From the NCBI RefSeq assembly GCF_015775515.1, contig NZ_CP065383.1, positions 2,232,001 through 2,296,000 on the forward strand: a DNA stretch of 64,000 bases. The letters run 5' to 3'. The notes under the pieces are model-generated. The model saw nothing but the letters and a program-made list of their open reading frames with translations. It did no database searches and had not been told where the DNA came from. The translations under genes were made by a program, and so were the position numbers. Source of the DNA: Atribacter laminatus. GTDB taxonomy: Bacteria > Atribacterota > Atribacteria > Atribacterales > Atribacteraceae. Positions 1 through 64,000 of the stretch are shown here, piece by piece; position 1 is the stretch's first letter; each line of letters starts with the position of its first letter.

Positions 1-326
1 CAGTTGAAATACGTCTCAATACCACCGTTGTTGAAATCAAAGATGGTGAAGTAGTCCTGATGAACGATGTTTTTGAAAAAGAAACCATTGCTATAGACAC
101 TGTCGTATTAGCAAAAACCGAACCAAATACCGAACTATATGATAGTTTGCTGGCAGCCGGCCTCAATGTCGTTAACATGGGTGATTCTAATTTAGTCAGA
201 AACGTACGAGGGGCAATGACTGATGGTGCCAATGCCGGATTAATGATAGATGGAGACGTTTTTATGAATGCGAACAATGCTCTTTCCCGTGCGTTACCTT
301 ATGATGTAAAACTTCAGATGAAATAA
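1..326 (+). CDS. C-terminal fragment of an FAD/NADH:flavin oxidoreductase
   Basis: The reading frame is open from base 3, so only the last ~107 codons are present. The visible part resembles the C-terminal nucleotide-binding half of two-domain Old Yellow Enzyme-type reductases (2,4-dienoyl-CoA reductase / enoate reductase group): a beta strand leading to VVLAKTEPN, then NMGDSNLVRNVRGAMTDGAN, matching the family pattern in which GD precedes the last helix that closes the FAD/NAD site. Substrate cannot be told. It lies upstream of a sugar isomerase and sugar transporter on the same strand, but a 264-base gap with a G/C-run hairpin separates them. Family assignment rests on a short fragment. Confidence 0.6.
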   Translation, partial: VEIRLNTTVVEIKDGEVVLMNDVFEKETIAIDTVVLAKTEPNTELYDSLLAAGLNVVNMGDSNLVRNVRGAMTDGANAGLMIDGDVFMNANNALSRALPYDVKLQMK

Positions 327-424
327 TCATGCCAATTCTATAGGGATTATCAAACAGTTGATGAAAAGGATATGATATAGAAATAAAATCTTTTATTCAT
401 TAAAATGGTTTTATGAAAAGGGTT

Positions 425-470
425 GAGGGGGGTTTGAATTGTTGAAAAGAAGAAGTAAGCCCCCCTTAGC
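425..470 (+). terminator. G-run/C-run stem-loop after the oxidoreductase gene
   Basis: A six-G run at 427-432 can pair with a six-C run at 460-465 across a ~27-base loop. The downstream bases are only moderately T-rich, so it is either a weak terminator or a processing stem. Nothing else recognisable lies between 327 and 570. Confidence 0.35.
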
Positions 471-590
471 CTTATTTCAATGAAAAAGTGACTTTTATTT
501 GAACAATCTCAAGTAATTATTTTAAACTTCACTGAATATAGTCTAAATATTAATCACGGATCGTGGCATCGGTGAGGAGGATAGATATCT

Positions 591-1508
591 ATGTTTAAAC
601 TTGGTTTTGTCAGTGCGATTTTATCCGATTTAAGTTTTGAAGAAGTGGTTGATTTTGCGTCCATTAATGGATATGCCTGTGTTGAAATGCTTTGTTGGCC
701 AAAGGGAAAGGCAGAAAGAAGATATGCTGGTGTTACCCATATTGATGTTAATGATTTGGATGAACAAAAGATCAAATCAATAAAAAAATACGCTAGGGAG
801 AAGAATGTTGAAATATCAGCATTGGGCTATTACCCTAATCCTCTTGATCCTGACACAGAAAAAAGGAAATATTATATTGAACACATTAAGAAAGTCATTA
901 CCGCAGCAGCAAAACTCGGACTCAAAAATGTGAATACCTTTGTTGGGAAAGATAAGAATAAGAATATTGAAGAAAATTTTAAAATCTTCAAAAAAGTATG
1001 GCCAGCAATTATAAAACACGCTGAACAAAGTAAAATAATGATTGGAATTGAAAATTGTCCCATGTTTTTTACCAATGACGAGTGGCCAGGGGGAAATAAT
1101 TTGGCAACTACTCCAGCGATTTGGAGAAGAATGTTTGAAGAAATAAAAAGTGATAATTTTGGCTTGAATTATGATCCTTCCCACTTGCTCTGGCAGCAGA
1201 TTGATTATATAAAACCTATTTATGAGTTTAAGGACAAAATTTTCCACGCTCACATTAAAGATGCTAAAGTTTTTCAAAATAAATTAGATGAGGTTGGAAT
1301 TCTGGCTACGCCTTTGGAGTTTCATGCACCTAAACTACCAGGGTTGGGAGATGTAAACTGGGGGAAATTCGTTTCTGCTCTCACTGATATTGGTTACCAA
1401 GGCAGTGTCTGCGTAGAAGTGGAAGATCGGTCTTTTGAAGATTCCTTAGATTCTCGAAAAAAATCATTGATTTTAAGCAAGCAGTACCTCAATCAGTATG
1501 TGGTTTAA
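591..1508 (+). CDS. sugar phosphate isomerase/epimerase (TIM-barrel, AP endonuclease 2 superfamily)
   Basis: A 305-residue protein of the xylose-isomerase-like TIM-barrel family (PF01261), which interconverts or epimerises sugars and inositols using a divalent metal. Visible metal-site segments are GIENCP (Glu in a mid-barrel strand, ~residue 155), NYDPSHLLW (Asp/His, ~200), HAHIKDAK (His, ~222) and the terminal VEVED strand (~285). The start is supported by a strong GAGGAGG 11 bases upstream. It precedes a CUT2 sugar ABC transporter on the same strand, so it probably acts on the imported sugar. The exact substrate is not deducible. Codon use looks like its neighbours. Confidence 0.85.
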
Positions 1509-1633
1509 AATAATTCATAAGTTTTATTCTATGATAATATTTACTGAAGAGGGAGGTGAAATAGAAGAAAAATATAGATGAGAATGAAGAAGTTCGTTCT
1601 TTTTAGATTTTAAATTAAGAGGAGGTTACTATT

Positions 1634-2680
1634 ATGATTAAAAGAATATCAAAGCTCGTTACTCTCTTAGTAGCTTTTGGATTGGTTTTTGCATTTTCAG
1701 TTGGAAGTTTTGCTCAGGAACCGCCAGTGGTAGGTATTTCTACTGGTTCATCAGGTACTTCTTGGCGAAATATCATGATTGCAGCTTTGGAAGAAGTAGG
1801 GAATGAATATAAAGCTGCCGGTAAAATTGCAGATTATAAAATTGTCAACAATATAACTAATGGTGATGCAACTGAGCAAGCGAACATCCTGCGTGATTTT
1901 ATATCCCAAGGTGTAGATATCATTATGGTTAACCCTAATTCACCAGACGCCCTGAATGGTGTCATCAGCGAAGCTCAGGATGAAGGAATCTTAGTTATTG
2001 CCTACGATGCCACCGTTACCGCTCCTAACGTTCTCAATGTTACGTTGGACCACTATGCATGGAATACCAAGAATGCTGAATACATTTGTTCAACACTGCA
2101 AAAAGGGAATGCTATCCAAATTTACGGCTTGGATGGTCATCCAGCAAATAACGATCGAATTCGAGCAACCGATGATGTTTTGAAAAAATACCCGGACATT
2201 AAATTAATAGCCAACACAACTGGTGGTTGGGATCAAACCAAAGCGAAAGAAGTGGCAACACAGATTATCGGTTCTGGTCAGCAAATTGATGCAGTGTTTA
2301 CCCAGGATGGTATGGCTTTTGGTGTTTTATCGGCCTTCCTTGATGCCAACAAGCTTCCCAAAGTCATGTTTGGTGATCCTGGAACCGCTTTCTTTAAAGA
2401 ATGGAAGAAATTAAGAGACCAGGGTGCTGATTTCAAAGCTTGTGCTCAACCGAATCCTCCAGGAATCGGCGGGACGGCTTTCCGTATGGCATTACAGCTT
2501 TATAATGGAAAGAATTTTAAAACAGGAATATTAGTTGACAATACCTATTTCTACAAAGTTGGGATGTTTATTACCGATGATAATTTCGATGAAGGCTGGG
2601 AGCTCCTGAAAGATCAGCCCGATGATTTCTTATTAAGCGAAATTATGCCAGAAGATCAAGTTGCCGAACTTTTTGAGTAA
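1634..2680 (+). CDS. sugar ABC transporter substrate-binding protein (RbsB/CUT2 type)
   Basis: A 348-residue periplasmic sugar-binding protein. Residues 1-27 form a signal peptide (Lys/Arg start, hydrophobic stretch VTLLVAFGLVFAFSVGSFA, cleavage near FA-QE). No lipobox cysteine is seen. The mature part has the type I binding-protein layout of ribose/galactose binders: VGISTGSSGTSWR, then the VNPNSPDAL strand and the interlobe hinge region. The RBS is AGAGGAGG 6-7 bases before ATG. It is the first gene of a binding protein-ATPase-permease-permease operon. A G/C stem-loop lies just after its stop, and an additional unused Shine-Dalgarno-like site lies ~78 bases before the start. Confidence 0.9.
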   Translation: MIKRISKLVTLLVAFGLVFAFSVGSFAQEPPVVGISTGSSGTSWRNIMIAALEEVGNEYKAAGKIADYKIVNNITNGDATEQANILRDFISQGVDIIMVNPNSPDALNGVISEAQDEGILVIAYDATVTAPNVLNVTLDHYAWNTKNAEYICSTLQKGNAIQIYGLDGHPANNDRIRATDDVLKKYPDIKLIANTTGGWDQTKAKEVATQIIGSGQQIDAVFTQDGMAFGVLSAFLDANKLPKVMFGDPGTAFFKEWKKLRDQGADFKACAQPNPPGIGGTAFRMALQLYNGKNFKTGILVDNTYFYKVGMFITDDNFDEGWELLKDQPDDFLLSEIMPEDQVAELFE

Positions 2681-2715
2681 AAAATCCAGTTTCATAGCTG
2701 ATTAGTGAGTTAAAA

Positions 2716-2748
2716 AGGGGGGGGAGGCTAGTGTTTTTGACCCCCCCT
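2716..2748 (+). terminator. stem-loop between binding-protein and ATPase genes
   Basis: An eight-G run (2717-2724) faces a seven-C run (2741-2747), giving a GC-only stem with a ~16-base loop. The T-run begins only after an extra A-rich spacer, so it looks like a partial terminator or an mRNA 3'-end protector that favours the binding-protein transcript. Confidence 0.5.
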
Positions 2749-2787
2749 AGTGGGAAAAAAAGTTTTTTATATTTTATAAGGTGAGTG

Positions 2788-4287
2788 ATGGCTGTGTTAG
2801 TCCTGGAAGCCAAAGGTATTAAAAAAAGATTTGGAGGAGTTGTTGCTCTTTCCGATGGAAATTTGCGCTGTTATCAGGGACGAATTACTGGTCTTTTAGG
2901 AGCGAATGGTTCGGGGAAAAGCACTATTTCCAAGATTATTACCGGTGTTTATTCTGCCGATGAAGGAGAAATAATTTATAATGGTAAATCAGTAAAATAC
3001 CGCAATCCCAGCGAAGCCAGGAAAGATGGAATCTCTATGGTATTCCAAAATCTAAGCTTAGTACCGGATTTAACCGTATGGCAAAACATTGTGCTGGGTG
3101 CTGAACAAAAAAATGGAATATTTTTAGACAATATCCATGCCAAAGAACTCTCAAAAAAAATTTTAAGCCAACTTCTCCCAGACTTGGATATCAACAAAAA
3201 AATAAGTGAATTGAACCCTGGAGAGATGCAAATCGTTGAAATAGCCAAAGCAATTTCTGAAGACCCCAAGCTTCTCATTCTTGATGAGCCAACCGCAGCT
3301 TTAGAACAAGCTCAAGTAAAAAGCCTCTTTATTTCTATGAAAAGTTTAGCCCAGAAGGGAGTAGCAATGATCTTTACTTCCCATCGTCTATGGGAAGTTA
3401 TGGAAATCTGTGATGATGTAACCATTTTTAGAAATGGAGAAAACGTAGCGAACATCGATTTTGCTGAAGATGAAAGAGATCCAGAAAGAATTGTGAGTTA
3501 TATTACCGGGGAAACCCAAAAAGTATCCAGTGAAAAAAAAGTAAGTGAGAATACCAATGAAGTTGTCCTTCGAATAAATAATTTAAATTATGGAAAAATT
3601 TTAAAAGATATTTCCTTTGATTTAAAAAAAGGAGAAATTTTGGGAATTGGGGGGTTGGCTGGTCAAGGACAGCACGAACTGATGTTGGCACTAGCTGGGA
3701 GTTTTCCTGGTTTACGTTGTGAAGCAACCATTATGGATAAAAAAATCCGATTGAATAAACCAGCTAATGCAATAAAAAATGGGATTTTACTCGTTCCCGG
3801 TGATAAGCATTTAGAAGGTTTATTTTTAAATCATTCGGTATTTGATAATATGATTTTCCCGAAAATGGGGAACCAAAAACACCCTTTGTTTGTTCCTTTC
3901 AAAAAATATCGGAATGAATGTGAACAAGTGATTGATGTCCTTTCTATTAAAACTTCGAACATTGATATGCCGGTTGAAACCCTATCCGGCGGAAACCAAC
4001 AAAAAGTTGTAGTCGGGAAATGGTTATCTTTTGATACCAACGTTCTCTTATTAGCCGATCCGGCGAAGGGGGTAGATGTAGGAGCAAAAAGAGATCTCTA
4101 TCAATTTATCGTCAACCAGGTTCGCGATACAAAAATGAGTGTTATATTATATGCGAGTGATAATGAAGAATTAATCCAATACTGCGATAGAATATTAATC
4201 ATGTATGAAGGCCAAATCGTAGCAACACTTGAGGGTGATGAAATAACTGATGAAGCTATTGTGGCTAGTTCAATGAGGATAAAATAA
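2788..4287 (+). CDS. sugar ABC transporter ATPase, double-domain (RbsA/MglA type)
   Basis: A ~499-residue protein with two ABC domains in tandem, as is usual for CUT2 ATPases. Domain 1 has Walker A GANGSGKST (~38-46), signature LNPGEMQ and Walker B LLILDEPTAAL. Domain 2 has a degenerate Walker A (GLAGQGQHE), which is normal for RbsA-type second domains, an intact LSGGNQQKVVVGKWL signature and a LLLADPAKGVD Walker B. A GTG three bases earlier is possible, but ATG at 2788 fits the AAGGTG site better. It powers the two permeases that follow. Confidence 0.92.
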   Translation: MAVLVLEAKGIKKRFGGVVALSDGNLRCYQGRITGLLGANGSGKSTISKIITGVYSADEGEIIYNGKSVKYRNPSEARKDGISMVFQNLSLVPDLTVWQNIVLGAEQKNGIFLDNIHAKELSKKILSQLLPDLDINKKISELNPGEMQIVEIAKAISEDPKLLILDEPTAALEQAQVKSLFISMKSLAQKGVAMIFTSHRLWEVMEICDDVTIFRNGENVANIDFAEDERDPERIVSYITGETQKVSSEKKVSENTNEVVLRINNLNYGKILKDISFDLKKGEILGIGGLAGQGQHELMLALAGSFPGLRCEATIMDKKIRLNKPANAIKNGILLVPGDKHLEGLFLNHSVFDNMIFPKMGNQKHPLFVPFKKYRNECEQVIDVLSIKTSNIDMPVETLSGGNQQKVVVGKWLSFDTNVLLLADPAKGVDVGAKRDLYQFIVNQVRDTKMSVILYASDNEELIQYCDRILIMYEGQIVATLEGDEITDEAIVASSMRIK

Positions 4288-4311
4288 AAGATAGGGCGTG
4301 AAAAGAAGGGA

Positions 4312-5328
4312 ATGAGCAAAATAATTAAAGCAGAACCAAATACTTCCTTCATCAAGAGTATATTTAAGCCTGAATACTCCAATTTATTAATTCTCATTGT
4401 GATGTTTACTATAACCGCTGTTCTACAAAAGAATTTTTTCGAAATTAAAGCCATTGTTCGAAATATCAACGCTTTTATGCCTTTAATACTTCTTACCATG
4501 GGTGGAGCAGTCGTTATTATATCTGGTGGTTTAGATCTCTCGGCAGGTTCAGCGCTCTCACTTTTTACTTGTGTCTTAACAACGGTTATGAAGAAGAACG
4601 ATCCAGTAACTGGAATTTATGCATTGATTATTACATTAGGCGTGGCAATATTAGTTGGAGTTATCAATGGAATCGGGATTGGATATTTAAGAATCCCTCC
4701 GGTTATTGTAACCTTCGCCACGTCTTATATGTGGCTGGGGATAGCTTTATTCTTAAGGCCTACTCCCGGTGGAGAATCGGTTGATTGGTTTAAGGGCTTT
4801 TATAATTTCAATGCAGTGCAAGGGGCACCAGAAATTTTGAAGAAATTTGGTAATTATATTCCGCCAGCCTTAATCCTCATTTTAATTGCTTGTTTTCTTT
4901 GGTTCATTATTAGCAAAACCAAAACTGGGCGATATATTTATGCAGTGGGAAGCAGTAATGACAGTGCGTATGCCAGTGGAATTAATACAGCTAAAATCCA
5001 ATTGATGGCTTGTGTTATCAATTCAATTTTCATTTTTTTAGCAGCTTTGTTTTTTGTAGGCCAAAATCAGTCGGGAGATGCCCGGATGGGAGACCCTCTG
5101 ACTTTGAGAGCAATAGCCTCAGCAGTTGTTGGAGGAATTGCTTTGACCGGTGGGCGTGGAAGCGTCTATTTTGCCTTGGTTGGAGCATTGATTATGAGTT
5201 TTGTTAATAAGATTATATTTTTTGCAAATATCCCCAATGCTTACCAGACTCTGGTTTCTGGTTTAATAGTTATCATCGCCATTGCTGGACCAATTGCTTA
5301 TACTCTGTATAACAGAGAAAGAGCTTGA
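4312..5328 (+). CDS. sugar ABC transporter permease (RbsC family), first copy
   Basis: A 338-residue integral membrane protein with about 8-10 hydrophobic segments. It carries the family hallmark GGLDLSAGS after the second helix (~residues 70-78) and the ALTGGRGS loop near residue 285 typical of branched-chain/ribose-type (BPD_transp_2) permeases. An AAGAAGGGA site precedes the ATG. It lies 24 bases after the ATPase and overlaps the RBS of the second permease, so it is co-transcribed. Two different permeases in one operon suggest a heterodimeric channel. Confidence 0.92.
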   Translation: MSKIIKAEPNTSFIKSIFKPEYSNLLILIVMFTITAVLQKNFFEIKAIVRNINAFMPLILLTMGGAVVIISGGLDLSAGSALSLFTCVLTTVMKKNDPVTGIYALIITLGVAILVGVINGIGIGYLRIPPVIVTFATSYMWLGIALFLRPTPGGESVDWFKGFYNFNAVQGAPEILKKFGNYIPPALILILIACFLWFIISKTKTGRYIYAVGSSNDSAYASGINTAKIQLMACVINSIFIFLAALFFVGQNQSGDARMGDPLTLRAIASAVVGGIALTGGRGSVYFALVGALIMSFVNKIIFFANIPNAYQTLVSGLIVIIAIAGPIAYTLYNRERA

Positions 5329-5342
5329 GGAGAAGAGAAGAA

Positions 5343-6326
5343 ATGGGAGTTGAACTAAACCGACCGAAGTCAATACCTCTGATAATTTTTGAAAAATATA
5401 AGAAAGTGGTAGTCGCTTTTATCTTAATCATCCTTCTCTTTGTTTTGGGTGAAATTATTTTATCCAACTTTTTAAGAGTGGATCAGGTTTTATTGACTTT
5501 AAAGCTTGCCTCATTTACTGCTTTTTTTGCCCTCTGTCAAATGATTGTCATTGCTGCCGGAGGTGGTGGTTTAGATTTGTCAGTAGGATATATGGCTACT
5601 ATGACGGCGGTATTCACTGCTAGTATGATGGATGGACAAAATGGAAATCTATGGTTGGCAATTATCGTTGCTTTAGCTTTTGGAATTGCCGTTGGTCTCT
5701 CTAACGGATTGTTAACTGCCTATTTAAAACTACCTCCGTTAGTTGTTACCATGGCCATGGCTAATATTCTTCAGGGTATTATTAACGTTTATACCGCTGG
5801 AAGAAATATCACTGGAAAACCATCACCAGTTTTGACCATTATTGCTGCGAAATCGACCGGTAGTTTTCCGAATGTGGTGTTTATTTTAATAACTCTCACT
5901 ATTTTAGTCATGATTGTATTGAATAAAACTAAATTAGGTATGATACTTTTTGGAGTTGGGTCTAATGAAAGAACCGCCTATCTTAGTGGTTTTAATGTCA
6001 AGTTGGTGAGATGCATTGCGTTTACTATCAGTGGAGTATTAGCCAGCCTGATAGGATTATTATTAATTGGTAATATGGGGATCGCTTTCAAAGATATGGG
6101 TTCGAATTATGTTATGCCCAGTATTGCTGCTGCAGTGGTTGGTGGTGTTTCTTTAACCGGTGGCGACGGCAATTATTTTGGAGTTATTTTAGGAGCCATT
6201 TTTTTACAAACCCTCACTAATCTCTTGATCGCAATGGGTTGGGGAGATGCCGGAAAATGGTTGGGGTTTGGAATCGTCCTCTTTGCCCTGCTGATTGTTT
6301 ATGTAAGTAATCGAAGGACCCGGTAA
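5343..6326 (+). CDS. sugar ABC transporter permease (RbsC family), second copy
   Basis: A ~327-residue BPD_transp_2 permease related to the preceding one. It shows GGGLDLSVGYMA (~70), a conserved LPPLVVTMAM helix and SLTGGDGNYFG near the C-terminus. An in-frame TTG exists at 5325, but ATG 5343 is chosen because GAGGAGAAGAG sits 8-15 bases upstream, inside the end of the first permease gene. This is the last gene of the operon. Downstream sequence is repeat-rich and includes a CCCCCTTT/AAAGGGGG hairpin that may end the transcript. Confidence 0.9.
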   Translation: MGVELNRPKSIPLIIFEKYKKVVVAFILIILLFVLGEIILSNFLRVDQVLLTLKLASFTAFFALCQMIVIAAGGGGLDLSVGYMATMTAVFTASMMDGQNGNLWLAIIVALAFGIAVGLSNGLLTAYLKLPPLVVTMAMANILQGIINVYTAGRNITGKPSPVLTIIAAKSTGSFPNVVFILITLTILVMIVLNKTKLGMILFGVGSNERTAYLSGFNVKLVRCIAFTISGVLASLIGLLLIGNMGIAFKDMGSNYVMPSIAAAVVGGVSLTGGDGNYFGVILGAIFLQTLTNLLIAMGWGDAGKWLGFGIVLFALLIVYVSNRRTR

Positions 6327-6389
6327 AGAAAAATCACTCTTCATTGATCGCTGTATTTCAAGGATAAATCTTCATGCTGCTTTGCAACG

Positions 6390-6833
6390 CCAGATGACAA
6401 TGAAAAAATTGTATGTCGATCAATTTCCCCCTTTAGAAAAGGGGGTTAGGGGGATTTGAGTTTTTTACTGCTCCGTCATTGCGAGGAACGAAGTGACGTG
6501 GCAATCTCATCCACCCAATCAGTCATTCTGAGGAGCGTCTTGTGCGACGTGAGAATCTCATCCTTTTCAATTCCCCAGTTCCACGATTCCTCAATTCCAC
6601 AACATATAAAAGATGAGATCCTCGCGCCCTCGAAAAGTGAGGGCTCAGGATGTAGTCTTTATTAATCATTTCGGGATTTTCAGGATAGACCTTCATGCCA
6701 CTTTGGTGGCACCAGATGACAATGAAAAAATTGTATGTCGATCAATTTCCCCCTTTAGAAAAGGGGGTTAGGGGGGATTTGAGTTTTTTACTGCTCCGTC
6801 ATTGCGAGGAACGAAGTGACGTGGCAATCTCAT
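6390..6833. repeat. duplicated repeat block in the 6327-7121 gap
   Basis: This 795-base gene-free gap is filled by dispersed repeats. A ~121-base segment at 6390-6510 recurs almost unchanged at 6712-6833 in the same orientation (one extra G in the second copy). Each copy runs from CCAGATGACAATGAA through a CCCCCTTT-AAAGGGGG hairpin to a palindrome beginning CGTCATTGCGAGG. Between and after the copies lie further palindromes of the same scaffold at 6522-6562, 6612-6654 and 6863-6906. The short reading frame across them encodes only repeat translation and is not a gene. Confidence 0.85.
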
Positions 6834-7121
6834 TTAGAAAAATTTTTGTAAAACAATAAAAAGGATGAGGTCCTCACGACTTTTGAATACGAAGCCTCAC
6901 GATGACGTGTTTATTAATCATTCCGGGATTTTTTGAATAGAATAATAATTTTAGGTTTTAAAAATGATAAAGATTTGAAACTTTAAATGATTAATAGACG
7001 TAAACCTATAATGCTGTTCTATAAAGAATAAAATAATTTCTTATATAATAGTAAATGTTGTAACTAAAGAGAAAAATAAGGTTTAAAGGAATAAAATTAG
7101 TAAAAAAAGGTTTAACTTAAA

Positions 7122-7571
7122 ATGAAGATCATTGCTGAAAACCGAAAAGCACGACATCTTTATCAAATCATTGATACCTTAGAAGCTGGCATCGAACTCA
7201 AAGGGACCGAGGTCAAATCTCTCAGAAATCATTTAGTCAATATGACCGATGCCTTTTGTCGGGGAAAAGATGGAGAGTTGTGGTTAATGAATCTCCACAT
7301 TTCTCCCTATGTATTTGGGAATTTATACAATCATGATCCGTTACGGAGTCGAAGATTGTTATTACATAAAAAAGAATCGATACGTTGGTCATCGTTATCC
7401 GAACAGAAGGGTTTGACAATCGTTCCGATTCGTTTATACTTTAATGATAGAGGAAGAGCAAAAGTCGAAATTGCTTTGGTCAAACCAAAGAAACTGTATG
7501 ATCGACGACAAGAAATTCAAGATCGAGAACAGGAAAGAGAACTACACAGAGCTCAAAAGTATCGAGAATGA
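7122..7571 (+). CDS. smpB: SsrA-binding protein SmpB
   Basis: A 149-residue tmRNA-binding protein, the usual length, that delivers alanyl-tmRNA to stalled ribosomes. It shows the OB-fold hallmarks IAENRKARHLYQI (2-15), EAGIELKGTEVKSLR (22-36) and the C-terminal basic tail after KPKKLYDRRQEI, which inserts into the mRNA channel. The start ATG follows a weak AAGG-containing leader. The tmRNA gene begins 10 bases after its stop, so partner protein and RNA are physically and probably transcriptionally linked. Confidence 0.97.
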   Translation: MKIIAENRKARHLYQIIDTLEAGIELKGTEVKSLRNHLVNMTDAFCRGKDGELWLMNLHISPYVFGNLYNHDPLRSRRLLLHKKESIRWSSLSEQKGLTIVPIRLYFNDRGRAKVEIALVKPKKLYDRRQEIQDREQERELHRAQKYRE

Positions 7572-7580
7572 ATCCGATAT

Positions 7581-7936
7581 GGGGGCGAAATGGTTTCGAC
7601 GGGATTCGGATGGGTTCAATAAGGCGAGTCGAGGTCTCCACCGGGGCTCGTAAAAAGGTGGAAACGATTAAACGCCAACGATAATTTGGCATACGCTGCC
7701 TAATTAGGCAGCACATCTCTCAGCCCACCGTTCGCTAAGCTGAAGAGGTGACGATCAGCGGACTGGTTTTCCGGAAGCGCCTGGGTACCGGAAATAAGAA
7801 AAACCTGGGATAGTGGGTTATCAGGTCCCCGCCTCAAGGATCGATGACTGGCGATAACTCAAAATTGAGGATACACTCGTAGGCTTATTGGATTCATGAA
7901 TTTCGGACGCGGGTTCAACTCCCGCCGCCTCCACCA
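7581..7936 (+). ncRNA. ssrA: transfer-messenger RNA (tmRNA, SsrA)
   Basis: The 5' end GGGGGCG pairs with the 3' CGCCTCC before the encoded A-CCA at 7933-7936. The tRNA-like T-arm GGGTTCAACTCCC is clear. The tag frame starts at GCC 7674 and ends at TAA 7701-7703, coding ANDNLAYAA (full tag with the charged alanine: AANDNLAYAA), ending in the protease-recognised AA. It is a one-piece tmRNA of 356 bases with room for the usual pseudoknots on both sides of the tag. Confidence 0.97.
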
Positions 7937-7954
7937 GTATAAAGGTAGATAAAT

Positions 7955-7996
7955 AATAGCGTAGAGATGAATTCTCTCTACGCTATTTTCTTTTTT
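7955..7996 (+). terminator. intrinsic terminator of ssrA
   Basis: A perfect 13-bp stem (arms 7955-7967 and 7975-7987, loop TGAATTC) is followed by a T-rich tract TTTTCTTTTTT at 7986-7996. This is the cleanest terminator in the window. Confidence 0.9.
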
Positions 7997-8210
7997 AAGG
8001 ATGTTTTAATGAAAGGAAAAGATAGATCCCCATACTGCTTTCATTGCACCAAATAATGATGTAAATACTTTTCTCAAACCGTTATAATGAAAACACTCTC
8101 ATGAAAGGGGATGAATGCCAAATTCAAATCCAAAACAAAAAGAATAAATAAATAACAATTCTTTCAAGGAACAATTTATTGAGAAAAATTATAATATATC
8201 AAGTTTTAGT

Positions 8211-8246
8211 TAATCCAGTAAGGTTTCTATGTTATAATACTTCATC
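8211..8246 (+). promoter_or_regulatory. promoter that may give a leaderless mRNA
   Basis: A perfect TATAAT at 8233-8238 lies 9 bases before the ATG at 8247. The -35 region (around 8210-8215) is weak. Transcription would begin at or within a base or two of the start codon, and no Shine-Dalgarno is present. The rest of 7997-8232 is AT-rich with nothing else recognised. Confidence 0.45.
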
Positions 8247-8918
8247 ATGAAAAAACGACTGGTAGATGTATTTTACGATGTTCAGCCACTTTACATATTT
8301 ATAATTATTGGAAATATAATCAGTGCAATTTATGGATACTATTTTTACTGGGAACAATTTTTTGCTACACCTTGGTATAAATGGATCTTTGTCCCTGATT
8401 GTCCTCTATATGATAGTCTTTTCATAGTTGCCTTCATCCTCATTAAACACAAAAAATCCAATGATTTTCTAAACTTGCTAGTTATTACTAATACGGTTAA
8501 ATACGGTCTTTGGACAATTTTAACTATACCTCTTTTTTCAGAAATGTTTCTCCCCGCTGGTGTTCATACGGCGATTCCATTGTTCGGAAATATAACTTTA
8601 ACTTTCCAGCTGAGCTCACTAAACTGGTTGTTGGTTTTTTTACATGCAATTATGGCTCTACAATCCTTATTGATTTATCCATTTGTTAAAAAATGGACGC
8701 TCGGGATCATATTCGTCATAATAGGGTGGTTATTTGTTAATGACTATTTTGATTATTGGCTGAATACCTATCCAACCGCCCATCTAAACTATATGATTCA
8801 TGATCCTCGCATTAACGCCATTATCGCTCAAAATATATTTGTGAATGTTTTCTTCTTATCTTTATTCTTAATAAAATGGAGACAACAATGGGTTCGCGGC
8901 GAACTGAAGTCCGTTTAA
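8247..8918 (+). CDS. DUF1405 membrane protein (YpjA-like)
   Basis: A 223-residue multi-pass membrane protein with about 6-7 hydrophobic helices. It has the conserved family landmarks WIFVPDCPLYD (~46-56) and LFVNDYFDYWLNTYP (~162-176), which identify the DUF1405 (Bacillus YpjA) family. No function is established for the family. The ATG lacks an SD and sits directly under a TATAAT box. The next gene overlaps its 3' end, so the two are translationally coupled. Confidence 0.8.
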   Translation: MKKRLVDVFYDVQPLYIFIIIGNIISAIYGYYFYWEQFFATPWYKWIFVPDCPLYDSLFIVAFILIKHKKSNDFLNLLVITNTVKYGLWTILTIPLFSEMFLPAGVHTAIPLFGNITLTFQLSSLNWLLVFLHAIMALQSLLIYPFVKKWTLGIIFVIIGWLFVNDYFDYWLNTYPTAHLNYMIHDPRINAIIAQNIFVNVFFLSLFLIKWRQQWVRGELKSV

Positions 8919-9397
8919 AAGTTAATAAAAACAATAGTCTTTATTATTGGTATAAAGTGAAGAATCCTTTTCTGGTTATTCTCAATACCTTGGTCATATT
9001 TATTTTTGGATTTTCTCCTTCATTACGCCTAAAAACCCTTTTATATCGAGCATTAGGAGCCAAAATTCATAAAAGTGCCAGCTTAGCCTTGGCGGTTGTT
9101 CTCGATTGTTTTTTTCCCGAGTTGATAGAAATTGGAGAAAACAGTATTTTAGGATTCCGAACTACTATTTTGACCCATGAATTTCTTATCAAGGAGTTTC
9201 GTACCGGGAAAGTAAAAATCGGAAAAAATGTCATGATTGGAGCTTGTTCGTTAGTGTTAGCTGGTGTGGAAATTGGAGATAATACAACGGTTGCCGCCTT
9301 TTCTCTGGTTAATAAAGACCTTCCACCAAATGCTATTGCTGCCGGTGTGCCTGCTCGGATTATTCGAATGAAAAATCAAACAGATGATACAATTTAA
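8888..9397 (+). CDS. hexapeptide-repeat acyltransferase (maltose O-acetyltransferase-like)
   Basis: A ~169-residue left-handed beta-helix protein. From about residue 50 it shows imperfect hexapeptide turns (IGENSILGF, VKIGKNVMIGACSLVLAGVE split over successive coils, IGDNTTVAAFSLV) and ends with the typical GVPARIIR tail. The expected catalytic His is probably LTHEF (~92). It likely acetylates a sugar, lipid or cell-wall glycan. It starts inside the preceding DUF1405 gene. ATG 8888 is preferred over 8876 because GGAG at 8878-8881 is well spaced. Its stop overlaps the next ATG (TAATG). Confidence 0.82.
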   Translation: MGSRRTEVRLKVNKNNSLYYWYKVKNPFLVILNTLVIFIFGFSPSLRLKTLLYRALGAKIHKSASLALAVVLDCFFPELIEIGENSILGFRTTILTHEFLIKEFRTGKVKIGKNVMIGACSLVLAGVEIGDNTTVAAFSLVNKDLPPNAIAAGVPARIIRMKNQTDDTI

Positions 9398-10140
9398 TGC
9401 TAAGAATTCTTTGCTTTAAAACTTTAAAGCTTTTTTCTCAGCTCACTCACTGTTTAACCACTCGACATTATGAAAGAGATATCACTACCAATCAGGGTCA
9501 AGAGTATTTTCTCAAAAGTAATCAATCGGATCAATTCAATTTCATACTCCCCAAACAAGTTCACGGTTCTAAGATACAAGTCGTTAAAAACGAAAATTTA
9601 TTGCTTAATAAAAAGCAATTCGAAGCAGATGCAATAATAACCAACCAAATGAATGTCTGGATCGGAATATTAGTCGCTGATTGTTTTCCGATACTTATGT
9701 TTGAACCATCGGTGAATGTGATCGCTGTTATTCATGCTGGGTGGAGGGGAGTCGAGCAAAATATTCATTTAAAAGCACTACAATGCATCATAGAATTCAT
9801 GAATAGTTCGATTAAAAATATTTTCATTGGCATAGGACCCGGTATTGGTTCTTGTTGTTTTGAAGTCGGGAAAGAAGTGAGTGATAAGTTTGAAAAAAGA
9901 TCTATTACCTCTGCTCAATTTGTTCATCCGATTTCCGAGCAGAAAGCCATGGTTGATTTAAGGGGATTGATAATTTCTGACCTCGTGATGGCAGGAGTTT
10001 CCCTTAAAAATATTGAGAATATGAATTATTGTACTTCTTGCTTCACCGATTTATTTTACTCCTACCGTAAAGAAGGAAAGAACACCGGAAGAATGTTGTT
10101 AGCAGCTCGGTTAAATGAATCATCACAAGATGATAAATAA
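9397..10140 (+). CDS. pgeF: PgeF-like multicopper-laccase-fold protein (YfiH; peptidoglycan editing / purine nucleoside phosphorylase family)
   Basis: A 247-residue Cu-oxidase_4 (PF02578) protein. Family members include E. coli PgeF/YfiH, which removes mis-incorporated residues from muropeptide precursors, and LACC1-type purine nucleoside phosphorylases. The zinc-site residues are visible: His in KQVHGSK (~50), Cys in VADCFP (~105) and His in VIHAGWRG (~122), followed by GPGIGSCCFEVG. It overlaps the acyltransferase stop by one base and closes a three-gene unit, suggesting an envelope-related role for the group. Confidence 0.88.
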   Translation: MLRILCFKTLKLFSQLTHCLTTRHYERDITTNQGQEYFLKSNQSDQFNFILPKQVHGSKIQVVKNENLLLNKKQFEADAIITNQMNVWIGILVADCFPILMFEPSVNVIAVIHAGWRGVEQNIHLKALQCIIEFMNSSIKNIFIGIGPGIGSCCFEVGKEVSDKFEKRSITSAQFVHPISEQKAMVDLRGLIISDLVMAGVSLKNIENMNYCTSCFTDLFYSYRKEGKNTGRMLLAARLNESSQDDK

Positions 10141-10478
10141 ATATTCAATTTGATAAGGTATAAAATATGCTCATCTTTATCTGCTCCCTTGGTGAGAGAA
10201 AGTGGAATGAGAGTAAAAAAACCTGAATTGATATCCAGGTTTGGTGTTTTGAAATCAAAGTTTGAAAGAAATAACCATGTTTCCCCCTCACCTTAACCAT
10301 CTCACATTAGGAGAGAGAAAAAAGAAAGAGAACTCTCCTACCAGGGAGAGAAATATGAAAAAGAAAATTCCCACTTAGGAAGAGGAAAAGAAGGATTTCT
10401 CTTACCAGGGATGAGGAATAAAACGGGAGACGGTCTTTTTAAGATTAAAATGTTGTTAAGGTAAGATGAGGTGATAAA
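10141..10478. other. 338-base gap before speD, with a weak terminator-like hairpin
   Basis: A 7-bp stem AAACCTG/CAGGTTT (10219-10225 and 10236-10242) followed by GGTGTTTT could end the pgeF transcript. The remainder is purine-rich sequence with several degenerate GGAGAGA-type repeats of the kind seen elsewhere in the window's gaps. No coding frame is convincing. Confidence 0.5.
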
Positions 10479-10823
10479 ATGGAAAAAGAATATTTGGCCA
10501 AACATCTCATGATAGAGATAATAAATTCATCTTTTTTAAATGATGCTGAGCTCATGGAAGATTTTTTAACCAATGCTGCCCACCTATTTGGAAGTGAGAT
10601 ATTAGTCCTAAAAGTTCATCAATTCCACCCGCATGGTCTTAGCGCTCTTATGATAATGCCCGAATCTCACATAGCGGTTCACACTTGGCCAGAATACCAA
10701 TTTGCTTCCATGGACATATTTCTAAAAGCCAGTAGCGAACCAAGTCAAAGTTTACCTTTAATTAAAAAATATTTTCATCCTGAAGATGTCAAAATTGCCG
10801 AATTAGAAAGGGGGATTAATTGA
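10479..10823 (+). CDS. speD: SpeD-family pyruvoyl decarboxylase, lacking the catalytic cysteine
   Basis: A 114-residue class 1B S-adenosylmethionine decarboxylase homologue. Self-cleavage at Glu62-Ser63 in PESHIAVHTWPE would create the pyruvoyl group; Ser63 and His68 are in place. Known AdoMet decarboxylases have an FTCG segment whose Cys83 is the proton donor; here it reads FLKA (Lys83), and the whole protein has no cysteine. The family's decarboxylation of AdoMet feeds aminopropyl transfer, and a speE gene follows 3 bases later. The missing cysteine makes a changed substrate (ornithine or arginine, as described for neofunctionalised SpeD homologues) a real alternative. Family call is firm; activity is not. 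Confidence 0.8.
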   Translation: MEKEYLAKHLMIEIINSSFLNDAELMEDFLTNAAHLFGSEILVLKVHQFHPHGLSALMIMPESHIAVHTWPEYQFASMDIFLKASSEPSQSLPLIKKYFHPEDVKIAELERGIN

Positions 10824-10826
10824 GAA

Positions 10827-11654
10827 ATGGCTCTTTGGTATTATGAAGACTATATTCCTCATTATCGTTTGGGTTTGGAAATTAAAGAAACCCTCTTTCT
10901 GGGAAATTCACTCTACCAGAAAATTCAAGTTGTTGATTCCTACCTCTATGGGAAAGTTTTATTATTAGATGATATTGTTCAAACCACTGAAAAAGATGAG
11001 TTTATGTATCATGAAATGTTGATCCACCCAGCATTACTAACTCATCCACAACCAAAAAAGATTCTCATTGTAGGAGGTGGTGATGGTGGTGCATCAAGAG
11101 AAGTTTTAAAGCATCCGGTTAAAAAAGTGAAGTTAGTTGATATAGATTCCGCTGTTATTGAAATAAGCCGCAAATTTCTGCCAGAATTAGGAAACTGGAA
11201 TGACCAAAGATTAGAAGTTTTAGTGGAAGATGCTGTTAAATATTTAGCTTTATCAGAGGAAATATTTGATGTTATTGTTATGGATTCCACCGATCCACTG
11301 CCTTCTGGTGTCGCTGAACCGTTGTTTTCAAAAGAATTTTTTCAGAGCGTCTATGATCACCTTAGTGAAGATGGTGTTTTGGTTTCACAAATAGAGCCGC
11401 CTTTTTTCCAACCAGAAAGAGAGCAGAGACATTGGGAAAGTTTAAATATGTTTCCCCTGGTAAAGGTGTATTGGGGGTTAGTTCCAACCTATCCCGGCGG
11501 CATTTGGACCTATATGATTGCATCAAAAGGAAAGGATCCCGCAGCCAGCTTTAAAAAACTCTCTTTCCCAACTCGTTATTACACTCCAGAAATCCATCGG
11601 GCAGCTTTTGCTCTCCCACCTTTTATGCAAGAAAGGCTATCTAAAAAGCCATAA
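10827..11654 (+). CDS. speE: polyamine aminopropyltransferase (spermidine synthase)
   Basis: A 275-residue enzyme that transfers an aminopropyl group from decarboxylated AdoMet to putrescine or a related amine. An N-terminal beta domain with TEKDEFMYHEML (~58-69) precedes the Rossmann core with ILIVGGGDGGASRE (~82-95), LVDIDSAVIEISR (~105) and the active-site VMDSTDP (~154). The loop after DSTDP is a few residues longer than the common DSTDPxGP form (LPSGVAEPLF). An AGGGGG site inside the end of speD serves the ATG, so the two genes are coupled. Acceptor specificity cannot be read from sequence. Confidence 0.92.
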   Translation: MALWYYEDYIPHYRLGLEIKETLFLGNSLYQKIQVVDSYLYGKVLLLDDIVQTTEKDEFMYHEMLIHPALLTHPQPKKILIVGGGDGGASREVLKHPVKKVKLVDIDSAVIEISRKFLPELGNWNDQRLEVLVEDAVKYLALSEEIFDVIVMDSTDPLPSGVAEPLFSKEFFQSVYDHLSEDGVLVSQIEPPFFQPEREQRHWESLNMFPLVKVYWGLVPTYPGGIWTYMIASKGKDPAASFKKLSFPTRYYTPEIHRAAFALPPFMQERLSKKP

Positions 11655-12040
11655 CGCATGTCGAGTTTTATGCTCGCTAGACAAGGACACGAAGTGGCAT
11701 GAGGTTTAAGCCTGAAAAACCATGAGCTTGATTTGTTGCATCCGGTCTTCATTGTATGTAGCGACATGCCATGGCATGTCGAATCTTTGGTTTTCATCCT
11801 CACCTTCTCCTATCAAGGGAGAAGGAACTCTAAATCGTCATTGCGAGGAACGGAGTGACGTGGCAATCTCTTGAGCTCAATCTTTTTTATTTTTCTCACT
11901 TTGGATAAAGGGAGATTAAGAGGGACTCGATTGGTTTCCAATAAATTCAAATCCCCCTAACCCCCTTTTCTAAAAGGGGGAAATTGATTGGCTTATAAAT
12001 ATTTTTATCCTCATTTGGTGCTGCTATGCAGCATGGGTGT
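11640..12040. repeat. intergenic repeat region between speE and hisD, left part
   Basis: This gene-free sequence separates the convergent speE and hisD. It contains the 20-bp perfect palindrome CGACATGCCATGGCATGTCG at 11762-11781, an ATTGCGAGG palindrome near 11838-11875, a CCCCCTTTT/AAAAGGGGG hairpin near 11950-11985 and a fragment ending GCTATGCAGCATGGGTGT next to the composite element at 12041. Confidence 0.8.
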
Positions 12041-12318
12041 CTATCCTGAAAATACCATCTTATAAATTCCCCCATTGAGGGGGGATAAAGGGGGGTGTGC
12101 CTTTAATCGGTCATCCTGAGCCCTCGCTTTTTGAGGGCGTGAGGATCTCATCTTTTAATTTTTTTCTTCATAAATACTTTAAATGATGAGATTCTTACGT
12201 CGTCCGGCAAAAACACCGGACTCCTCAGAATGACTAAGTGGATGGTAGAGATTGCCACGTCGCACAAGACGCTCCTCGCAATGACGGATTTAGATAGGTA
12301 TTTTCATCCTCATCTGGT
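12041..12318 (-). repeat. 278-bp composite repeat, copy 1 (minus orientation)
   Basis: This segment is the reverse complement of 33032-33309 with about one visible difference, and of 56005-56282 with about three. It contains three palindromes of the common scaffold (12111-12154, ~12185-12235, ~12247-12290) plus a CCCCC/GGGGG hairpin near 12068-12100. A flanking GGTGCTGCTATGCAGCATGG-type hairpin occurs on both sides (around 12017 and 12316). Confidence 0.9.
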
Positions 12319-12499
12319 GCTGCTATGCAGCATGGGTGTCTATACTGAAAAGCCAAGGACATAATAAATCAAGCCCCTACAAAAGATTAAAAGAAATGGA
12401 GGAGCACAATGCAATTTGATCAATCTTTAATTAGTGTAGCGGCATGCCATGACATGCCAATGCCGAAACTTAGGCTTATATCCTCTTTTAGTTTTAGTA
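12319..12499. other. remainder of the speE-hisD gap
   Basis: A degenerate version of the CGACATGCC palindrome lies near 12440-12460 (GGCATGCCATGACATGCC). No gene is supported. An open plus-strand frame reaching into hisD is an antisense shadow. Confidence 0.5.
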
Positions 12500-13801
12500 T
12501 TACAGTGTATCATAAGGGCTTATTCTGGCTAACAGAGATTTTCGGTGAAAAAAGAAACCCTCTCTCTCCGCCAAGCTGGCATATCGAGAGTAAACTAACG
12601 TAGAATCTCCTTTTTGAGGGAAAATGTAGGAAGAAGTTTTGATAAAATCACGAACTGAAAGAGGACTGCAGAAGCGACTTCCGCTCATAGTTGGTAAAAC
12701 ATGATTGGGTCCATACCCATAATCTCCAAGTGCAACAGGTGCTCCATTTCCAAGAAATATTGCCCCAGCATGTTGAATTAGGGGTAATAGACGAAGATGA
12801 TCTGCACAGCATAATTCTAGGTGTTCGGGAGCGATTTTGTTGGTTAATTCAAATGCTGATAATAAATTATCGACCTGGAAAAGATAAATAGGGATGATTT
12901 TTTTAAAGGGAAGAGGATGATCGATTAATTCTTTTTGAATCGATTTTTGTACCTGAATTATAACTTCATCACTGGTTGAGAACAAAATTGCCCGGGAGAG
13001 AGGATCGTGTTCGGCTTGAGCGAGAAGATCAAGAGCAACCCAGTCAGGACGGCAATCTTCATCGGCAATGATGACTACTTCTGAGGGACCGGCTAATGAA
13101 TCAATGCCAATGATTCCAAATAAAAGCCTTTTAGCGACAGTGACATAAATATTTCCTGGGCCGACAATTTTATCAACTCGGGGAATTGATTCAGTACCAA
13201 AGGCAATTGCGGCGATAGCCTGAGCACCACCAGCTCGGACTACCTTGTTGATACCGAGATAGTGGGCAATTCCTAAAATATCTGATGAAACTACGCCATT
13301 TGAATTGGGTGGAGTGAGAAGAAGGATATTTTTCACTCCGGCTATTTGAGCCGGAATGACTGTCATGATTACTGACGATGGATAGGAAGCTCTCCCACCC
13401 GGAACATAAGCAGCTACCGAGTCTATTGGAGAGATAATTTCCCCAAGAATTGATTGGTTTCGAGAAAAACACTTGGAATGTTCTGACTGTTTGTTGTGAA
13501 AATCGCGAACGGTTTGAACAATGAGTTCAACGGTATCTCGAAACTCCGGTTTGATACGATGCCATGCATATTCCAGCTCGGATTTGGGGATGATAAAATC
13601 ATTTATTAGACAATGGTCAAATTGTTCAGTTAATTCTCGTAGCCCAGAATCACCTTCTTTCATAACCTTTTCAATAATACCTTGCACTGTCTTTTCAACT
13701 TCCTTTAATTCACGATAAATAATTCGAGGATCAATTTGGAGTTCGGAAGGAAGGGTGTTGGTATCTTTAATGGTTTTGGTTTGAATTATAAAATCACTCA
13801 T
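12500..13801 (-). CDS. hisD: histidinol dehydrogenase
   Basis: A 433-residue Zn-dependent enzyme that oxidises histidinol to histidine in the last two steps of histidine synthesis. It shows VDKIVGPGNIYVTVAK (~210-226), LAGPSEVVIIAD (~238-249), zinc ligand segments QAEHDPLSR (~262) and DYGYGPNHVLPT (~362-373), and the late His in FFFHRKS (~421). Length is normal for the family. It overlaps hisG by 8 bases and is the last gene of the hisZ-hisG-hisD unit; the other his genes are not in this window. Confidence 0.96.
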   Translation of the reverse strand: MSDFIIQTKTIKDTNTLPSELQIDPRIIYRELKEVEKTVQGIIEKVMKEGDSGLRELTEQFDHCLINDFIIPKSELEYAWHRIKPEFRDTVELIVQTVRDFHNKQSEHSKCFSRNQSILGEIISPIDSVAAYVPGGRASYPSSVIMTVIPAQIAGVKNILLLTPPNSNGVVSSDILGIAHYLGINKVVRAGGAQAIAAIAFGTESIPRVDKIVGPGNIYVTVAKRLLFGIIGIDSLAGPSEVVIIADEDCRPDWVALDLLAQAEHDPLSRAILFSTSDEVIIQVQKSIQKELIDHPLPFKKIIPIYLFQVDNLLSAFELTNKIAPEHLELCCADHLRLLPLIQHAGAIFLGNGAPVALGDYGYGPNHVLPTMSGSRFCSPLSVRDFIKTSSYIFPQKGDSTLVYSRYASLAEREGFFFHRKSLLARISPYDTL

Positions 13802-14435
13802 TTCCGATTACTCCTTTCAGTTGTTGGACGAATGAAAAAATACTTTCCATTTTGGTTTTTATGCTAATTCGATTAGCAACTAAACGGGCTGATACAGGAA
13901 AGAGCTCTTCAATAATTTTCAGTTTATTATCCCGAAGAGTTTTACCAGTTGAAACTAAGTCGATAATCGCATCGGTCAAACGAATAATTGGAGCTAACTC
14001 AATTGATCCATAGAGATAGAGGATGTCAGCGTTTAAGCCCTTTTCTTGAAGGTAATGGCGAGTGATGTTGGGATACTTCGTAGCAATCCTTAAGGAATCT
14101 TTTCCAAAAAGTTCAGCAGCCGAGAGATTTTCCGGTCCAGCAACCACCATTTGGCAAATACCGATCTGTAGGTCACATAGTTCATAGACTTCGTTTCCTC
14201 TTTCTTGAAGGATGTCTTTCCCAACAATTCCTATATCGGCAGCGCCAAATTCTACATAAGTAGAGCTGTCTTTTGGGTGGGAAAGAATGATATTCCAAGG
14301 CAGCGATAGATCTTCAAAAATTAACTTACGTGAATTCAGATTAAAATCAGATGGCCAGGAAGGTATTTTTGAAAGTAGGACAATAGTTTCATCTTTTAGT
14401 CGGCCGGTAGGGATACAGAGGGTGAGTTTATCCAT
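13794..14435 (-). CDS. hisG: ATP phosphoribosyltransferase, short form
   Basis: A 213-residue catalytic subunit for the first step of histidine synthesis (ATP + PRPP). It begins LTLCIPTGRLKDETI and contains VEFGAADIGIVGKDIL (~62-77) and the phosphate-binding RIATKYPNITRHYL (~115), TDAIIDLVSTGKTL (~150-163) region. It stops there, lacking the C-terminal regulatory domain of the ~300-residue long form. Short HisG needs HisZ, which is encoded immediately upstream with an 8-base overlap. Confidence 0.96.
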   Translation of the reverse strand: MDKLTLCIPTGRLKDETIVLLSKIPSWPSDFNLNSRKLIFEDLSLPWNIILSHPKDSSTYVEFGAADIGIVGKDILQERGNEVYELCDLQIGICQMVVAGPENLSAAELFGKDSLRIATKYPNITRHYLQEKGLNADILYLYGSIELAPIIRLTDAIIDLVSTGKTLRDNKLKIIEELFPVSARLVANRISIKTKMESIFSFVQQLKGVIGNE

Positions 14436-15639
14436 TTTTGATTACCTCTTGTATCTGTTCATATATAGTATCCCAATTTATGTTAGTCCAGGTGTACTCT
14501 TTGAATCCATCAGTTAATTTGAGAGTAAAGGGAACATCATTTTGTTCTTGGGCAATGACGGCTCGAAGCTGTTTACGTAACTTTTGAGTTAGAATGAAGA
14601 CAGCTTTACGATGCTCGGATGGATAAAAAATAGTATAAGACTTAAAGGTTTGGTTAATATCCTGTTGAGACTTTTCGCATACCTCAACCAGACGTTCAAT
14701 AAAAAGAGCAAAACCACAAGCAGGGCGATCTTGACCAAAAATACCAAATAATTCATCATAACGACCACCGGCTAAAAGAGGAGATCCGGAAAAAGGTGAG
14801 AAACCCTCGAAAATTATTCCTGAATAGTAATCAAAATCCCGAATAAGACCTAAGTTCACCCAAATATTTTTCTCTAATCCATAATCGGACAAAATATCCC
14901 AAACTTTTCCTATTCTTTCCAAGGAGTCGGTGATTTGATGATTTCTCGGTAATTTATCATTAATGTCATTTAGGAATTCTTTTTTTCCTCGGAGAAAAGG
15001 GAAATCAAGAAGCAGTGAAACCAGTTTGGGTTCTGCTGGAGAATTGTTTTCTAAAAAGTTTTTCAATGCAATAAAATCCTTCGCTTTCACTATGGCTTTT
15101 AATTTTTGCTGAAAACTGGATGAATACCCTGAAGCATTGAGTATTCCTCGGAAAAAACCGACATGACCAATATCCACGGCAAAATCACGGATTCCGGATT
15201 TTTGCAGGGCGATAATTGCCAAGGAAACCACTTCGGCATCCACAGCTGGTGAATTATCCCCGATATTTTCTAATCCCATTTGAGTGAGTTCGCTCTCGGT
15301 ACGAAGGGGCGAAGAAGGGTAGCGGAAAATTTTTCCATCGTAAAAAACTCGAATAGTTTTGTTTTTGCCAATTAAATCACTACTATATTTTCGAGCTATC
15401 GAAGTCGTGAAATCAGGACGAAGGCAGACTAATTTTCCTTCACGATTAATGAATTGAAAAAGCCGTTCTTTTAATTCATCACCTATGACTTTCTGTAAGG
15501 TAGCATAATATTCAAGGGTGGGTGTTTCAACTTCTTCAAAACCCCAGGAACTGAATAAATGTCGAAGTTTAAATTCAATTTCTCTTTTTTTAAGAACTTC
15601 TTGGGGATGGTTATCTTTCATACCCAAAACTAAATCCAA
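14428..15639 (-). CDS. hisZ: ATP phosphoribosyltransferase regulatory subunit
   Basis: A 403-residue class II aminoacyl-tRNA-synthetase-like protein. The N-terminal VLGMKDNHPQEV, LVCLRPDFTTSIAR (~70-83, motif 2-like) and GGRYDELFGIFG (~293-304, motif 3-like) match HisZ, the histidine-sensing partner of short HisG. It does not look like HisS because the C-terminal anticodon-binding domain is short and atypical. The start is a TTG with a strong GGAAAGGAGAGA just upstream. It is first in the operon. Confidence 0.9.
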   Translation of the reverse strand: MDLVLGMKDNHPQEVLKKREIEFKLRHLFSSWGFEEVETPTLEYYATLQKVIGDELKERLFQFINREGKLVCLRPDFTTSIARKYSSDLIGKNKTIRVFYDGKIFRYPSSPLRTESELTQMGLENIGDNSPAVDAEVVSLAIIALQKSGIRDFAVDIGHVGFFRGILNASGYSSSFQQKLKAIVKAKDFIALKNFLENNSPAEPKLVSLLLDFPFLRGKKEFLNDINDKLPRNHQITDSLERIGKVWDILSDYGLEKNIWVNLGLIRDFDYYSGIIFEGFSPFSGSPLLAGGRYDELFGIFGQDRPACGFALFIERLVEVCEKSQQDINQTFKSYTIFYPSEHRKAVFILTQKLRKQLRAVIAQEQNDVPFTLKLTDGFKEYTWTNINWDTIYEQIQEVIKNG

Positions 15640-15930
15640 ATAAATCTCTCCTTTCCAGGAAAAATCAATAACACAAATTTATTGTATCATTAATTCTATT
15701 TTGTTAACTTATTTGCTGGCTTGATAAATCTGGATTCGATAAAATTTTTTAAATTGCACCTTGAAATTCTACACCTCGGAAGAGTAGAGCTCAATAACGG
15801 GAGATGTCTTTCAATAAACCTATCCTCGAGGTTTATTAATCAAACCCCTGTAAATCAGCAAAATCAGATATAATAATTCTAATACCAGAATGAAAATCAG
15901 CGATCCCAAACCGAAAGGAGAATTTTGTCC
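15640..15930. promoter_or_regulatory. divergent hisZ / purC control region
   Basis: A TATAAT at 15869-15874 is placed to start the purC-like transcript. On the minus strand a TTAACA / TACAAT pair near 15680-15715 (15-base spacing) could serve hisZ. Between them is a perfect 9-bp inverted repeat AATAAACCT/AGGTTTATT (15813-15821, 15829-15837) that could be an operator or short stem-loop. Confidence 0.4.
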
Positions 15931-16953
15931 ATGGGAAGCGTGAAAGACCTTTTAATTCAAACATCACCTCGTGAAAATATTATGGGAAAAGGTCAATTTA
16001 TCTTTTCTGATCGTTATTCAGTTTTTGATTGGGGAGAAATGCCCGACCATATTCCCTACAAAGGAGAATCTCTCTGCTTAATTGGAGCCTATTTCTTTGA
16101 AAAGCTGACCGATTTGGGGTACCTGACCCACTATCGAGGATTGGAAGAAAAGGGACAAACAAAAAAACTGGCTCAGCTCTCCAGTCCTTCTCCTGTTATG
16201 CATGTCTCGCTCGTCCAGGTAATTCATCCCTCACAAAGTGATGATACTTATGATTACGGCGTTTATCACCATGACCATACCAATTTTCTCATTCCTTTTG
16301 AATTCATATATCGGAATTCCATTCCATTTGGAGCCAGCTTTAGAAAAAGAGTCGAGAGTGGGTCTATAAATTTAAAAGAATACGGTTTGGAAAAAATGCC
16401 TTCACCAGATAAAAAACTTTCGACCCCGATTCTCGATGTGTCAACTAAGTTGGAGGAACAAGATCGATACCTGACTTGGAGCGACGTTCTGGATCTCAAT
16501 ATTATAAATACTGAGGATATTAACCATATCAAGAAAACATTAACATTTGCTGACGAGTTGATAAGCAATGAAGTGAAAAAAATTGGTTTAGAGAACGAGG
16601 ATGGGAAAATTGAGTTAGCTTTCGATCCAGAAAGAAATCTGATGTTTGTCGATGTGTTAGGTACCCCCGATGAATGCCGTTTCACCTGGAAGGGAATTCA
16701 CCTCAGTAAGGAGGTCGCTCGAGAGTTTTATCGAAAAACATCATGGTATGAAGAAGTAAGCCAGATTAAATCTCGTTATTCAGTTGGTTGGAAATATTAC
16801 GTAAAAAGTAAACCACAACCATTACCGAAAAAGCTTCTCCAGGCAATTGGCTGGATATATCAAAGAATTGCCATAGATATAACTGGAAGGGAATGGTTCT
16901 CGGAAGTTCCTTCTTTAGAAAAGATAGTTGAAGAAATCAAAGAGTTTGTATAG
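15931..16953 (+). CDS. purC: SAICAR synthetase-like protein (phosphoribosylaminoimidazole-succinocarboxamide synthase)
   Basis: A 340-residue protein of the longer SAICAR-synthetase type. The enzyme joins aspartate to CAIR in purine synthesis with ATP. Visible landmarks are GSVKDLL at the N-terminus, GKGQFIFSDRYSVFDWGEMP split around residues 19-38 (the Asp/Arg ATP-site region), THYRGL (~70) and RNSIPFGASFRKR (~127-139, CAIR-binding Arg). ATG 15931 follows AAAGGAG by 10 bases; a TTG two codons earlier is less likely. No other purine gene is nearby, so it stands alone. Confidence 0.78.
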   Translation: MGSVKDLLIQTSPRENIMGKGQFIFSDRYSVFDWGEMPDHIPYKGESLCLIGAYFFEKLTDLGYLTHYRGLEEKGQTKKLAQLSSPSPVMHVSLVQVIHPSQSDDTYDYGVYHHDHTNFLIPFEFIYRNSIPFGASFRKRVESGSINLKEYGLEKMPSPDKKLSTPILDVSTKLEEQDRYLTWSDVLDLNIINTEDINHIKKTLTFADELISNEVKKIGLENEDGKIELAFDPERNLMFVDVLGTPDECRFTWKGIHLSKEVAREFYRKTSWYEEVSQIKSRYSVGWKYYVKSKPQPLPKKLLQAIGWIYQRIAIDITGREWFSEVPSLEKIVEEIKEFV

Positions 16954-16972
16954 AATAAACATGTCTTTCTGT

Positions 16973-17048
16973 GCGCCCGTGGCTCAAAGGATAGAGCAGC
17001 GGTTTCCTAAACCGCAGGTTGAAGGTTCGACTCCTTTCGGGCGCACCA
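16973..17048 (+). tRNA. tRNA-Arg (anticodon CCU)
   Basis: The acceptor stem GCGCCCG/CGGGCGC, discriminator A and encoded CCA (17046-17048) are present. The anticodon stem GCGGT/ACCGC encloses loop TTCCTAA, giving anticodon CCT, which reads AGG. The T-arm GGTTCGACTCC is intact. Confidence 0.95.
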
Positions 17049-17413
17049 AATTATAAATATATAATCCTCATCAGGAAGGTTATTATTTCCATCTCAATTG
17101 ACGGGAGAAGGCTTGGATTTAGAGCCAGGTTGAATATTTAAAAATTAAGCATAAAGAGAAAACTAACACTTCCCCCTCATTTCTGTCTGCTACTGATTTC
17201 ATACCATTAAAACATTGAAATCTCCAAAAAGTGTTTTTTCAGTACAACAAATATTTTTTTGCTCATCACTCATGACTCTATTTATAAGTTAAAATATTGG
17301 TTGGAGAAAAGATTTTAATCTTCTCGCATTTGCAAATCTGAGTTATCGAAATTTTGGTAATATAGACAGATTGTTTTTTATCATGAGATGGTTTTTTTAA
17401 TGACTGTGAGGAT
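17049..17413. other. gap between tRNA-Arg and the metallopeptidase gene
   Basis: It is AT-rich and contains no convincing gene, terminator or repeat beyond a degenerate GGGAGAAGG motif near 17102. Confidence 0.4.
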
Positions 17414-17422
17414 GTGATAGGT

Positions 17423-18265
17423 ATGTATTGGAAGGGTAGAAGGCAGAGTAATAATATAGAAGACCGGAGAGGGACAGCAACCAAAGGAGTCATTGGTGGT
17501 GGAATTGGAACTATAATAGTTGTCTTATTGTTTGCTTTGCTTGGTGGGAATCCTTCTGCTATTTTAGATCAAATCTCCATTCCCAATTCAGAATATGCGA
17601 ATGATTATCAGGAAACCGAAGAAGAAAAAGAACTCGTTGAGTTTGTTTCAGTAGTTCTTGCTGAAATTGAAGATGTGTGGACAGCAATTTTTAAAGAAAA
17701 TGGAAGAGAGTATATTTTACCACGACTGGTGCTCTATTCCGGTTTTGTTGACTCAGCCTGTGGAATGGCTGGTTCTTCAACCGGTCCTTTTTACTGCCCT
17801 GGAGATTATCGAGTTTATATTGACCTCAGCTTTTTTAATGAACTTCAGCATCGATTCCAAGCACCAGGTGATTTCGCCATTGCCTATGTGATCGCCCACG
17901 AGGTGGGGCATCACGTTCAAAACCTTTTGGGAATTACCGATGAAATAATGTCATACCGTAATCGACTTAGTCAAAAAGATTTTAACCAGTTAATGATTCG
18001 ATTAGAGCTCCAAGCTGATTACTTAGCCGGAGTCTGGGCGCACTATGTTAATCGAATGGATCTTCTTGACGAAAGCGATGTTCAAGAAGCCCTTAATGCT
18101 GCCAGCGCAGTTGGTGACGACCGCATTCAAAAGAGTACTCAAGGATATGTTGTACCCGATAGCTTTACCCATGGTACATCCGAACAGCGGAAAAGATGGT
18201 TTTATAAAGGTTTCAAGTCAGGCAATTTGAAGGATGGCGACACTTTTAACACTGATGTATTATAA
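17423..18265 (+). CDS. neutral zinc metallopeptidase (YpfJ/KPN_02809 family)
   Basis: A ~280-residue membrane-anchored peptidase (PF04228). A short basic N-terminus, RRGTATKGVIGGG, leads into one transmembrane helix (~25-45), as in the family. The catalytic zinc motif HEVGHHVQ lies near residue 158, with the downstream LELQADYLAGVWAH supplying the third ligand region. YCPGDYRVYID is another family block. ATG 17423 is preferred; GTG 17414 is three codons upstream. Substrates are unknown for this family. An insertion sequence has landed 88 bases after its stop. Confidence 0.88.
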   Translation: MYWKGRRQSNNIEDRRGTATKGVIGGGIGTIIVVLLFALLGGNPSAILDQISIPNSEYANDYQETEEEKELVEFVSVVLAEIEDVWTAIFKENGREYILPRLVLYSGFVDSACGMAGSSTGPFYCPGDYRVYIDLSFFNELQHRFQAPGDFAIAYVIAHEVGHHVQNLLGITDEIMSYRNRLSQKDFNQLMIRLELQADYLAGVWAHYVNRMDLLDESDVQEALNAASAVGDDRIQKSTQGYVVPDSFTHGTSEQRKRWFYKGFKSGNLKDGDTFNTDVL

Positions 18266-18346
18266 ATTTCCTCTTTGATAAAGGGAGAAGTTTTTTGACC
18301 CACAATTTTTATTTACCCTATTCTTTTTATTTAAACTCCAATTAAA

Positions 18347-19872
18347 GTATTAACTCAACTTTCGCACTAAAATAAATGCTGAAAAACCTTGATTTTAAAG
18401 GGTTTTTTAATGAAAACACCCCTCCTTTCTGGTAGAATTGACTTAAGGAAAAAAACCAATCACCACAAAGAGAGAGGTGTCTTCATGACTATCCTACCAG
18501 AAAATTTGAAAAATGAAAGGACCTTGTTACCCATGTTTTCCTCCTTTATGAAGGAGTTTAAAGTGAACCAACTGTTTCGAAAATGCCATATGAACAAAAA
18601 GAAAGGGTTCCCAGTCAAAGACGTCTTTCAGATGATCTTTCTCCTAGTCTTTACTCAGAAAAACGTTGCTGGTCTTCTCCAATCTCGACATCCCCTTTTC
18701 CAAGGAAAGAAAGACACTCTTTACCGTTTCCTCCACAAGACCAGTGGGAGCTGGCGAAAATTGCTCTTTCTTTTGAGTACCAAAGTAGTCTCTGAAGCGC
18801 TCCTTCCTTTTACCAGTTTGAAACGCTACACCTGGGTGGTGGATGATTCCCCCTATGAACGGCCTCGGAGCTTGAAAGTTGAAGGGCTCTCTCGATTCTA
18901 TGATCACGCCCAAGGACGGTTCAGTCGGGGTTTCAGAATGCTCACTTTAGGACTCACCGATGGTGCTACATTCATTCCCTTTGCTTTTTCATTGTTAAGT
19001 TCTCACCAAAAAGAAAACCAGCTCTGTCCCATGGATGCCTCCGTTGATGGACGAAACAAAAGAGCTCGTCTTCGGAAAGAATCCCAAGAAAAAGCTCCAG
19101 ATGTCTTCTTCAACCTCCTGGATGGAGCCTTGAAACACTGTCCTTTGGTCTCAACTATTCTCTTTGATAGTTGGTTCAGTTTTCCAGCCCTCATCCGCAA
19201 ATGTGCTCTTCGCGGATTATCAGTGGTGTGCATGCTCAAAAACACCCCAAAAATTTACTATTCTTTTGGTGGAAAAGTTCTTTCTCTTTCCTCTCTTTTC
19301 ACCAGAATTCAGAAAAGACCACACGGCAATATCATTGGATCGGGTGTCGTGAATCTCAATCTCACTGGGAAACCACTTTTAGCTCGGATTGTCTTTGTCC
19401 GAAGTGAAAAACAAAAATCTCAATGGTTGGCACTGCTTTCAACTGATCTGTCTCTTTCTGAAGACGAGATCGTCACCCTCTATGGGAAACGCTGGGATAT
19501 CGAGGTTTTCTTCAAGATGGTGAAATCGGTCTTGAAACTCACTCGGGAATTTCAGGTTCGATCCTATGATGCTCTGGTATCCCATACCAGTATCGTCTTT
19601 ATCCGCTATATCATGCTCGCGGTTATTGCCCGGAGAAACACCGATCCCCGAACCTTTGGCGAGCTTTTCTATGCCTGCTATGATGAAATTCAGGATATCA
19701 CTCTTATGGAAGCACTCACTCTTCTTCTTGAGCTCCTGAAGACGACCATCAAACAGATTCTTGTCCTTTCAGAAGAAAAAGTCAAAGAGCTACTCATCTA
19801 TTTTGTAAATAGTCTTCCAGCATGGTTGAGAGAAAAAGTGCTATTATTGAACTGCGAAAGTTGAGGTATTAA
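18347..19872 (+). mobile_element. complete IS4-family insertion sequence with target duplication
   Basis: The element spans 18354-19865 (1512 bp). Perfect 13-bp terminal inverted repeats CTCAACTTTCGCA (18354-18366) and TGCGAAAGTTGAG (19853-19865) bound it, and a 7-bp direct repeat GTATTAA flanks both ends (18347-18353 and 19866-19872). One intact transposase fills it and its stop overlaps the right end. The clean ends and unbroken frame suggest recent insertion. Confidence 0.93.
18485..19864 (+). CDS. IS4-family DDE transposase
   Basis: A 459-residue transposase. Catalytic acids are visible in WVVDDSPYERP (first Asp), ILFDSWFS (second Asp) and the Y-(2)-R-(3)-E-(6)-K signature YGKRWDIEVFFKMVK (Glu), as expected for IS4-type enzymes with an inserted beta domain. 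The frame is open 32 codons earlier, but ATG 18485 follows GAGAGAGGTG, and the upstream part would start almost at the terminal repeat. No frameshift or internal stop is present, so it should be active. Confidence 0.93.
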   Translation: MTILPENLKNERTLLPMFSSFMKEFKVNQLFRKCHMNKKKGFPVKDVFQMIFLLVFTQKNVAGLLQSRHPLFQGKKDTLYRFLHKTSGSWRKLLFLLSTKVVSEALLPFTSLKRYTWVVDDSPYERPRSLKVEGLSRFYDHAQGRFSRGFRMLTLGLTDGATFIPFAFSLLSSHQKENQLCPMDASVDGRNKRARLRKESQEKAPDVFFNLLDGALKHCPLVSTILFDSWFSFPALIRKCALRGLSVVCMLKNTPKIYYSFGGKVLSLSSLFTRIQKRPHGNIIGSGVVNLNLTGKPLLARIVFVRSEKQKSQWLALLSTDLSLSEDEIVTLYGKRWDIEVFFKMVKSVLKLTREFQVRSYDALVSHTSIVFIRYIMLAVIARRNTDPRTFGELFYACYDEIQDITLMEALTLLLELLKTTIKQILVLSEEKVKELLIYFVNSLPAWLREKVLLLNCES

Positions 19873-19935
19873 TTTGAATAACGACATTATCCTCTGAAGT
19901 GATTTATTATTATTTTTGAAAGAATAAAACCTCTA

Positions 19936-19993
19936 TTGACAATTAGATGGGCACGTTATATTTTAATAATGAACAAATGAAAAATACATTTGT
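19936..19993 (+). promoter_or_regulatory. promoter and palindromic operator of the SorC-type regulator
   Basis: A perfect -35 TTGACA (19936-19941) is followed by TATATT (19957-19962) or TATTTT two bases on. Just downstream lies a perfect inverted repeat ACAAATG-(7)-CATTTGT at 19973-19993, at the expected transcription start and 24 bases before the gene. The layout fits negative autoregulation. Confidence 0.6.
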
Positions 19994-20016
19994 AAAATTT
20001 CAAGTGGGAAAAGAAA

Positions 20017-20967
20017 ATGGACTATCATCAAGAGACAGAATTAGTTTATCAAATAGCTCATCTCTATTATAACGAAGGCATGACCCAAGAAAAAATTGCC
20101 AAACAATTAGGCATGAACCGTTTAAAAATTCACCGCTATTTGGAAGCAGCCAAAGAAGAGGGGATTGTCCAAATCTTGGTCATTAATCCTCTTTCCCATG
20201 TTGCAGAACTTGAAAGCTTCATAAAGCAAAAATATAGATTGGAAGAAATAATTGTTGTTCCAGCACTGACTAAGAATGAATACTTTATAAGAAAAAGTTT
20301 AGCGAGATCTGCTTCTAAGTACTTAAGTGAGAATATCCACGATGGTGATTGTATCGGTATCGGTTGGGGTAAGACCATGTATGAAACTTTAAAATATTTT
20401 CAATCAAGCAGAAAAATATCGGCAACTGTAGTTCCTTTGATTGGAGGTATTGGTCAGTATGCCGCCGACTTCCAAGTAAATGAGATGGCTCGTCAGTTTT
20501 CAGAAAAAATAAACGGTGAATTCGTCCCCCTCTATGCACCAGCAATAGTTGATAGCGAATCAATAGTCAAAGCATTGTTTTCCGATAAAAATTTCGAGAA
20601 AGTTTCGAAATTGTGGGAAAGGTTGGACATAGCGATAGTTGGAATCGGTGGACCTATTGCCAAGGACACCTATCTTCCCGATACATCTCTTAGCGATAAT
20701 GATTTAAAAATTCTTATAAATAAAGGCCATGTTGGCGATATCCTATTTAATAATTTTGATAAAAATGGAAAAGTATGTAATGAATCATTAACTAAAAAAA
20801 GGGTAGGAATATCTTTTGAGCAATTAAAAAAAGCTAAAAAAATAATCGCAATTGCAGGATCTTTACGGAAAAAGGAAGCAATTCTTGCCAGTCTAAAGTC
20901 TGGTTATGTTGATGTCCTTATAACCGATCAAATTGTTGCTAAAGAATTAGCAGGAAATGAGCAATAG
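20017..20967 (+). CDS. SorC-family sugar-responsive transcriptional regulator
   Basis: A 316-residue regulator. The N-terminal helix-turn-helix (residues ~20-55, MTQEKIAKQLGMNRLKIHRY) is followed by the SorC/DeoR-like sugar-phosphate-binding domain: GDCIGIGWGKTMYETL (~110-125), VPLIGGIG (~140) and LDIAIVGIGGP (~205). Such proteins bind a phosphorylated sugar and control the adjacent catabolic genes. It heads a same-strand cluster of two sugar transporters, two URO-D-like proteins and two dehydrogenases and is its probable controller. A palindrome in its own promoter supports autoregulation. Confidence 0.9.
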   Translation: MDYHQETELVYQIAHLYYNEGMTQEKIAKQLGMNRLKIHRYLEAAKEEGIVQILVINPLSHVAELESFIKQKYRLEEIIVVPALTKNEYFIRKSLARSASKYLSENIHDGDCIGIGWGKTMYETLKYFQSSRKISATVVPLIGGIGQYAADFQVNEMARQFSEKINGEFVPLYAPAIVDSESIVKALFSDKNFEKVSKLWERLDIAIVGIGGPIAKDTYLPDTSLSDNDLKILINKGHVGDILFNNFDKNGKVCNESLTKKRVGISFEQLKKAKKIIAIAGSLRKKEAILASLKSGYVDVLITDQIVAKELAGNEQ

Positions 20968-21013
20968 GGATAGTTTAGTTTTTTGAAGGAGAATTAATAT
21001 CGTTAAAACAAAA

Positions 21014-21058
21014 AAAGGAGGTGTAATGAGAAAAAATAGTATCGTTATCTTTTTTTAA
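21014..21058 (+). other. perfect Shine-Dalgarno with a 10-codon leader frame
   Basis: AAAGGAGGTG (21014-21023) stands 2 bases before ATG 21026, which opens a 10-codon frame (MRKNSIVIFF, stop at 21056-21058). It ends 21 bases before the true start of the binding-protein gene. It may be a translated leader or a ribosome standby site; a functional peptide is not implied. Confidence 0.4.
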
Positions 21059-21079
21059 AAAATGAAAGGAGCTGAAAGT

Positions 21080-22420
21080 ATGAAAAAGTCATTTTTAACA
21101 GTTATTTTAAGTCTCTCATTTGTAGTATTCTTTTCTTTGAGCGTTTTTTCGGCAGAATTTCCCGGACCTGATGCAGCAAAAATTGACTGGAATCAGTCTA
21201 ATGGGCAATCAATTCGTGTTATGGCATGTAGCCGAGATGCGATTACTTATTTGAAAAATATCGTTCCTGAGTTTGAAAAACTTACTGGAATTAAAGTTGC
21301 TATTGATGATTATCCAGAAGCTGAGTTCTTTCGTAAGATCATTATTGACCTTTCATCAGGAAATCCTGTATCTGATGTATTTATGTTAAGCCATGCTTAT
21401 TCCACCATGTATGAAGCAGGCGGATGGTTAGAACCTTTAGAACCATATTTGGAAAATTCGAGCTTGACTGATAAAGCATGGTATGATTTCGAGGATTACC
21501 CTGCCGGTAGTTTAAGTGCTGTGGTGATTAACGGTAAATTATACGGAATACCAATTGCTCCTGATAATCAAATTGTTTTCTACAGAAAAGATCTATTTGA
21601 AGAAGCGGGACTTCTTTATCCGAACAATATGGATGAACTCTATGATGATGCCGTAAAATTAAATAATCCACCCAACCATGCTGGAGTCGTTTTAAGATTA
21701 GCAAGAGGTGCCGGTACTCACTGGCCATGGAATGGTTACATTCAAAATTATGGTGGATCCTGGCTCAATACTGAAACTAAACGACCAGAATTGGATAGTC
21801 CGCAGGTTATTGCTGGAACTGAAATGTACTTAAAACTTCTCAAAGATGCAGGACCAGCTGGAGCGGTTAATTATAGTTGGTATGAAGCGAGTTCAGATTT
21901 TGCCCAAGGCAAAGCAGCAATATTTGCTGGTGACGCTAATATATTTATGAGCTCGTTTGAAGATCCTTCTCGGTCTCAAGTTGCTGGTAAAGTTGCTTAT
22001 GCATTATTACCGCCAGCTCCCGATGGAAATAATGCGCCAGCTGCAGGTACTGCTTGGCATTGGGGTATGAGTAGCGTTTCTAAATCGAAAGAAGCTGGAT
22101 GGTTGTTTATTCAATGGGCAACCAGCAAAGACATAGCTCTGAGATTAGGTATTGATACAACCGAAATCATGAGAAACTCAATATGGCAAAGTGAAACTTT
22201 GAAAAATAAATATCCAACAGTTCCAGATTGGATTGAAGCCAGTTCAGCTACCATGAATCAGTTCTCTGGTTTGTATCGATTCCCCAGAGTAAAAGAATTT
22301 GGACCTTTAGCTGATATTGTTGAAGCTCTCTTGCAAGAAATGTTCTTAGGACAAATATCAGTGGCCGATGGAATGGCAAAAGCCCAAGCACAAACCTTAG
22401 AAGTCATGAAAATGGAATAA
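21080..22420 (+). CDS. sugar ABC transporter substrate-binding protein (family 1, CUT1), first
   Basis: A 446-residue extracellular solute-binding protein. The signal peptide KKSFLTVILSLSFVVFFSLS ends near FSA-EF; there is no lipobox. The mature domain shows IRVMACSRDAITYL, LTGIKVAIDDYPEAEF, FYRKDLFEEAGL and FIQWATSKDIA, as in maltose/oligosaccharide binders. ATG 21080 with AAAGGAGCTG is preferred to the ATG six codons earlier. The product resembles the second binding protein of the cluster, indicating an old duplication. It is followed by a strong stem-loop and two permease genes. Confidence 0.9.
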   Translation: MKKSFLTVILSLSFVVFFSLSVFSAEFPGPDAAKIDWNQSNGQSIRVMACSRDAITYLKNIVPEFEKLTGIKVAIDDYPEAEFFRKIIIDLSSGNPVSDVFMLSHAYSTMYEAGGWLEPLEPYLENSSLTDKAWYDFEDYPAGSLSAVVINGKLYGIPIAPDNQIVFYRKDLFEEAGLLYPNNMDELYDDAVKLNNPPNHAGVVLRLARGAGTHWPWNGYIQNYGGSWLNTETKRPELDSPQVIAGTEMYLKLLKDAGPAGAVNYSWYEASSDFAQGKAAIFAGDANIFMSSFEDPSRSQVAGKVAYALLPPAPDGNNAPAAGTAWHWGMSSVSKSKEAGWLFIQWATSKDIALRLGIDTTEIMRNSIWQSETLKNKYPTVPDWIEASSATMNQFSGLYRFPRVKEFGPLADIVEALLQEMFLGQISVADGMAKAQAQTLEVMKME

Positions 22421-22436
22421 AAAGTCATAGAATCTA

Positions 22437-22480
22437 CTTTGATAGGGGCTCAATAAATATACTAGAAGCCCCTATCAAAG
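22437..22480 (+). other. 14-bp perfect stem-loop after the first CUT1 binding-protein gene
   Basis: Arms CTTTGATAGGGGCT (22437-22450) and AGCCCCTATCAAAG (22467-22480) pair perfectly across a 16-base loop. No T-tract follows, so it is a poor terminator; it more likely protects the binding-protein mRNA 3' end. Confidence 0.7.
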
Positions 22481-22519
22481 AATAGTAGAGAGAAATCTTT
22501 GAAATATGAGGGAAAAGGA

Positions 22520-23407
22520 ATGATAAAAAAAATTTCTCAACGCCATAAAATAGTGTATTATCTCCTTTTGCCAAGCATCATAACCCTAATTCTGTTTACG
22601 CTTTTTCCTTTTTTTTATAACCTTTGGGCAAGCGTTCAGAACTATGATTTAATTTACCCAAATCAAAAACATTTTATAGGGCTGAGTAATTTTATTAAAG
22701 CCTTAACCAACCAGGAATTTTGGAATTCGTTAAAAACGACCTTCTATTTTAGTGGTCTTGGAATAATCTTACAATTACTCATCGGATTAGGGGTTGGATT
22801 GCTTTTTGGGAGAGAATTTAAAGGAAAAAACATTTTGCGTACTCTATTGATTTTACCCATGGTTGCAATGCCCGTTGCAACCGCCTACATATGGAGAATT
22901 ATGTTTAGCCCTTCTTTGGGAATTATCAATTATGTCTTTCAGAAAATAGGTCTGCAAGGTTCCGAGTGGATTGCTGGATACAATTCGGTGATACCTTCCT
23001 TAGTTATTGTCGATACCTGGCAATGGTCTCCTTTCATGATTTTAATTATTTCCTCGGGACTTATGTCGCTCCCCAAAGAACCGTATGAAGCTGCCAAAAT
23101 TGAAGGAGCAACGGGTTTTCAAACCTTAAAAAATATAACCTTGCCTCTTTTAAAACCAATTATAAGCATAGCATTTGTCTTTCGGCTAATTGATAGTTTC
23201 CGTACTTTCGATATTATTTACTCACTTACCGGGGGTGGACCTGGGCATGCCTCAGAGACCCTGAACATAAATATTTATCTTAATGCTTTTCGTAACCTTG
23301 ACATAGGTTATTCTGGATCTTTAGTCATAATTTTTCTATTTTTAATCAATATTGTTACCCTGTTTGTGATTCGCAGGACTGGTTTTGAGGAAAGCATTTT
23401 AAAGTAA
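22520..23407 (+). CDS. sugar ABC transporter permease (MalF/UgpA type)
   Basis: A ~295-residue CUT1 permease with six predicted helices. The cytoplasmic EAA loop reads EAAKIEGATGFQTLKNITLP (~190-210), the ATPase docking site. The N-terminus KIVYYLLLPSIITLILFTLF is typical. A TTG start seven codons upstream is possible, but ATG 22520 follows GAGGG and is better. It pairs with the next permease; neither has an ATPase gene nearby. Confidence 0.9.
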   Translation: MIKKISQRHKIVYYLLLPSIITLILFTLFPFFYNLWASVQNYDLIYPNQKHFIGLSNFIKALTNQEFWNSLKTTFYFSGLGIILQLLIGLGVGLLFGREFKGKNILRTLLILPMVAMPVATAYIWRIMFSPSLGIINYVFQKIGLQGSEWIAGYNSVIPSLVIVDTWQWSPFMILIISSGLMSLPKEPYEAAKIEGATGFQTLKNITLPLLKPIISIAFVFRLIDSFRTFDIIYSLTGGGPGHASETLNINIYLNAFRNLDIGYSGSLVIIFLFLINIVTLFVIRRTGFEESILK

Positions 23408-23433
23408 AGATTTAATGGAGGAAATTATTCAAG

Positions 23434-24270
23434 ATGAGAAGCTGGAAAGGAATAGAAATACTTAAAAACCGGATCGCTTTTATTATTGTTTTAGGTATTG
23501 TTATAATAATGCTTTTTCCCATAATCTGGATGGTTACTACCTCTTTTAAAAATTCAGTAGATTCTATGAGCATTCCTCCCAAGTGGTTTTTTCAACCGAC
23601 CGCTGAAAATTATGAAAGTATACTTAAAAATCAAGACTTTATTAATGCTTTCAAAAACAGTTTATTAGTCGCAGGGATATCTTTGGCGATAGTTCTTATT
23701 ATTGGTTTACCGGGAGCCTATGCTTTGGAAAGATTTAACTTTAAAAGAAAGAAGGACTTAGCATTTTGGATTTTAAGTACCCGAATGGCTCCACCAATTG
23801 GTGTTCTTCTTCCTTTTTATCTCATGTTCAGAAGGTTTAACCTAACCGATACTCGTATCTCTCTCATATTGATGCACATTACGATTAACTTAGCGTTGAC
23901 GATATGGGTTATGAGAGGATTTTTTCGGGAAATTCCTTACGAGTTAGAGGAGTCCGCACAAATCGATGGTTGCAGCACCTTAGGATCTTTTTTTAAGATC
24001 ATTCTTCCCCTTTCTATTAATGGAATAATTTCCACGGCAATTTTAGGGTTTATCTTTTCTTGGAATGACTTTATATTTGCCAGTGTTCTTGCCGGTGGTA
24101 GCTCTCGAACTCTACCTGTTGTTGTAGCTCGGTTTATCGGATATTATGAAATTAAATGGGGAGAGCTTTCGGCAGGAGGAGTAGTGGCCATTATTCCAGC
24201 AATTATATTTATTGGTTTTGTTCAAAAATACTTAGTACGAGGCCTTACCTTTGGTGCTTTAAAAGAATAG
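23434..24270 (+). CDS. sugar ABC transporter permease (MalG/UgpE type)
   Basis: A 278-residue CUT1 permease. The family EAA loop is ELEESAQIDGCSTLGSFFKI (~170-190), and the C-terminus ends QKYLVRGLTFGALKE, the MalG-like tail. GGAGG stands 11-15 bases before ATG. The gene ends the first transporter; a 359-base AT-rich gap follows before the URO-D-like genes. Confidence 0.9.
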   Translation: MRSWKGIEILKNRIAFIIVLGIVIIMLFPIIWMVTTSFKNSVDSMSIPPKWFFQPTAENYESILKNQDFINAFKNSLLVAGISLAIVLIIGLPGAYALERFNFKRKKDLAFWILSTRMAPPIGVLLPFYLMFRRFNLTDTRISLILMHITINLALTIWVMRGFFREIPYELEESAQIDGCSTLGSFFKIILPLSINGIISTAILGFIFSWNDFIFASVLAGGSSRTLPVVVARFIGYYEIKWGELSAGGVVAIIPAIIFIGFVQKYLVRGLTFGALKE

Positions 24271-24629
24271 TGTATATTACACAAATATTTTAAAAAATAG
24301 CTATTAAACAACTGAATCCCTCTTAATCTTCCTTTATTTAAAGGCGGACTAAATTGGTCCGAAATAGTCGTTTACTTTTCTATACTTTGAGAAAGCATGA
24401 AAAGAATCAGTCTCATCCAGGAATTTTAAGAGAATAAAAAGAATATTATTTAAAAAATTTCCCTCTTGAGTATTAGCTATGACGTTAAATGACTCATTAA
24501 GTATGATAAATAATGGTCGTAAAATTTTGAAAAAATCTACTTTAAGAAAAGAACACATCGTAAAACCAAAAAATATTTTTATTATTCTAAAATAATAAAT
24601 AAATTAATAATATAATTTGGGGGGATAGA
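24271..24629. other. 359-base gap between transporter and URO-D-like genes
   Basis: It is very AT-rich towards the right end. No reliable terminator, operator or small gene is seen. A second promoter for the URO-D genes could lie in 24570-24615, but no clear -35/-10 pair stands out. Confidence 0.4.
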
Positions 24630-25715
24630 ATGAATCATCGTGATAGAGTTACACAAAGTATTTATCACGGGAAAACTGATCGAATAGCTACCGGGGAGTG
24701 GGCAATTGATAAAATTTTAATGAGTAAGATATTAAATAAGAACCTGAAAGAATTTGATAAATATCATGACACCATTAAGGTTTATGAACTTCTGAATATA
24801 GATTTAAAAGGTGTTGATTGTACTTTTGAATCAAGTCCGGTAAAAGAATGTTTAGGAATAAGCAAAGCAGGGCGAAGAATTATTAAAGATGGTTGGGGAG
24901 AAATATTTGAAGAATCGGAATTTGGAACCTTGAATGCTGGATTAATTGAATCACCGATTAAAAGTCCTGCTGATATTTATTTATATCGCTTTCCACCGAT
25001 CTCTATTTATGAAAGAAATGCTGAAGAAATTGAAAAATGGGTTCAAGAAACCGATTTTTATATAGGTGCTTTGGTTTGGGGAGGCCGTGGCATGTTGACC
25101 TCGTTACTTGGATACGAAAACTATATGACTTGGTCTCTTACCAACTGTTCTGAACTTGAATGCCTCATTCAAGAATTTACTCAATACAACTCAGAAATCG
25201 CCAAAATGTATATTGATGCTGGTGTTCAATTAATTCTATTAGAGGATGATTTAGCGGGAAACAAGGGATTACTGATGTCACCAAATTTTTATCGAACTTC
25301 ACTTTTTCCACATTTAAAAGCTGAAATTGAAGTAATCAAAAAATATGCTCGCTCAAAAGGAAAAGAGATTCCAGTTTTTTTTCATTCAGACGGAAATATT
25401 AATCAAGTCATTCAAGATCTCATAGATATCGGAATTGACGGGCTTCATCCCCTTGAGCCGGCAGCTGGAATGGATATTGCATCAGTAAAATTACAGTATG
25501 GAAATAAAATTACGCTTATGGGAAATATTGATACCAGGTTTATCCTTCCGATGGGAACTCCCGTAGATGTTGAAAACGAAGTGAAACGGGTTTTAGATGC
25601 CGCTTCATCGGAAGGGGGATTGATTTTATCAAGTGCAAATATGTTTACTGCAGATGTTCCAGTTAAAAACGTATTCACCGTTTATGAAACTGTTAAGAAT
25701 TATATAACTGGTTAA
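24630..25715 (+). CDS. URO-D-like protein (COG0407), without the zinc cysteines
   Basis: A 361-residue protein of the uroporphyrinogen decarboxylase / corrinoid methyltransferase superfamily. It shows NHRDRVTQSIYHGKTDRIATG split over 2-22, VFFHSDGNI (~250), GLHPLEPAAGMDI (~271) and LMGNIDTRFIL (~297). The His of the usual HxC zinc motif is present but the position after it is HSDG, so the methyltransferase zinc site is not complete. It is too far from heme genes to be HemE. It sits between two sugar transporters and beside a second URO-D-like gene (30-base gap), suggesting work on the imported compound. Function unknown. Confidence 0.75.
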   Translation: MNHRDRVTQSIYHGKTDRIATGEWAIDKILMSKILNKNLKEFDKYHDTIKVYELLNIDLKGVDCTFESSPVKECLGISKAGRRIIKDGWGEIFEESEFGTLNAGLIESPIKSPADIYLYRFPPISIYERNAEEIEKWVQETDFYIGALVWGGRGMLTSLLGYENYMTWSLTNCSELECLIQEFTQYNSEIAKMYIDAGVQLILLEDDLAGNKGLLMSPNFYRTSLFPHLKAEIEVIKKYARSKGKEIPVFFHSDGNINQVIQDLIDIGIDGLHPLEPAAGMDIASVKLQYGNKITLMGNIDTRFILPMGTPVDVENEVKRVLDAASSEGGLILSSANMFTADVPVKNVFTVYETVKNYITG

Positions 25716-25745
25716 ACTCTTTTTTTTATATGGAGCTGATGGAAG

Positions 25746-26960
25746 ATGAGTGATAATAATACAATATATGATGAAATTAAAAACCTTTTCGATCAAAAAT
25801 CTTTGCTTTATGAAAGTGATGAAAACAAAAGAAGACTGCAAATGTGGGGACCGAATATCTGTCCTGATGAATATTTACCAGGAATAATTGCTCCCATACC
25901 AGCGAATAAAAGAAAGGAAAAAAGAATACCAATAACTGCTGATTGGGATCGAATTCAGAAAGCTAAGTTGTTGAAATTTGATATTATTGATTATTATAAA
26001 GATCCGAGACAATATCTAAAATGGAATTTAAAAATTGATATTCACCGTTTTCTAAATTTTCCTGATGATACTCCTTTGTTAAAAACTGTACCAATATTTT
26101 TAGGGATTGCATTTGAGCCTAGTCTTTTCGGGGTTGAGGTAATCTATTCTAAAGATCATGAACCGCTTTTTACCAGCGAAGGAGCAGTTATCAAAACTCG
26201 AAAAGATTTTTTGAAAATTCCATCATTAAATTTTTATACCAGTGGGCTAATGCCCTTGGCTCATAAGTTTTATGAAGTTCTCAATACCCTGGTACCTAAG
26301 GATTATCAGGTCATCTTTCATAAATGGGACAGAGCGCCTTTTGGTGTTGCCTGTGGATTGAGGAGCATGGAAAATCTTTTAATGGATATGGTAGAAGAAC
26401 CAAAATTTGTTCATCAATTAATGACAATGATTACCGAAACTCGCAAAGAATTCACCAGAGAAAGGAGAAGATTGATTGGAAAAGAAGAAATTGAGAGTAG
26501 TTTAGCCAATGATGAAGCCAGCTGTCCAATCATATCTCCACGGATGTATGAAGAGTTTTGTTTACCTTATGAAGATGATTTAGCAAGGTTTTATGGGAAT
26601 ATCCGTTGGTGGCATAGTTGTGGTTCAAAATCTTCATTTATTTCAACTATAAAGAAAATAAGTTGTCCAGTTGGAGTCATAGATTTGAATTGGTGGAATG
26701 ATGATGTCTATAAAGCGATAAAAGAGCTCAATGGAAAAATACCCTATCATATTCGGCTTGGTGAAAATGAAATTATGCAAACCAATCAAGATATAATACG
26801 AAATACAATAAATGCTATACTGTCCATTACAGAAAATGATAACTGTATGTTTCGAATTGATGGATATCAGCCATCAAACCCAACTGAAGAAGATGTTCAT
26901 ACTATGAAGAGATTTATAAATTCTGTAAAAGAAATTTCTGAGAAAAGAGTAGGATATTGA
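25746..26960 (+). CDS. URO-D-like protein with HxC...C zinc motif (methyltransferase candidate)
   Basis: A 404-residue, divergent URO-D superfamily protein. WWHSCGSK (~298) supplies His-x-Cys, and ENDNCMF supplies a further Cys 75 residues later. This spacing closely resembles the His-x-Cys ... Cys zinc site of MtaA/MtbA-type corrinoid methyltransferases. The N-terminal ~60 residues are a lysine-rich extension not usual in the family. It may pair with the preceding URO-D-like protein. No corrinoid-binding protein is adjacent, but the window holds a cobalamin pathway. Methyl transfer or demethylation of a sugar derivative is an inference only. Confidence 0.65.
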   Translation: MSDNNTIYDEIKNLFDQKSLLYESDENKRRLQMWGPNICPDEYLPGIIAPIPANKRKEKRIPITADWDRIQKAKLLKFDIIDYYKDPRQYLKWNLKIDIHRFLNFPDDTPLLKTVPIFLGIAFEPSLFGVEVIYSKDHEPLFTSEGAVIKTRKDFLKIPSLNFYTSGLMPLAHKFYEVLNTLVPKDYQVIFHKWDRAPFGVACGLRSMENLLMDMVEEPKFVHQLMTMITETRKEFTRERRRLIGKEEIESSLANDEASCPIISPRMYEEFCLPYEDDLARFYGNIRWWHSCGSKSSFISTIKKISCPVGVIDLNWWNDDVYKAIKELNGKIPYHIRLGENEIMQTNQDIIRNTINAILSITENDNCMFRIDGYQPSNPTEEDVHTMKRFINSVKEISEKRVGY

Positions 26961-26967
26961 TTCTTAA

Positions 26968-26996
26968 AAGGGGGTGATATGCTTATAAAAATATAG
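26968..26996 (+). other. Shine-Dalgarno with a 5-codon leader frame
   Basis: AAAGGGGGTGAT lies directly before ATG 26979, which opens MLIKI then stop (26994-26996), ~88 bases ahead of the second binding-protein gene. The arrangement parallels 21014-21058 and an orphan site at 1548-1557. Confidence 0.35.
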
Positions 26997-27083
26997 TATT
27001 ATTTTTTTTATTAATTTTTATTTCGATTCATTTCTTACAACGGTATTTTTTAAAACAAAAAAATGAAATAGGGAGGGTTAGTA

Positions 27084-28379
27084 ATGAAAAAATCAATGAT
27101 TATTGTTTTATCCTTAGCAATGCTTCTTTTGGCCTTTACTCACGCATTTGGTGCCCCAGTCATTCCCCCCGCAAGTGAAGCCAACATTAATTGGCAACAA
27201 TTTGCTGGTACAACATTGAATGTTATGCTTTGTCGGCATCCATGGCAGGAAACTATTGAACCCTATTTCCCCGAATTTGAGCAACTTACTGGAATGAAGA
27301 TTGTCACGACCATACTACCTGAAGCAGAATACTTAACAAAAGTTCCCGCCGATTTAACTGCTGGCACTTTTGCTTTTGATGTTTTTATGACCCAGTATTA
27401 TGACGCCCCAAAATATGATCAGGAAAGATGGACCGAGCCATTAGCAAAATTTATACTAGATCCTAACTTGACTGATTTAAATTGGTATGACTGGAATGAT
27501 TTTTATTTACCAGCTCAAAAAATGCTGACAATTGGTGGTACCGCTGGTGATCGAATCGCTATTACTGCAGAAGTACAATCTTTAATTTACAGGAAAGATA
27601 TGCTTGCAGAAGCCGGTGTGACTGTTCCGGATACATTCGATGACCTTTTGGTTACTACTGAAAAGATTAACGGAGCTTTAAAAGATAGGTATGGAGTGGT
27701 TATAAGAGGGAACACCGAGCTTTGGTGGCCGCTCTATGGAATCATGAAATCCTACGGCGGAGATTACTTCACTGCTGATTATAAACCGGTAATCAATAGC
27801 CCGGAAGCCATTGCAGCGGTTAAAATGTATACCGCATTGCAAAAATTTGCACCCCCAGGAATCACTAACTTCAATTGGGAACAAGTAGTTACTTCCACTG
27901 CTTCCGGATTAACCTCAATGTATCTTGATTCCTCAGGTCTTTTTACCACTCTCTTTTTAAGAGGTCTTGAGCCAGAAAAAGGTGGAATTGCCCCATTTCC
28001 ACAGGGACCAGGTGGGAGAATCCCCCATGCCCATATGTGGTCAATTTCAATTGCTGCTGCTTCAAAACAAAAGGCGGCATCTTGGTTATTTATCGAGTGG
28101 GCAACCTCAAAAGAGATCCAGTATAAGCAAGCTTTAGCAAATAATTTACCACCCAGAAAATCAGTTCTTGATTCACCAGAAATTATTGTGAAAAATCCGG
28201 AATTTGTTTTTGCAACCAGCAAGGGTTTGTTTGATGGGGTTCTTTCACGTCCGCATTTAAAGTTTTTCGACTTAATGGATCCTTTTGCACGAGGTGTCCA
28301 GGAAGTCCTTATGGACCAGAAAGACGTTGAAACTGCTTTAAACGAAGTTCAAAAAACCTGGGAAGAAATGCTAAAGTAA
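27084..28379 (+). CDS. sugar ABC transporter substrate-binding protein (family 1, CUT1), second
   Basis: A 431-residue exported binding protein related to the first one of this cluster: both open the mature part with a PP/PD..A.I.W.Q..G phrase and share LIYRKDMLAEAGV / FYRKDLFEEAGL and WLFIEWATSKEI / WLFIQWATSKDI blocks. The signal peptide is residues 1-23 (FTHAFGA-PV). GGGAGGG before ATG supports the start. Two transporters for similar substrates in one locus suggest related sugars (for example free and modified forms). Confidence 0.9.
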   Translation: MKKSMIIVLSLAMLLLAFTHAFGAPVIPPASEANINWQQFAGTTLNVMLCRHPWQETIEPYFPEFEQLTGMKIVTTILPEAEYLTKVPADLTAGTFAFDVFMTQYYDAPKYDQERWTEPLAKFILDPNLTDLNWYDWNDFYLPAQKMLTIGGTAGDRIAITAEVQSLIYRKDMLAEAGVTVPDTFDDLLVTTEKINGALKDRYGVVIRGNTELWWPLYGIMKSYGGDYFTADYKPVINSPEAIAAVKMYTALQKFAPPGITNFNWEQVVTSTASGLTSMYLDSSGLFTTLFLRGLEPEKGGIAPFPQGPGGRIPHAHMWSISIAAASKQKAASWLFIEWATSKEIQYKQALANNLPPRKSVLDSPEIIVKNPEFVFATSKGLFDGVLSRPHLKFFDLMDPFARGVQEVLMDQKDVETALNEVQKTWEEMLK

Positions 28380-28430
28380 CCAAATAACAAAAAAAACCAT
28401 TTCCTACCAATTTTTAAACGGATAGAAAAA

Positions 28431-28457
28431 AGGGAGAGGGATTTATTCCCTCTCCCT
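28431..28457 (+). other. 11-bp perfect stem-loop after the second CUT1 binding-protein gene
   Basis: AGGGAGAGGGA (28431-28441) pairs with TCCCTCTCCCT (28447-28457) across loop TTTAT. Only a weak AATTTTAAT follows, 27 bases before the permease start, so partial termination or mRNA protection is likely. Confidence 0.7.
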
Positions 28458-28483
28458 AATTTTAATGAATAAGAGAGGAATCA

Positions 28484-29368
28484 ATGAATACAACAAGCAA
28501 AGTTGCGAAACCAACTAAAATAAAAAACCGGTTACCTTATCTATTCACTTTGCCTGTCACGCTGGCAGTTTTTGCATTGCTCATCTATCCAACAGTGTTT
28601 GTTTTTTACTTGAGTTTTCATTCATCATTAGCAGGAATTGACAATTTAGAGTTTGTCGGGTTAAAAAACTTTCTATTTATGTTTCAATCTCCAACATTTT
28701 GGGTAACCTTAAAAAATACACTTCTATTTACCTTGGGTGCAGTTACGATTCCTTTTTTACTCGGGTTACTTATCGCCTATTTACTCCATATCATTCAAAA
28801 AGGAGTGGCTTTTTTTCGGGTAGTCTTCATTCTTCCTTTAGCAGTAGCTCCGGTTGTAACTGCTTTGACCTGGAATATGATTCTAAATCCACTTTATGGA
28901 GTTGCCAATTATTTTTTAAAATTAATGCATATTCCTGGTTTACAATGGGCAGCACATTCAAACACAGCTTTATTGTCAGTTATTTTGATTGAGGTTTGGC
29001 AGTGGGTCCCATTCATGATTCTGATCCTCTATGCTGGTTTTCAAATGATACCCGAAGAACCGCTAGAAGCGGCAATGATAGATGGAGCATCCGGCTGGCA
29101 AGGGTTTTTTTACATAACCCTTCCACTTTTAAAATCGACAATCATTATAGCTATTATCTTTCGGCTAATGGATGCCTTTAAATCTTTTGACATTATTTAT
29201 TCAGTAACCAAAGGTGGTCCTGCCTATGCGACCTATACAATGGTTATTGGTGCTTATCAAGAAAGTTTTCCTTTTCATAGCTTGGAAAAAGGAGCTGTTT
29301 TAGGAATTGTGATGTTGGTCATAGCATTTATAGGATCGAAACAAGCATTAAAATTTTTGCCGAAGTAG
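28484..29368 (+). CDS. sugar ABC transporter permease (MalF/UgpA type), second transporter
   Basis: A 294-residue six-helix CUT1 permease. The EAA loop is PLEAAMIDGASGWQGFFYIT (~192-211). WLFI-type N-terminal helix PYLFTLPVTLAVFALLIYPT (~18-37) is usual. The start follows AGAGAGGAATCA. It is the partner of the next gene. Confidence 0.9.
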   Translation: MNTTSKVAKPTKIKNRLPYLFTLPVTLAVFALLIYPTVFVFYLSFHSSLAGIDNLEFVGLKNFLFMFQSPTFWVTLKNTLLFTLGAVTIPFLLGLLIAYLLHIIQKGVAFFRVVFILPLAVAPVVTALTWNMILNPLYGVANYFLKLMHIPGLQWAAHSNTALLSVILIEVWQWVPFMILILYAGFQMIPEEPLEAAMIDGASGWQGFFYITLPLLKSTIIIAIIFRLMDAFKSFDIIYSVTKGGPAYATYTMVIGAYQESFPFHSLEKGAVLGIVMLVIAFIGSKQALKFLPK

Positions 29369-29384
29369 CGGAGGGATAAAGAGA

Positions 29385-30224
29385 GTGAGTTCAACCAAAC
29401 TGAAAAATAAATTTGTTCGGTTTTTTTTCATTTATCTCATTTTAATCCTGTTTGCCATTTTTACCCTTTTTCCATTTTACTGGATTTTTACCCAATCAAT
29501 AAAAAATCCTAAGGATACCATTTCCTATCCACCCAAGTTTACTTTTCAACCGACCATTTCCAATTATCAAAAAGTATTATCAAAACCGGATTTTATCGAG
29601 TCGTTTGTTGATAGCATTGAAGTGAGTATAAGTTCAATCTTGTTGACCCTTTTAATTGGAGCGCCTTTTGGGTATTGCCTTGCCCGTTTTGTCTATAGAG
29701 GTAAAGAAGATATGGCTTTTTTTGTTCTTTCAACTCGATTTATGCCCGCAGTTGTTGTCGTTGTTCCATTATTGAGAGTTTTCAAATTTTTAAATTTAGT
29801 TGATACGATAGCGGGTTTATCTATTGCTCATATTTTAGTGAATTTAGCTTTGGTTGTCTGGTTAAGTCGGGTCTTTTTTGATTCGGTACCAAGGGAAATC
29901 GAGGAGGCAGCGACCATAGATGGATGCTCAACTTTAAAAGTATTAACCAGGATAACTTTGCCTCTTGCTGCTCCTGGTTTATTATCGGTTGCAGTGCTGT
30001 CCTTTGTGTTTTCTTGGAATGAATTTATTTTTTCTTTAACACTAACCAGCATTCAGGTGAGGACACTTCCACTTTATATTGCAACCAGTTTTGTTGGAAG
30101 CTACGCAGTTGACTGGGGGTCATTATCGGCAGCTGGAATGCTTGCAATTCTTCCCACGGTTATTTTGTTATTATTGGTACAAAAACACTTGGTTAAGGGT
30201 TTAACTTTTGGGGCTTTACGATAA
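29385..30224 (+). CDS. sugar ABC transporter permease (MalG/UgpE type), second transporter
   Basis: A 279-residue CUT1 permease starting with GTG, served by GGAGGGA 9-15 bases upstream. EAA loop: EIEEAATIDGCSTLKVLTRI (~172-191). The C-terminal KHLVKGLTFGALR matches the tail of the first MalG-like gene, so the two transporter halves are paralogous. No ATPase gene follows; energy must come from a shared subunit encoded elsewhere, as with MsmX/UgpC-type ATPases. Confidence 0.9.
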   Translation: MSSTKLKNKFVRFFFIYLILILFAIFTLFPFYWIFTQSIKNPKDTISYPPKFTFQPTISNYQKVLSKPDFIESFVDSIEVSISSILLTLLIGAPFGYCLARFVYRGKEDMAFFVLSTRFMPAVVVVVPLLRVFKFLNLVDTIAGLSIAHILVNLALVVWLSRVFFDSVPREIEEAATIDGCSTLKVLTRITLPLAAPGLLSVAVLSFVFSWNEFIFSLTLTSIQVRTLPLYIATSFVGSYAVDWGSLSAAGMLAILPTVILLLLVQKHLVKGLTFGALR

Positions 30225-30316
30225 ATAAAATCATGGAGCTATCTGTTTTTAAAAATTAGCATAAGGGAACTTTGTATTGAACGGCTGATATTAACCTTAG
30301 GAAAAAGGAGAGGGAT

Positions 30317-31519
30317 ATGAATTCTTATCATTCCAAGGCATTTGTATACCATGGCCATCCCGAACAGGTTACGTTGGAAACCATTGATTTAAACTGCGGT
30401 CCTAATGACTTAATTGTCAAGGTATTGATGTGTGCCCGTTGTGGAACCGATAAATCAATTTTCCTCTATGGTCATAAGAATGTCGATCCTTATGCTCCTG
30501 TCGTTCTTGGTCATGAGTTGATTGGGATTATCGTCGAGATAGGTGACAATGTTAGAAATTGTAACGATGGGATTGGGTATGTTCAAGGAAAAAGATTATT
30601 CCCTGATTATCTCAATTTTTCTGTTGGCGAGAGAGTGACCTTCCAATCCCGCATCGCTCGCTATAAAAATGGCTTGATGCTTATTCCCAAACCGATAGCC
30701 AACCTTTCTTTTCAAATTAATGGCGGATATGCTCAATATATGAGAGTTCCGGAAGAAATGATTCGCTCGGAATCAGTGATTCGGGTTCCTGAACAAGTAT
30801 CTGATGAAGAAGCCTGTTTGATAGAACCAGCAGCTTGTGCCTTGGAGTCGATTTATGCCACTCCTCATCCATTTGGAGTTGATAAGGATGGGAGGCATAT
30901 CTATAAAGCCGGTATACAACCTGGTGGGAAAACCTGCATTATCGGTTCGGGAACCGTCAGTATGCTTTATGCATCATTGGCAATTTTGGAAGGTGCGAGT
31001 GAAGTGGTCATGGTGGTTCGATCTGAGAAAAAAGAAAAACTCATTCATCAAATTTTAGGAAACCAAGTGAAAGTATATGTTGTTCCTCAATTCAAAAATT
31101 CCACCATCCAAGAAAGTTTATTAAATGAAGAAAAAATTGTTCATGATTTGGAAGCAATGACAGAGAGATATTTATTTGATGATGTGGTTTGTGCTTGTTC
31201 TGATCCTAACGCTCAGAGACTTATGCTCAAGCTCTATACCCGAGAAGGATATGGTGTTGGAGCGTGTTTTGGGGGAACCCATTCTATGGTCGATCAAGCT
31301 GACATTGATCAGAACCATTATCGTTGTGCCAAAACCATTGGAACCAGTGGTTGTTCAACCGATGCGATGAAAGCGGTACTAAAATGGCTTCATGAAGGGA
31401 AATTATCTTTCAAAGGCTTCATTTCATCCAGGAAATTTACCTTTGATGACTCCCCTCAAGAATTTTTCACCACTTCAGCCGACGGGCTTAAACCGGTTCT
31501 TTACCCCTGGGAATCCTGA
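30317..31519 (+). CDS. zinc-dependent medium-chain alcohol/polyol dehydrogenase
   Basis: A 400-residue MDR-family dehydrogenase. Catalytic zinc ligands are Cys in CARCGTD (~39-45) and His-Glu in LGHELIG (~66-72). The four-cysteine structural zinc lobe is absent. The EPAACALESI helix (~175) and nucleotide-binding KTCIIGSGTVSMLYA (~208-222) are clear. The two ~30-residue inserted stretches (GIGYVQGKRLFPDYLNFS and DKDGRHIYKAGIQP) recall sorbose-1-phosphate reductase-type MDRs, which fits a SorC regulator, but this is a guess. It is separated from the next dehydrogenase gene by two bases. Confidence 0.82.
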   Translation: MNSYHSKAFVYHGHPEQVTLETIDLNCGPNDLIVKVLMCARCGTDKSIFLYGHKNVDPYAPVVLGHELIGIIVEIGDNVRNCNDGIGYVQGKRLFPDYLNFSVGERVTFQSRIARYKNGLMLIPKPIANLSFQINGGYAQYMRVPEEMIRSESVIRVPEQVSDEEACLIEPAACALESIYATPHPFGVDKDGRHIYKAGIQPGGKTCIIGSGTVSMLYASLAILEGASEVVMVVRSEKKEKLIHQILGNQVKVYVVPQFKNSTIQESLLNEEKIVHDLEAMTERYLFDDVVCACSDPNAQRLMLKLYTREGYGVGACFGGTHSMVDQADIDQNHYRCAKTIGTSGCSTDAMKAVLKWLHEGKLSFKGFISSRKFTFDDSPQEFFTTSADGLKPVLYPWES

Positions 31520-31521
31520 TA

Positions 31522-32634
31522 ATGATTAAAAGAGTGGTTATAATTGGAACCGGAGCTTTGGCATTAGGTTTTTTAGGTGAACGCTTAGCTCCGGATTATG
31601 AAATCACCTTTATTGATAAGAACATAAAAGCTTCTTTTTTGGAAGAACTTCAAAACCAACAACAATATAACCTCAATATTTGTTATCGGGATGGTATAGA
31701 ATCTGTTTCCGTTCAAGGACGATTTAATGTCATTAACCTTGACCAAGATAAAGAGAAAAATAACTTTTATAAAGTACTTACTGAAGCCGATTTGATTTTC
31801 ACCACAGTAGGAAATCAGAATTTACCGATCGTTATTTCCCAGATTGTTCCAATTCTCAATGCACAACCGAGGGAAAATCATATCCTTTTATGTGAAAACG
31901 GCCGTAACTTGGCTCAGACCTATCAAAAATACTTTAAAGCGAGCAAGGTAGTTGATACCGTGATGTCTCGGATGTGCCGTTTTGCCAGTCACGGAGAAAG
32001 TGGTTACATGCCTCTTTGGAAAGACCTTCCTGACAGGTTGGTAGTTGAATCTTACGACTTTCTTCAACTCAATGAAGCAGTATGCTTAACTAACCAATTT
32101 TCTCCGGTTTTTACCTTAGTTGAACCTGAAATTTTTGCTACCTGGGAAGATATTAAATTCTTTGCCCACAATGGGGCTCATGCTTTTATTGCCTATCATG
32201 CTTTTCTTGATGGAATAAAATATTTTTCCGATGTCGATCAAATATTAAAAGAAAAAGCTGAAAAAATGATGTTTAATGAAATCATCCCGGCTCTTCATCA
32301 TGCTCACCCTCATTTTCCTTTCCAAGAATTGAAAGATTATGGCGAAAATCTTTTAGAAAGAATATATAATCCTTTCTTTCATGATTCAATTGAAAGAGGT
32401 ATTCGTGGTATATTGGAGAAATTAAAACCAAACGAACGGTTAGTGAGTGGGTTGAGATTTATTCATCACCAGGGAATAAAACCTGTTCATTTTGCCAGTG
32501 CTATTTTAGCTGGTTATAAAATCGTTTCCAAATTAGAGCTTCTCCCTGAAACTATTAAAGATTTTCTAATCAATCACTGCGCTATCATCGAAGAAGAACT
32601 TACTCAATTAATCATGGGTAATCCCGAAATATAG
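31522..32634 (+). CDS. mannitol-1-phosphate 5-dehydrogenase-like polyol dehydrogenase
   Basis: A 370-residue member of the long-chain polyol dehydrogenase family (mannitol dehydrogenase N and C domains). An N-terminal Rossmann IIGTGALALGFLGERL (~6-21), LLCENGRNLAQ (~122) and the catalytic-lysine helix IKFFAHNGAHAFIAY (~213-227, K..N..H) identify it. The enzyme family interconverts sugar phosphates and hexitol phosphates or hexuronates. Together with the zinc dehydrogenase it could isomerise a polyol through two redox steps. It ends the sugar cluster. Confidence 0.8.
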   Translation: MIKRVVIIGTGALALGFLGERLAPDYEITFIDKNIKASFLEELQNQQQYNLNICYRDGIESVSVQGRFNVINLDQDKEKNNFYKVLTEADLIFTTVGNQNLPIVISQIVPILNAQPRENHILLCENGRNLAQTYQKYFKASKVVDTVMSRMCRFASHGESGYMPLWKDLPDRLVVESYDFLQLNEAVCLTNQFSPVFTLVEPEIFATWEDIKFFAHNGAHAFIAYHAFLDGIKYFSDVDQILKEKAEKMMFNEIIPALHHAHPHFPFQELKDYGENLLERIYNPFFHDSIERGIRGILEKLKPNERLVSGLRFIHHQGIKPVHFASAILAGYKIVSKLELLPETIKDFLINHCAIIEEELTQLIMGNPEI

Positions 32635-32679
32635 GCAACTATAATATTTTATGTTGCCAGATGATGATGAAAACCCAAG

Positions 32680-33031
32680 CTTCGACATGCCATGGCATGT
32701 CGCTACATTAATTAATGAATGGGTACAAAACATTGTACCCCTATAATTTTTTAATCTTTGGTAGGGGCTTTATTTATCATGCCCGTGGTTTTTTGGATAG
32801 ACCTTCATGCCACTTTCATGGCACCACATGAGGATGAAAATACCTATCTAAATCCGTCATTGCGAGGAGCCCAACCGTTTTTTTGGTTGGGCGACGTGGC
32901 AATCTCATTTAATATTTTTTAAAATAATTAAAAGATGAGATCCTCACGCCCTCAAAAAGCGAGGGCTCAGGATGACGGCATTTTTAAGAATTAGTGTATT
33001 TTCAGGATAGACCGTCATGCTGCTTTGCAGC
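32680..33031. repeat. intergenic repeats, left part of the 32635-33500 gap
   Basis: The 20-bp palindrome CGACATGCCATGGCATGTCG recurs at 32683-32702. An ATTGCGAGGAG palindrome with the tip CCAACC-TTTTTTT-GGTTGG lies at 32855-32908, and an ATCCTCACG palindrome at 32935-32980. A GACCGTCATGCTGC-TTTGCAGC hairpin abuts the composite at 33032. Confidence 0.8.
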
Positions 33032-33309
33032 ACCACATGAGGATGAAAATACCTATCTAAATCCGTCATTGCGAGGAGCGTCTTGTGCGACGTGGCAATC
33101 TCTACCATCCACTTAGTCATTCTGAGGAGTCCGGTGTTTTTGCCGGACGACGTAAGAATCTCATCATTTAAAGTATTTATGAAGAAAAAAATTAAAAGAT
33201 GAGATCCTCACGCCCTCAAAAAGCGAGGGCTCAGGATGACCGATTAAAGGCACACCCCCCTTTATCCCCCCTCAATGGGGGAATTTATAAGATGGTATTT
33301 TCAGGATAG
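33032..33309 (+). repeat. 278-bp composite repeat, copy 2
   Basis: It holds palindromes A (ATTGC/GCAAT arms), B (ATTCT/AGAAT arms) and C (ATCCT/AGGAT arms, opposite orientation), then a CCCCCC/GGGG hairpin. The same 278-bp span recurs at 56005-56282 with about three visible substitutions and at 12041-12318 inverted. Confidence 0.92.
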
Positions 33310-33343
33310 AATAATAAATAAAGAAATACAGAGGGAAAGTGTT

Positions 33344-33487
33344 ATGACATTAAAGGAAGCAATTGTATGTTTAAAAAAAAGAAAAGGCACTTTTACAAGA
33401 ATTTTCAATTAATGTATTGTATGTTTTTGTATCAATTATAAGGGAGGAAGATTAGCTAAGAAACTATATGTGCCTCGTAGAGAGTGA
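33344..33487 (+). pseudogene. small reading frame broken by one in-frame stop
   Basis: ATG 33344 after GAGGGAAAG opens a frame of 48 codons to TGA 33485-33487, with a single TAA at 33410-33412. The C-terminal part reads GGRLAKKLYVPRRE, which looks protein-like. It could be a decayed short DNA-binding or toxin-antitoxin protein, or chance. Family not recognised. Confidence 0.25.
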
Positions 33488-33500
33488 AATATACTTATTT

Positions 33501-33896
33501 TTAAGAGTTTTTTTGGAGATAATCTTTAACCTTTATAATAAATTCTTGAGCATGATTTAATATTTCACTCGTCTCTTCTAATGAAATTGAATGTATCGGG
33601 TTGTAATCTGCATCCATTCTTTTTGAAAAAGCATAATGAAGCCAACGTGATAGGTATACCGAAAATAATCCTCTTTTAACAAATATTTTATCGAAAAGTG
33701 AAATAGCTCCTGAATGTTTGGATGTTTCTTTTGATTCAATAGTAAGAAGTGCTAAAACCATATAAAACATAGCATAATAAGATCGGTTAACCGAAGCCCT
33801 AAAGCTACCATTTTCAAAAAGAATTTCAGCAGCTCTCATTGATTCCTCAGCTTGTTCAATTCGGTAATGAATCAACTCTTTCAGGTTGTTATTCAT
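33501..33896 (-). CDS. HEPN-domain protein (partner of the MNT nucleotidyltransferase)
   Basis: A 131-residue all-helical HEPN protein (PF05168/COG1895 style). FRASVNRSYYAMFYMVLALL (~32-51) is the family core helix, followed by KHSGAISLFDKIFVKRGLFS (~61-80). I do not see a clean RX4-6H ribonuclease motif, so it may be a non-catalytic type. It starts on the last base of the MNT stop region (1-base overlap) and is coupled to it. Such pairs are toxin-antitoxin-like. Confidence 0.82.
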   Translation of the reverse strand: MNNNLKELIHYRIEQAEESMRAAEILFENGSFRASVNRSYYAMFYMVLALLTIESKETSKHSGAISLFDKIFVKRGLFSVYLSRWLHYAFSKRMDADYNPIHSISLEETSEILNHAQEFIIKVKDYLQKNS

Positions 33897-34216
33897 TACG
33901 CTGCAAAACCTTCCCGGCGTATGGTTTTTACTATCGAACTTTCGGAAAGAGGTCCAGACTCAAATTGTTCTTGTGAAAAAATGAGAGGAGAAATAATTAC
34001 ATCTCTTTGAAAACCAACTTCCCAGGCAATATCAATAATCTGTTTACTAGAATCCGTGGTTAAATCTTTAATAATGACGCATACATCCAGGTCTGATTCC
34101 CAAGAAGCATTCCCTTTTACCCTGGAACCAAAAGCCCAGATACGGGCATCTGGAAATGCCCGACGGATTTGATGGGCAAAAAGGTTAAGAGTAATTACAT
34201 CAGCATTAGATAACAC
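33896..34216 (-). CDS. minimal nucleotidyltransferase (MNT) of an MNT/HEPN pair
   Basis: A 106-residue nucleotidyltransferase. The catalytic pattern GS-X10-DxD reads GSRVKGNASWESDLDV (~31-46), and a third acid is present in QRDVIISP (~72). In characterised pairs this enzyme AMPylates and neutralises the HEPN ribonuclease. It is upstream of the HEPN gene, separate from other operons and flanked by repeats, as expected for an accessory module. Confidence 0.85.
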   Translation of the reverse strand: MLSNADVITLNLFAHQIRRAFPDARIWAFGSRVKGNASWESDLDVCVIIKDLTTDSSKQIIDIAWEVGFQRDVIISPLIFSQEQFESGPLSESSIVKTIRREGFAA

Positions 34217-34483
34217 TTTAAAACTCCTTATTTTTTAATTTGAGTTAATTATAGTATAAGTTTCTTAAATAGAAAAAGAGGAAGGTATAAACCCTTTTTT
34301 TATTATTTATAAATTCTTTAAAATGATGAGACCCCCAATGCCATCAAAAAATAAGGAGACGATTGGAAGAAGGTTAGGGTATGAGGGTGTAAACCAAGAC
34401 TCAAATCCAGGTTGAGTATCTTTCAATAAAGCCCGAGAGAAATATACTAGCCTTCCCCTCAGGCTTTAAGATTGTTTCTACGC

Positions 34484-35863
34484 TTACGATGCCTCCATGT
34501 TGACTTTAGCAAAAGTCTCCAGATGTTTTCGATCTAAATTTTTGTATTCAATACCCAAAAAGATTGCAGTTAAAACGAATGACAAACCATCAGAAACCGG
34601 CGCTGCGATAAAAATACCGTCTAAACCAAAAAAACGGGGAAGAATAACCACCAAGGGAAGCAATATGAGCAATTGACGAATAAGGCTCAAAAACATTGCT
34701 TCTTTAGCTTTCCCCACTGCAAAGAAATATCCGGTTCCTACCACCTGGAAGCCAACCACTGGCAACATGAGTTGAATTATTCTCATTGCCCTGGTTCCCA
34801 TTGATATAAGGTCTTGGTCAGTTTTATTAAAAAGCATGATGAACTGCTGGGGGAAAGCCATCAAGAAAATGAAACCCAGGATCACCACACCGGTTGCCGA
34901 TAAACTGGCTGTCTTCACCGTCTCCTTTACTCGGTCAAATTGTTGAGCTCCATAGTTATAACCAATAATTGGTTGAGCACCCTGGTTAATTCCAAAAATC
35001 GGCATAAGGATCAACATATTGACACTGTTGATAATTCCCATTACCGAAATAGCAGTATCTCCACCATATTGGTTTAAAAAATTATTTAGAATAACATAGA
35101 GCAGAGTTGCTCCCATTTGTAACACAAAAGGTGCCGTTCCAATTGATAGTATTTTCGAAATAATTGGTTTAAAAAGCTTGAGGTTTTTCGCATGGAAACG
35201 TAGAGTGCTTTTTCCACTGAGAAAATACCTGAGTACCCAAACTGCTGAAACCATTTGCGATAAAATGGTAGCAATTGCTGCTCCCTTGATTCCCCAACCA
35301 AACCAAAAAATAAAAATTGGATCAAGGATAGAGTTTATCAATGCACCAATCAGCATGGTGGCCATGGCGGTTCGAGGATTTCCTTCAGCCCGAATGATGT
35401 TATTCATTCCAAAGCCAACTCCCATGAATATTCCACCAATAAGAATTATTCTTAAATAATCTATGGCATAGGGGAGGACGGTTTCGCTCCCTCCGGAAAT
35501 AATTAAGATTGGCTTGATAAATAACAAACCAATTACTGATAATCCAATCGAAATTATAACTATCAATGTGAAAGCATTACCTAAAGTTCGCTCAGCTTCT
35601 TCTTTTTTTCTTTCACCTAATTTAATCGAGACCAATGCAGTAGATCCCATGCCGACTAACATCCCGAAGGACATCATGAGCATCATATAAGGGAAACTTA
35701 TTGCAATTCCAGCAATACCAAGTGAACCAACACCTTGACCAACGTAAATCCGGTCAACAATGTTATACAGGGCATTGACTAACATACCTACAATGGCTGG
35801 AATAGAAAATCGCCATAACAAAGTTGATATTTTTGTGTCTCGAAGCTGTGCTGAATGGTCCAT
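34484..35863 (-). CDS. MATE-family multidrug/Na+ antiporter
   Basis: A 459-residue protein with about 12 hydrophobic helices in two homologous halves. N-terminal IPAIVGMLVNALYNIVDRIYVGQ (split at residues ~17-39) and PYMMLMMSFGMLVGMGSTALVS regions are typical NorM/DinF-like MATE signatures (DIYVGQ.. class). It exports cationic or lipophilic compounds in exchange for Na+ or H+. It stands alone on the minus strand; the gap 34217-34483 upstream of the MNT gene has no recognised element. Substrate unknown. Confidence 0.9.
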   Translation of the reverse strand: MDHSAQLRDTKISTLLWRFSIPAIVGMLVNALYNIVDRIYVGQGVGSLGIAGIAISFPYMMLMMSFGMLVGMGSTALVSIKLGERKKEEAERTLGNAFTLIVIISIGLSVIGLLFIKPILIISGGSETVLPYAIDYLRIILIGGIFMGVGFGMNNIIRAEGNPRTAMATMLIGALINSILDPIFIFWFGWGIKGAAIATILSQMVSAVWVLRYFLSGKSTLRFHAKNLKLFKPIISKILSIGTAPFVLQMGATLLYVILNNFLNQYGGDTAISVMGIINSVNMLILMPIFGINQGAQPIIGYNYGAQQFDRVKETVKTASLSATGVVILGFIFLMAFPQQFIMLFNKTDQDLISMGTRAMRIIQLMLPVVGFQVVGTGYFFAVGKAKEAMFLSLIRQLLILLPLVVILPRFFGLDGIFIAAPVSDGLSFVLTAIFLGIEYKNLDRKHLETFAKVNMEAS

Positions 35864-36113
35864 TATTAAAACTTCCTTTCAAAAAATAAATAGCGAATAA
35901 AATTCTCCCGATTTTTGATAGATTAAGGGAGATTGTTAATCATCGCTCAATACTATAAAGAGAATATTGAAACCCCTATCCTATCAGAATATAATTATAT
36001 TTACAAGAGGTATATTTTGGGTAATTCGGTGTTTTGCTATCGGTTATGAAATAGAAAATGGAATGAATGAAGGCACTAAAAAACCTATCAATTAAATTCC
36101 AGCTCGGATAAAT

Positions 36114-38192
36114 TTACAGAATCTTTACTCTATTTTTTATCTTTTCAATATCATTTATACCCGGCTGGCACTGGTAGTTTTGACAGAAGTAAAGAGTTGG
36201 TTTGCCATCAATAGGATAATAAAAGTTCAGGTGGGGTAGGTTTTTTTCTTGCACTGATGATGGAGCATATAAAAGCAGAAGTTGAGGGTGGTACTCATGG
36301 TTCAGTATTTCAATAATTTCCTGGGTTGCTTTGGATTGAAGATCACCGGCAATAATAACTTCAGCACCGTGTCCAAATTCATAAAGGAGTCCCATACCAA
36401 AAAAAAGATGAGCAGTAGGATAGGTTTTTAAGTTATTAAAGAAAGCTTTAGCCATTTCTTTAGATTTTTGTTGGTAAAAAAAATCCGAAAAGAATCGATT
36501 AAGCAGTATTAAATCCAGAAAGGCAACTGAATTGCCTGATGGAGTTACTCCATCGTAAAATTCTTTTTTTCTAAAGGGGAGAGAGTCAGTAAAATCAGCA
36601 CTCAAATAAAAACCATGGTAATCTTTATCCCAAAAATGTTCCAAGGTGTAACGCATGAGTTGGTCGGCTTCAATGAGATACGAACTTTTGAAGGTTGCTT
36701 GATACAGCTCAATTAATCCCCAAATAAAAAATGCATAATCATCAAGGATAGCGGGAACATCGGCTTGGTTTGCCTGATATCGATGCCATAAACCTCCTTC
36801 GGGAGTTTTCATATGATTGAGGATAAAATCAGCTGCAGCAGATGCAGTCTTTTGAGCACCAGGAATTGATATAATTCGTGAAGCCCGAGCTAAGGCTGCA
36901 ATCATCAAGCCATTCCAACCAACAAGAATGGTGGTATCAAGAAAAGGGTGGTTTCTCTGATTGCGAGCTTCGATGAGCTTCTTGAGTGCATTTGTGATTG
37001 TTTTAAGAACAATATCCTTATCCCATTCTTTTTCCTCAATGAGAGTTTGGAGCGGTTTATCCAAAAATAGTAAATTTTTCTGATTTTTCTTTCCATTTGA
37101 AGCGTCAAAGTAATTACCTTCTGGCCGAATCGAGTATGCTTCATTAAAATAAGCGATTTCGTCATCGCTCAGAATTTTTTGAATTTCTTTTTGGGTCCAT
37201 AGGTAGTAACTTCCTTCTTCGCCATCACTATCAGCATCAATTGCTGTATAAAAGCCGCCTTCTGGGTGGGTCATATCATTCAAGATAAACCCATACATAT
37301 CCTCAACGGTATTTTTAAAAAGAGGCTCTTGGGTAGCATGGTAAGCTTCTGCATAGGCTAAGATCAGCAGAGCTTGATCGTAGATCATTTTTTCAAAATG
37401 GGGAACACGCCAAGCTAAATCAGTTGCATAGCGGTGGAAACCACTCCCAAGATGGTCGTAGACACCGCCCATTCTTATTTTTTTTAAGGTTTTTGTAACC
37501 ATATTCAAGGCTGTTGGTTCATGAAATATTTTCCAATAACGAAGAAGAAAAAGATGATTGATAGGAAAAGGAAATTTTGGTGCTGGTCCAAAACCGCCAT
37601 GCAAAGAATCAAAAGTATTTCGCAATTCGTTAAATAATTCAGGTATTATCTCTTTATCAGGTTCAGGTGAAGGAGTTGGTTTATGGATCGACTCCATAAA
37701 AGTAGTTAATTCTTCTGAAGCTTTTAAAACGTCTTGGCGTTGAGAAGACCAAACCTCCTTAATTTTTGAGAGAAATTCCAATAAGCCGATTTTACCAAAA
37801 CCACTGGTTAAAGGAATATAGGTATCGGCAAAAAAAGGCTTTTTCTCTGGGGTCATAACTATTGTTAAAGGCCAACCTCCACCTCCAGTTAAAAACTGAC
37901 AGGCATCCATATAAATCGAATCGATATCTGGGCGTTCTTCTCGGTCTACTTTAATCGAAACAAAATTCTGATTGAGTAAGCGAGCTACTTCCTCATTTAA
38001 AAAAGATTCCTTTTCCATAACATGGCACCAATGGCAGGTTGAGTATCCAATCGATAGAAAGATGGGTTTGTCCTCTTCTCTGGCTTTTTGAAAGGCTTCC
38101 TCGCTCCAAGGGAACCAATCAACTGGATTATAGGCATGTTGAAGAAGATAAGGACTTATTTCGTGGATGAGGCGATTCGGAACTTTGGTCAT
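36114..38192 (-). CDS. DUF255 thioredoxin-fold protein (YyaL / spermatogenesis-associated protein 20 family)
   Basis: A 692-residue cytosolic protein. The N-terminal thioredoxin-like domain (PF03190) has [20 protein letters not shown] (6-25) and the CxxC site [10 protein letters not shown] with Cys53 and Cys56. The rest is an alpha/alpha-barrel (glucosidase/epimerase-like) with [13 protein letters not shown] (~270) and repeated helical hairpins. The family is widespread but its reaction is unknown; the barrel hints at a sugar or cellobiose-epimerase relation. Length is normal. Confidence 0.9.
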
Positions 38193-38377
38193 GGATAGGC
38201 TCCTTTTTAAATCGTTGTAATAGATAATACCATGGTTGGGTTGATTTTATTTCCAGCGGTGTTTTATAAAGGGGTTTTTACTAATTTCACTACAAGGAAT
38301 CAAATTGGCTTTAGGATTGATGAAATGGGAATCACATTTTTTAAAACGGTAATTATTCGATTTAAAATATTTTAAAA

Positions 38378-38612
38378 GATGAGATCCTCACGGCTTCGGA
38401 ATACGAAGCCTCAGGATGACGGATGTGGCGTTGATGAGATCCTCACGGCTTCGGAATACGAAGCCTCAGGATGACGGATGTGGCGTTGATGAGATCCTCA
38501 CGGCTTCAAAAAGCGAAGCCTCAGGATGACGGCAGAGGGGTCAGATGAGAATCTCACAGCTTTTAAATAAGCTTCAGGATGACGGATGTGGCGTTGATGA
38601 GATCCTCGCCCA
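38378..38612 (-). repeat. tandem array of ~55-bp palindromic units (about 4 copies)
   Basis: Units begin at 38378, 38433, 38488, 38544 and a partial one at 38596 with GATGAGATCCTCACGG or a close form and end GGATGTGGCGTT. Units 1 and 2 are identical; unit 3 replaces the hairpin tip CGGAATACG by CAAAAAGCG with both arms kept paired; unit 4 is degenerate. The remainder of 38193-38830 holds a GGTGAGGATGAGAG-type repeat and nothing coding. Confidence 0.88.
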
Positions 38613-38830
38613 AGGGAAAGCCCCAATTTGGATAACGCATCAATATATAATTCCTTCTCCCTTGATGAGCGAAGGTGAGGATGAGAGTGAAAGTTCAGAT
38701 TGAGATTCAGATTGGGTGCTTTAAAATTATGCCTTGAAACGATTCATAGATTTCCACCTCACCTGAATCCTTTGCCACCAGTAGATAAAAAAACGGAATG
38801 GGGCAAGCTGAAAAAGATATTTTTGGTCAA

Positions 38831-40507
38831 TCAAAGTTTCTTATACGCCTTAAAGCCCTCAGCTACATCTTCGTAATCAACAATAAAATCAAGAATAGCT
38901 GATTGGCCTGATTCGTTGGCTTTTAATGCTCTTTTCAGGGCATCGTGGATATCTTCTGGCTTTTCAATTCTTTCGCCATAACACCGGTAAGAATGAGCCA
39001 TTTGTACAAAATCCGGCTGGACAGTAAAATCAGTGGCAATATAACGCTCACCCAAATCTTTTTGTCCCAGTTTGGTCCAACCTAAACTAAAGCTATTTAA
39101 GATCACCCAGGTTATTGGAGCATGGTGTTGGACAGCAGTTGGCACATCCTGGTTATACATTTGGAAAGCTCCATCTCCAGTGACACAAACCACCTTTTTC
39201 TTTGGATTGGCAAGTTTCACTCCTACGGCTCCAGAAACTCCTGAGCCCATACAGGTTTGCTCCCCGGGAGCGACATTGCCGTTTCGATCAAGAACGCGAT
39301 AGTAAGGGCTATAATAGGTCCAGAGGTCTTGACTGCCGTTCTCATGAACCATGATGGTATTTCTCCCAAATACCTGATTGATTTCATAAACAACTCTTTT
39401 GCTTTTAATTGGAACTTGATTACTCTTTTGGCATTCCTCGAAAACCTGGGCTTCATAATTCTGCTTCATTTTTGAGTAATTTTTTTTTCTTCTTTCCCAC
39501 TCTGGTGAATCCAAAATTTTAATATTTTCTAAAATTGAAGCCAAAACAGTCTTGGCATCTCCTAAAATTGGGACATCAGGAATCCAGTTACGACTTATTT
39601 CAAAGGACTCAATATCAATTTGAATAAATTTTGCATTTTTAGGGAAGAGTTTCCAAATACCGGTTTGGAATTCTTCATTCCGAGAACCAACCGTGATCAA
39701 AAGATCAGCTTTAGGAAATACTTGTAAACCTAATTGATTCCGGTACAAACCGACTTGTCCAAAATAGAGCGGATGGTCTTCTTCAATAATGCCTCGACCT
39801 GAAGGTGTTGTCATGACTGGCATTCCCAGCCGTTCAACAAGTGATTTTAGTTCGTCATGAGCACCCGAGCTTCGAGCACCTCCGCCGGCAACGATAAAGG
39901 GGTTTTCACTGTGCTTGAGGAGATTGACTGCTTGGTTAATTTGTTTGGGGTCTCCAGCGGTTCGAAGAGAACGGATAGCAGGGATATAGTCAGGAATATC
40001 AGCTTGGCTTCGCCCAACTTCCACTGGAATTTCGATAAAAATTGGACCAGGCTGTCCGTTGGTGGCAAGGGAGAACGCTCGATGAAGAACCCAGGGGATT
40101 TTTTCTAGGTAAGGGACTCGAGCAGCCCACTTAGTCACTGGAGTCATGATTCCAATCTGATCGGTTTCTTGAAAAGCACCTTTTCCTTCTAAACGGCCAT
40201 CCGTTCCAGGGCAAAAGGCAACAACCGGAGCACATGTTGCTAAAGATTCCAGAAGAGCAGGAGTGAGGTTGGCACATCCCGGACCAGGACTAGCAAAGCA
40301 CACTGACGGTTTACCGGTAGAAAGAGCGTGAGCCATAGCCATAAATCCTCCGGCTGCTTCGTGTCGAGCTTGAATTGCTTTTATGGATGGCTCGTCATAA
40401 AGGACGTCGTAAAGATCTTTCGGACTACCGGGGAGTCCGTATACGAATTGAATATCCTCAGCCTTTAAGGCTTTAACTACTGCTTGCCATCCGGTCATGA
40501 TTGGCAT
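38831..40507 (-). CDS. thiamine-pyrophosphate enzyme (acetolactate synthase large-subunit-like)
   Basis: A 558-residue three-domain TPP enzyme. The catalytic Glu50 is in RHEAAGG, the first domain has FVYGLPGSPKDL (21-32) and FASPGPGCANL, and the TPP/Mg motif is GDGAFQMYNQ (444-453) through WVILNS (~467-472). It lacks a clear FAD-type RxxF..LS region of true IlvB and no small subunit is nearby. Related enzymes include sulfoacetaldehyde acetyltransferase, oxalyl-CoA and benzoylformate decarboxylase; the substrate is open. AAAGGAGG precedes the ATG. Confidence 0.8.
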   Translation of the reverse strand: MPIMTGWQAVVKALKAEDIQFVYGLPGSPKDLYDVLYDEPSIKAIQARHEAAGGFMAMAHALSTGKPSVCFASPGPGCANLTPALLESLATCAPVVAFCPGTDGRLEGKGAFQETDQIGIMTPVTKWAARVPYLEKIPWVLHRAFSLATNGQPGPIFIEIPVEVGRSQADIPDYIPAIRSLRTAGDPKQINQAVNLLKHSENPFIVAGGGARSSGAHDELKSLVERLGMPVMTTPSGRGIIEEDHPLYFGQVGLYRNQLGLQVFPKADLLITVGSRNEEFQTGIWKLFPKNAKFIQIDIESFEISRNWIPDVPILGDAKTVLASILENIKILDSPEWERRKKNYSKMKQNYEAQVFEECQKSNQVPIKSKRVVYEINQVFGRNTIMVHENGSQDLWTYYSPYYRVLDRNGNVAPGEQTCMGSGVSGAVGVKLANPKKKVVCVTGDGAFQMYNQDVPTAVQHHAPITWVILNSFSLGWTKLGQKDLGERYIATDFTVQPDFVQMAHSYRCYGERIEKPEDIHDALKRALKANESGQSAILDFIVDYEDVAEGFKAYKKL

Positions 40508-41143
40508 AATTTATACCTCCTTTATTCATCATCACATTAATGTTAAAAAATTATTATTGCCATTCATCATTAAATTCTTTGAATACCATATCATTGTCAA
40601 TGGTTTATTTTCAACTCAAGAGATCTCTTTGTTCCGGTGTAGGCGGGGGACAAGATACTATTTATTCTGTCATGAAAACACCATCAAATGTATTCCTTTC
40701 ATCGGTCATTCTGCACACCCGTTTTTTTAGGAAGTGTGGATCTCATCTAACACAAAACGTGTCATCCTGAGCCCTCGCTTTTTGAGGGCGTGAGGATCTC
40801 ATCTTTTTAATTATTTCAAAAAATTTCCTAAATGAGATTGCCACGTCGCTGCGCTCCTAGCAATGACTGAGCAGTAAAAATTCAAATCCCCCTAACCCCC
40901 TTTGCTAAAGGGGAAAAGATTCCTGGGTACCTATTTTTTATCCTCATCTGGTTTTGCTTTGTAATGCAGATGTCTCTCTTATTTATAAAAGAAGGTGTCC
41001 TAAAATAAGATAATTTGTATGCGTAAATTAATTATTTTAAGAAAATTACCGAAATATATGGTATGAAAAATAAATCGCAAACTGTGAATGATCTAAATTT
41101 TTTTAATAATATGTCATAATTAAGTACTTCTGGAGGGGGAAAA
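40508..41143. repeat. divergent gap with repeats, 40508-41143
   Basis: It separates the TPP enzyme (-) and a binding-protein gene (+). Palindromes of the scaffold lie at 40715-40750 (degenerate), 40759-40801 (ATCCT/AGGAT arms) and 40833-40869 (ATTGC arms, minus). A CCCCCTT/AAAGGGG hairpin is near 40885-40915. The AT-rich sequence 40990-41130 may hold the promoter for 41144; no clear boxes are seen. Confidence 0.75.
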
Positions 41144-42982
41144 ATGAAAAGGAATTTATACATATTAATCATAATCTTTTTCTTCATTATAACCTTTACC
41201 GCCGGTGCTCAGATAAAAGATCCGAATACCTATGTTCTTTTAACCATTGGGGAACCTGACAGCATGGATCCTGGATATGCTTACGATTCACATAGCGGTG
41301 AAACATTAACCTTCGTTTACAATAATCTGATTGCCTATGATGGAGAGAATATTTTTAAATTCATACCCATTCTTGCCAATGCTGTTCCTTCTAAAGAAAA
41401 TGGATTGATAACCAACGGTGGGAAAACCTATATTTTCCCGATCCGGAAAGGCGTTTTCTTCCATAATGGAAATGGATTAAGCCCGGATGATGTGGAATAT
41501 ACTTTTGAAAGGAACATTCTTTATGATTCTGTCGGAGGTCCTTATTGGATGATTATAGGAGCTTTATTCGATTGCCAAACCTTGAATGAAATGGTTGCGA
41601 GCAAAATTGGGTTACCGTTAACTGATTTAGTCAATGAAGATGGGTCTTTGAAAAACCAAGAATATGCCGATCGTTTAATTAAATTCTATCATGAAGATAT
41701 TGATCCTGCTATTGAGGTCAAAGACGATAAGGTCATCTTTCATCTGGCGAAACCATTCGCTCCTTTTTTAAGTTTGTTGTCGAAGTATGCATATTGGAGC
41801 AGCATCATGGATAAACAAACCTGTATCGAATGGGGATGCTGGGATGGAAAGGCTGATGGGTGGTGGAAGTATTACAACCAGAAAAAAGAATCTTCACCTT
41901 TATTTAATAAAACCAATGGGACCGGACCGTTTATTTTAACTGAATGGGACCGGACCCAACAGAAAGTAGTATTGAAAAAAAATCAGCAGTACTGGGGTGA
42001 AAAAGCAAAGCTTGAACAAGTTATTATTTGGGGTGTAGACGAATGGAATACCCGCCGGGCAATGTTCGAAGCCGGAGATGCCGATCAGGTTTATGTTCCC
42101 ACCCAGTATATCCAGCAATTAGAGAATTTAAAAGAAAGTCAGGTTTATCAGGAGGAGCGGATTACCATAACAAATTTACAATTCAATTGGACCATCAACA
42201 AAACCAGTCCTTTTTTAGGAAGCGCCCAATTGGATGGGAATGGAATACCTCCCGACTTTTTCACTGATGAAAATTGTCGACGGGCTTTCTGCTATGCTTT
42301 TGATTATGAGGCCATGATTAATGACGTTCTGCAAGGTTATGGGAAAAGAATTGCATCAGTCCTTCCTTCTGATTTATTGGGATACAATGACCAGCTTCCT
42401 CGATATGAATATGATTTGATAAAAGCTAAAGAAGAATTTCAAAAAGCCTGGGATGGTAAGGTTTGGGATAAGGGTTTTCAAGTAACCCTGGCTTATGATA
42501 CCGGGAATGAAGTATTCCAGACTGCCTGCGAAGTATTAAAGGAAAACATCGAATCTTTAAATCCACAGTTTAAAATCGGTATCCAGGGAATACAATGGCC
42601 CAGTTTTCTGGATTCTTTTAAATTAGGTCAGTTACCAGCAATCGTAATCAGCTGGATTGCCGATTACCCCGACCCCCACAACTTAATTTTTAGCCATTAT
42701 CATAGTAATGGAGCAATTGGAGGAGCTCAAGGTGAAGGTTTTGCTGAATTTGCAAAGAATAACTTGAATCAGCAGATTGATGCCGCCCTTAGCGAAACCA
42801 ATCCAGAGGTCCGAAAAAAATTATATGAAAATATTCAAATCGATGCTTACGAACATGCTCTGGGCATACCCTTATTTCAACCCGTTGAAATCCATTTGAT
42901 GAAAAATTGGGTCAAAGATTGGGTGTTTAACCCAATTCAATGTGGTGAAGCTAATTATGATACCATCTATAAAAAAGAGTAA
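41144..42982 (+). CDS. ABC transporter substrate-binding protein, family 5 (peptide/nickel type)
   Basis: A 612-residue exported binding protein (SBP_bac_5). The signal peptide is residues 1-22 (LIIIFFFIITFTAG-AQ). Landmarks are IGEPDSMDPGYAYDS (~36-50), FPIRKGVFFHNGNGLSPDDV split at ~104-123, the GTGPFILTEWDR block and RRAFCYAFDYEAMI (~386). No permease or ATPase genes are linked, so it is an orphan or works with a distant system. Substrates may be peptides, nickel chelates or sugars oligomers. GGAGGGGG supports the start. Confidence 0.9.
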   Translation: MKRNLYILIIIFFFIITFTAGAQIKDPNTYVLLTIGEPDSMDPGYAYDSHSGETLTFVYNNLIAYDGENIFKFIPILANAVPSKENGLITNGGKTYIFPIRKGVFFHNGNGLSPDDVEYTFERNILYDSVGGPYWMIIGALFDCQTLNEMVASKIGLPLTDLVNEDGSLKNQEYADRLIKFYHEDIDPAIEVKDDKVIFHLAKPFAPFLSLLSKYAYWSSIMDKQTCIEWGCWDGKADGWWKYYNQKKESSPLFNKTNGTGPFILTEWDRTQQKVVLKKNQQYWGEKAKLEQVIIWGVDEWNTRRAMFEAGDADQVYVPTQYIQQLENLKESQVYQEERITITNLQFNWTINKTSPFLGSAQLDGNGIPPDFFTDENCRRAFCYAFDYEAMINDVLQGYGKRIASVLPSDLLGYNDQLPRYEYDLIKAKEEFQKAWDGKVWDKGFQVTLAYDTGNEVFQTACEVLKENIESLNPQFKIGIQGIQWPSFLDSFKLGQLPAIVISWIADYPDPHNLIFSHYHSNGAIGGAQGEGFAEFAKNNLNQQIDAALSETNPEVRKKLYENIQIDAYEHALGIPLFQPVEIHLMKNWVKDWVFNPIQCGEANYDTIYKKE

Positions 42983-43060
42983 GGTGCTATTTATTTCTTC
43001 ATTGGTTTATGGCTCTTTAAAAATATGAATGTTGGTGGATATCATCTTTTTGATTAAGTT

Positions 43061-44482
43061 TTAATCCCAAGGGTGTATTCGTTTTCCCGTTTGCTGGGAC
43101 TGTTTTAAAATTTGAAGTGCTTCTTTACCGGTGAGAGTTTGATCGGGTATAAAAGTTTCATCCCTAATAATTCCGTCAAAAAGTCCAGCTTGGTAAGTTA
43201 TCTTGATGGCAGTGTGGTAAGGACGATCTAAGTGACTTATATCAGAGGGAAGAGTTCGGTCTTTTTTAAGATGTTCAAAGTCAAGTAAACAATACAACCA
43301 AAATGCAGCTTCTTTTCTGGTGATGGGTTTATCAGGATAAAAATAATAATTTTCTTCCTTCAATTCCGGATCGATGATTCCCAAATGGATAAGAGTTTCT
43401 ACATATCTACTGGCTGGATCGGTCCACTGAAGATCGATGCAATTCCCATAGGAATAGTGTTTTTTATCCTGAAAGTCTTTTATTGTAGGGACGTAGAGTT
43501 GAATACCGTTTATTTGAACCATCAAGGTGGCGAAATCTTTCCTGGATATCTGGGGAAGATTAGTAAATTTATCAGAATTGATGGTTTTATTTGGATGGAA
43601 TATTCTAAACAATTCTTCCAGACCCCAAAGGAGTCGTGGAGTGGGGCGACTGACAATTGATTCATTAACCACGAATACCTGTCGGTTTTGAACGGCCTGA
43701 ATATTATTAAAGCCAGGGCGTTCATAAATAGAAGGAACTGATGCTCGATTCATCCGACCGGTTTGGGCGATATAGATATCGATGTCTTCAGCCTTAGAAA
43801 GCAGCCGTTCAATACCATAATCGGCAATGCGAGATCCCAATCGGGTGGCAAGGGCATCCGTAGCTACATTTAAACCGCCTGCCATTTCAATGAGCTCATC
43901 AACAATACTTCCCGGAACAATAGTGGAGTATTTATCTCCGATTGCTTCAAAGAAGACCCGAGGACGGTCATTTGGCTCAAAGGAAAATATTTTTGCTTCA
44001 TCCCGGAGGTGTTGGATAAGTTGCTTCGCTGATTTAACACGTCCAGTTATCATGCCAAGCTTTAAAAAATAAGGTTCGAGGTCATTCCAGTTTTCTGGAT
44101 TGAAGTTTATAACCGGGATACCGGCTTTTTTTAAGGTCTCAACAAATCGGGGATAGCGTTCAAGAATAAAATCCCGGATCAGAACGACATCAGGGTTTAA
44201 AGCAATAATTTTCTCTGGATCGGCTCGATAATCACAAACGGTTTTATTAATCACCGAAGGCGGATAATCTTCGCTTCCTGATATTCCAATGATTTGTTCC
44301 TCTGCTCCGAGATAATAAAGGTTCTCAGTATGAGCAGGATAGAGGGATATAATTCGTTGAGCAGGGTGGTTTAAATGGGTTTCCAACCCAGAGTCATCGA
44401 TTATGTTTATTTGAGCCATTCCCAGCCCCGAAATAATTAAAAGCATACAAAGGAAATGAATAATTATTAGTAATTTTTTCAT
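43061..44482 (-). CDS. BtuF/FepB-type binding protein fused to SLH-like repeats
   Basis: A 473-residue exported protein. Residues 1-23 are a signal peptide (LLIISGLGMAQ). Residues ~25-290 form a type III periplasmic binding domain as in vitamin B12, iron-siderophore and heme binders: RIISLYPAHTENLYYLGAEE (43-62), NPDVVLIRDF (~96), PGSIVDELIEMAGGLNVA. Residues ~300-473 hold SLH-like units: ISRKDFATLMVQI, FYPDKPITRKEAAFWLYCLL, then AIKITYQAGLFDGI with FIPDQTLTGKEALQIL. SLH domains attach proteins to cell-wall polymer, so the binder is probably tethered. It is the last gene of a B12-riboswitch-controlled operon. Confidence 0.82.
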   Translation of the reverse strand: MKKLLIIIHFLCMLLIISGLGMAQINIIDDSGLETHLNHPAQRIISLYPAHTENLYYLGAEEQIIGISGSEDYPPSVINKTVCDYRADPEKIIALNPDVVLIRDFILERYPRFVETLKKAGIPVINFNPENWNDLEPYFLKLGMITGRVKSAKQLIQHLRDEAKIFSFEPNDRPRVFFEAIGDKYSTIVPGSIVDELIEMAGGLNVATDALATRLGSRIADYGIERLLSKAEDIDIYIAQTGRMNRASVPSIYERPGFNNIQAVQNRQVFVVNESIVSRPTPRLLWGLEELFRIFHPNKTINSDKFTNLPQISRKDFATLMVQINGIQLYVPTIKDFQDKKHYSYGNCIDLQWTDPASRYVETLIHLGIIDPELKEENYYFYPDKPITRKEAAFWLYCLLDFEHLKKDRTLPSDISHLDRPYHTAIKITYQAGLFDGIIRDETFIPDQTLTGKEALQILKQSQQTGKRIHPWD

Positions 44483-44489
44483 GAGTTGA

Positions 44490-45344
44490 CTACTCCTTTT
44501 TTAAAAGTTTGGATAAATCTTCATTCTGATTGACAGCGCCAAATGAGGGTGATGATTCGTTAATCGCTGTCGCACTGATTGGATAATAACAATTCTTTTC
44601 ATCATCGCTGAATTGTGAAAAATGAATATTTACCTTAAAGACTCTTTTTAGTATCTCTGATTGAAAGGCTTTTTCTTTTTCGGTATAGAGTGATATTCCC
44701 TGGGGTTCAAAGAAAAGAACTCTATCAGCCAATAAGGGAGCCATAAAAAGATCGTGAACCGAAGTAACCACCAGAGATCCTTTCCGAACCAAGTCTTTGA
44801 GTAATTGAATAAAAAATAATGAATAATGAATATCTAAGTTCGAAAAAGGTTCGTCGAGAAGCAGAATTGGTGTTTGCTGACAAAGTGAACGGGCCAGAGC
44901 AACCCGTTGTTTTTCTCCACCACTAATTTCAGTCATTTTTTTGTAGGCTAATTCACTTAAACCAGTTTTTTCTAATATGGATAGAGTGATATGATGGTCT
45001 TTCTGAGAATAATCGGAAAAGTTTGATTTATAGGGATAACGCCCCATAAGAACCGTTTCATAAACGGTAAAGGGAAAATGTACGGCATAATTTTGTGGTA
45101 CGAAGGAAACGAGTTGGGCAATTTTTGATCGTTTATAAGAATGAAGATCAATGCTGTTGAGCCGAATTGAACCTGAGACCGGTTTAAGGAAGCCATTTAA
45201 AATTCGAAGCAAGGTGGTTTTTCCGCTTCCATTTGTTCCTAAAAGGACATAAGAGCAGCCTCTTTCTAAGTTTAGAAAAAGTTTTTTAATAATTGGCTTA
45301 TGGGGTAAATAGTGAAAACTGAGGTTTTCTAAGATAAAACTCAT
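44490..45344 (-). CDS. ABC transporter ATPase (BtuD/FecE type)
   Basis: A ~284-residue ATPase. Walker A GTNGSGKTT, signature ISGGEKQRVALARSL and Walker B LLLDEPFSNLD are intact, and the Q-loop reads SFVPQNY. The start chosen is ATG 45344, which overlaps the permease stop by four bases (ATGA); the frame extends 13 codons further upstream into the permease gene but has no better start. It drives the FecCD permease and the SLH-bearing binding protein. Confidence 0.92.
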   Translation of the reverse strand: MSFILENLSFHYLPHKPIIKKLFLNLERGCSYVLLGTNGSGKTTLLRILNGFLKPVSGSIRLNSIDLHSYKRSKIAQLVSFVPQNYAVHFPFTVYETVLMGRYPYKSNFSDYSQKDHHITLSILEKTGLSELAYKKMTEISGGEKQRVALARSLCQQTPILLLDEPFSNLDIHYSLFFIQLLKDLVRKGSLVVTSVHDLFMAPLLADRVLFFEPQGISLYTEKEKAFQSEILKRVFKVNIHFSQFSDDEKNCYYPISATAINESSPSFGAVNQNEDLSKLLKKE

Positions 45345-46396
45345 TGATATTTTTGTCCTTCCGATTTTACCAGGAGAACGCAAAAAAATGGACCTCCCAA
45401 TAGAGTTGTAATCACTCCAACCGGTATCTCGAGTTGAAAAAAAGCTCGGACAATATTATCGGCAACTAAGAGCAAAAGGGCTCCTCCGATGATGGAAATT
45501 GGAAGGAGTAATCGATGATCGGGTCCTATTACAATTCGGAATAAATGAGGAACGATAAGGCCGACAAACCCGATCACTCCTCCAATTGATACCGCAGCAG
45601 CAATGGCAAAAGAAGAAATAATCAAAGTAAATAACCGAATAAAAACTGGGTTTAAACCTAACTGAAGAGCTTGGTCGTCACCAAGACAGAGGATATTCAG
45701 AGAATCGCTGACCAAAACCAGCATGATGAAAAGGATAACGCTAAAAGGCAATAGGAGGGTGATATTTTGCCAGGTTAATCCTACCAAACTTCCCATGATC
45801 CAAAAAAGGACGCTGCTCACCTCTTCCTTAAAAAGATACTTTAAAAAGCTAATACCAGCTGAAAATATTGAGCTGACAATGACCCCTGATAAGATAAGCC
45901 GAGTTGGGTACAGGGTTTTTCTAGTCCCACCCAAAAGAATAACAATCACTAACGAAATCAATCCCCAAAAAAATGCTAAAAATACCGGATTTTGAAATCC
46001 TAAATAAAGAGCCAGAGCGCCGCCGAAAGCCGCACCAGAAGAAATCCCCAGGGTAAAGGGACTGGCTAAAGGGTTGAGCAGGACCGCTTGAAATAACGTT
46101 CCACATCCAGCGAGAATGCCACCAATCAACATACTTCCCAAAATGCGGGGAAGACGAATATTAAAAACCACATCATGCCATAGTTGATTTTCACTGGTGT
46201 GACTAAACATAATAGTAAGAACATCGAGAAAAGGAATATGAATAAATCCAGAACCACAAAAGAAGAAAAACATTATAACTAACCCACTTAAAAGAATGAA
46301 GGTTAGGATACCCGCTCTTTTTTTTCTTTCAAAGAAAACCCGAGACCGGTCAGCTATCCCTGACCGGTCTCGGATGAATCCACAATGAGTCATCAT
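45341..46396 (-). CDS. ABC transporter permease (BtuC/FecCD family)
   Basis: A 351-residue, ~9-10 helix permease. Family blocks include NIRLPRILGSMLIGGILAGC (split ~83-103), SGAAFGGALAL (~140), LGDDQALQLGLN (~240) and GVIGFVGLIVPHLFRIVIG (~275-293), where the ATPase docks. It begins four bases inside the cbiK stop (ATGA). A perfect 13-bp inverted repeat sits in its first codons (46341-46372). Imported ligand is probably a corrinoid, cobalt chelate or heme-like compound, given the riboswitch. Confidence 0.92.
   Translation of the reverse strand: MMTHCGFIRDRSGIADRSRVFFERKKRAGILTFILLSGLVIMFFFFCGSGFIHIPFLDVLTIMFSHTSENQLWHDVVFNIRLPRILGSMLIGGILAGCGTLFQAVLLNPLASPFTLGISSGAAFGGALALYLGFQNPVFLAFFWGLISLVIVILLGGTRKTLYPTRLILSGVIVSSIFSAGISFLKYLFKEEVSSVLFWIMGSLVGLTWQNITLLLPFSVILFIMLVLVSDSLNILCLGDDQALQLGLNPVFIRLFTLIISSFAIAAAVSIGGVIGFVGLIVPHLFRIVIGPDHRLLLPISIIGGALLLLVADNIVRAFFQLEIPVGVITTLLGGPFFCVLLVKSEGQKYQ
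46341..46372 (-). other. perfect 13-bp inverted repeat in the first codons of the permease gene
   Basis: CGAGACCGGTCAG (46341-46353) and CTGACCGGTCTCG (46360-46372) pair fully around a 6-base loop. Its position 20-55 bases after the permease start codon would place a strong mRNA hairpin in the ribosome-binding path. Confidence 0.75.
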
Positions 46397-47286
46397 TTCT
46401 TAGGAAAGAGGTCTTTGATATGATCAATCCAGATTTGGACCATTTGATCGTTTTCTCCTAAACCATCTAGGGTGGTTTGAACCTCATAGCCAGCTTTTTT
46501 AAGTACCGTCTTCCAGGAATCGGCTTCATCTCCAGCAATATCATTGCGAGCATGGTCTCCGGCGACCAACATAAAGGTTTTTAGGGTGACTCGTTGAGCA
46601 TTCATGGACTGTAACTGGACAAGAACATCTTCGATGGTTGGATACCCTTCAATGGTTCCAACCAGTACCTTGGGTCCATAGTGTTTTTGAAGTATATTTT
46701 GGAGCTGAGAATAACAGCTGTTGGCGGGATGCTCGGTTCCATGACCGACTAAAACCAATACCTCTCCAGCATTGGAAGCGTATTGCTTCATATCGTTTTC
46801 TAAAGCAACCACGATCTTTTCATAATCAACTTCGCTGGTCAGCAAGGGATCACCGATTTCGATTCGAGAAAAAATAGGCTGAAAGTGAGGATCGTTCATG
46901 GTTCCAAAAGCCTTGGTGATGGAAAGAATCTCGTGGAATTCACTCCCCGACATGATTTGCAGAGGTTGAACGACTACTGAAGCAAAACCTTCATCGGCTA
47001 ATTTTGCCAAAGCTGAAATGGGACTGTCGATAATCACGCCATCTCGTTCTTTGAGAATGTTTCGGATAATTCGTGAACCATAACTCAACACGATAGTATA
47101 TTCGGGAAATGCTTGTTGAGCTGCTTTTACCACGTTTTCAATGGAAACAGCAGCTTCATGGTAAGACGTTCCAAAAGCAGCGATGAGTATTGCTGATTTT
47201 TCTTGCTGCTCAGCAGCATAAACTTGAAAACTGGTTAAAATCAATACCACCATTAAAAAAAGAAAAATTGTGTTTTTACAACTCAT
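46393..47286 (-). CDS. cbiK: exported CbiK-type sirohydrochlorin cobaltochelatase
   Basis: A 297-residue chelatase that inserts cobalt into sirohydrochlorin in the anaerobic B12 route. Residues 1-24 are a clear signal peptide (FLMVVLILTSFQVYA-AE), unlike cytosolic CbiK of enterics, but like the periplasmic CbiKP of Desulfovibrio. Metal-site histidines are His182 (VGHGTEHPA) and His245 (VAGDHARND); LIAAFGTSYHEAA (34-46) is the family start. It is first in an operon with a FecCD-type permease and ATPase and an SLH-linked binder, all under a cobalamin riboswitch. A role in metal or tetrapyrrole uptake rather than pathway synthesis is possible. Confidence 0.9.
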   Translation of the reverse strand: MSCKNTIFLFLMVVLILTSFQVYAAEQQEKSAILIAAFGTSYHEAAVSIENVVKAAQQAFPEYTIVLSYGSRIIRNILKERDGVIIDSPISALAKLADEGFASVVVQPLQIMSGSEFHEILSITKAFGTMNDPHFQPIFSRIEIGDPLLTSEVDYEKIVVALENDMKQYASNAGEVLVLVGHGTEHPANSCYSQLQNILQKHYGPKVLVGTIEGYPTIEDVLVQLQSMNAQRVTLKTFMLVAGDHARNDIAGDEADSWKTVLKKAGYEVQTTLDGLGENDQMVQIWIDHIKDLFPKK

Positions 47287-47342
47287 TGCTAAGACCTCCC
47301 TTATGAATTAAATAATATTGGTTCTTTCTTCACCCGGGGGAT

Positions 47343-47384
47343 CAAGCAAAAAAATAAATCGCCTTTTGTCTCTCGCAAAAGCCG
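47343..47384 (-). terminator. riboswitch-controlled terminator before cbiK
   Basis: On the minus strand a 9-bp stem with one mismatch (47360-47368 with 47376-47384, loop CGAGAGA) is followed by ATTTATTTTTTTG. It lies between the cobalamin aptamer and the cbiK start, so ligand binding would favour termination. Confidence 0.8.
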
Positions 47385-47389
47385 AAATT

Positions 47390-47562
47390 TCCCTGATTCC
47401 TCGGGTTGGTATCCTGACTTGAAGGCGCATCCTACTCGGTTCTCCTTCCCAGCTTAATTCGCCAGTGGTTTTTTGAACCTTTCGTTCCTTCTCACAGTGG
47501 CGGGACCGCACCGGATTTTCACCGGTTTCCCAATTTCCCGTGGAAGATTGCTATTCGATTGT
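47390..47562 (-). promoter_or_regulatory. cobalamin riboswitch upstream of cbiK
   Basis: In minus-strand reading the core runs AAACCGGTGAAAATCCGG, GGTCCCGCCACTGTGAG, then the ACTGG / GGAAGG arms and the B12 box AGTCAGGATACC (47408-47419). All are hallmark elements of the Cobalamin family. The adjoining terminator shows transcriptional control. Boundaries are approximate. Confidence 0.95.
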
Positions 47563-47630
47563 CTACTGGTATGAATCTTAATTTAAATAGTTCAATTTTG
47601 CAAGGAAAAATGAACTATTATTGAAAAATT

Positions 47631-48329
47631 TTAAAGGTTAGTTTTCTTTAAAATGATACTTGAGAAATATCCATAATGATCGAGTGCGGTTTTATGATTT
47701 AAATCCCGAATCGTCTCTTGATCGGTTCCTATTTCGCAACAGATCTTTCGAACTGAAAACTCTCGGGTTTGGGACTCAAAATGAGCTAAGTTTGCTATTT
47801 GATTGATTTTATAGATAACCACAGTATCACTTAAACCTAAAACCGAAGATATCTTTTCATGGTTTACATCACCGGTGATAACTGATAAAGTTTGGTTGTT
47901 TCCTACTGCTGGAATCTGAAGGCGAGATAGAGCTAATTGATAGGCACTTAAACCTGGAATAATATCAATTTTAATTTCAGGATATTGTTCCTGCAAAAAT
48001 TGATGGAGCTGAAAATAACTGGAATATAAAAAAGGATCTCCGATAATGAGAAATGCCGCTTGATCGTAAAGTTTTAATTTGGTCATCATCGAATCAATAT
48101 TCGATTGAATGATTTCCGAAAATCGAGGATTGGAGAAATATGGAAAATACAACGGAACAATTGAGACACTTTTTGAGATGTAGGGAAGAGCAGTATGATA
48201 AGCTCGGCTGGATAAATCACTTTTCATCGAAGGGACAAATATCAATTGGCTGTTTTCGATGACCTTCTTCGCTTTCACGGTAACCAATTCGGGATCTCCA
48301 GGACCGAGACCAACCACTGACAGTTTCAA
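47631..48329 (-). CDS. cbiL: cobalt-factor II C20-methyltransferase (CbiL)
   Basis: A 232-residue SAM-dependent methyltransferase. The N-terminal LSVVGLGPGDPELVTVKA (3-20) and FLIIGDPFLYSSYFQL (~92-107) with the PGLSAYQLA loop fit the tetrapyrrole methylase fold; the position after cbiGH and the ELVTVKA-IFVPS form support CbiL/CobI over other members. It methylates C20 of the cobalt-precorrin. It overlaps cbiGH by four bases and is the last gene of the cbi operon. Confidence 0.88.
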   Translation of the reverse strand: MKLSVVGLGPGDPELVTVKAKKVIENSQLIFVPSMKSDLSSRAYHTALPYISKSVSIVPLYFPYFSNPRFSEIIQSNIDSMMTKLKLYDQAAFLIIGDPFLYSSYFQLHQFLQEQYPEIKIDIIPGLSAYQLALSRLQIPAVGNNQTLSVITGDVNHEKISSVLGLSDTVVIYKINQIANLAHFESQTREFSVRKICCEIGTDQETIRDLNHKTALDHYGYFSSIILKKTNL

Positions 48330-50026
48330 AGATTATACCCCCTATCAGTAATGAGATATTTTCCAAGGCGTTTGTTTCTTAACCCTCCAATAATCAGCAG
48401 CGTGTTCATGTCAAGATTGGAATGAACCAGCTGTTGGAGCTGGATGAATTCCTTGGTCCCATCTTTTTTAATGATGGCCACGTTGGTTTCTAATCCCCGA
48501 TTTTGTTGAACGATATCAACCAGCTCTTCAATTTTTTGAGACCGATCCTTTTTAACTAAGTTATAGACTACGATTGGAAGCTCAGTTTGAGCAAGGAGTT
48601 GAAGATTGGTGATAATATTATCCCAGCCAATTAAATAATCACTCAGACTGATAACACAAAAACCATTTACCAACGGAGACCCAATCAGAGAAGCCCCCCA
48701 AATGGCTGCTGTAATTCCGGGAACGATACGCCATGGAATGTTTTCTTGGATTGCCAGTTCCACCCCCGGAGCTGTCATTCCAAACACCCCTGAATCGCCA
48801 CTGCTGATTACCGCTACCCGATTCCCTTTTTTAACCAATTCAATCGCTTTTTTTACCCGCTGGATTTCTTCGCCCATCTGGGTAAAAATCGATAGAATGC
48901 GGTTTTGATAACGAAAAGGCACCATTTTTAGATAGGTCTCATACCCAATGATCAGGTCACTTTCTTCAAGGGCTTGTATGGCTTGGATAGTCATCAGGTT
49001 GGGCTGACCGGGTCCGATTCCAACAAACATTAAACTTCCCTGAGGATTCCAGGGGAGTCGTCCTAAGGCAAAGGTCATATCGGGATAGACGGTTTTTCCC
49101 ACTAAAATCTCAGCACCACGAATAATCAACGACGGTTCAGATAAACCGGGAATTTTTAAATGTTTTTGGGCACAAGGAGAATAAAATTCCCCGGAAACAT
49201 TCTTTAGTTGATCTGGTGAATATCCGGTAATATTAATTGAAATTTTTTGAACCAAGGGGAGAAGTGAAGGAACTTTTCGGTCAAGAGTGAGGACTTCAGC
49301 CACTGAAAGGTGGGAATATTTATTTTTTTCAATAAAATCATGGTAAGAATCTACAAATTTATCGAGGGAAAACTGCTTTCGAAATCCAGTTCCGATTACT
49401 AAAGAACGAGGTCGTACAAAAACCGCTTTTGGGGAAGAAAAAATCCGATCAGTGAGATATAAAAAGGGTTCTTGGGGAAATTGGTGGTGAGATGATTGAA
49501 TTTGATATCCAGGGAAATAGGGTGGTGAAAAGGGTTCATCAAAACAAATGGGAATAATTTCGCCCTCTATCAGACGACTTTGAATGGTTTTTAAAAGATA
49601 ATGAGGATCTTCAATTTGGCAATCCAATCGCTCGGCGATCTCTTCTGGACTGAGATAACCGCAGGCATCGGTTCCAGTCGTGATCACCGGTATGAGTTGA
49701 AGCTGTTCAGCAATTAAACGACAGAGGGTATTCATGGAACGGGAATGGCCTCCGTTCACCACGATACAAAACTTGGCAGCTCCATCAATGACGATGATTC
49801 CCGGATCGATCAGTTTGTTTTTGAGAAAGGGCGCAGTCAATCGAGTAGCAATTCCAAGGCTTCCTATAAAAATTAAGATGACATCAGTTTCCCATTTTTC
49901 CTGAAGGTTTTTTTGGGAATTTTTCCAACCTTCGACGAATTGAACTGGTTGCAAAAAATCAAAATCGGCAATATTTTTTGCTAAGAGAGCATAGTGTTTA
50001 TGAAAAGGGAAAATGACGGTTTTCAT
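48326..50026 (-). CDS. cbiGH: fused CbiG - CbiH (precorrin ring-contraction enzymes)
   Basis: A 566-residue fusion. Residues ~1-315 are CbiG: FIGSLGIATRLTAPFLK (~54-70), VVNGGHSRSMNTL (~91) and VIGTGFRKQF (~212) with the C-terminal SVAEVLTLDRK block; CbiG opens the delta-lactone after ring contraction. Residues ~325-566 are CbiH/CobJ, the C17-methyltransferase: LMFVGIGPGQPNLMTIQA (~331-348), AVISSGDSGVFGMTA (~405) and IVPGITAAIWGASLIGSP. The fusion gives stoichiometric coupling of consecutive steps. It overlaps cbiF by 29 bases. Confidence 0.93.
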   Translation of the reverse strand: MKTVIFPFHKHYALLAKNIADFDFLQPVQFVEGWKNSQKNLQEKWETDVILIFIGSLGIATRLTAPFLKNKLIDPGIIVIDGAAKFCIVVNGGHSRSMNTLCRLIAEQLQLIPVITTGTDACGYLSPEEIAERLDCQIEDPHYLLKTIQSRLIEGEIIPICFDEPFSPPYFPGYQIQSSHHQFPQEPFLYLTDRIFSSPKAVFVRPRSLVIGTGFRKQFSLDKFVDSYHDFIEKNKYSHLSVAEVLTLDRKVPSLLPLVQKISINITGYSPDQLKNVSGEFYSPCAQKHLKIPGLSEPSLIIRGAEILVGKTVYPDMTFALGRLPWNPQGSLMFVGIGPGQPNLMTIQAIQALEESDLIIGYETYLKMVPFRYQNRILSIFTQMGEEIQRVKKAIELVKKGNRVAVISSGDSGVFGMTAPGVELAIQENIPWRIVPGITAAIWGASLIGSPLVNGFCVISLSDYLIGWDNIITNLQLLAQTELPIVVYNLVKKDRSQKIEELVDIVQQNRGLETNVAIIKKDGTKEFIQLQQLVHSNLDMNTLLIIGGLRNKRLGKYLITDRGYNL

Positions 50027-50759
50027 TTATCCATTCTCCATAAAGATATGATCGATAGCGCTCCGAATGATTTAAAAAAGGTCCAATCAGGAGCGTTGCA
50101 GAGCGGTGGATTCCAGCCTCTTTTACTGCTTGAGAAATTTTTTCCAAGGTGCTCTGAATAATACGTTCATCCGGCCAAGTTACTCGATAAGCACAGATTA
50201 TTGGGGTCTCTAATGGATATATTTTTGATAATTCTTCAACCACCTGATCGATAAAACCACTACTGAGGAGGATGACCATCGAGGTTCGATGAGCTGCCAG
50301 GGTTGAAAGCTGTTCGCTTTCTGGTACAGGAGTTTGTCCGCCCATTCGAGTAATGATCAGAGTTTGAGTCCCATGGGGAAGAGTGTATTCCTTTTTAATC
50401 CTGGAAGCCACTGCGCCGACCGAGGACACACCGGGTATGACTTGATAGTTGATGCCGCGGTTATCTAATTCATTGATTTGTTCCTGGATTGCTCCATATA
50501 GAGAAGGGTCTCCGGAATGAAGTCGAATAACTAGGTGATTTTGAGAGACTTCTTGGATCATATAATCGATGATTTCTTCGAGCGTATGGGTTGAGCTGTC
50601 AACTAATCTCGTCTGAGGAGAACATACTTTTAGAATGTCATGGTTTACCAAAGAACCGGCATAGATAACACAATCGGCTTTTTCTAAAAGCTTTTTCCCT
50701 TTTAGGGTTATGAGTTCAGGATCTCCTGGTCCTGCGCCGACAAAATAGACCGGGGTCAT
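49998..50759 (-). CDS. cbiF: cobalt-precorrin-4 C11-methyltransferase
   Basis: A 253-residue SAM methyltransferase. PVYFVGAGPGDPELITLKGK (3-22), CVIYAGSLVNHDIL (~30-43), VIRLHSGDPSLYGAIQEQ and LPHGTQTLIITRMGGQTP (~125-142) are the CbiF/CobM signatures. It methylates C11 in the corrin pathway. It starts four bases inside the end of cbiET (ATGA-type overlap). Confidence 0.95.
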   Translation of the reverse strand: MTPVYFVGAGPGDPELITLKGKKLLEKADCVIYAGSLVNHDILKVCSPQTRLVDSSTHTLEEIIDYMIQEVSQNHLVIRLHSGDPSLYGAIQEQINELDNRGINYQVIPGVSSVGAVASRIKKEYTLPHGTQTLIITRMGGQTPVPESEQLSTLAAHRTSMVILLSSGFIDQVVEELSKIYPLETPIICAYRVTWPDERIIQSTLEKISQAVKEAGIHRSATLLIGPFLNHSERYRSYLYGEWINENRHFPFS

Positions 50760-51949
50760 GATTTAACTGCCTTGATAAAAAAAATGGGATTGAGAGATTT
50801 CACCATCAAGTTTTTATCATTGGGATCAATCCGGGATATACTTTGCTGAAAAATCGATAAAGGCTGAAAAGGATTATTTTTTATCCGATTTATCCCCTCA
50901 GTCACATGCAAAAGAGACAGAGCAGTCATAACCAAGATTCCTCCTTTTTTTAATAATTTAGAACTATTATCGATAATCGAGGATAGAGAACCTCCACTTC
51001 CTCCAATAAAAATGCGATCGAAGAGCTTTTGGGGAATGTCGTTCGGTGCTGTACCATGGATGCATTGAACATTATCGATCCTAAAACGTTCACAGTTTTG
51101 CTGAATGAGCTGACAGGCTTCTTGATTTTTTTCCAGAGAAAATAAAATACCTTCGGATATCCGTCGAGCAATATCAATGGTAATGCCGCCTGAACCGCCA
51201 CCTATTTCCAGTACAGTCATGGCTGGTGAGAGCTCCAGTAATGAACAAACCATCATTCGGGTCTCTTTTTTTGAAAAAGGGATATTGGTGCGAATATAAT
51301 CCTCGTCCTCAAAAAAACCGATCCCTTTTCTCTCTCCCGGGGAAAGGTAAATGAGGACAAGATCGCTTTTGGAAAGGTGAGTACTGCAGAGTTCTTGAAC
51401 AGTACCCGATTGGATGAATTCCTCAGGAAGAGACAGGTTGACACCTAACGTTCCCCTCCGGTTGGGAGAAACCAAAGCGGCAATTTTTAGAAGATCGGTT
51501 GCCGAATGAAGACCACCGGTAAAAACCATCATTTCATACCCTTGTTCCAAAGCCAGAATGAACGGTGAGAGTTTTTTATTTCCATGCAAATTGATAATTT
51601 TGAGAGTGTTCCAGTTTATTTTTAAACGACTGCAAAAATACTGAAAACTACTGATTCCGGGGATAACTTCGATATTGAGTGGAAAGTGAAAATTATTCAA
51701 TAAGCTAAAGAGTGTTGCGTCACCGGATATCAAAACCGCAGTCAATTCATGTTTATTTTGAAATTCGATTAATTGATGGAACAAGCTATTCATATTGACG
51801 GTTAATTTAACTTTATTTTGATGTTCCCACAAATCGAGTAAGTCAGGTCGTCCGATTAAAACCTGGGATTGAGCAATGACCTGATGAGCCATGGGGAGTA
51901 GATATTGAGGATTTCCTGGGCCGGTGCTGATAAAAACAATCCTATTCAT
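50756..51949 (-). CDS. cbiET: fused CbiE - CbiT (C5/C15 methyltransferase-decarboxylase)
   Basis: A ~397-residue fusion equal to CobL. The N-terminal ~205 residues are CbiE (IVFISTGPGNPQYLLPMA, VLISGDATLFSLL, IPGISSFQYFCSRL), C5-methylating. The C-terminal part is CbiT, with the SAM loop TVLEIGGGSGGITIDIAR (~241-258) and FDRIFIGGSGGSL, acting at C15 with decarboxylation of the C12 acetate. ATG 51949 after AAAGGA is preferred; ATG 51958 three codons earlier is also possible. It overlaps cbiD's end. Confidence 0.92.
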   Translation of the reverse strand: MNRIVFISTGPGNPQYLLPMAHQVIAQSQVLIGRPDLLDLWEHQNKVKLTVNMNSLFHQLIEFQNKHELTAVLISGDATLFSLLNNFHFPLNIEVIPGISSFQYFCSRLKINWNTLKIINLHGNKKLSPFILALEQGYEMMVFTGGLHSATDLLKIAALVSPNRRGTLGVNLSLPEEFIQSGTVQELCSTHLSKSDLVLIYLSPGERKGIGFFEDEDYIRTNIPFSKKETRMMVCSLLELSPAMTVLEIGGGSGGITIDIARRISEGILFSLEKNQEACQLIQQNCERFRIDNVQCIHGTAPNDIPQKLFDRIFIGGSGGSLSSIIDNSSKLLKKGGILVMTALSLLHVTEGINRIKNNPFQPLSIFQQSISRIDPNDKNLMVKSLNPIFFIKAVKS

Positions 51950-53003
51950 CAAGAACATCCTTTCCCAAGAGGCCTTGTTTTAGCGAAAAAATATATACTT
52001 CAACCGATAACTCACCTTTGATCCTTTTGTTAATTTTCCGAGTAATTTCATGGGCAAGATAATCCCAGAATTGAGCAGCCGTTGGCCAACTAATTAAGAT
52101 TTGAGAAACCTGTTCAGCTGTGGTAGCTAACCAAATATCATCAAAAAATTGAGTTGGTAAACCAAATCGAACTAAATGGGCAAATAGTATTTCTCGTCGG
52201 GCATCGGCAACCTGGTTATGAGTGTTAAATATTCCACCAGCAATTTTTACCATTTTTCCAATTTGACCAATCACAACGATTCTTTTTGCTTTTTCGATTC
52301 GAGCAGTATCCAGAGCAAATCCGATATATCCAGATGTACGGATGATGTATTGAGAATCCCAGCCAAGGCTTTGAGCAAACTTCTCTCCATAATTTCCTGG
52401 AACCAGGACCAAGGTGGGAAACCCCAGAGCGATTCGTTGACGAATTTGTAAGCGAATCGTTTCCATAAAAGAACTTTGTGACATGGGGAAGACTCTTCCC
52501 GTAGTTCCTAAGATAGAAATACCGCCTTCTATACCCAGCTCGGAATTGAATGTTTGGGTTGCTATCTTCGATCCATTCGGAACATATATTTCAACCTGAA
52601 GGTCCCAGTATTTGGGAAGAAATCGCAGTAAGTTATCGGTGATTTGTTTTTTGGGAACGGGATTAATAGCCCATTCTCCTGGTTCGAGATATAAACCCGG
52701 TTTGGTTACTTTTCCAACTCCTTCTCCCCCAATAATCGAGATATTCTGTTTTCCTGGTCTTAGTAGGAGAGAAGCACCGATCAATATACCATCGGTGACA
52801 TCCGGGTCATCGCCAGCATACTTTTTCACCATTGAGAAATAGTGTCCATCGGATCTTACTCCAACTTGAATAATTTCAACGTCGATATATTCTCCATTGG
52901 GAAGCTGAGTCTTGACATAAGAAGGGTCTTTTCCTAAGGCCTTAAAAAGTGCTCCAAGAGCGGCAGCCGATGCACAAGTTCCAGTAGTGATTCCCAATTT
53001 CAT
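51942..53003 (-). CDS. cbiD: cobalt-precorrin-5B C1-methyltransferase
   Basis: A 353-residue enzyme that methylates C1. The N-terminal LGITTGTCASAAALGALFKA (2-21) is diagnostic, with GGEGVGKVTKPGL (~114), TGRVFPMS, and a late FALDTARIEKAKRIVVIGQI region. It starts four bases inside cbiC's end. Length is normal. Confidence 0.95.
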   Translation of the reverse strand: MKLGITTGTCASAAALGALFKALGKDPSYVKTQLPNGEYIDVEIIQVGVRSDGHYFSMVKKYAGDDPDVTDGILIGASLLLRPGKQNISIIGGEGVGKVTKPGLYLEPGEWAINPVPKKQITDNLLRFLPKYWDLQVEIYVPNGSKIATQTFNSELGIEGGISILGTTGRVFPMSQSSFMETIRLQIRQRIALGFPTLVLVPGNYGEKFAQSLGWDSQYIIRTSGYIGFALDTARIEKAKRIVVIGQIGKMVKIAGGIFNTHNQVADARREILFAHLVRFGLPTQFFDDIWLATTAEQVSQILISWPTAAQFWDYLAHEITRKINKRIKGELSVEVYIFSLKQGLLGKDVLDE

Positions 53004-53623
53004 CCTTTAATCTCCATTCCATTTTCTCCCAGCTTTTTTTTAAGAAGGGCATTGAAGACTGAAGCAGCTATAGAGCTTCCTCCGCGAGGACCGGAAAGAA
53101 CGACAGCTGGAACACCGGTTTGCAACAATTGCTGTTTGGAAAAAGCTGCCGAGATAAAACCAACCGGCATGCCGATGACAAAATCAGCCTGATATCCCCG
53201 GTTGATATGTTGAACTAATCGAAGGAGACCAGTTGGAGCATTTCCAAAAATAAATTTTCGGATGTTTTTTTCACAACTTAAATCTACAGCTGCTTCTGAG
53301 CGGGTTATATTATCCCGTTGAGCTCGGGCATAACATTCTTGTTGATGAACGAAAACAGTGAGTTTGATTCCACATTGCTGAAGGAGACGAGGGGATATTC
53401 CACTGGAAACCATTTCAGTATCACAATAAATTTCGGAACCGGATTCGATTTTATTCATTGAGGTCTCAATGAAACCTGGTTGAATAAAAATAAGTGAAGC
53501 GATCGAAAAGTCAGCGGTTGCGTGAACGGCTCGCTCGACGAGGAAACGACCATACTCGGGAAGGGAATAATGATCTAAAACGGTTTTAATCAGCTGAAGA
53601 CTTTGTGATTCAATAGAATCCAT
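53000..53623 (-). CDS. cbiC: cobalt-precorrin-8 methylmutase
   Basis: A 207-residue mutase that moves the C11 methyl to C12. Blocks YGRFLVERAVHATADFSIAS (the catalytic His is in VHATAD), DTEMVSSGI, NITRSEAAVDL and VGFISAAFSKQQLL are CbiC/CobH hallmarks. The frame is open for 27 more codons upstream from a TTG, but that stretch carries the riboswitch terminator, whereas ATG 53623 follows AAAGAGG by 8 bases; it is therefore the start. First gene of the cbi operon. Confidence 0.95.
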   Translation of the reverse strand: MDSIESQSLQLIKTVLDHYSLPEYGRFLVERAVHATADFSIASLIFIQPGFIETSMNKIESGSEIYCDTEMVSSGISPRLLQQCGIKLTVFVHQQECYARAQRDNITRSEAAVDLSCEKNIRKFIFGNAPTGLLRLVQHINRGYQADFVIGMPVGFISAAFSKQQLLQTGVPAVVLSGPRGGSSIAASVFNALLKKKLGENGMEIKG

Positions 53624-53670
53624 TATATCGACCTCTTTCAAAGTTAAATAAGCCTGATGACCCGGGTCGA

Positions 53671-53712
53671 TATCAAAAAACATTTCAGCTTCCGTCTCGC
53701 GCAAAAGCTGAA
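53671..53712 (-). terminator. riboswitch-controlled terminator before cbiC
   Basis: In minus-strand reading TTCAGCTT (53705-53712) pairs with AAGCTGAA (53684-53691) around a 13-base loop, followed by ATGTTTTTTGAT. The loop GCGCGAGAC-like sequence resembles that of the cbiK terminator (GCGAGAGAC), so the two switches share ancestry. Confidence 0.75.
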
Positions 53713-53714
53713 CA

Positions 53715-53882
53715 CTGAGATATTCCCCGGGCCGGTCTCCTGGCTTGAAGGTTTTTTCCTACTCGGTTTTCCTTCCCGGCGACATCGCCAGTGGTATAAC
53801 AAACCTTTCGTTCCTTCTCACAGTGGCGGGACCACACCGGATTTTCACCGGTTTCCCGAACACCCGTTGAATGTTTCTATTC
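53715..53882 (-). promoter_or_regulatory. cobalamin riboswitch upstream of cbiC
   Basis: Minus-strand reading gives AAACCGGTGAAAATCCGG, GGTCCCGCCACTGTGAG, an ACTGGCGATGTCGCC arm and the B12 box region AGCCAGGAGACC (53734-53745). It is clearly homologous to the switch at 47390-47562. Together they make cobalamin repress both synthesis and the uptake/chelatase operon. Confidence 0.95.
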
Positions 53883-53975
53883 AGTTGTTTTTATCTTCAT
53901 CACATGGTAGATTAAATCATTATTTTCAATTTGGCAAGGGGTTTCTCTTAAAATTTATCAAAGGATGTTACAAAG

Positions 53976-55361
53976 ATGACGCGTGGAATTGTTATTGCTG
54001 CTCCTTATAGTGGCTCCGGTAAAACTACTGTGACTCTTAGCTTGATGCGGGCATTATCTCGTCAATTCCGAGTAGTTCCTTTTAAGATTGGGCCGGATTA
54101 CATCGATCCTTCCTATCACCAAGCTGCTGCTAAAAATGAACCACACAATTTAGATCTTTATTTGCTGGGAGAAGAGAACTTAAAAAAAATGTTTTTCCAG
54201 TCGGTTCGGAAAGATGAAATAGCAATAGTTGAAGGGGTCATGGGATTATTCGATGGATTAGGAACCGAGTCCTGGGCAAGTACCGCTCATGTGGCCAAAA
54301 TTCTTAAGTTGCCGGTTATTTTGGTAGTTGATGTGAGATCGATGTCAACCAGTGCGGCAGCCCTGGTTCACGGCTTTCAGACCTATGATCCCGAGCTTCA
54401 AATGGTGGGAGTTATCTGCAATCTAACCTCAAGCAAAACTCATTATAATCATGTTAAGGAATCCATTGAGAGAGATTGTAACCTCCCAGTTATTGGTCAT
54501 CTTCCTTTTAAAAAATTTCTTGATTTGCCAGAACGCCAGCTGGGCTTGATCCCTGCTTGGCATATAACTGATATCGATAAATGGCTTGATCATTGTGCCG
54601 ATTTTCTTCTTAAAAACGTGAATCTCAACCAGATCATTGACCTTATGAAGCCTTTAGAAAAAGTCGATATCAACTCAAGTCTTCAGGTAAAATTACCTCC
54701 ATCAGAAACAATTCGCATTGGAATTGCCAATGATGGTGCATTCCATTTTTACTACTCTGATGGTTTAGAAGCCTTTCGTTCTGCCGGCGCTGAACTGGTT
54801 TTCTTTAGTCCACTGAATGACAAATTTCTCCCGGAAGGACTGGATGGGATTATTTTGGGGGGAGGCTTCCCAGAAAAATTTGCTTTAAAACTCTCTTATA
54901 ATCAGTCAATGCGGAAATCAATTCGATCGGCGATCGAAAATGGTCTTCCGACTTATGCTGAATGCGGAGGAATGATGTATTTGACTCAGGAAATTGAGAA
55001 TTATACCCATCGTTTTTATCCAATGGTGGGAATTTTTCCAGTAAAGGCGATAATGGGTAAACGGCTCCAGCACTTTGGGTATGTTGAAGCAAAAGTAACC
55101 CGAAATAATATCCTCGCACCGGATGGTGTGGTTTTGCATGGCCATGAATTTCATTATTCTGAGCTGGTAGGCTCTCAACTCAATTCCAGTTACCAAGTTA
55201 AAAAGCCAACAGGAGGGAAAACTTGGGAATCGGGTTTTGTCTATAAGAATTGTTTGGCATCTTATGTACATCTACATTTTTATGCTTATCCAGAATTAAT
55301 TTCTAGTTTTCTCAACCATTGTCGCCAATGGAGGAAAAACCATTCCTATATAATTTCTTAA
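53976..55361 (+). CDS. cbiA: cobyrinic acid a,c-diamide synthase
   Basis: A 461-residue glutamine amidotransferase that amidates two side chains of cobyrinate using ATP. The P-loop APYSGSGKTTVTLSL (8-22), YIDPSYHQAA (~44) and EGVMGLFDGLG (~89) form the ATP domain. The GATase domain has the cysteine in AECGGMMYLTQ (~328) and ends with SYVHLHFYAYPE (~440). It is divergent from cbiC and not covered by either riboswitch. The start has AAAGGATGTTACAAAG upstream. Confidence 0.93.
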   Translation: MTRGIVIAAPYSGSGKTTVTLSLMRALSRQFRVVPFKIGPDYIDPSYHQAAAKNEPHNLDLYLLGEENLKKMFFQSVRKDEIAIVEGVMGLFDGLGTESWASTAHVAKILKLPVILVVDVRSMSTSAAALVHGFQTYDPELQMVGVICNLTSSKTHYNHVKESIERDCNLPVIGHLPFKKFLDLPERQLGLIPAWHITDIDKWLDHCADFLLKNVNLNQIIDLMKPLEKVDINSSLQVKLPPSETIRIGIANDGAFHFYYSDGLEAFRSAGAELVFFSPLNDKFLPEGLDGIILGGGFPEKFALKLSYNQSMRKSIRSAIENGLPTYAECGGMMYLTQEIENYTHRFYPMVGIFPVKAIMGKRLQHFGYVEAKVTRNNILAPDGVVLHGHEFHYSELVGSQLNSSYQVKKPTGGKTWESGFVYKNCLASYVHLHFYAYPELISSFLNHCRQWRKNHSYIIS

Positions 55362-55429
55362 ACTCATTATTCTCATTTCAAGGTTTATATAATTGATCCT
55401 CATGTAACTTGTAGAAACCAGATGAGGAT

Positions 55430-56004
55430 GAAAATTCTTACCCAAAAATCGTTTCCCCCTTTAGCAAAGAGGGTTAGGGTGATTTGAGTTTTTACTGCTC
55501 CGTCATTCAGGCTGTGTCATAATTATTCTGTAAAATTTTTACCACCACTTAGGTTAATATTTTACAGGAATATTGGGAATAGATAACCAAAAAACTGAAG
55601 ATAAATAGAATGTATCCTCCACTTTCAAGCTCTTCTTGGTGTGTGAAAGGGATTGTGACACAGTCTGATTGCGAGGAGGTCAACTGTATTTTGATTGAGC
55701 GACGTGGCAATCTCTACCACCCTGTTTGTTATTCTGAGGAGTCCGGTGTCTTCTCCCGGACGACGTGAGAATCTCATCTTTTTCAATACCACAATTCGAC
55801 ACATAATAAAAGATGAATCATGAGATTGCCACGACCTCAAAAAACCAGGTCTCCAATGACGACAAGAAGTTTCTTTTCCCTTGATGGGAGAAGGTGAGGA
55901 TAAGGGTGAAAACCCAGAATGAGATTAAGGTTGGTTGCTTTAAAAGAATTACCTAAAAAACGTTTCGATATTTTCATGATAGACCCTCATGCTGCTTTCG
56001 CAGC
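55430..56004. repeat. intergenic repeats between cbiA and argS, left part
   Basis: CCCCCTTTAG/AAGAGGG hairpin near 55450-55485; a degenerate ATTGCGAGGAGGTCAAC palindrome (55666-55715); an ATTCTGAGGAGTCCGG palindrome (55731-55778); an ATTG..CAAT palindrome in minus orientation (55820-55862) with tip GACCT/AGGTC; and the hairpin TCATGCTGC-TTTCG-GCAGC that abuts the composite. No gene is supported. Confidence 0.8.
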
Positions 56005-56282
56005 ACCAGATGAGGATGAAAATACCTATCTAAATCCGTCATTGCGAGGAGCGTCTTGTGCGACGTGGCAATCTCTACCATCCACTTAGTCATTCTGAGG
56101 AGTCCGGTGTTTTTGCCGGACGACGTAAGAATCTCATCATTTAAAGTATTTATGAAGAAAAAACTTAAAAGATGAGATCCTCACGCCCTCAAAAAGCGAG
56201 GGCTCAGGATGACCGATTAAAGGCACACCCCCCTTTATCCCCCCTCAATGGGGGAATTTATAAGATGGTATTTTCATGATAG
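56005..56282 (+). repeat. 278-bp composite repeat, copy 3
   Basis: Same order and orientation as copy 2 (33032-33309); visible differences are one G/C at 56009, AATT/ACTT near 56162 and GG/TG near the right end. Confidence 0.92.
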
Positions 56283-56552
56283 ACATTCATACTGCAAAGG
56301 TGTATCAAAAGAGGATGAAAATAAGTATTTCTCTAACTTTAATTCTCTCCCACCAGGAGAGATAAAAAAAGAGGAATGGGAAGAAATTGAAATGATAGAT
56401 TTCAATATTTTTCTTGAATGAATACAAAAAAAAATATATAATGGCGCAGGAGATATTATTCGTTCATTTTCAACTTACAGTGTTCATCTGCGTTTCTAAT
56501 ATTTGAAAAATATTTCTTTACAAATCCAATATAAACTGGCTATTCATTAAAA

Positions 56553-56618
56553 TTGAATTTAAAATAAAAGATGTTTAATATTGACAAATGGACCAATGAG
56601 GGTCCATTTTTTGTGTTT
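56553..56618 (+). promoter_or_regulatory. argS promoter with a hairpin-T-run at the predicted transcript start
   Basis: TTGAAT (56553-56558) and TAATAT (56576-56581) are spaced by 17 bases. The predicted start near 56588 coincides with the first base of a 7-bp stem ATGGACC/GGTCCAT (56588-56594, 56601-56607) followed by TTTTTT. The argS RBS lies ~25 bases later. Sequence from 56283 to 56552 is AT-rich with no other element recognised. Confidence 0.5.
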
Positions 56619-56642
56619 TAAACTTGGTATGGAGTGAGTCAG

Positions 56643-58307
56643 ATGAGTCGTTTAATAACCGATGTTATAAAAGAAAATCTTCAAAAAGTAGTCAATGAAC
56701 AATATGGGAACTTTTCTGAAGGAATGCTTTTTACCGTTGAGCCCACTCGTGATAAAGCTCACGGAGATTTTGCCAGCAATATCGCCTTTTTGCTATCAAA
56801 GAAGGCACGAAAATCTCCCCGGGAAATAGCCAACCACATCGTATCGCTTCTTAATAAATCTCTTAATCACATTGCAACTATTGAGATAGCCGGTGGAGGT
56901 TTTATAAACTTTTTTCTGAACGATCAAATTATTTATTCATTTATGAAGGATATTTATCAGGAAAAGGACGAGTATGGATCGGTTCAAATTGGCAATAATG
57001 AAAAATTTCAAGTAGAATTTGTCAGTGTCAATCCGACTGGACCGCTCCATGTTGGCCATGGAAAATGTGCAGCTTTTGGCGATGCCCTGGCAAGAGTTTT
57101 AAAAAAAGCCGGCTTTTCAGTCGAAAAGGAATATTATATAAATGATGCCGGTAAGCAAATAGACTTATTGGGTCTTACCTTGGAGTTCCGTTATCGGCAG
57201 CTTTTTGGCGAGAAGATTGAAATACCGGAGGGAGGATATAAGGGTGATTACATGATTGATATCGCCCAAGATTTGAAGAAAGAAAAAGGTGACACCCTTT
57301 TATCACTATCAAATGAAGAAAAAACCGGAATATTTAAATCTTATGCCGTTTCAAAAATATTACAAAGCATACAAAAAGACTTGAGTGATTTTCAGGTTTA
57401 CTTTGATGTTTGGTTTAGCGAAAAAACTCTCTATCAAAACCATGAGGTTGAAAAAGCTTTGAATCAATTAATCAAGCAAGGTTTCACTTATGAAAAGGAC
57501 GGAGCTCTTTGGCTAAAAACCCAGCAATGGGGAGATGATAAAGATCGAGTATTAGTCAGAGAAAACGGATCACCTACTTATTTTGCCTCTGACATTGCCT
57601 ATCATTTTAATAAATGGCAGAGGGGTTTTGAGAGAGTGATCGATATCTGGGGAGCCGATCATCATGGATATATTCCACGAATGAAAGCCGCGGTTAATGC
57701 TCTCGGTTTAAAAAAAGATTTTTTGGAGATTTTTATTGTTCAGTTTGTAACCCTATTGAGAAATGGACAACCAGAAAGAATGTCGACTCGACAGGGTGAG
57801 TTTGTCCCTCTTCGCAATTTGATTGATGAAGTTGGAGTTGATGTAGCCCGTTACTATTTTCTCATGAGAGATCCTGCAACCCACCTTGAGTTTGATATTG
57901 AGCAAGCCAAAAAGACATCGATGGATAATCCAGTATATTACGTTCAGTATGCTTATGCACGCATCTCTTCGGTTTTTCGAGAAATGGAAAAGAAAAATTT
58001 ATCCAATACAGATATAGATCGAAAATATGAATCGTTTCAAAATGAGCAGGAAAAATTATTAGCTAAAAATTTGATATACTTTCCTGAAGTGGTAAAACGA
58101 TCAGCGTTAGCACGGCAACCCTATATGATCTGCAACTATGTGACGGATTTAGCAGGTTCATTCCATACTTTTTATAATAATAATCGAATTTTAGATGAAG
58201 ATAATTTAGAGTTAACGGCTTTTCGACTTAACTTATGCCGTGCAACTCGACAGGTGCTCAAAAATGCTCTGGATTTGTTAGGCATTTCAGCACCAGAAAC
58301 GATGTAG
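56643..58307 (+). CDS. argS: arginyl-tRNA synthetase
   Basis: A ~554-residue class I synthetase. An N-terminal tRNA D-loop-binding domain (~1-100) precedes the catalytic core with the HIGH motif HVGHGK in NPTGPLHVGHGKCAAFGDAL (~127-146) and KMSK-equivalent MSTRQG (~385). The C-terminal DALR-type anticodon helical domain ends NALDLLGISAPETM. ATG 56643 follows GGAG at 56631-56634; a GTG three codons earlier is less suitable. Length is normal. A small hairpin stands at the 5' end of its mRNA. Confidence 0.96.
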   Translation: MSRLITDVIKENLQKVVNEQYGNFSEGMLFTVEPTRDKAHGDFASNIAFLLSKKARKSPREIANHIVSLLNKSLNHIATIEIAGGGFINFFLNDQIIYSFMKDIYQEKDEYGSVQIGNNEKFQVEFVSVNPTGPLHVGHGKCAAFGDALARVLKKAGFSVEKEYYINDAGKQIDLLGLTLEFRYRQLFGEKIEIPEGGYKGDYMIDIAQDLKKEKGDTLLSLSNEEKTGIFKSYAVSKILQSIQKDLSDFQVYFDVWFSEKTLYQNHEVEKALNQLIKQGFTYEKDGALWLKTQQWGDDKDRVLVRENGSPTYFASDIAYHFNKWQRGFERVIDIWGADHHGYIPRMKAAVNALGLKKDFLEIFIVQFVTLLRNGQPERMSTRQGEFVPLRNLIDEVGVDVARYYFLMRDPATHLEFDIEQAKKTSMDNPVYYVQYAYARISSVFREMEKKNLSNTDIDRKYESFQNEQEKLLAKNLIYFPEVVKRSALARQPYMICNYVTDLAGSFHTFYNNNRILDEDNLELTAFRLNLCRATRQVLKNALDLLGISAPETM

Positions 58308-60825
<2,518 letters not shown>

Positions 60826-60846
60826 AAAGCTCTGGAAAGATCACAA

Positions 60847-61773
60847 ATGAAAAACGACAATATTTATCAATTCCGTTCTTATGCCAAAATGAATTGGTTT
60901 TTAAAAATTGGTCAAAGACGTCAGGATGGATATCATAATATATTATCAGTCATGCAATTGATCGATTTTTATGATACTATTGATCTTTATTTTACCGACC
61001 AAAATTGTGATGAAATTCAATGTAACTATGAAATACCAACTGGGAAGAAAAGCCTCCTTGGTCGTTTATTCCATCTCTTACGTGATTTAAAACCCCAGTT
61101 AAAGGATCGGTATTTCGGCGTTAAAATAACTAAAAATATTCCTCCCTCTAGTGGTTTGGGAGGTGCAAGTAGCAACGTGGCAAACATATTAAAAAAAATG
61201 AATGAAATACTCCAATTATCTTTTGAAAATGAGAAAATGATTGAGATATCAGCAAAACTTGGTTCTGATATTCCTTTCTTTACAACCGGTTTTCCCTTTG
61301 CAATAATAAGCGGGAAGGGTGAAAAAGTTATTCCTCTTCATCAGCCGCCGGAAAAATATATTGTTCTGGTTTTTCCTGAGGTGGGCATTGATACGTGCTG
61401 GGCATACCGAGAATGGGATATTGAACAGGAAAAGGATAAATTTCAAGATTTGCCTCCAGTGAAAGAATTTATAGATGACTTTTCTCCAAATCAGATAGAG
61501 AAATATATCTGGAATGACTTTGAAAAAATTATTTATAAACATTTTCCAGAATTTGGTAGCTACAAAGAAACATTAGAGCAAATGGGATGTTCTTCGGTAT
61601 TCATGACAGGGAGTGGCTCAACGATCATAGGTATTGCACCAAATCAAGAAAAAGCTGTTGATATTGTCAAGGAACTGAAGCAAAAAGGAATTCATTCTCG
61701 ATGGTCGACAACGATTTTAAAAGATGATAGTAACCCTAAAGTTGTTCTAGAGGGAGGGGAGAACCATGACTGA
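60847..61773 (+). CDS. ispE: 4-diphosphocytidyl-2-C-methyl-D-erythritol kinase
   Basis: A 308-residue GHMP kinase of the MEP isoprenoid route. SYAKMNWFLKIGQRRQDGYH (11-30) corresponds to the AKIN...RRxDGYH start; IPPSSGLGGASSNVANILKK (~98-117) is the ATP loop, with Asn where Asp is most common (GGSSDAA); LGSDIPFF (~138) carries the catalytic Asp. It overlaps the next gene by eight bases. The conserved lysine is in place, so activity is expected. Confidence 0.92.
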   Translation: MKNDNIYQFRSYAKMNWFLKIGQRRQDGYHNILSVMQLIDFYDTIDLYFTDQNCDEIQCNYEIPTGKKSLLGRLFHLLRDLKPQLKDRYFGVKITKNIPPSSGLGGASSNVANILKKMNEILQLSFENEKMIEISAKLGSDIPFFTTGFPFAIISGKGEKVIPLHQPPEKYIVLVFPEVGIDTCWAYREWDIEQEKDKFQDLPPVKEFIDDFSPNQIEKYIWNDFEKIIYKHFPEFGSYKETLEQMGCSSVFMTGSGSTIIGIAPNQEKAVDIVKELKQKGIHSRWSTTILKDDSNPKVVLEGGENHD

Positions 61774-62518
61774 TGCCATAATATTAGCAGGTGGAGATAG
61801 TAGTCAAGAATTTTTAAAAAAATTTGGTGTGAATAACCGATCACTACTTGTCATTCATAATAAATTTATGATAGAGTATGTAATAGAAGCCCTCAAAGAG
61901 GTTTCCTCAATTAAACGAATCGTTGTGGTTGGACCCGTCAAAGAGCTGAAATCCAGGATAGGTAAATCAGTTGAAGAAGTTGTTCCTCCTGGAAGTGATC
62001 CTTTTGAAAGCACTTTAAAAGGTCTTGATTACCTCAAACCGGGAAACAAGGTATTGGTAATATCAAGTGATATTCCACTCATCAAAGGAGAGATGATAGA
62101 GGACTTCTTTCTCAGATGCAGCAAACAACCTGCTGATTTTTACTATCCGATTGTTCGGAAGGAAGTGTATCAAAAAAAGTTTGGCCAATCAAAAAGAACT
62201 TTTGCAAAGTTGACAGAAGGTTCTTTTGGTGGCGGAAATATGTTATTCATTGATCCCACTCTTGTTCAAAAAAAGAGAGAATTTATTTCTCAAGTGATCA
62301 GAAACCGCAAAAGTCCTTTTATGATTGCCAGAATATTAGGTTTAAATATCATTTTTAAATATATTTTCAAAAAACTATCAGTCAAAGATATTGAAGATCG
62401 AGTCGCAAAGATTTTAGAGATGAAAGGTTTAGCTATCATTACTCCTTATCCAGAGATCAAGTTTGATATCGATTCACCTGAGCATGTGGATATAGCAAGG
62501 AAATTTCTTAAAAAATAG
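61766..62518 (+). CDS. MobA-like nucleotidyltransferase
   Basis: A 250-residue NTP-transferase (MobA-like, PF12804). The start MTDAIILAGGDSSQEF is a variant of the LAGGxGxRM NTP site in which the basic residues are not where expected. VLVISSDIPLIKGEMIEDF (~94-112) has the metal Asp; TEGSFGGGNMLFID (~152-165) and FDIDSPEHVDIARKFL (~234-249) follow. This last phrase is common in MobA/IspD/uridylyltransferase-like proteins. Product and substrate unknown; co-transcription with ispE suggests a nucleotide-sugar or isoprenoid link. Confidence 0.75.
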   Translation: MTDAIILAGGDSSQEFLKKFGVNNRSLLVIHNKFMIEYVIEALKEVSSIKRIVVVGPVKELKSRIGKSVEEVVPPGSDPFESTLKGLDYLKPGNKVLVISSDIPLIKGEMIEDFFLRCSKQPADFYYPIVRKEVYQKKFGQSKRTFAKLTEGSFGGGNMLFIDPTLVQKKREFISQVIRNRKSPFMIARILGLNIIFKYIFKKLSVKDIEDRVAKILEMKGLAIITPYPEIKFDIDSPEHVDIARKFLKK

Positions 62519-62658
62519 TGGTTTAGGCCAAATCCTTTTTTGTTTAATATTCTTACCAACTATTTGAAATTACTGCTTTTTGGATTTACGCATCGATAAA
62601 CCAAGCATTGTTTCTAATCCAATGATGTCTTTGAGAAAAACGAGGAGGTACAATTGCA

Positions 62659-64000
62659 TTGAGTACAGAGAGCAATCAAGTTGATTTAGAATTAGAGGAA
62701 AAAGAGTTAGAAAAAGAAAAAGTGCCCGAAAAAGAAAAAACTAGGGCGGAATTGCAGTTTTCTTTAGGTGAATTAAAAATCAAATCCAATAACGAATTGG
62801 GTGATATTGCCCAAAAAATGGGTATTGTTGGTTATAGTCGAAAAAGGAAAAGTGAACTGATATTTGAAATATTGAAAAAGGCGACTGAATCGAAAGGTTA
62901 TATCTTTAGTGAAGGAATTTTAGAAATAACTATAGAGGGATATGGTTTTCTCCGAACATCAGATGATTTTACTGTTAGTGAAAATGATGTTTACGTTTCA
63001 CCATCTCAAATCAAACGTTTTGCCTTGAGTAGTGGTGATAAGGTTGCAGGACAGGTAAGACCACCAAAAGAAGGGGAAAGATATTATGCCTTGCTTCGAA
63101 TCGAAGCTATTAATGATGAAGATCCAGAGCAAGCCAAAAAAAGACCACTTTTTGAAAACTTAACTCCAATTTTTCCTGATCTTCAATTTGTATTGGAAAC
63201 CAAGCCGAATGAAATTTCTACTCGGATCATCGATCTTTTTTCGCCTATTGGTGTTGGACAGCGAGGCCTTATTGTGGCGCCACCAAAAGCCGGAAAAACC
63301 GTTTTATTAGAAAAAATAGCGAATGGAATTACTACCAATTACCCCAACGTTGTCCTGATAGTATTGTTAATTGATGAACGTCCCGAAGAAGTTACCCAAA
63401 TGGAACGCTCGGTAAAGGGTTTTGTTATTGCTTCAACCTTTGATCAAAAACCAGAAAATCATATACGAGTAGCAGAGCTAACTCTGGAGCGTGCGAAAAG
63501 GTTGGTAGAAGAAGGGAAGGACGTTGTCATTTTACTGGATAGCATTACCCGGCTAGCGCGAACCAATAACTTAGTCGTTCCTAATACCGGAAAAACTCTT
63601 TCGGGAGGAATTGACTCCTCCGCTCTCCATTGGCCAAAAAGATTTTTCGGAGCTGCTCGGAATATCGAAGAAGGTGGAAGTTTGACTATTTTAGCAACTG
63701 CGTTGGTCGAAACCGGATCCCGTATGGATGAAGTTATTTATGAAGAGTTTAAGGGAACTGGGAACATGGAGCTTCATCTTAGCCGAGCTTTATCGGAAAG
63801 TCGAATATTTCCGGCTATTGATATCCATCGATCGGGTACGCGAAAAGAAGAGTTGCTAATTAAGCAAAATGATTTAGAAAGAATTTGGATGCTGAGAAAG
63901 CTATTAGCGAGTGTTGACCAGCAAGAAGGAGCTCAAATGGTTATCGACCGCATGAAAAATACCAAGTCAAATCGAGAGTTTTTGAAAATGATTGATCATG
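62659..64000 (+). CDS. rho: transcription termination factor Rho (3' end beyond the window)
   Basis: About 447 residues are visible, nearly the whole hexameric RNA helicase. The start is TTG 62659 with GAGGAGG 11-17 bases upstream. An acidic, lysine-glutamate-rich N-terminus of ~35 residues precedes the Rho_N and cold-shock domain ([20 protein letters not shown] split ~100-120, PSQIKRFAL). Walker [11 protein letters not shown] (~212) and Walker B region [16 protein letters not shown] (~291-306), with LIDERPEE (~235) and [20 protein letters not shown] (~315-334), are intact. The frame is open to the window's last base. Confidence 0.96.

What the first reader, a model, noticed from the sequence alone, without database searches (positions are those of the whole stretch)
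43061..47562. B12-riboswitch operon pairing an exported cobaltochelatase with an SLH-tethered uptake system
The riboswitch is followed by a signal-peptide CbiK, a FecCD permease, an ATPase and a binding protein, all overlapping or close. A periplasmic chelatase beside an importer suggests that metal or tetrapyrrole is handled outside the membrane before import, for example cobalt loading or corrinoid/heme salvage. Periplasmic CbiK is known in Desulfovibrio; linkage to an importer and SLH binder under a B12 switch is the unusual combination.
Basis: partly seen in the sequence, partly recalled or inferred. Interest (0 to 1): 0.62.

Follow-up and report, generated by a model that had tools for sequence, protein, structure and literature searches.

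The report
Exported cobalt-inserting enzyme with its importer
This bacterium cannot make the ring that vitamin B12 is built from, yet keeps the later B12 genes beside an exported cobalt-inserting enzyme and an uptake pump, which suggests that it picks up the ring outside, loads cobalt there and imports the product.

Summary
A cobalamin riboswitch (47387-47556, -) heads four tightly packed genes: signal-peptide CbiK, FecCD permease, ATPase and a BtuF-type binding protein with a C-terminal SLH region. The combination is not unusual: it recurs in several phyla, and a B12-element over cbiK and btuCDF was described in Desulfovibrio in 2004. Two things add interest. (1) This complete genome has no HemB, HemC or CobA and no other CbiK/CbiX, yet keeps CbiC-D-ET-F-GH-L-A beside the operon; in a related complete genome chelatase, importer and cbi genes form one run. 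(2) The cobalt importer CbiM tracks a cytosolic chelatase: 3/21 genomes whose only chelatase is exported and importer-linked have a CbiM-family protein, against 18/21 with a cytosolic one (Fisher 7e-6; only about 7 independent contrasts, none opposed, p about 0.06). Best explanation, inferred: CbiK loads cobalt into a scavenged sirohydrochlorin-type ring outside the inner membrane, and the ABC system imports it for CbiL onward. Against: 20 of 29 importer-linked genomes have HemC, so the system is not confined to cells that cannot make the ring. Corrinoid or heme uptake are not excluded.

The parts
47387..47556 (-). cobalamin riboswitch heading the importer operon
   Evidence: RF00174, 88.8 bits, E 1.3e-20; same element before the same genes in 12 of 14 importer-linked loci scanned
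46393..47286 (-). CbiK-type chelatase with N-terminal signal peptide
   Evidence: PF06180 264.9 bits; model pLDDT 86.6, best PDB match 2xvz periplasmic CbiK of D. vulgaris, TM 0.82/0.92; H182, H245, E116 at the places of Salmonella H145, H207, E89
45341..46396 (-). FecCD-type ABC permease
   Evidence: PF01032 282.8 bits; in a clade of CbiK-linked permeases apart from the sampled BtuC and HmuU
44490..45383 (-). ABC ATPase (likely start ATG at 45344)
   Evidence: PF00005 107 bits; 4-nt overlap with the permease
43061..44482 (-). BtuF/heme-type solute-binding protein with signal peptide and C-terminal SLH region
   Evidence: PF01497 57.4 bits, SLH 27.1 bits, 30.6 for the C-terminal part; structure prediction unusable (pLDDT 56)
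53713..53882 (-). second cobalamin riboswitch, heading the cbi operon
   Evidence: RF00174, 99.5 bits
53000..53704 (-). CbiC, precorrin-8 methylmutase
   Evidence: NCBIfam precorrin-8X methylmutase 159.6 bits, below that model's cut-off
51942..53003 (-). CbiD
   Evidence: TIGR00312 351.9 bits, above cut-off
50756..51958 (-). CbiE-CbiT fusion
   Evidence: TIGR02469 108 bits above cut-off, TIGR02467 89 bits just below
49998..50759 (-). CbiF
   Evidence: TIGR01465 296.5 bits, above cut-off
48326..50026 (-). CbiG-CbiH fusion
   Evidence: PF11760, PF01890 and PF00590; TIGR01466 217.5 bits
47631..48329 (-). CbiL, the first enzyme to act on the cobalt-loaded ring
   Evidence: TIGR01467 152.9 bits, cut-off 163
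53976..55361 (+). CbiA/CobB, divergent
   Evidence: NF002204 506.5 bits, above cut-off

Best explanation
The operon is a B12-repressed system that captures an early tetrapyrrole and brings it in already carrying cobalt. (1) When cobamide is scarce the riboswitch lets the operon be expressed (family knowledge). (2) CbiK, exported, inserts Co2+ into sirohydrochlorin or precorrin-2 obtained from other organisms (inferred). (3) The SLH-bearing binding protein, probably held to the wall or peptidoglycan, hands the cobalt complex to the FecCD permease and ATPase, which import it (inferred). (4) In the cytosol CbiL takes it as substrate, and CbiH, F, G, D, ET, C and A finish the corrin ring (genes shown, flux inferred). 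This would replace ring synthesis (no HemB, HemC, CobA) and the usual cobalt importer (no CbiM) in this genome. Shown: gene order, riboswitches, export signal, catalytic residues, missing genes, recurrence, association with CbiM absence. Inferred: substrate, direction of transport and site of cobalt insertion.
For: The genome is one 3.10-Mb contig, 97.8% complete. It has no HemB, no HemC, no CbiM and no CbiK/CbiX other than this one; its five TP-methylases are CbiF, L, H, ET and the rRNA enzyme RsmI, so no CobA. The cbi genes are kept. In a second complete genome of the same order (G024, no HemB/HemC) CbiK-FecCD-ATPase-binding protein-CbiC-D-ET-F-GH-L form one run behind one riboswitch; G045 is similar. 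Within the phylum, genomes with HemB/HemC and CbiD carry a cytosolic chelatase and CbiM (G007, G010, G012, G015, G017), except G008. Across 42 other genomes, CbiM-family proteins occur in 3/21 with only an exported importer-linked CbiK and in 18/21 with a cytosolic chelatase (p 7e-6); the stricter TIGR00123 gives 0/21 and 12/21 (p 5e-5); independent contrasts: 4.7 of 7 agree, none oppose, p about 0.06. CbiK-linked permeases form two clades apart from BtuC and from unlinked BtuC-like permeases such as the second importer of L080. All importer-linked CbiKs keep both catalytic histidines.
Against: No ligand is known for the binding protein or permease; by sequence the permease is closest to hemin permease HmuU (179.6 bits; BtuC 141) and the binding protein to 4m7o and B12-binding proteins. 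Outside this phylum 20 of 29 importer-linked genomes have HemC, 12 of them with no second chelatase found, so the system is not a simple substitute for ring synthesis. CbiJ was not found in this genome, though neither was it in the control Methanosarcina acetivorans, which has CbiD. Other cobalt routes (CbtX, NiCoT, NikABCDE, CorA) were not searched. Late B12 genes (CbiP, CbiB, CobS, CobU) and B12-dependent enzymes were not searched. The sample is drawn from CbiK relatives, the statistics have few independent contrasts, and groups were defined after looking. G024 has a CbiM-family protein, below the TIGR00123 cut-off.
Confidence: 0.5

Rival explanations
1. The importer is an ordinary corrinoid (cobalamin or cobinamide) salvage system of the BtuFCD kind, and exported CbiK is an accessory, for example one that scavenges cobalt.
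For: Cobalamin riboswitch control; binding protein hits B12-binding proteins (5ysc 55.7 bits, BtuF 32 bits) and the permease hits the BtuC models (215 and 194 bits, below cut-off); the 2004 Desulfovibrio study called the linked importer BtuCDF (PMC545781).
Against: The sampled CbiK-linked permeases form their own clades, and L080 carries a separate BtuC-like importer next to the CbiK-linked one. CbiK has no role on corrinoids that I know of. The retained cbi genes have no ring supply in this genome unless one is imported.
Confidence: 0.22
2. The system handles heme: CbiK acts as a heme-binding or iron-removing protein outside the cell, as proposed for IhtB/FetB of Porphyromonas gingivalis, and the ABC system imports heme, porphyrin or iron.
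For: FetB (9b86, called heme-binding protein) is a homologue, 166 bits and TM 0.81/0.91; the permease is nearest to HmuU; H118 lies in the column of D. vulgaris CbiK chain residue H96, which I recall as its heme ligand (the recollection was not tested); IhtB is proposed to take iron from heme (PMC10913741).
Against: A B12 riboswitch precedes the operon in this phylum and others; the genes sit inside or beside cbi operons, in Desulfobacterota beside CbiL. FetB has D, not H, at the H118 column. The link with CbiM absence is not expected for iron.
Confidence: 0.13
3. CbiK works on metallated rings from neighbours (siroheme, F430-type nickel rings or their breakdown products), removing or exchanging the metal for cobalt before import.
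For: Free sirohydrochlorin in the environment is not documented in anything I read; class II chelatases share one fold and handle Fe, Co and Ni (PMC7689651).
Against: No metal-exchange activity is known to me for CbiK; nothing in the sequence separates insertion from exchange.
Confidence: 0.1
4. The remaining cbi genes are relics; the operon has no part in ring building and cobalt reaches the cell by an unsearched transporter.
For: Late B12 genes were not searched; other predicted cobalt transporters such as CbtX exist (PMC545781, PMC2667541).
Against: All corrin-ring genes in the window are open, two are fused in frame, both operons keep strong riboswitches, and the arrangement recurs in same-genus and same-order genomes.
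Confidence: 0.05

Closest known systems
cbiK-cbiL plus btuCDF under one B12-element in Desulfovibrio (PMC545781), and the periplasmic CbiK of D. vulgaris (PDB 2xvx)
   Same: Exported CbiK, FecCD importer, B12 riboswitch; CbiK 39% identical in the structural alignment, TM 0.82/0.92; the same study noted that cbiK-bearing species lack CbiMNQO. L147 (Desulfobacteraceae) has CbiK-FecCD-ATPase-binding protein-CbiL in that order.
   Different: Here the binding protein carries an SLH region, ring synthesis (HemB, HemC, CobA) is missing, and no second CbiK/CbiX is found. The 2004 paper read the importer as B12 transport and predicted CbtX for cobalt. That the published operon holds the same cbiK as the solved structure is my inference.
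Iht system of Porphyromonas gingivalis (IhtB/FetB plus IhtC-E)
   Same: Exported CbiK homologue, binding protein, permease and ATPase, in an organism reported to lack precorrin-2 synthesis (PMC6461909, citing Roper 2000).
   Different: Iht is described as heme or iron uptake with a TonB receptor; here the context is B12, with a riboswitch and cbi genes.
Tetrapyrrole precursor salvagers (PMC6461909)
   Same: Corrin-ring genes without early ring genes.
   Different: That work verified ALA users; the passages read name no uptake system. Here HemB, HemC and CobA are missing, so the needed precursor lies after CobA.
BtuFCD cobalamin importers
   Same: Binding-protein, permease and ATPase families; riboswitch control.
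   Different: The permease lies in a CbiK-linked clade and scores below the BtuC equivalog cut-offs.

Membership tests
CbiK class II chelatase | PF06180 match above cut-off | tested here: met
   264.9 bits, cut-off 26.2; the NCBIfam equivalog NF047852 gives 219.5, below its cut-off of 400
CbiK class II chelatase | two catalytic histidines in the C-terminal half and the active-site Glu | tested here: met
   H182, H245, E116
CbiK class II chelatase | cobalt insertion into sirohydrochlorin | not testable with these tools
   needs an enzyme assay
Exported CbiK | cleavable signal peptide | tested here: met
   hydrophobic stretch and VYA cleavage-like end, conserved in same-genus relatives; no SignalP run
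BtuFCD cobalamin importer | equivalog-level match of permease, ATPase or binding protein to BtuC/D/F models | tested here: not met
   BtuC 215 (cut-off 461) and 194 (334), BtuD 108 (281), BtuF 45 (234)
BtuFCD cobalamin importer | binds cobalamin | not testable with these tools
   binding assay needed
Heme importer (HmuTUV or Isd type) | equivalog-level match | tested here: not met
   heme ATPase 190 (cut-off 261), IsdE 24 (299)
SLH-anchored protein | SLH repeats, usually three | tested here: inconclusive
   one repeat above cut-off; two more only by eye; same-order relatives below cut-off; model unusable
Tetrapyrrole precursor salvager | corrin-ring genes present, early ring genes absent | tested here: met
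   HemA, HemL and HemD were not searched
Tetrapyrrole precursor salvager | nucleotide-loop genes present | not tested

The most novel reading that the evidence does not exclude
Cobalt enters these cells already bound in a tetrapyrrole: sirohydrochlorin serves as a cobalt carrier that an exported chelatase loads outside and a dedicated ABC importer brings in. This would hold even in species that make the ring themselves but whose only chelatase found is exported; those would have to send the ring out and take it back. It would explain why the cobalt importer CbiM is mostly missing where the only chelatase is exported.
Probability: 0.27. Interest if true: 0.85.

Novelty: new variant of a known kind. 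Interest (0 to 1): 0.58.

Why it matters
Why some CbiK chelatases are exported, and how bacteria that keep the corrin pathway without the early ring genes feed it (Porphyromonas gingivalis was called an enigma), are open questions. The operon offers one testable answer to both, names a candidate importer for early tetrapyrroles, and predicts that cobalt and ring arrive together. It would also mean that genome-based calls of B12 auxotrophy and cobalt transport miss a route.

Tried and rejected
Idea that exported CbiK plus importer simply replaces ring synthesis everywhere: rejected; HemC is missing in only 9 of 29 importer-linked genomes, against 3 of 13 cytosolic ones (the first version with 30 genomes gave p 0.72). 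L096 was first counted as importer-linked and then removed because its permease is on the other strand; L121 was removed from the cytosolic group because of a membrane-anchor-like N-terminus. Structure of the binding protein: model unusable (pLDDT 56), no conclusion drawn. Terminator or promoter between riboswitch and cbiK: nothing above chance. One Pfam call failed on wrong coordinates and was repeated. Literature searches for a described uptake system for sirohydrochlorin found none in the held library; subscription papers are mostly not held.
Full report
What is there. The finding's coordinates hold a cobalamin riboswitch and four genes on the minus strand, as described. Gene junctions are tight: ATGA overlaps between cbiK and the permease and between the permease and the likely ATPase start, then 7 nt. 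CbiK keeps both catalytic histidines and the active-site glutamate, its model is confident (pLDDT 86.6), and its best structural match is the periplasmic CbiK of Desulfovibrio vulgaris, followed by Salmonella CbiK and P. gingivalis FetB. The binding protein has a signal peptide, a PF01497 domain and a C-terminal SLH region with one repeat above Pfam's cut-off. Its structure prediction failed.

Surroundings. The operon follows directly on a second B12-controlled operon, CbiC-D-ET-F-GH-L, with its own riboswitch at 53713-53882; CbiA is divergent. The cbiL gene ends about 75 bp before the importer's riboswitch. Together the window carries ring-modifying enzymes from cobalt-sirohydrochlorin onward; CbiJ was not found in the genome.

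What the genome lacks. The genome is a single 3.10-Mb contig, 97.8% complete. It has no HemB and no HemC. Its five TP-methylase proteins are CbiF, CbiL, CbiGH, CbiET and RsmI, so there is no CobA. PF06180 and PF01903 find only the exported CbiK. It has no CbiM. HemA, HemL and HemD were not searched. The cell therefore appears unable to make sirohydrochlorin, yet keeps the enzymes that use it.

The phylum. Of 50 genomes, those with a strong exported CbiK, importer genes beside it and no HemB/HemC are G000, G002, G003, G004, G023, G024 and G045 (contigs of G003 and G023 end within the importer genes). G018 has the importer and CbiC-CbiD on a contig that ends before any CbiK. G007, G010, G012 and G017 have HemB/HemC, CbiD, a CbiX-like protein and CbiM; G015 has HemB/HemC, CbiD, CbiM and a CbiK without signal peptide. 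G008 is the exception: HemB/HemC, exported CbiK beside CbiC-D, no CbiM, 80% complete. In G024, a complete genome, CbiK, importer and cbi genes run as one block behind one riboswitch. The phylum's name is not told; I take it to be Atribacterota, unverified.

Elsewhere. The 80 best CbiK relatives among named genomes include exported CbiK beside a FecCD importer in Bacillota, Bacteroidota, Thermodesulfobacteriota, Chloroflexota, Synergistota and others. Fourteen importer-linked loci were scanned with Rfam; twelve have a cobalamin riboswitch upstream in the same cluster (all but L101 and L111), while the one cytosolic control, L134, has none in its stretch. Several importer-linked CbiKs are lipoproteins, and some have two chelatase domains in one chain (L078, L111, L125).

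Cobalt route. Fifty of these genomes were searched for HemC, CbiK/CbiX and CbiM; second chelatases and CbiM genes were fetched and classed. After removing L096 and L121, 29 importer-linked genomes remain, 21 with only exported chelatases and 8 with a second one that is cytosolic, against 13 with a cytosolic CbiK. CbiM-family proteins (PF01891): 3/21 against 18/21 of those with any cytosolic chelatase, Fisher p 7e-6. TIGR00123-level CbiM: 0/21 against 12/21, p 5e-5. On the CbiK tree about 7 independent contrasts exist; 4.7 on average agree, none oppose, p about 0.06. In the window's own phylum the count is 1/7 against 6/6, p 0.005. The groups were drawn up after seeing the loci, the genomes are mostly draft, and single genomes are not independent. 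The 2004 study saw the same contrast in a handful of delta-proteobacteria and explained it by a predicted transporter, CbtX; I did not search for CbtX.

HemC is present in 20 of the 29, so the system is not only for cells that cannot make the ring. None of the 9 without HemC has a second, cytosolic chelatase, while 8 of the 20 with HemC do (p 0.03).

The importer. Permeases linked to exported CbiK fall into two clades of 17, with BtuC, HmuU and the sampled unlinked BtuC-like permeases outside. Because the loci were picked through CbiK, unlinked members of these clades may exist elsewhere. By sequence the window's permease is nearest to hemin permease HmuU among solved structures, and the binding protein to 4m7o and B12-binding proteins, so the ligand cannot be read from homology.

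Explanation. The most economical reading is that a sirohydrochlorin-type ring from outside gets cobalt from exported CbiK and enters through the dedicated importer, to be used by CbiL. The gene losses in this genome and the CbiM pattern elsewhere both fit. The least secure step is the substrate; corrinoid or heme uptake remain possible. In species that make the ring themselves, the model requires either extra salvage or export and re-import, for which there is no direct evidence.

Novelty. The gene combination is known: Desulfovibrio 2004 for riboswitch, cbiK and importer; Iht for CbiK homologue and importer; Shelton and colleagues for precursor salvagers. New here are the tie to loss of ring synthesis in a complete genome, the SLH-bearing binding protein, and the broader pattern of chelatase location against cobalt import.

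Noticed in passing
L078:9968-11737, L111:4136-6277, L125:8804-11146: Exported CbiK proteins with two chelatase domains in one chain (590-781 aa frames), with lipoprotein-type signals in L111 and L125.
   Followed up: partly
L109:9269-10795: Halanaerobium: CbiF and CbiK fused in one 509-aa frame.
   Followed up: no
window 41144-42982 (+): Lone family-5 solute-binding protein (SBP_bac_5), nearest model NikA but far below its cut-off, convergent with the operon; a possible metal or peptide binder.
   Followed up: no
G000 genome: CbiJ (PF02571) not found although the other corrin-ring genes are present.
   Followed up: partly
window CbiK Q110; L009 and L052 Q; L047 F: A histidine that is nearly invariant in CbiK (Salmonella H83) is Q or F in several exported CbiKs of this order.
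   Followed up: no
L106:10911-11861 and L081:10889-11797: A lipoprotein-like protein of about 300 aa without Pfam match sits between exported CbiK and the binding protein in gut Clostridia.
   Followed up: no
L098 (G082): A genome with cytosolic CbiK but neither HemC nor CbiM found, and an unlinked BtuC-like importer; fits neither pattern.
   Followed up: no
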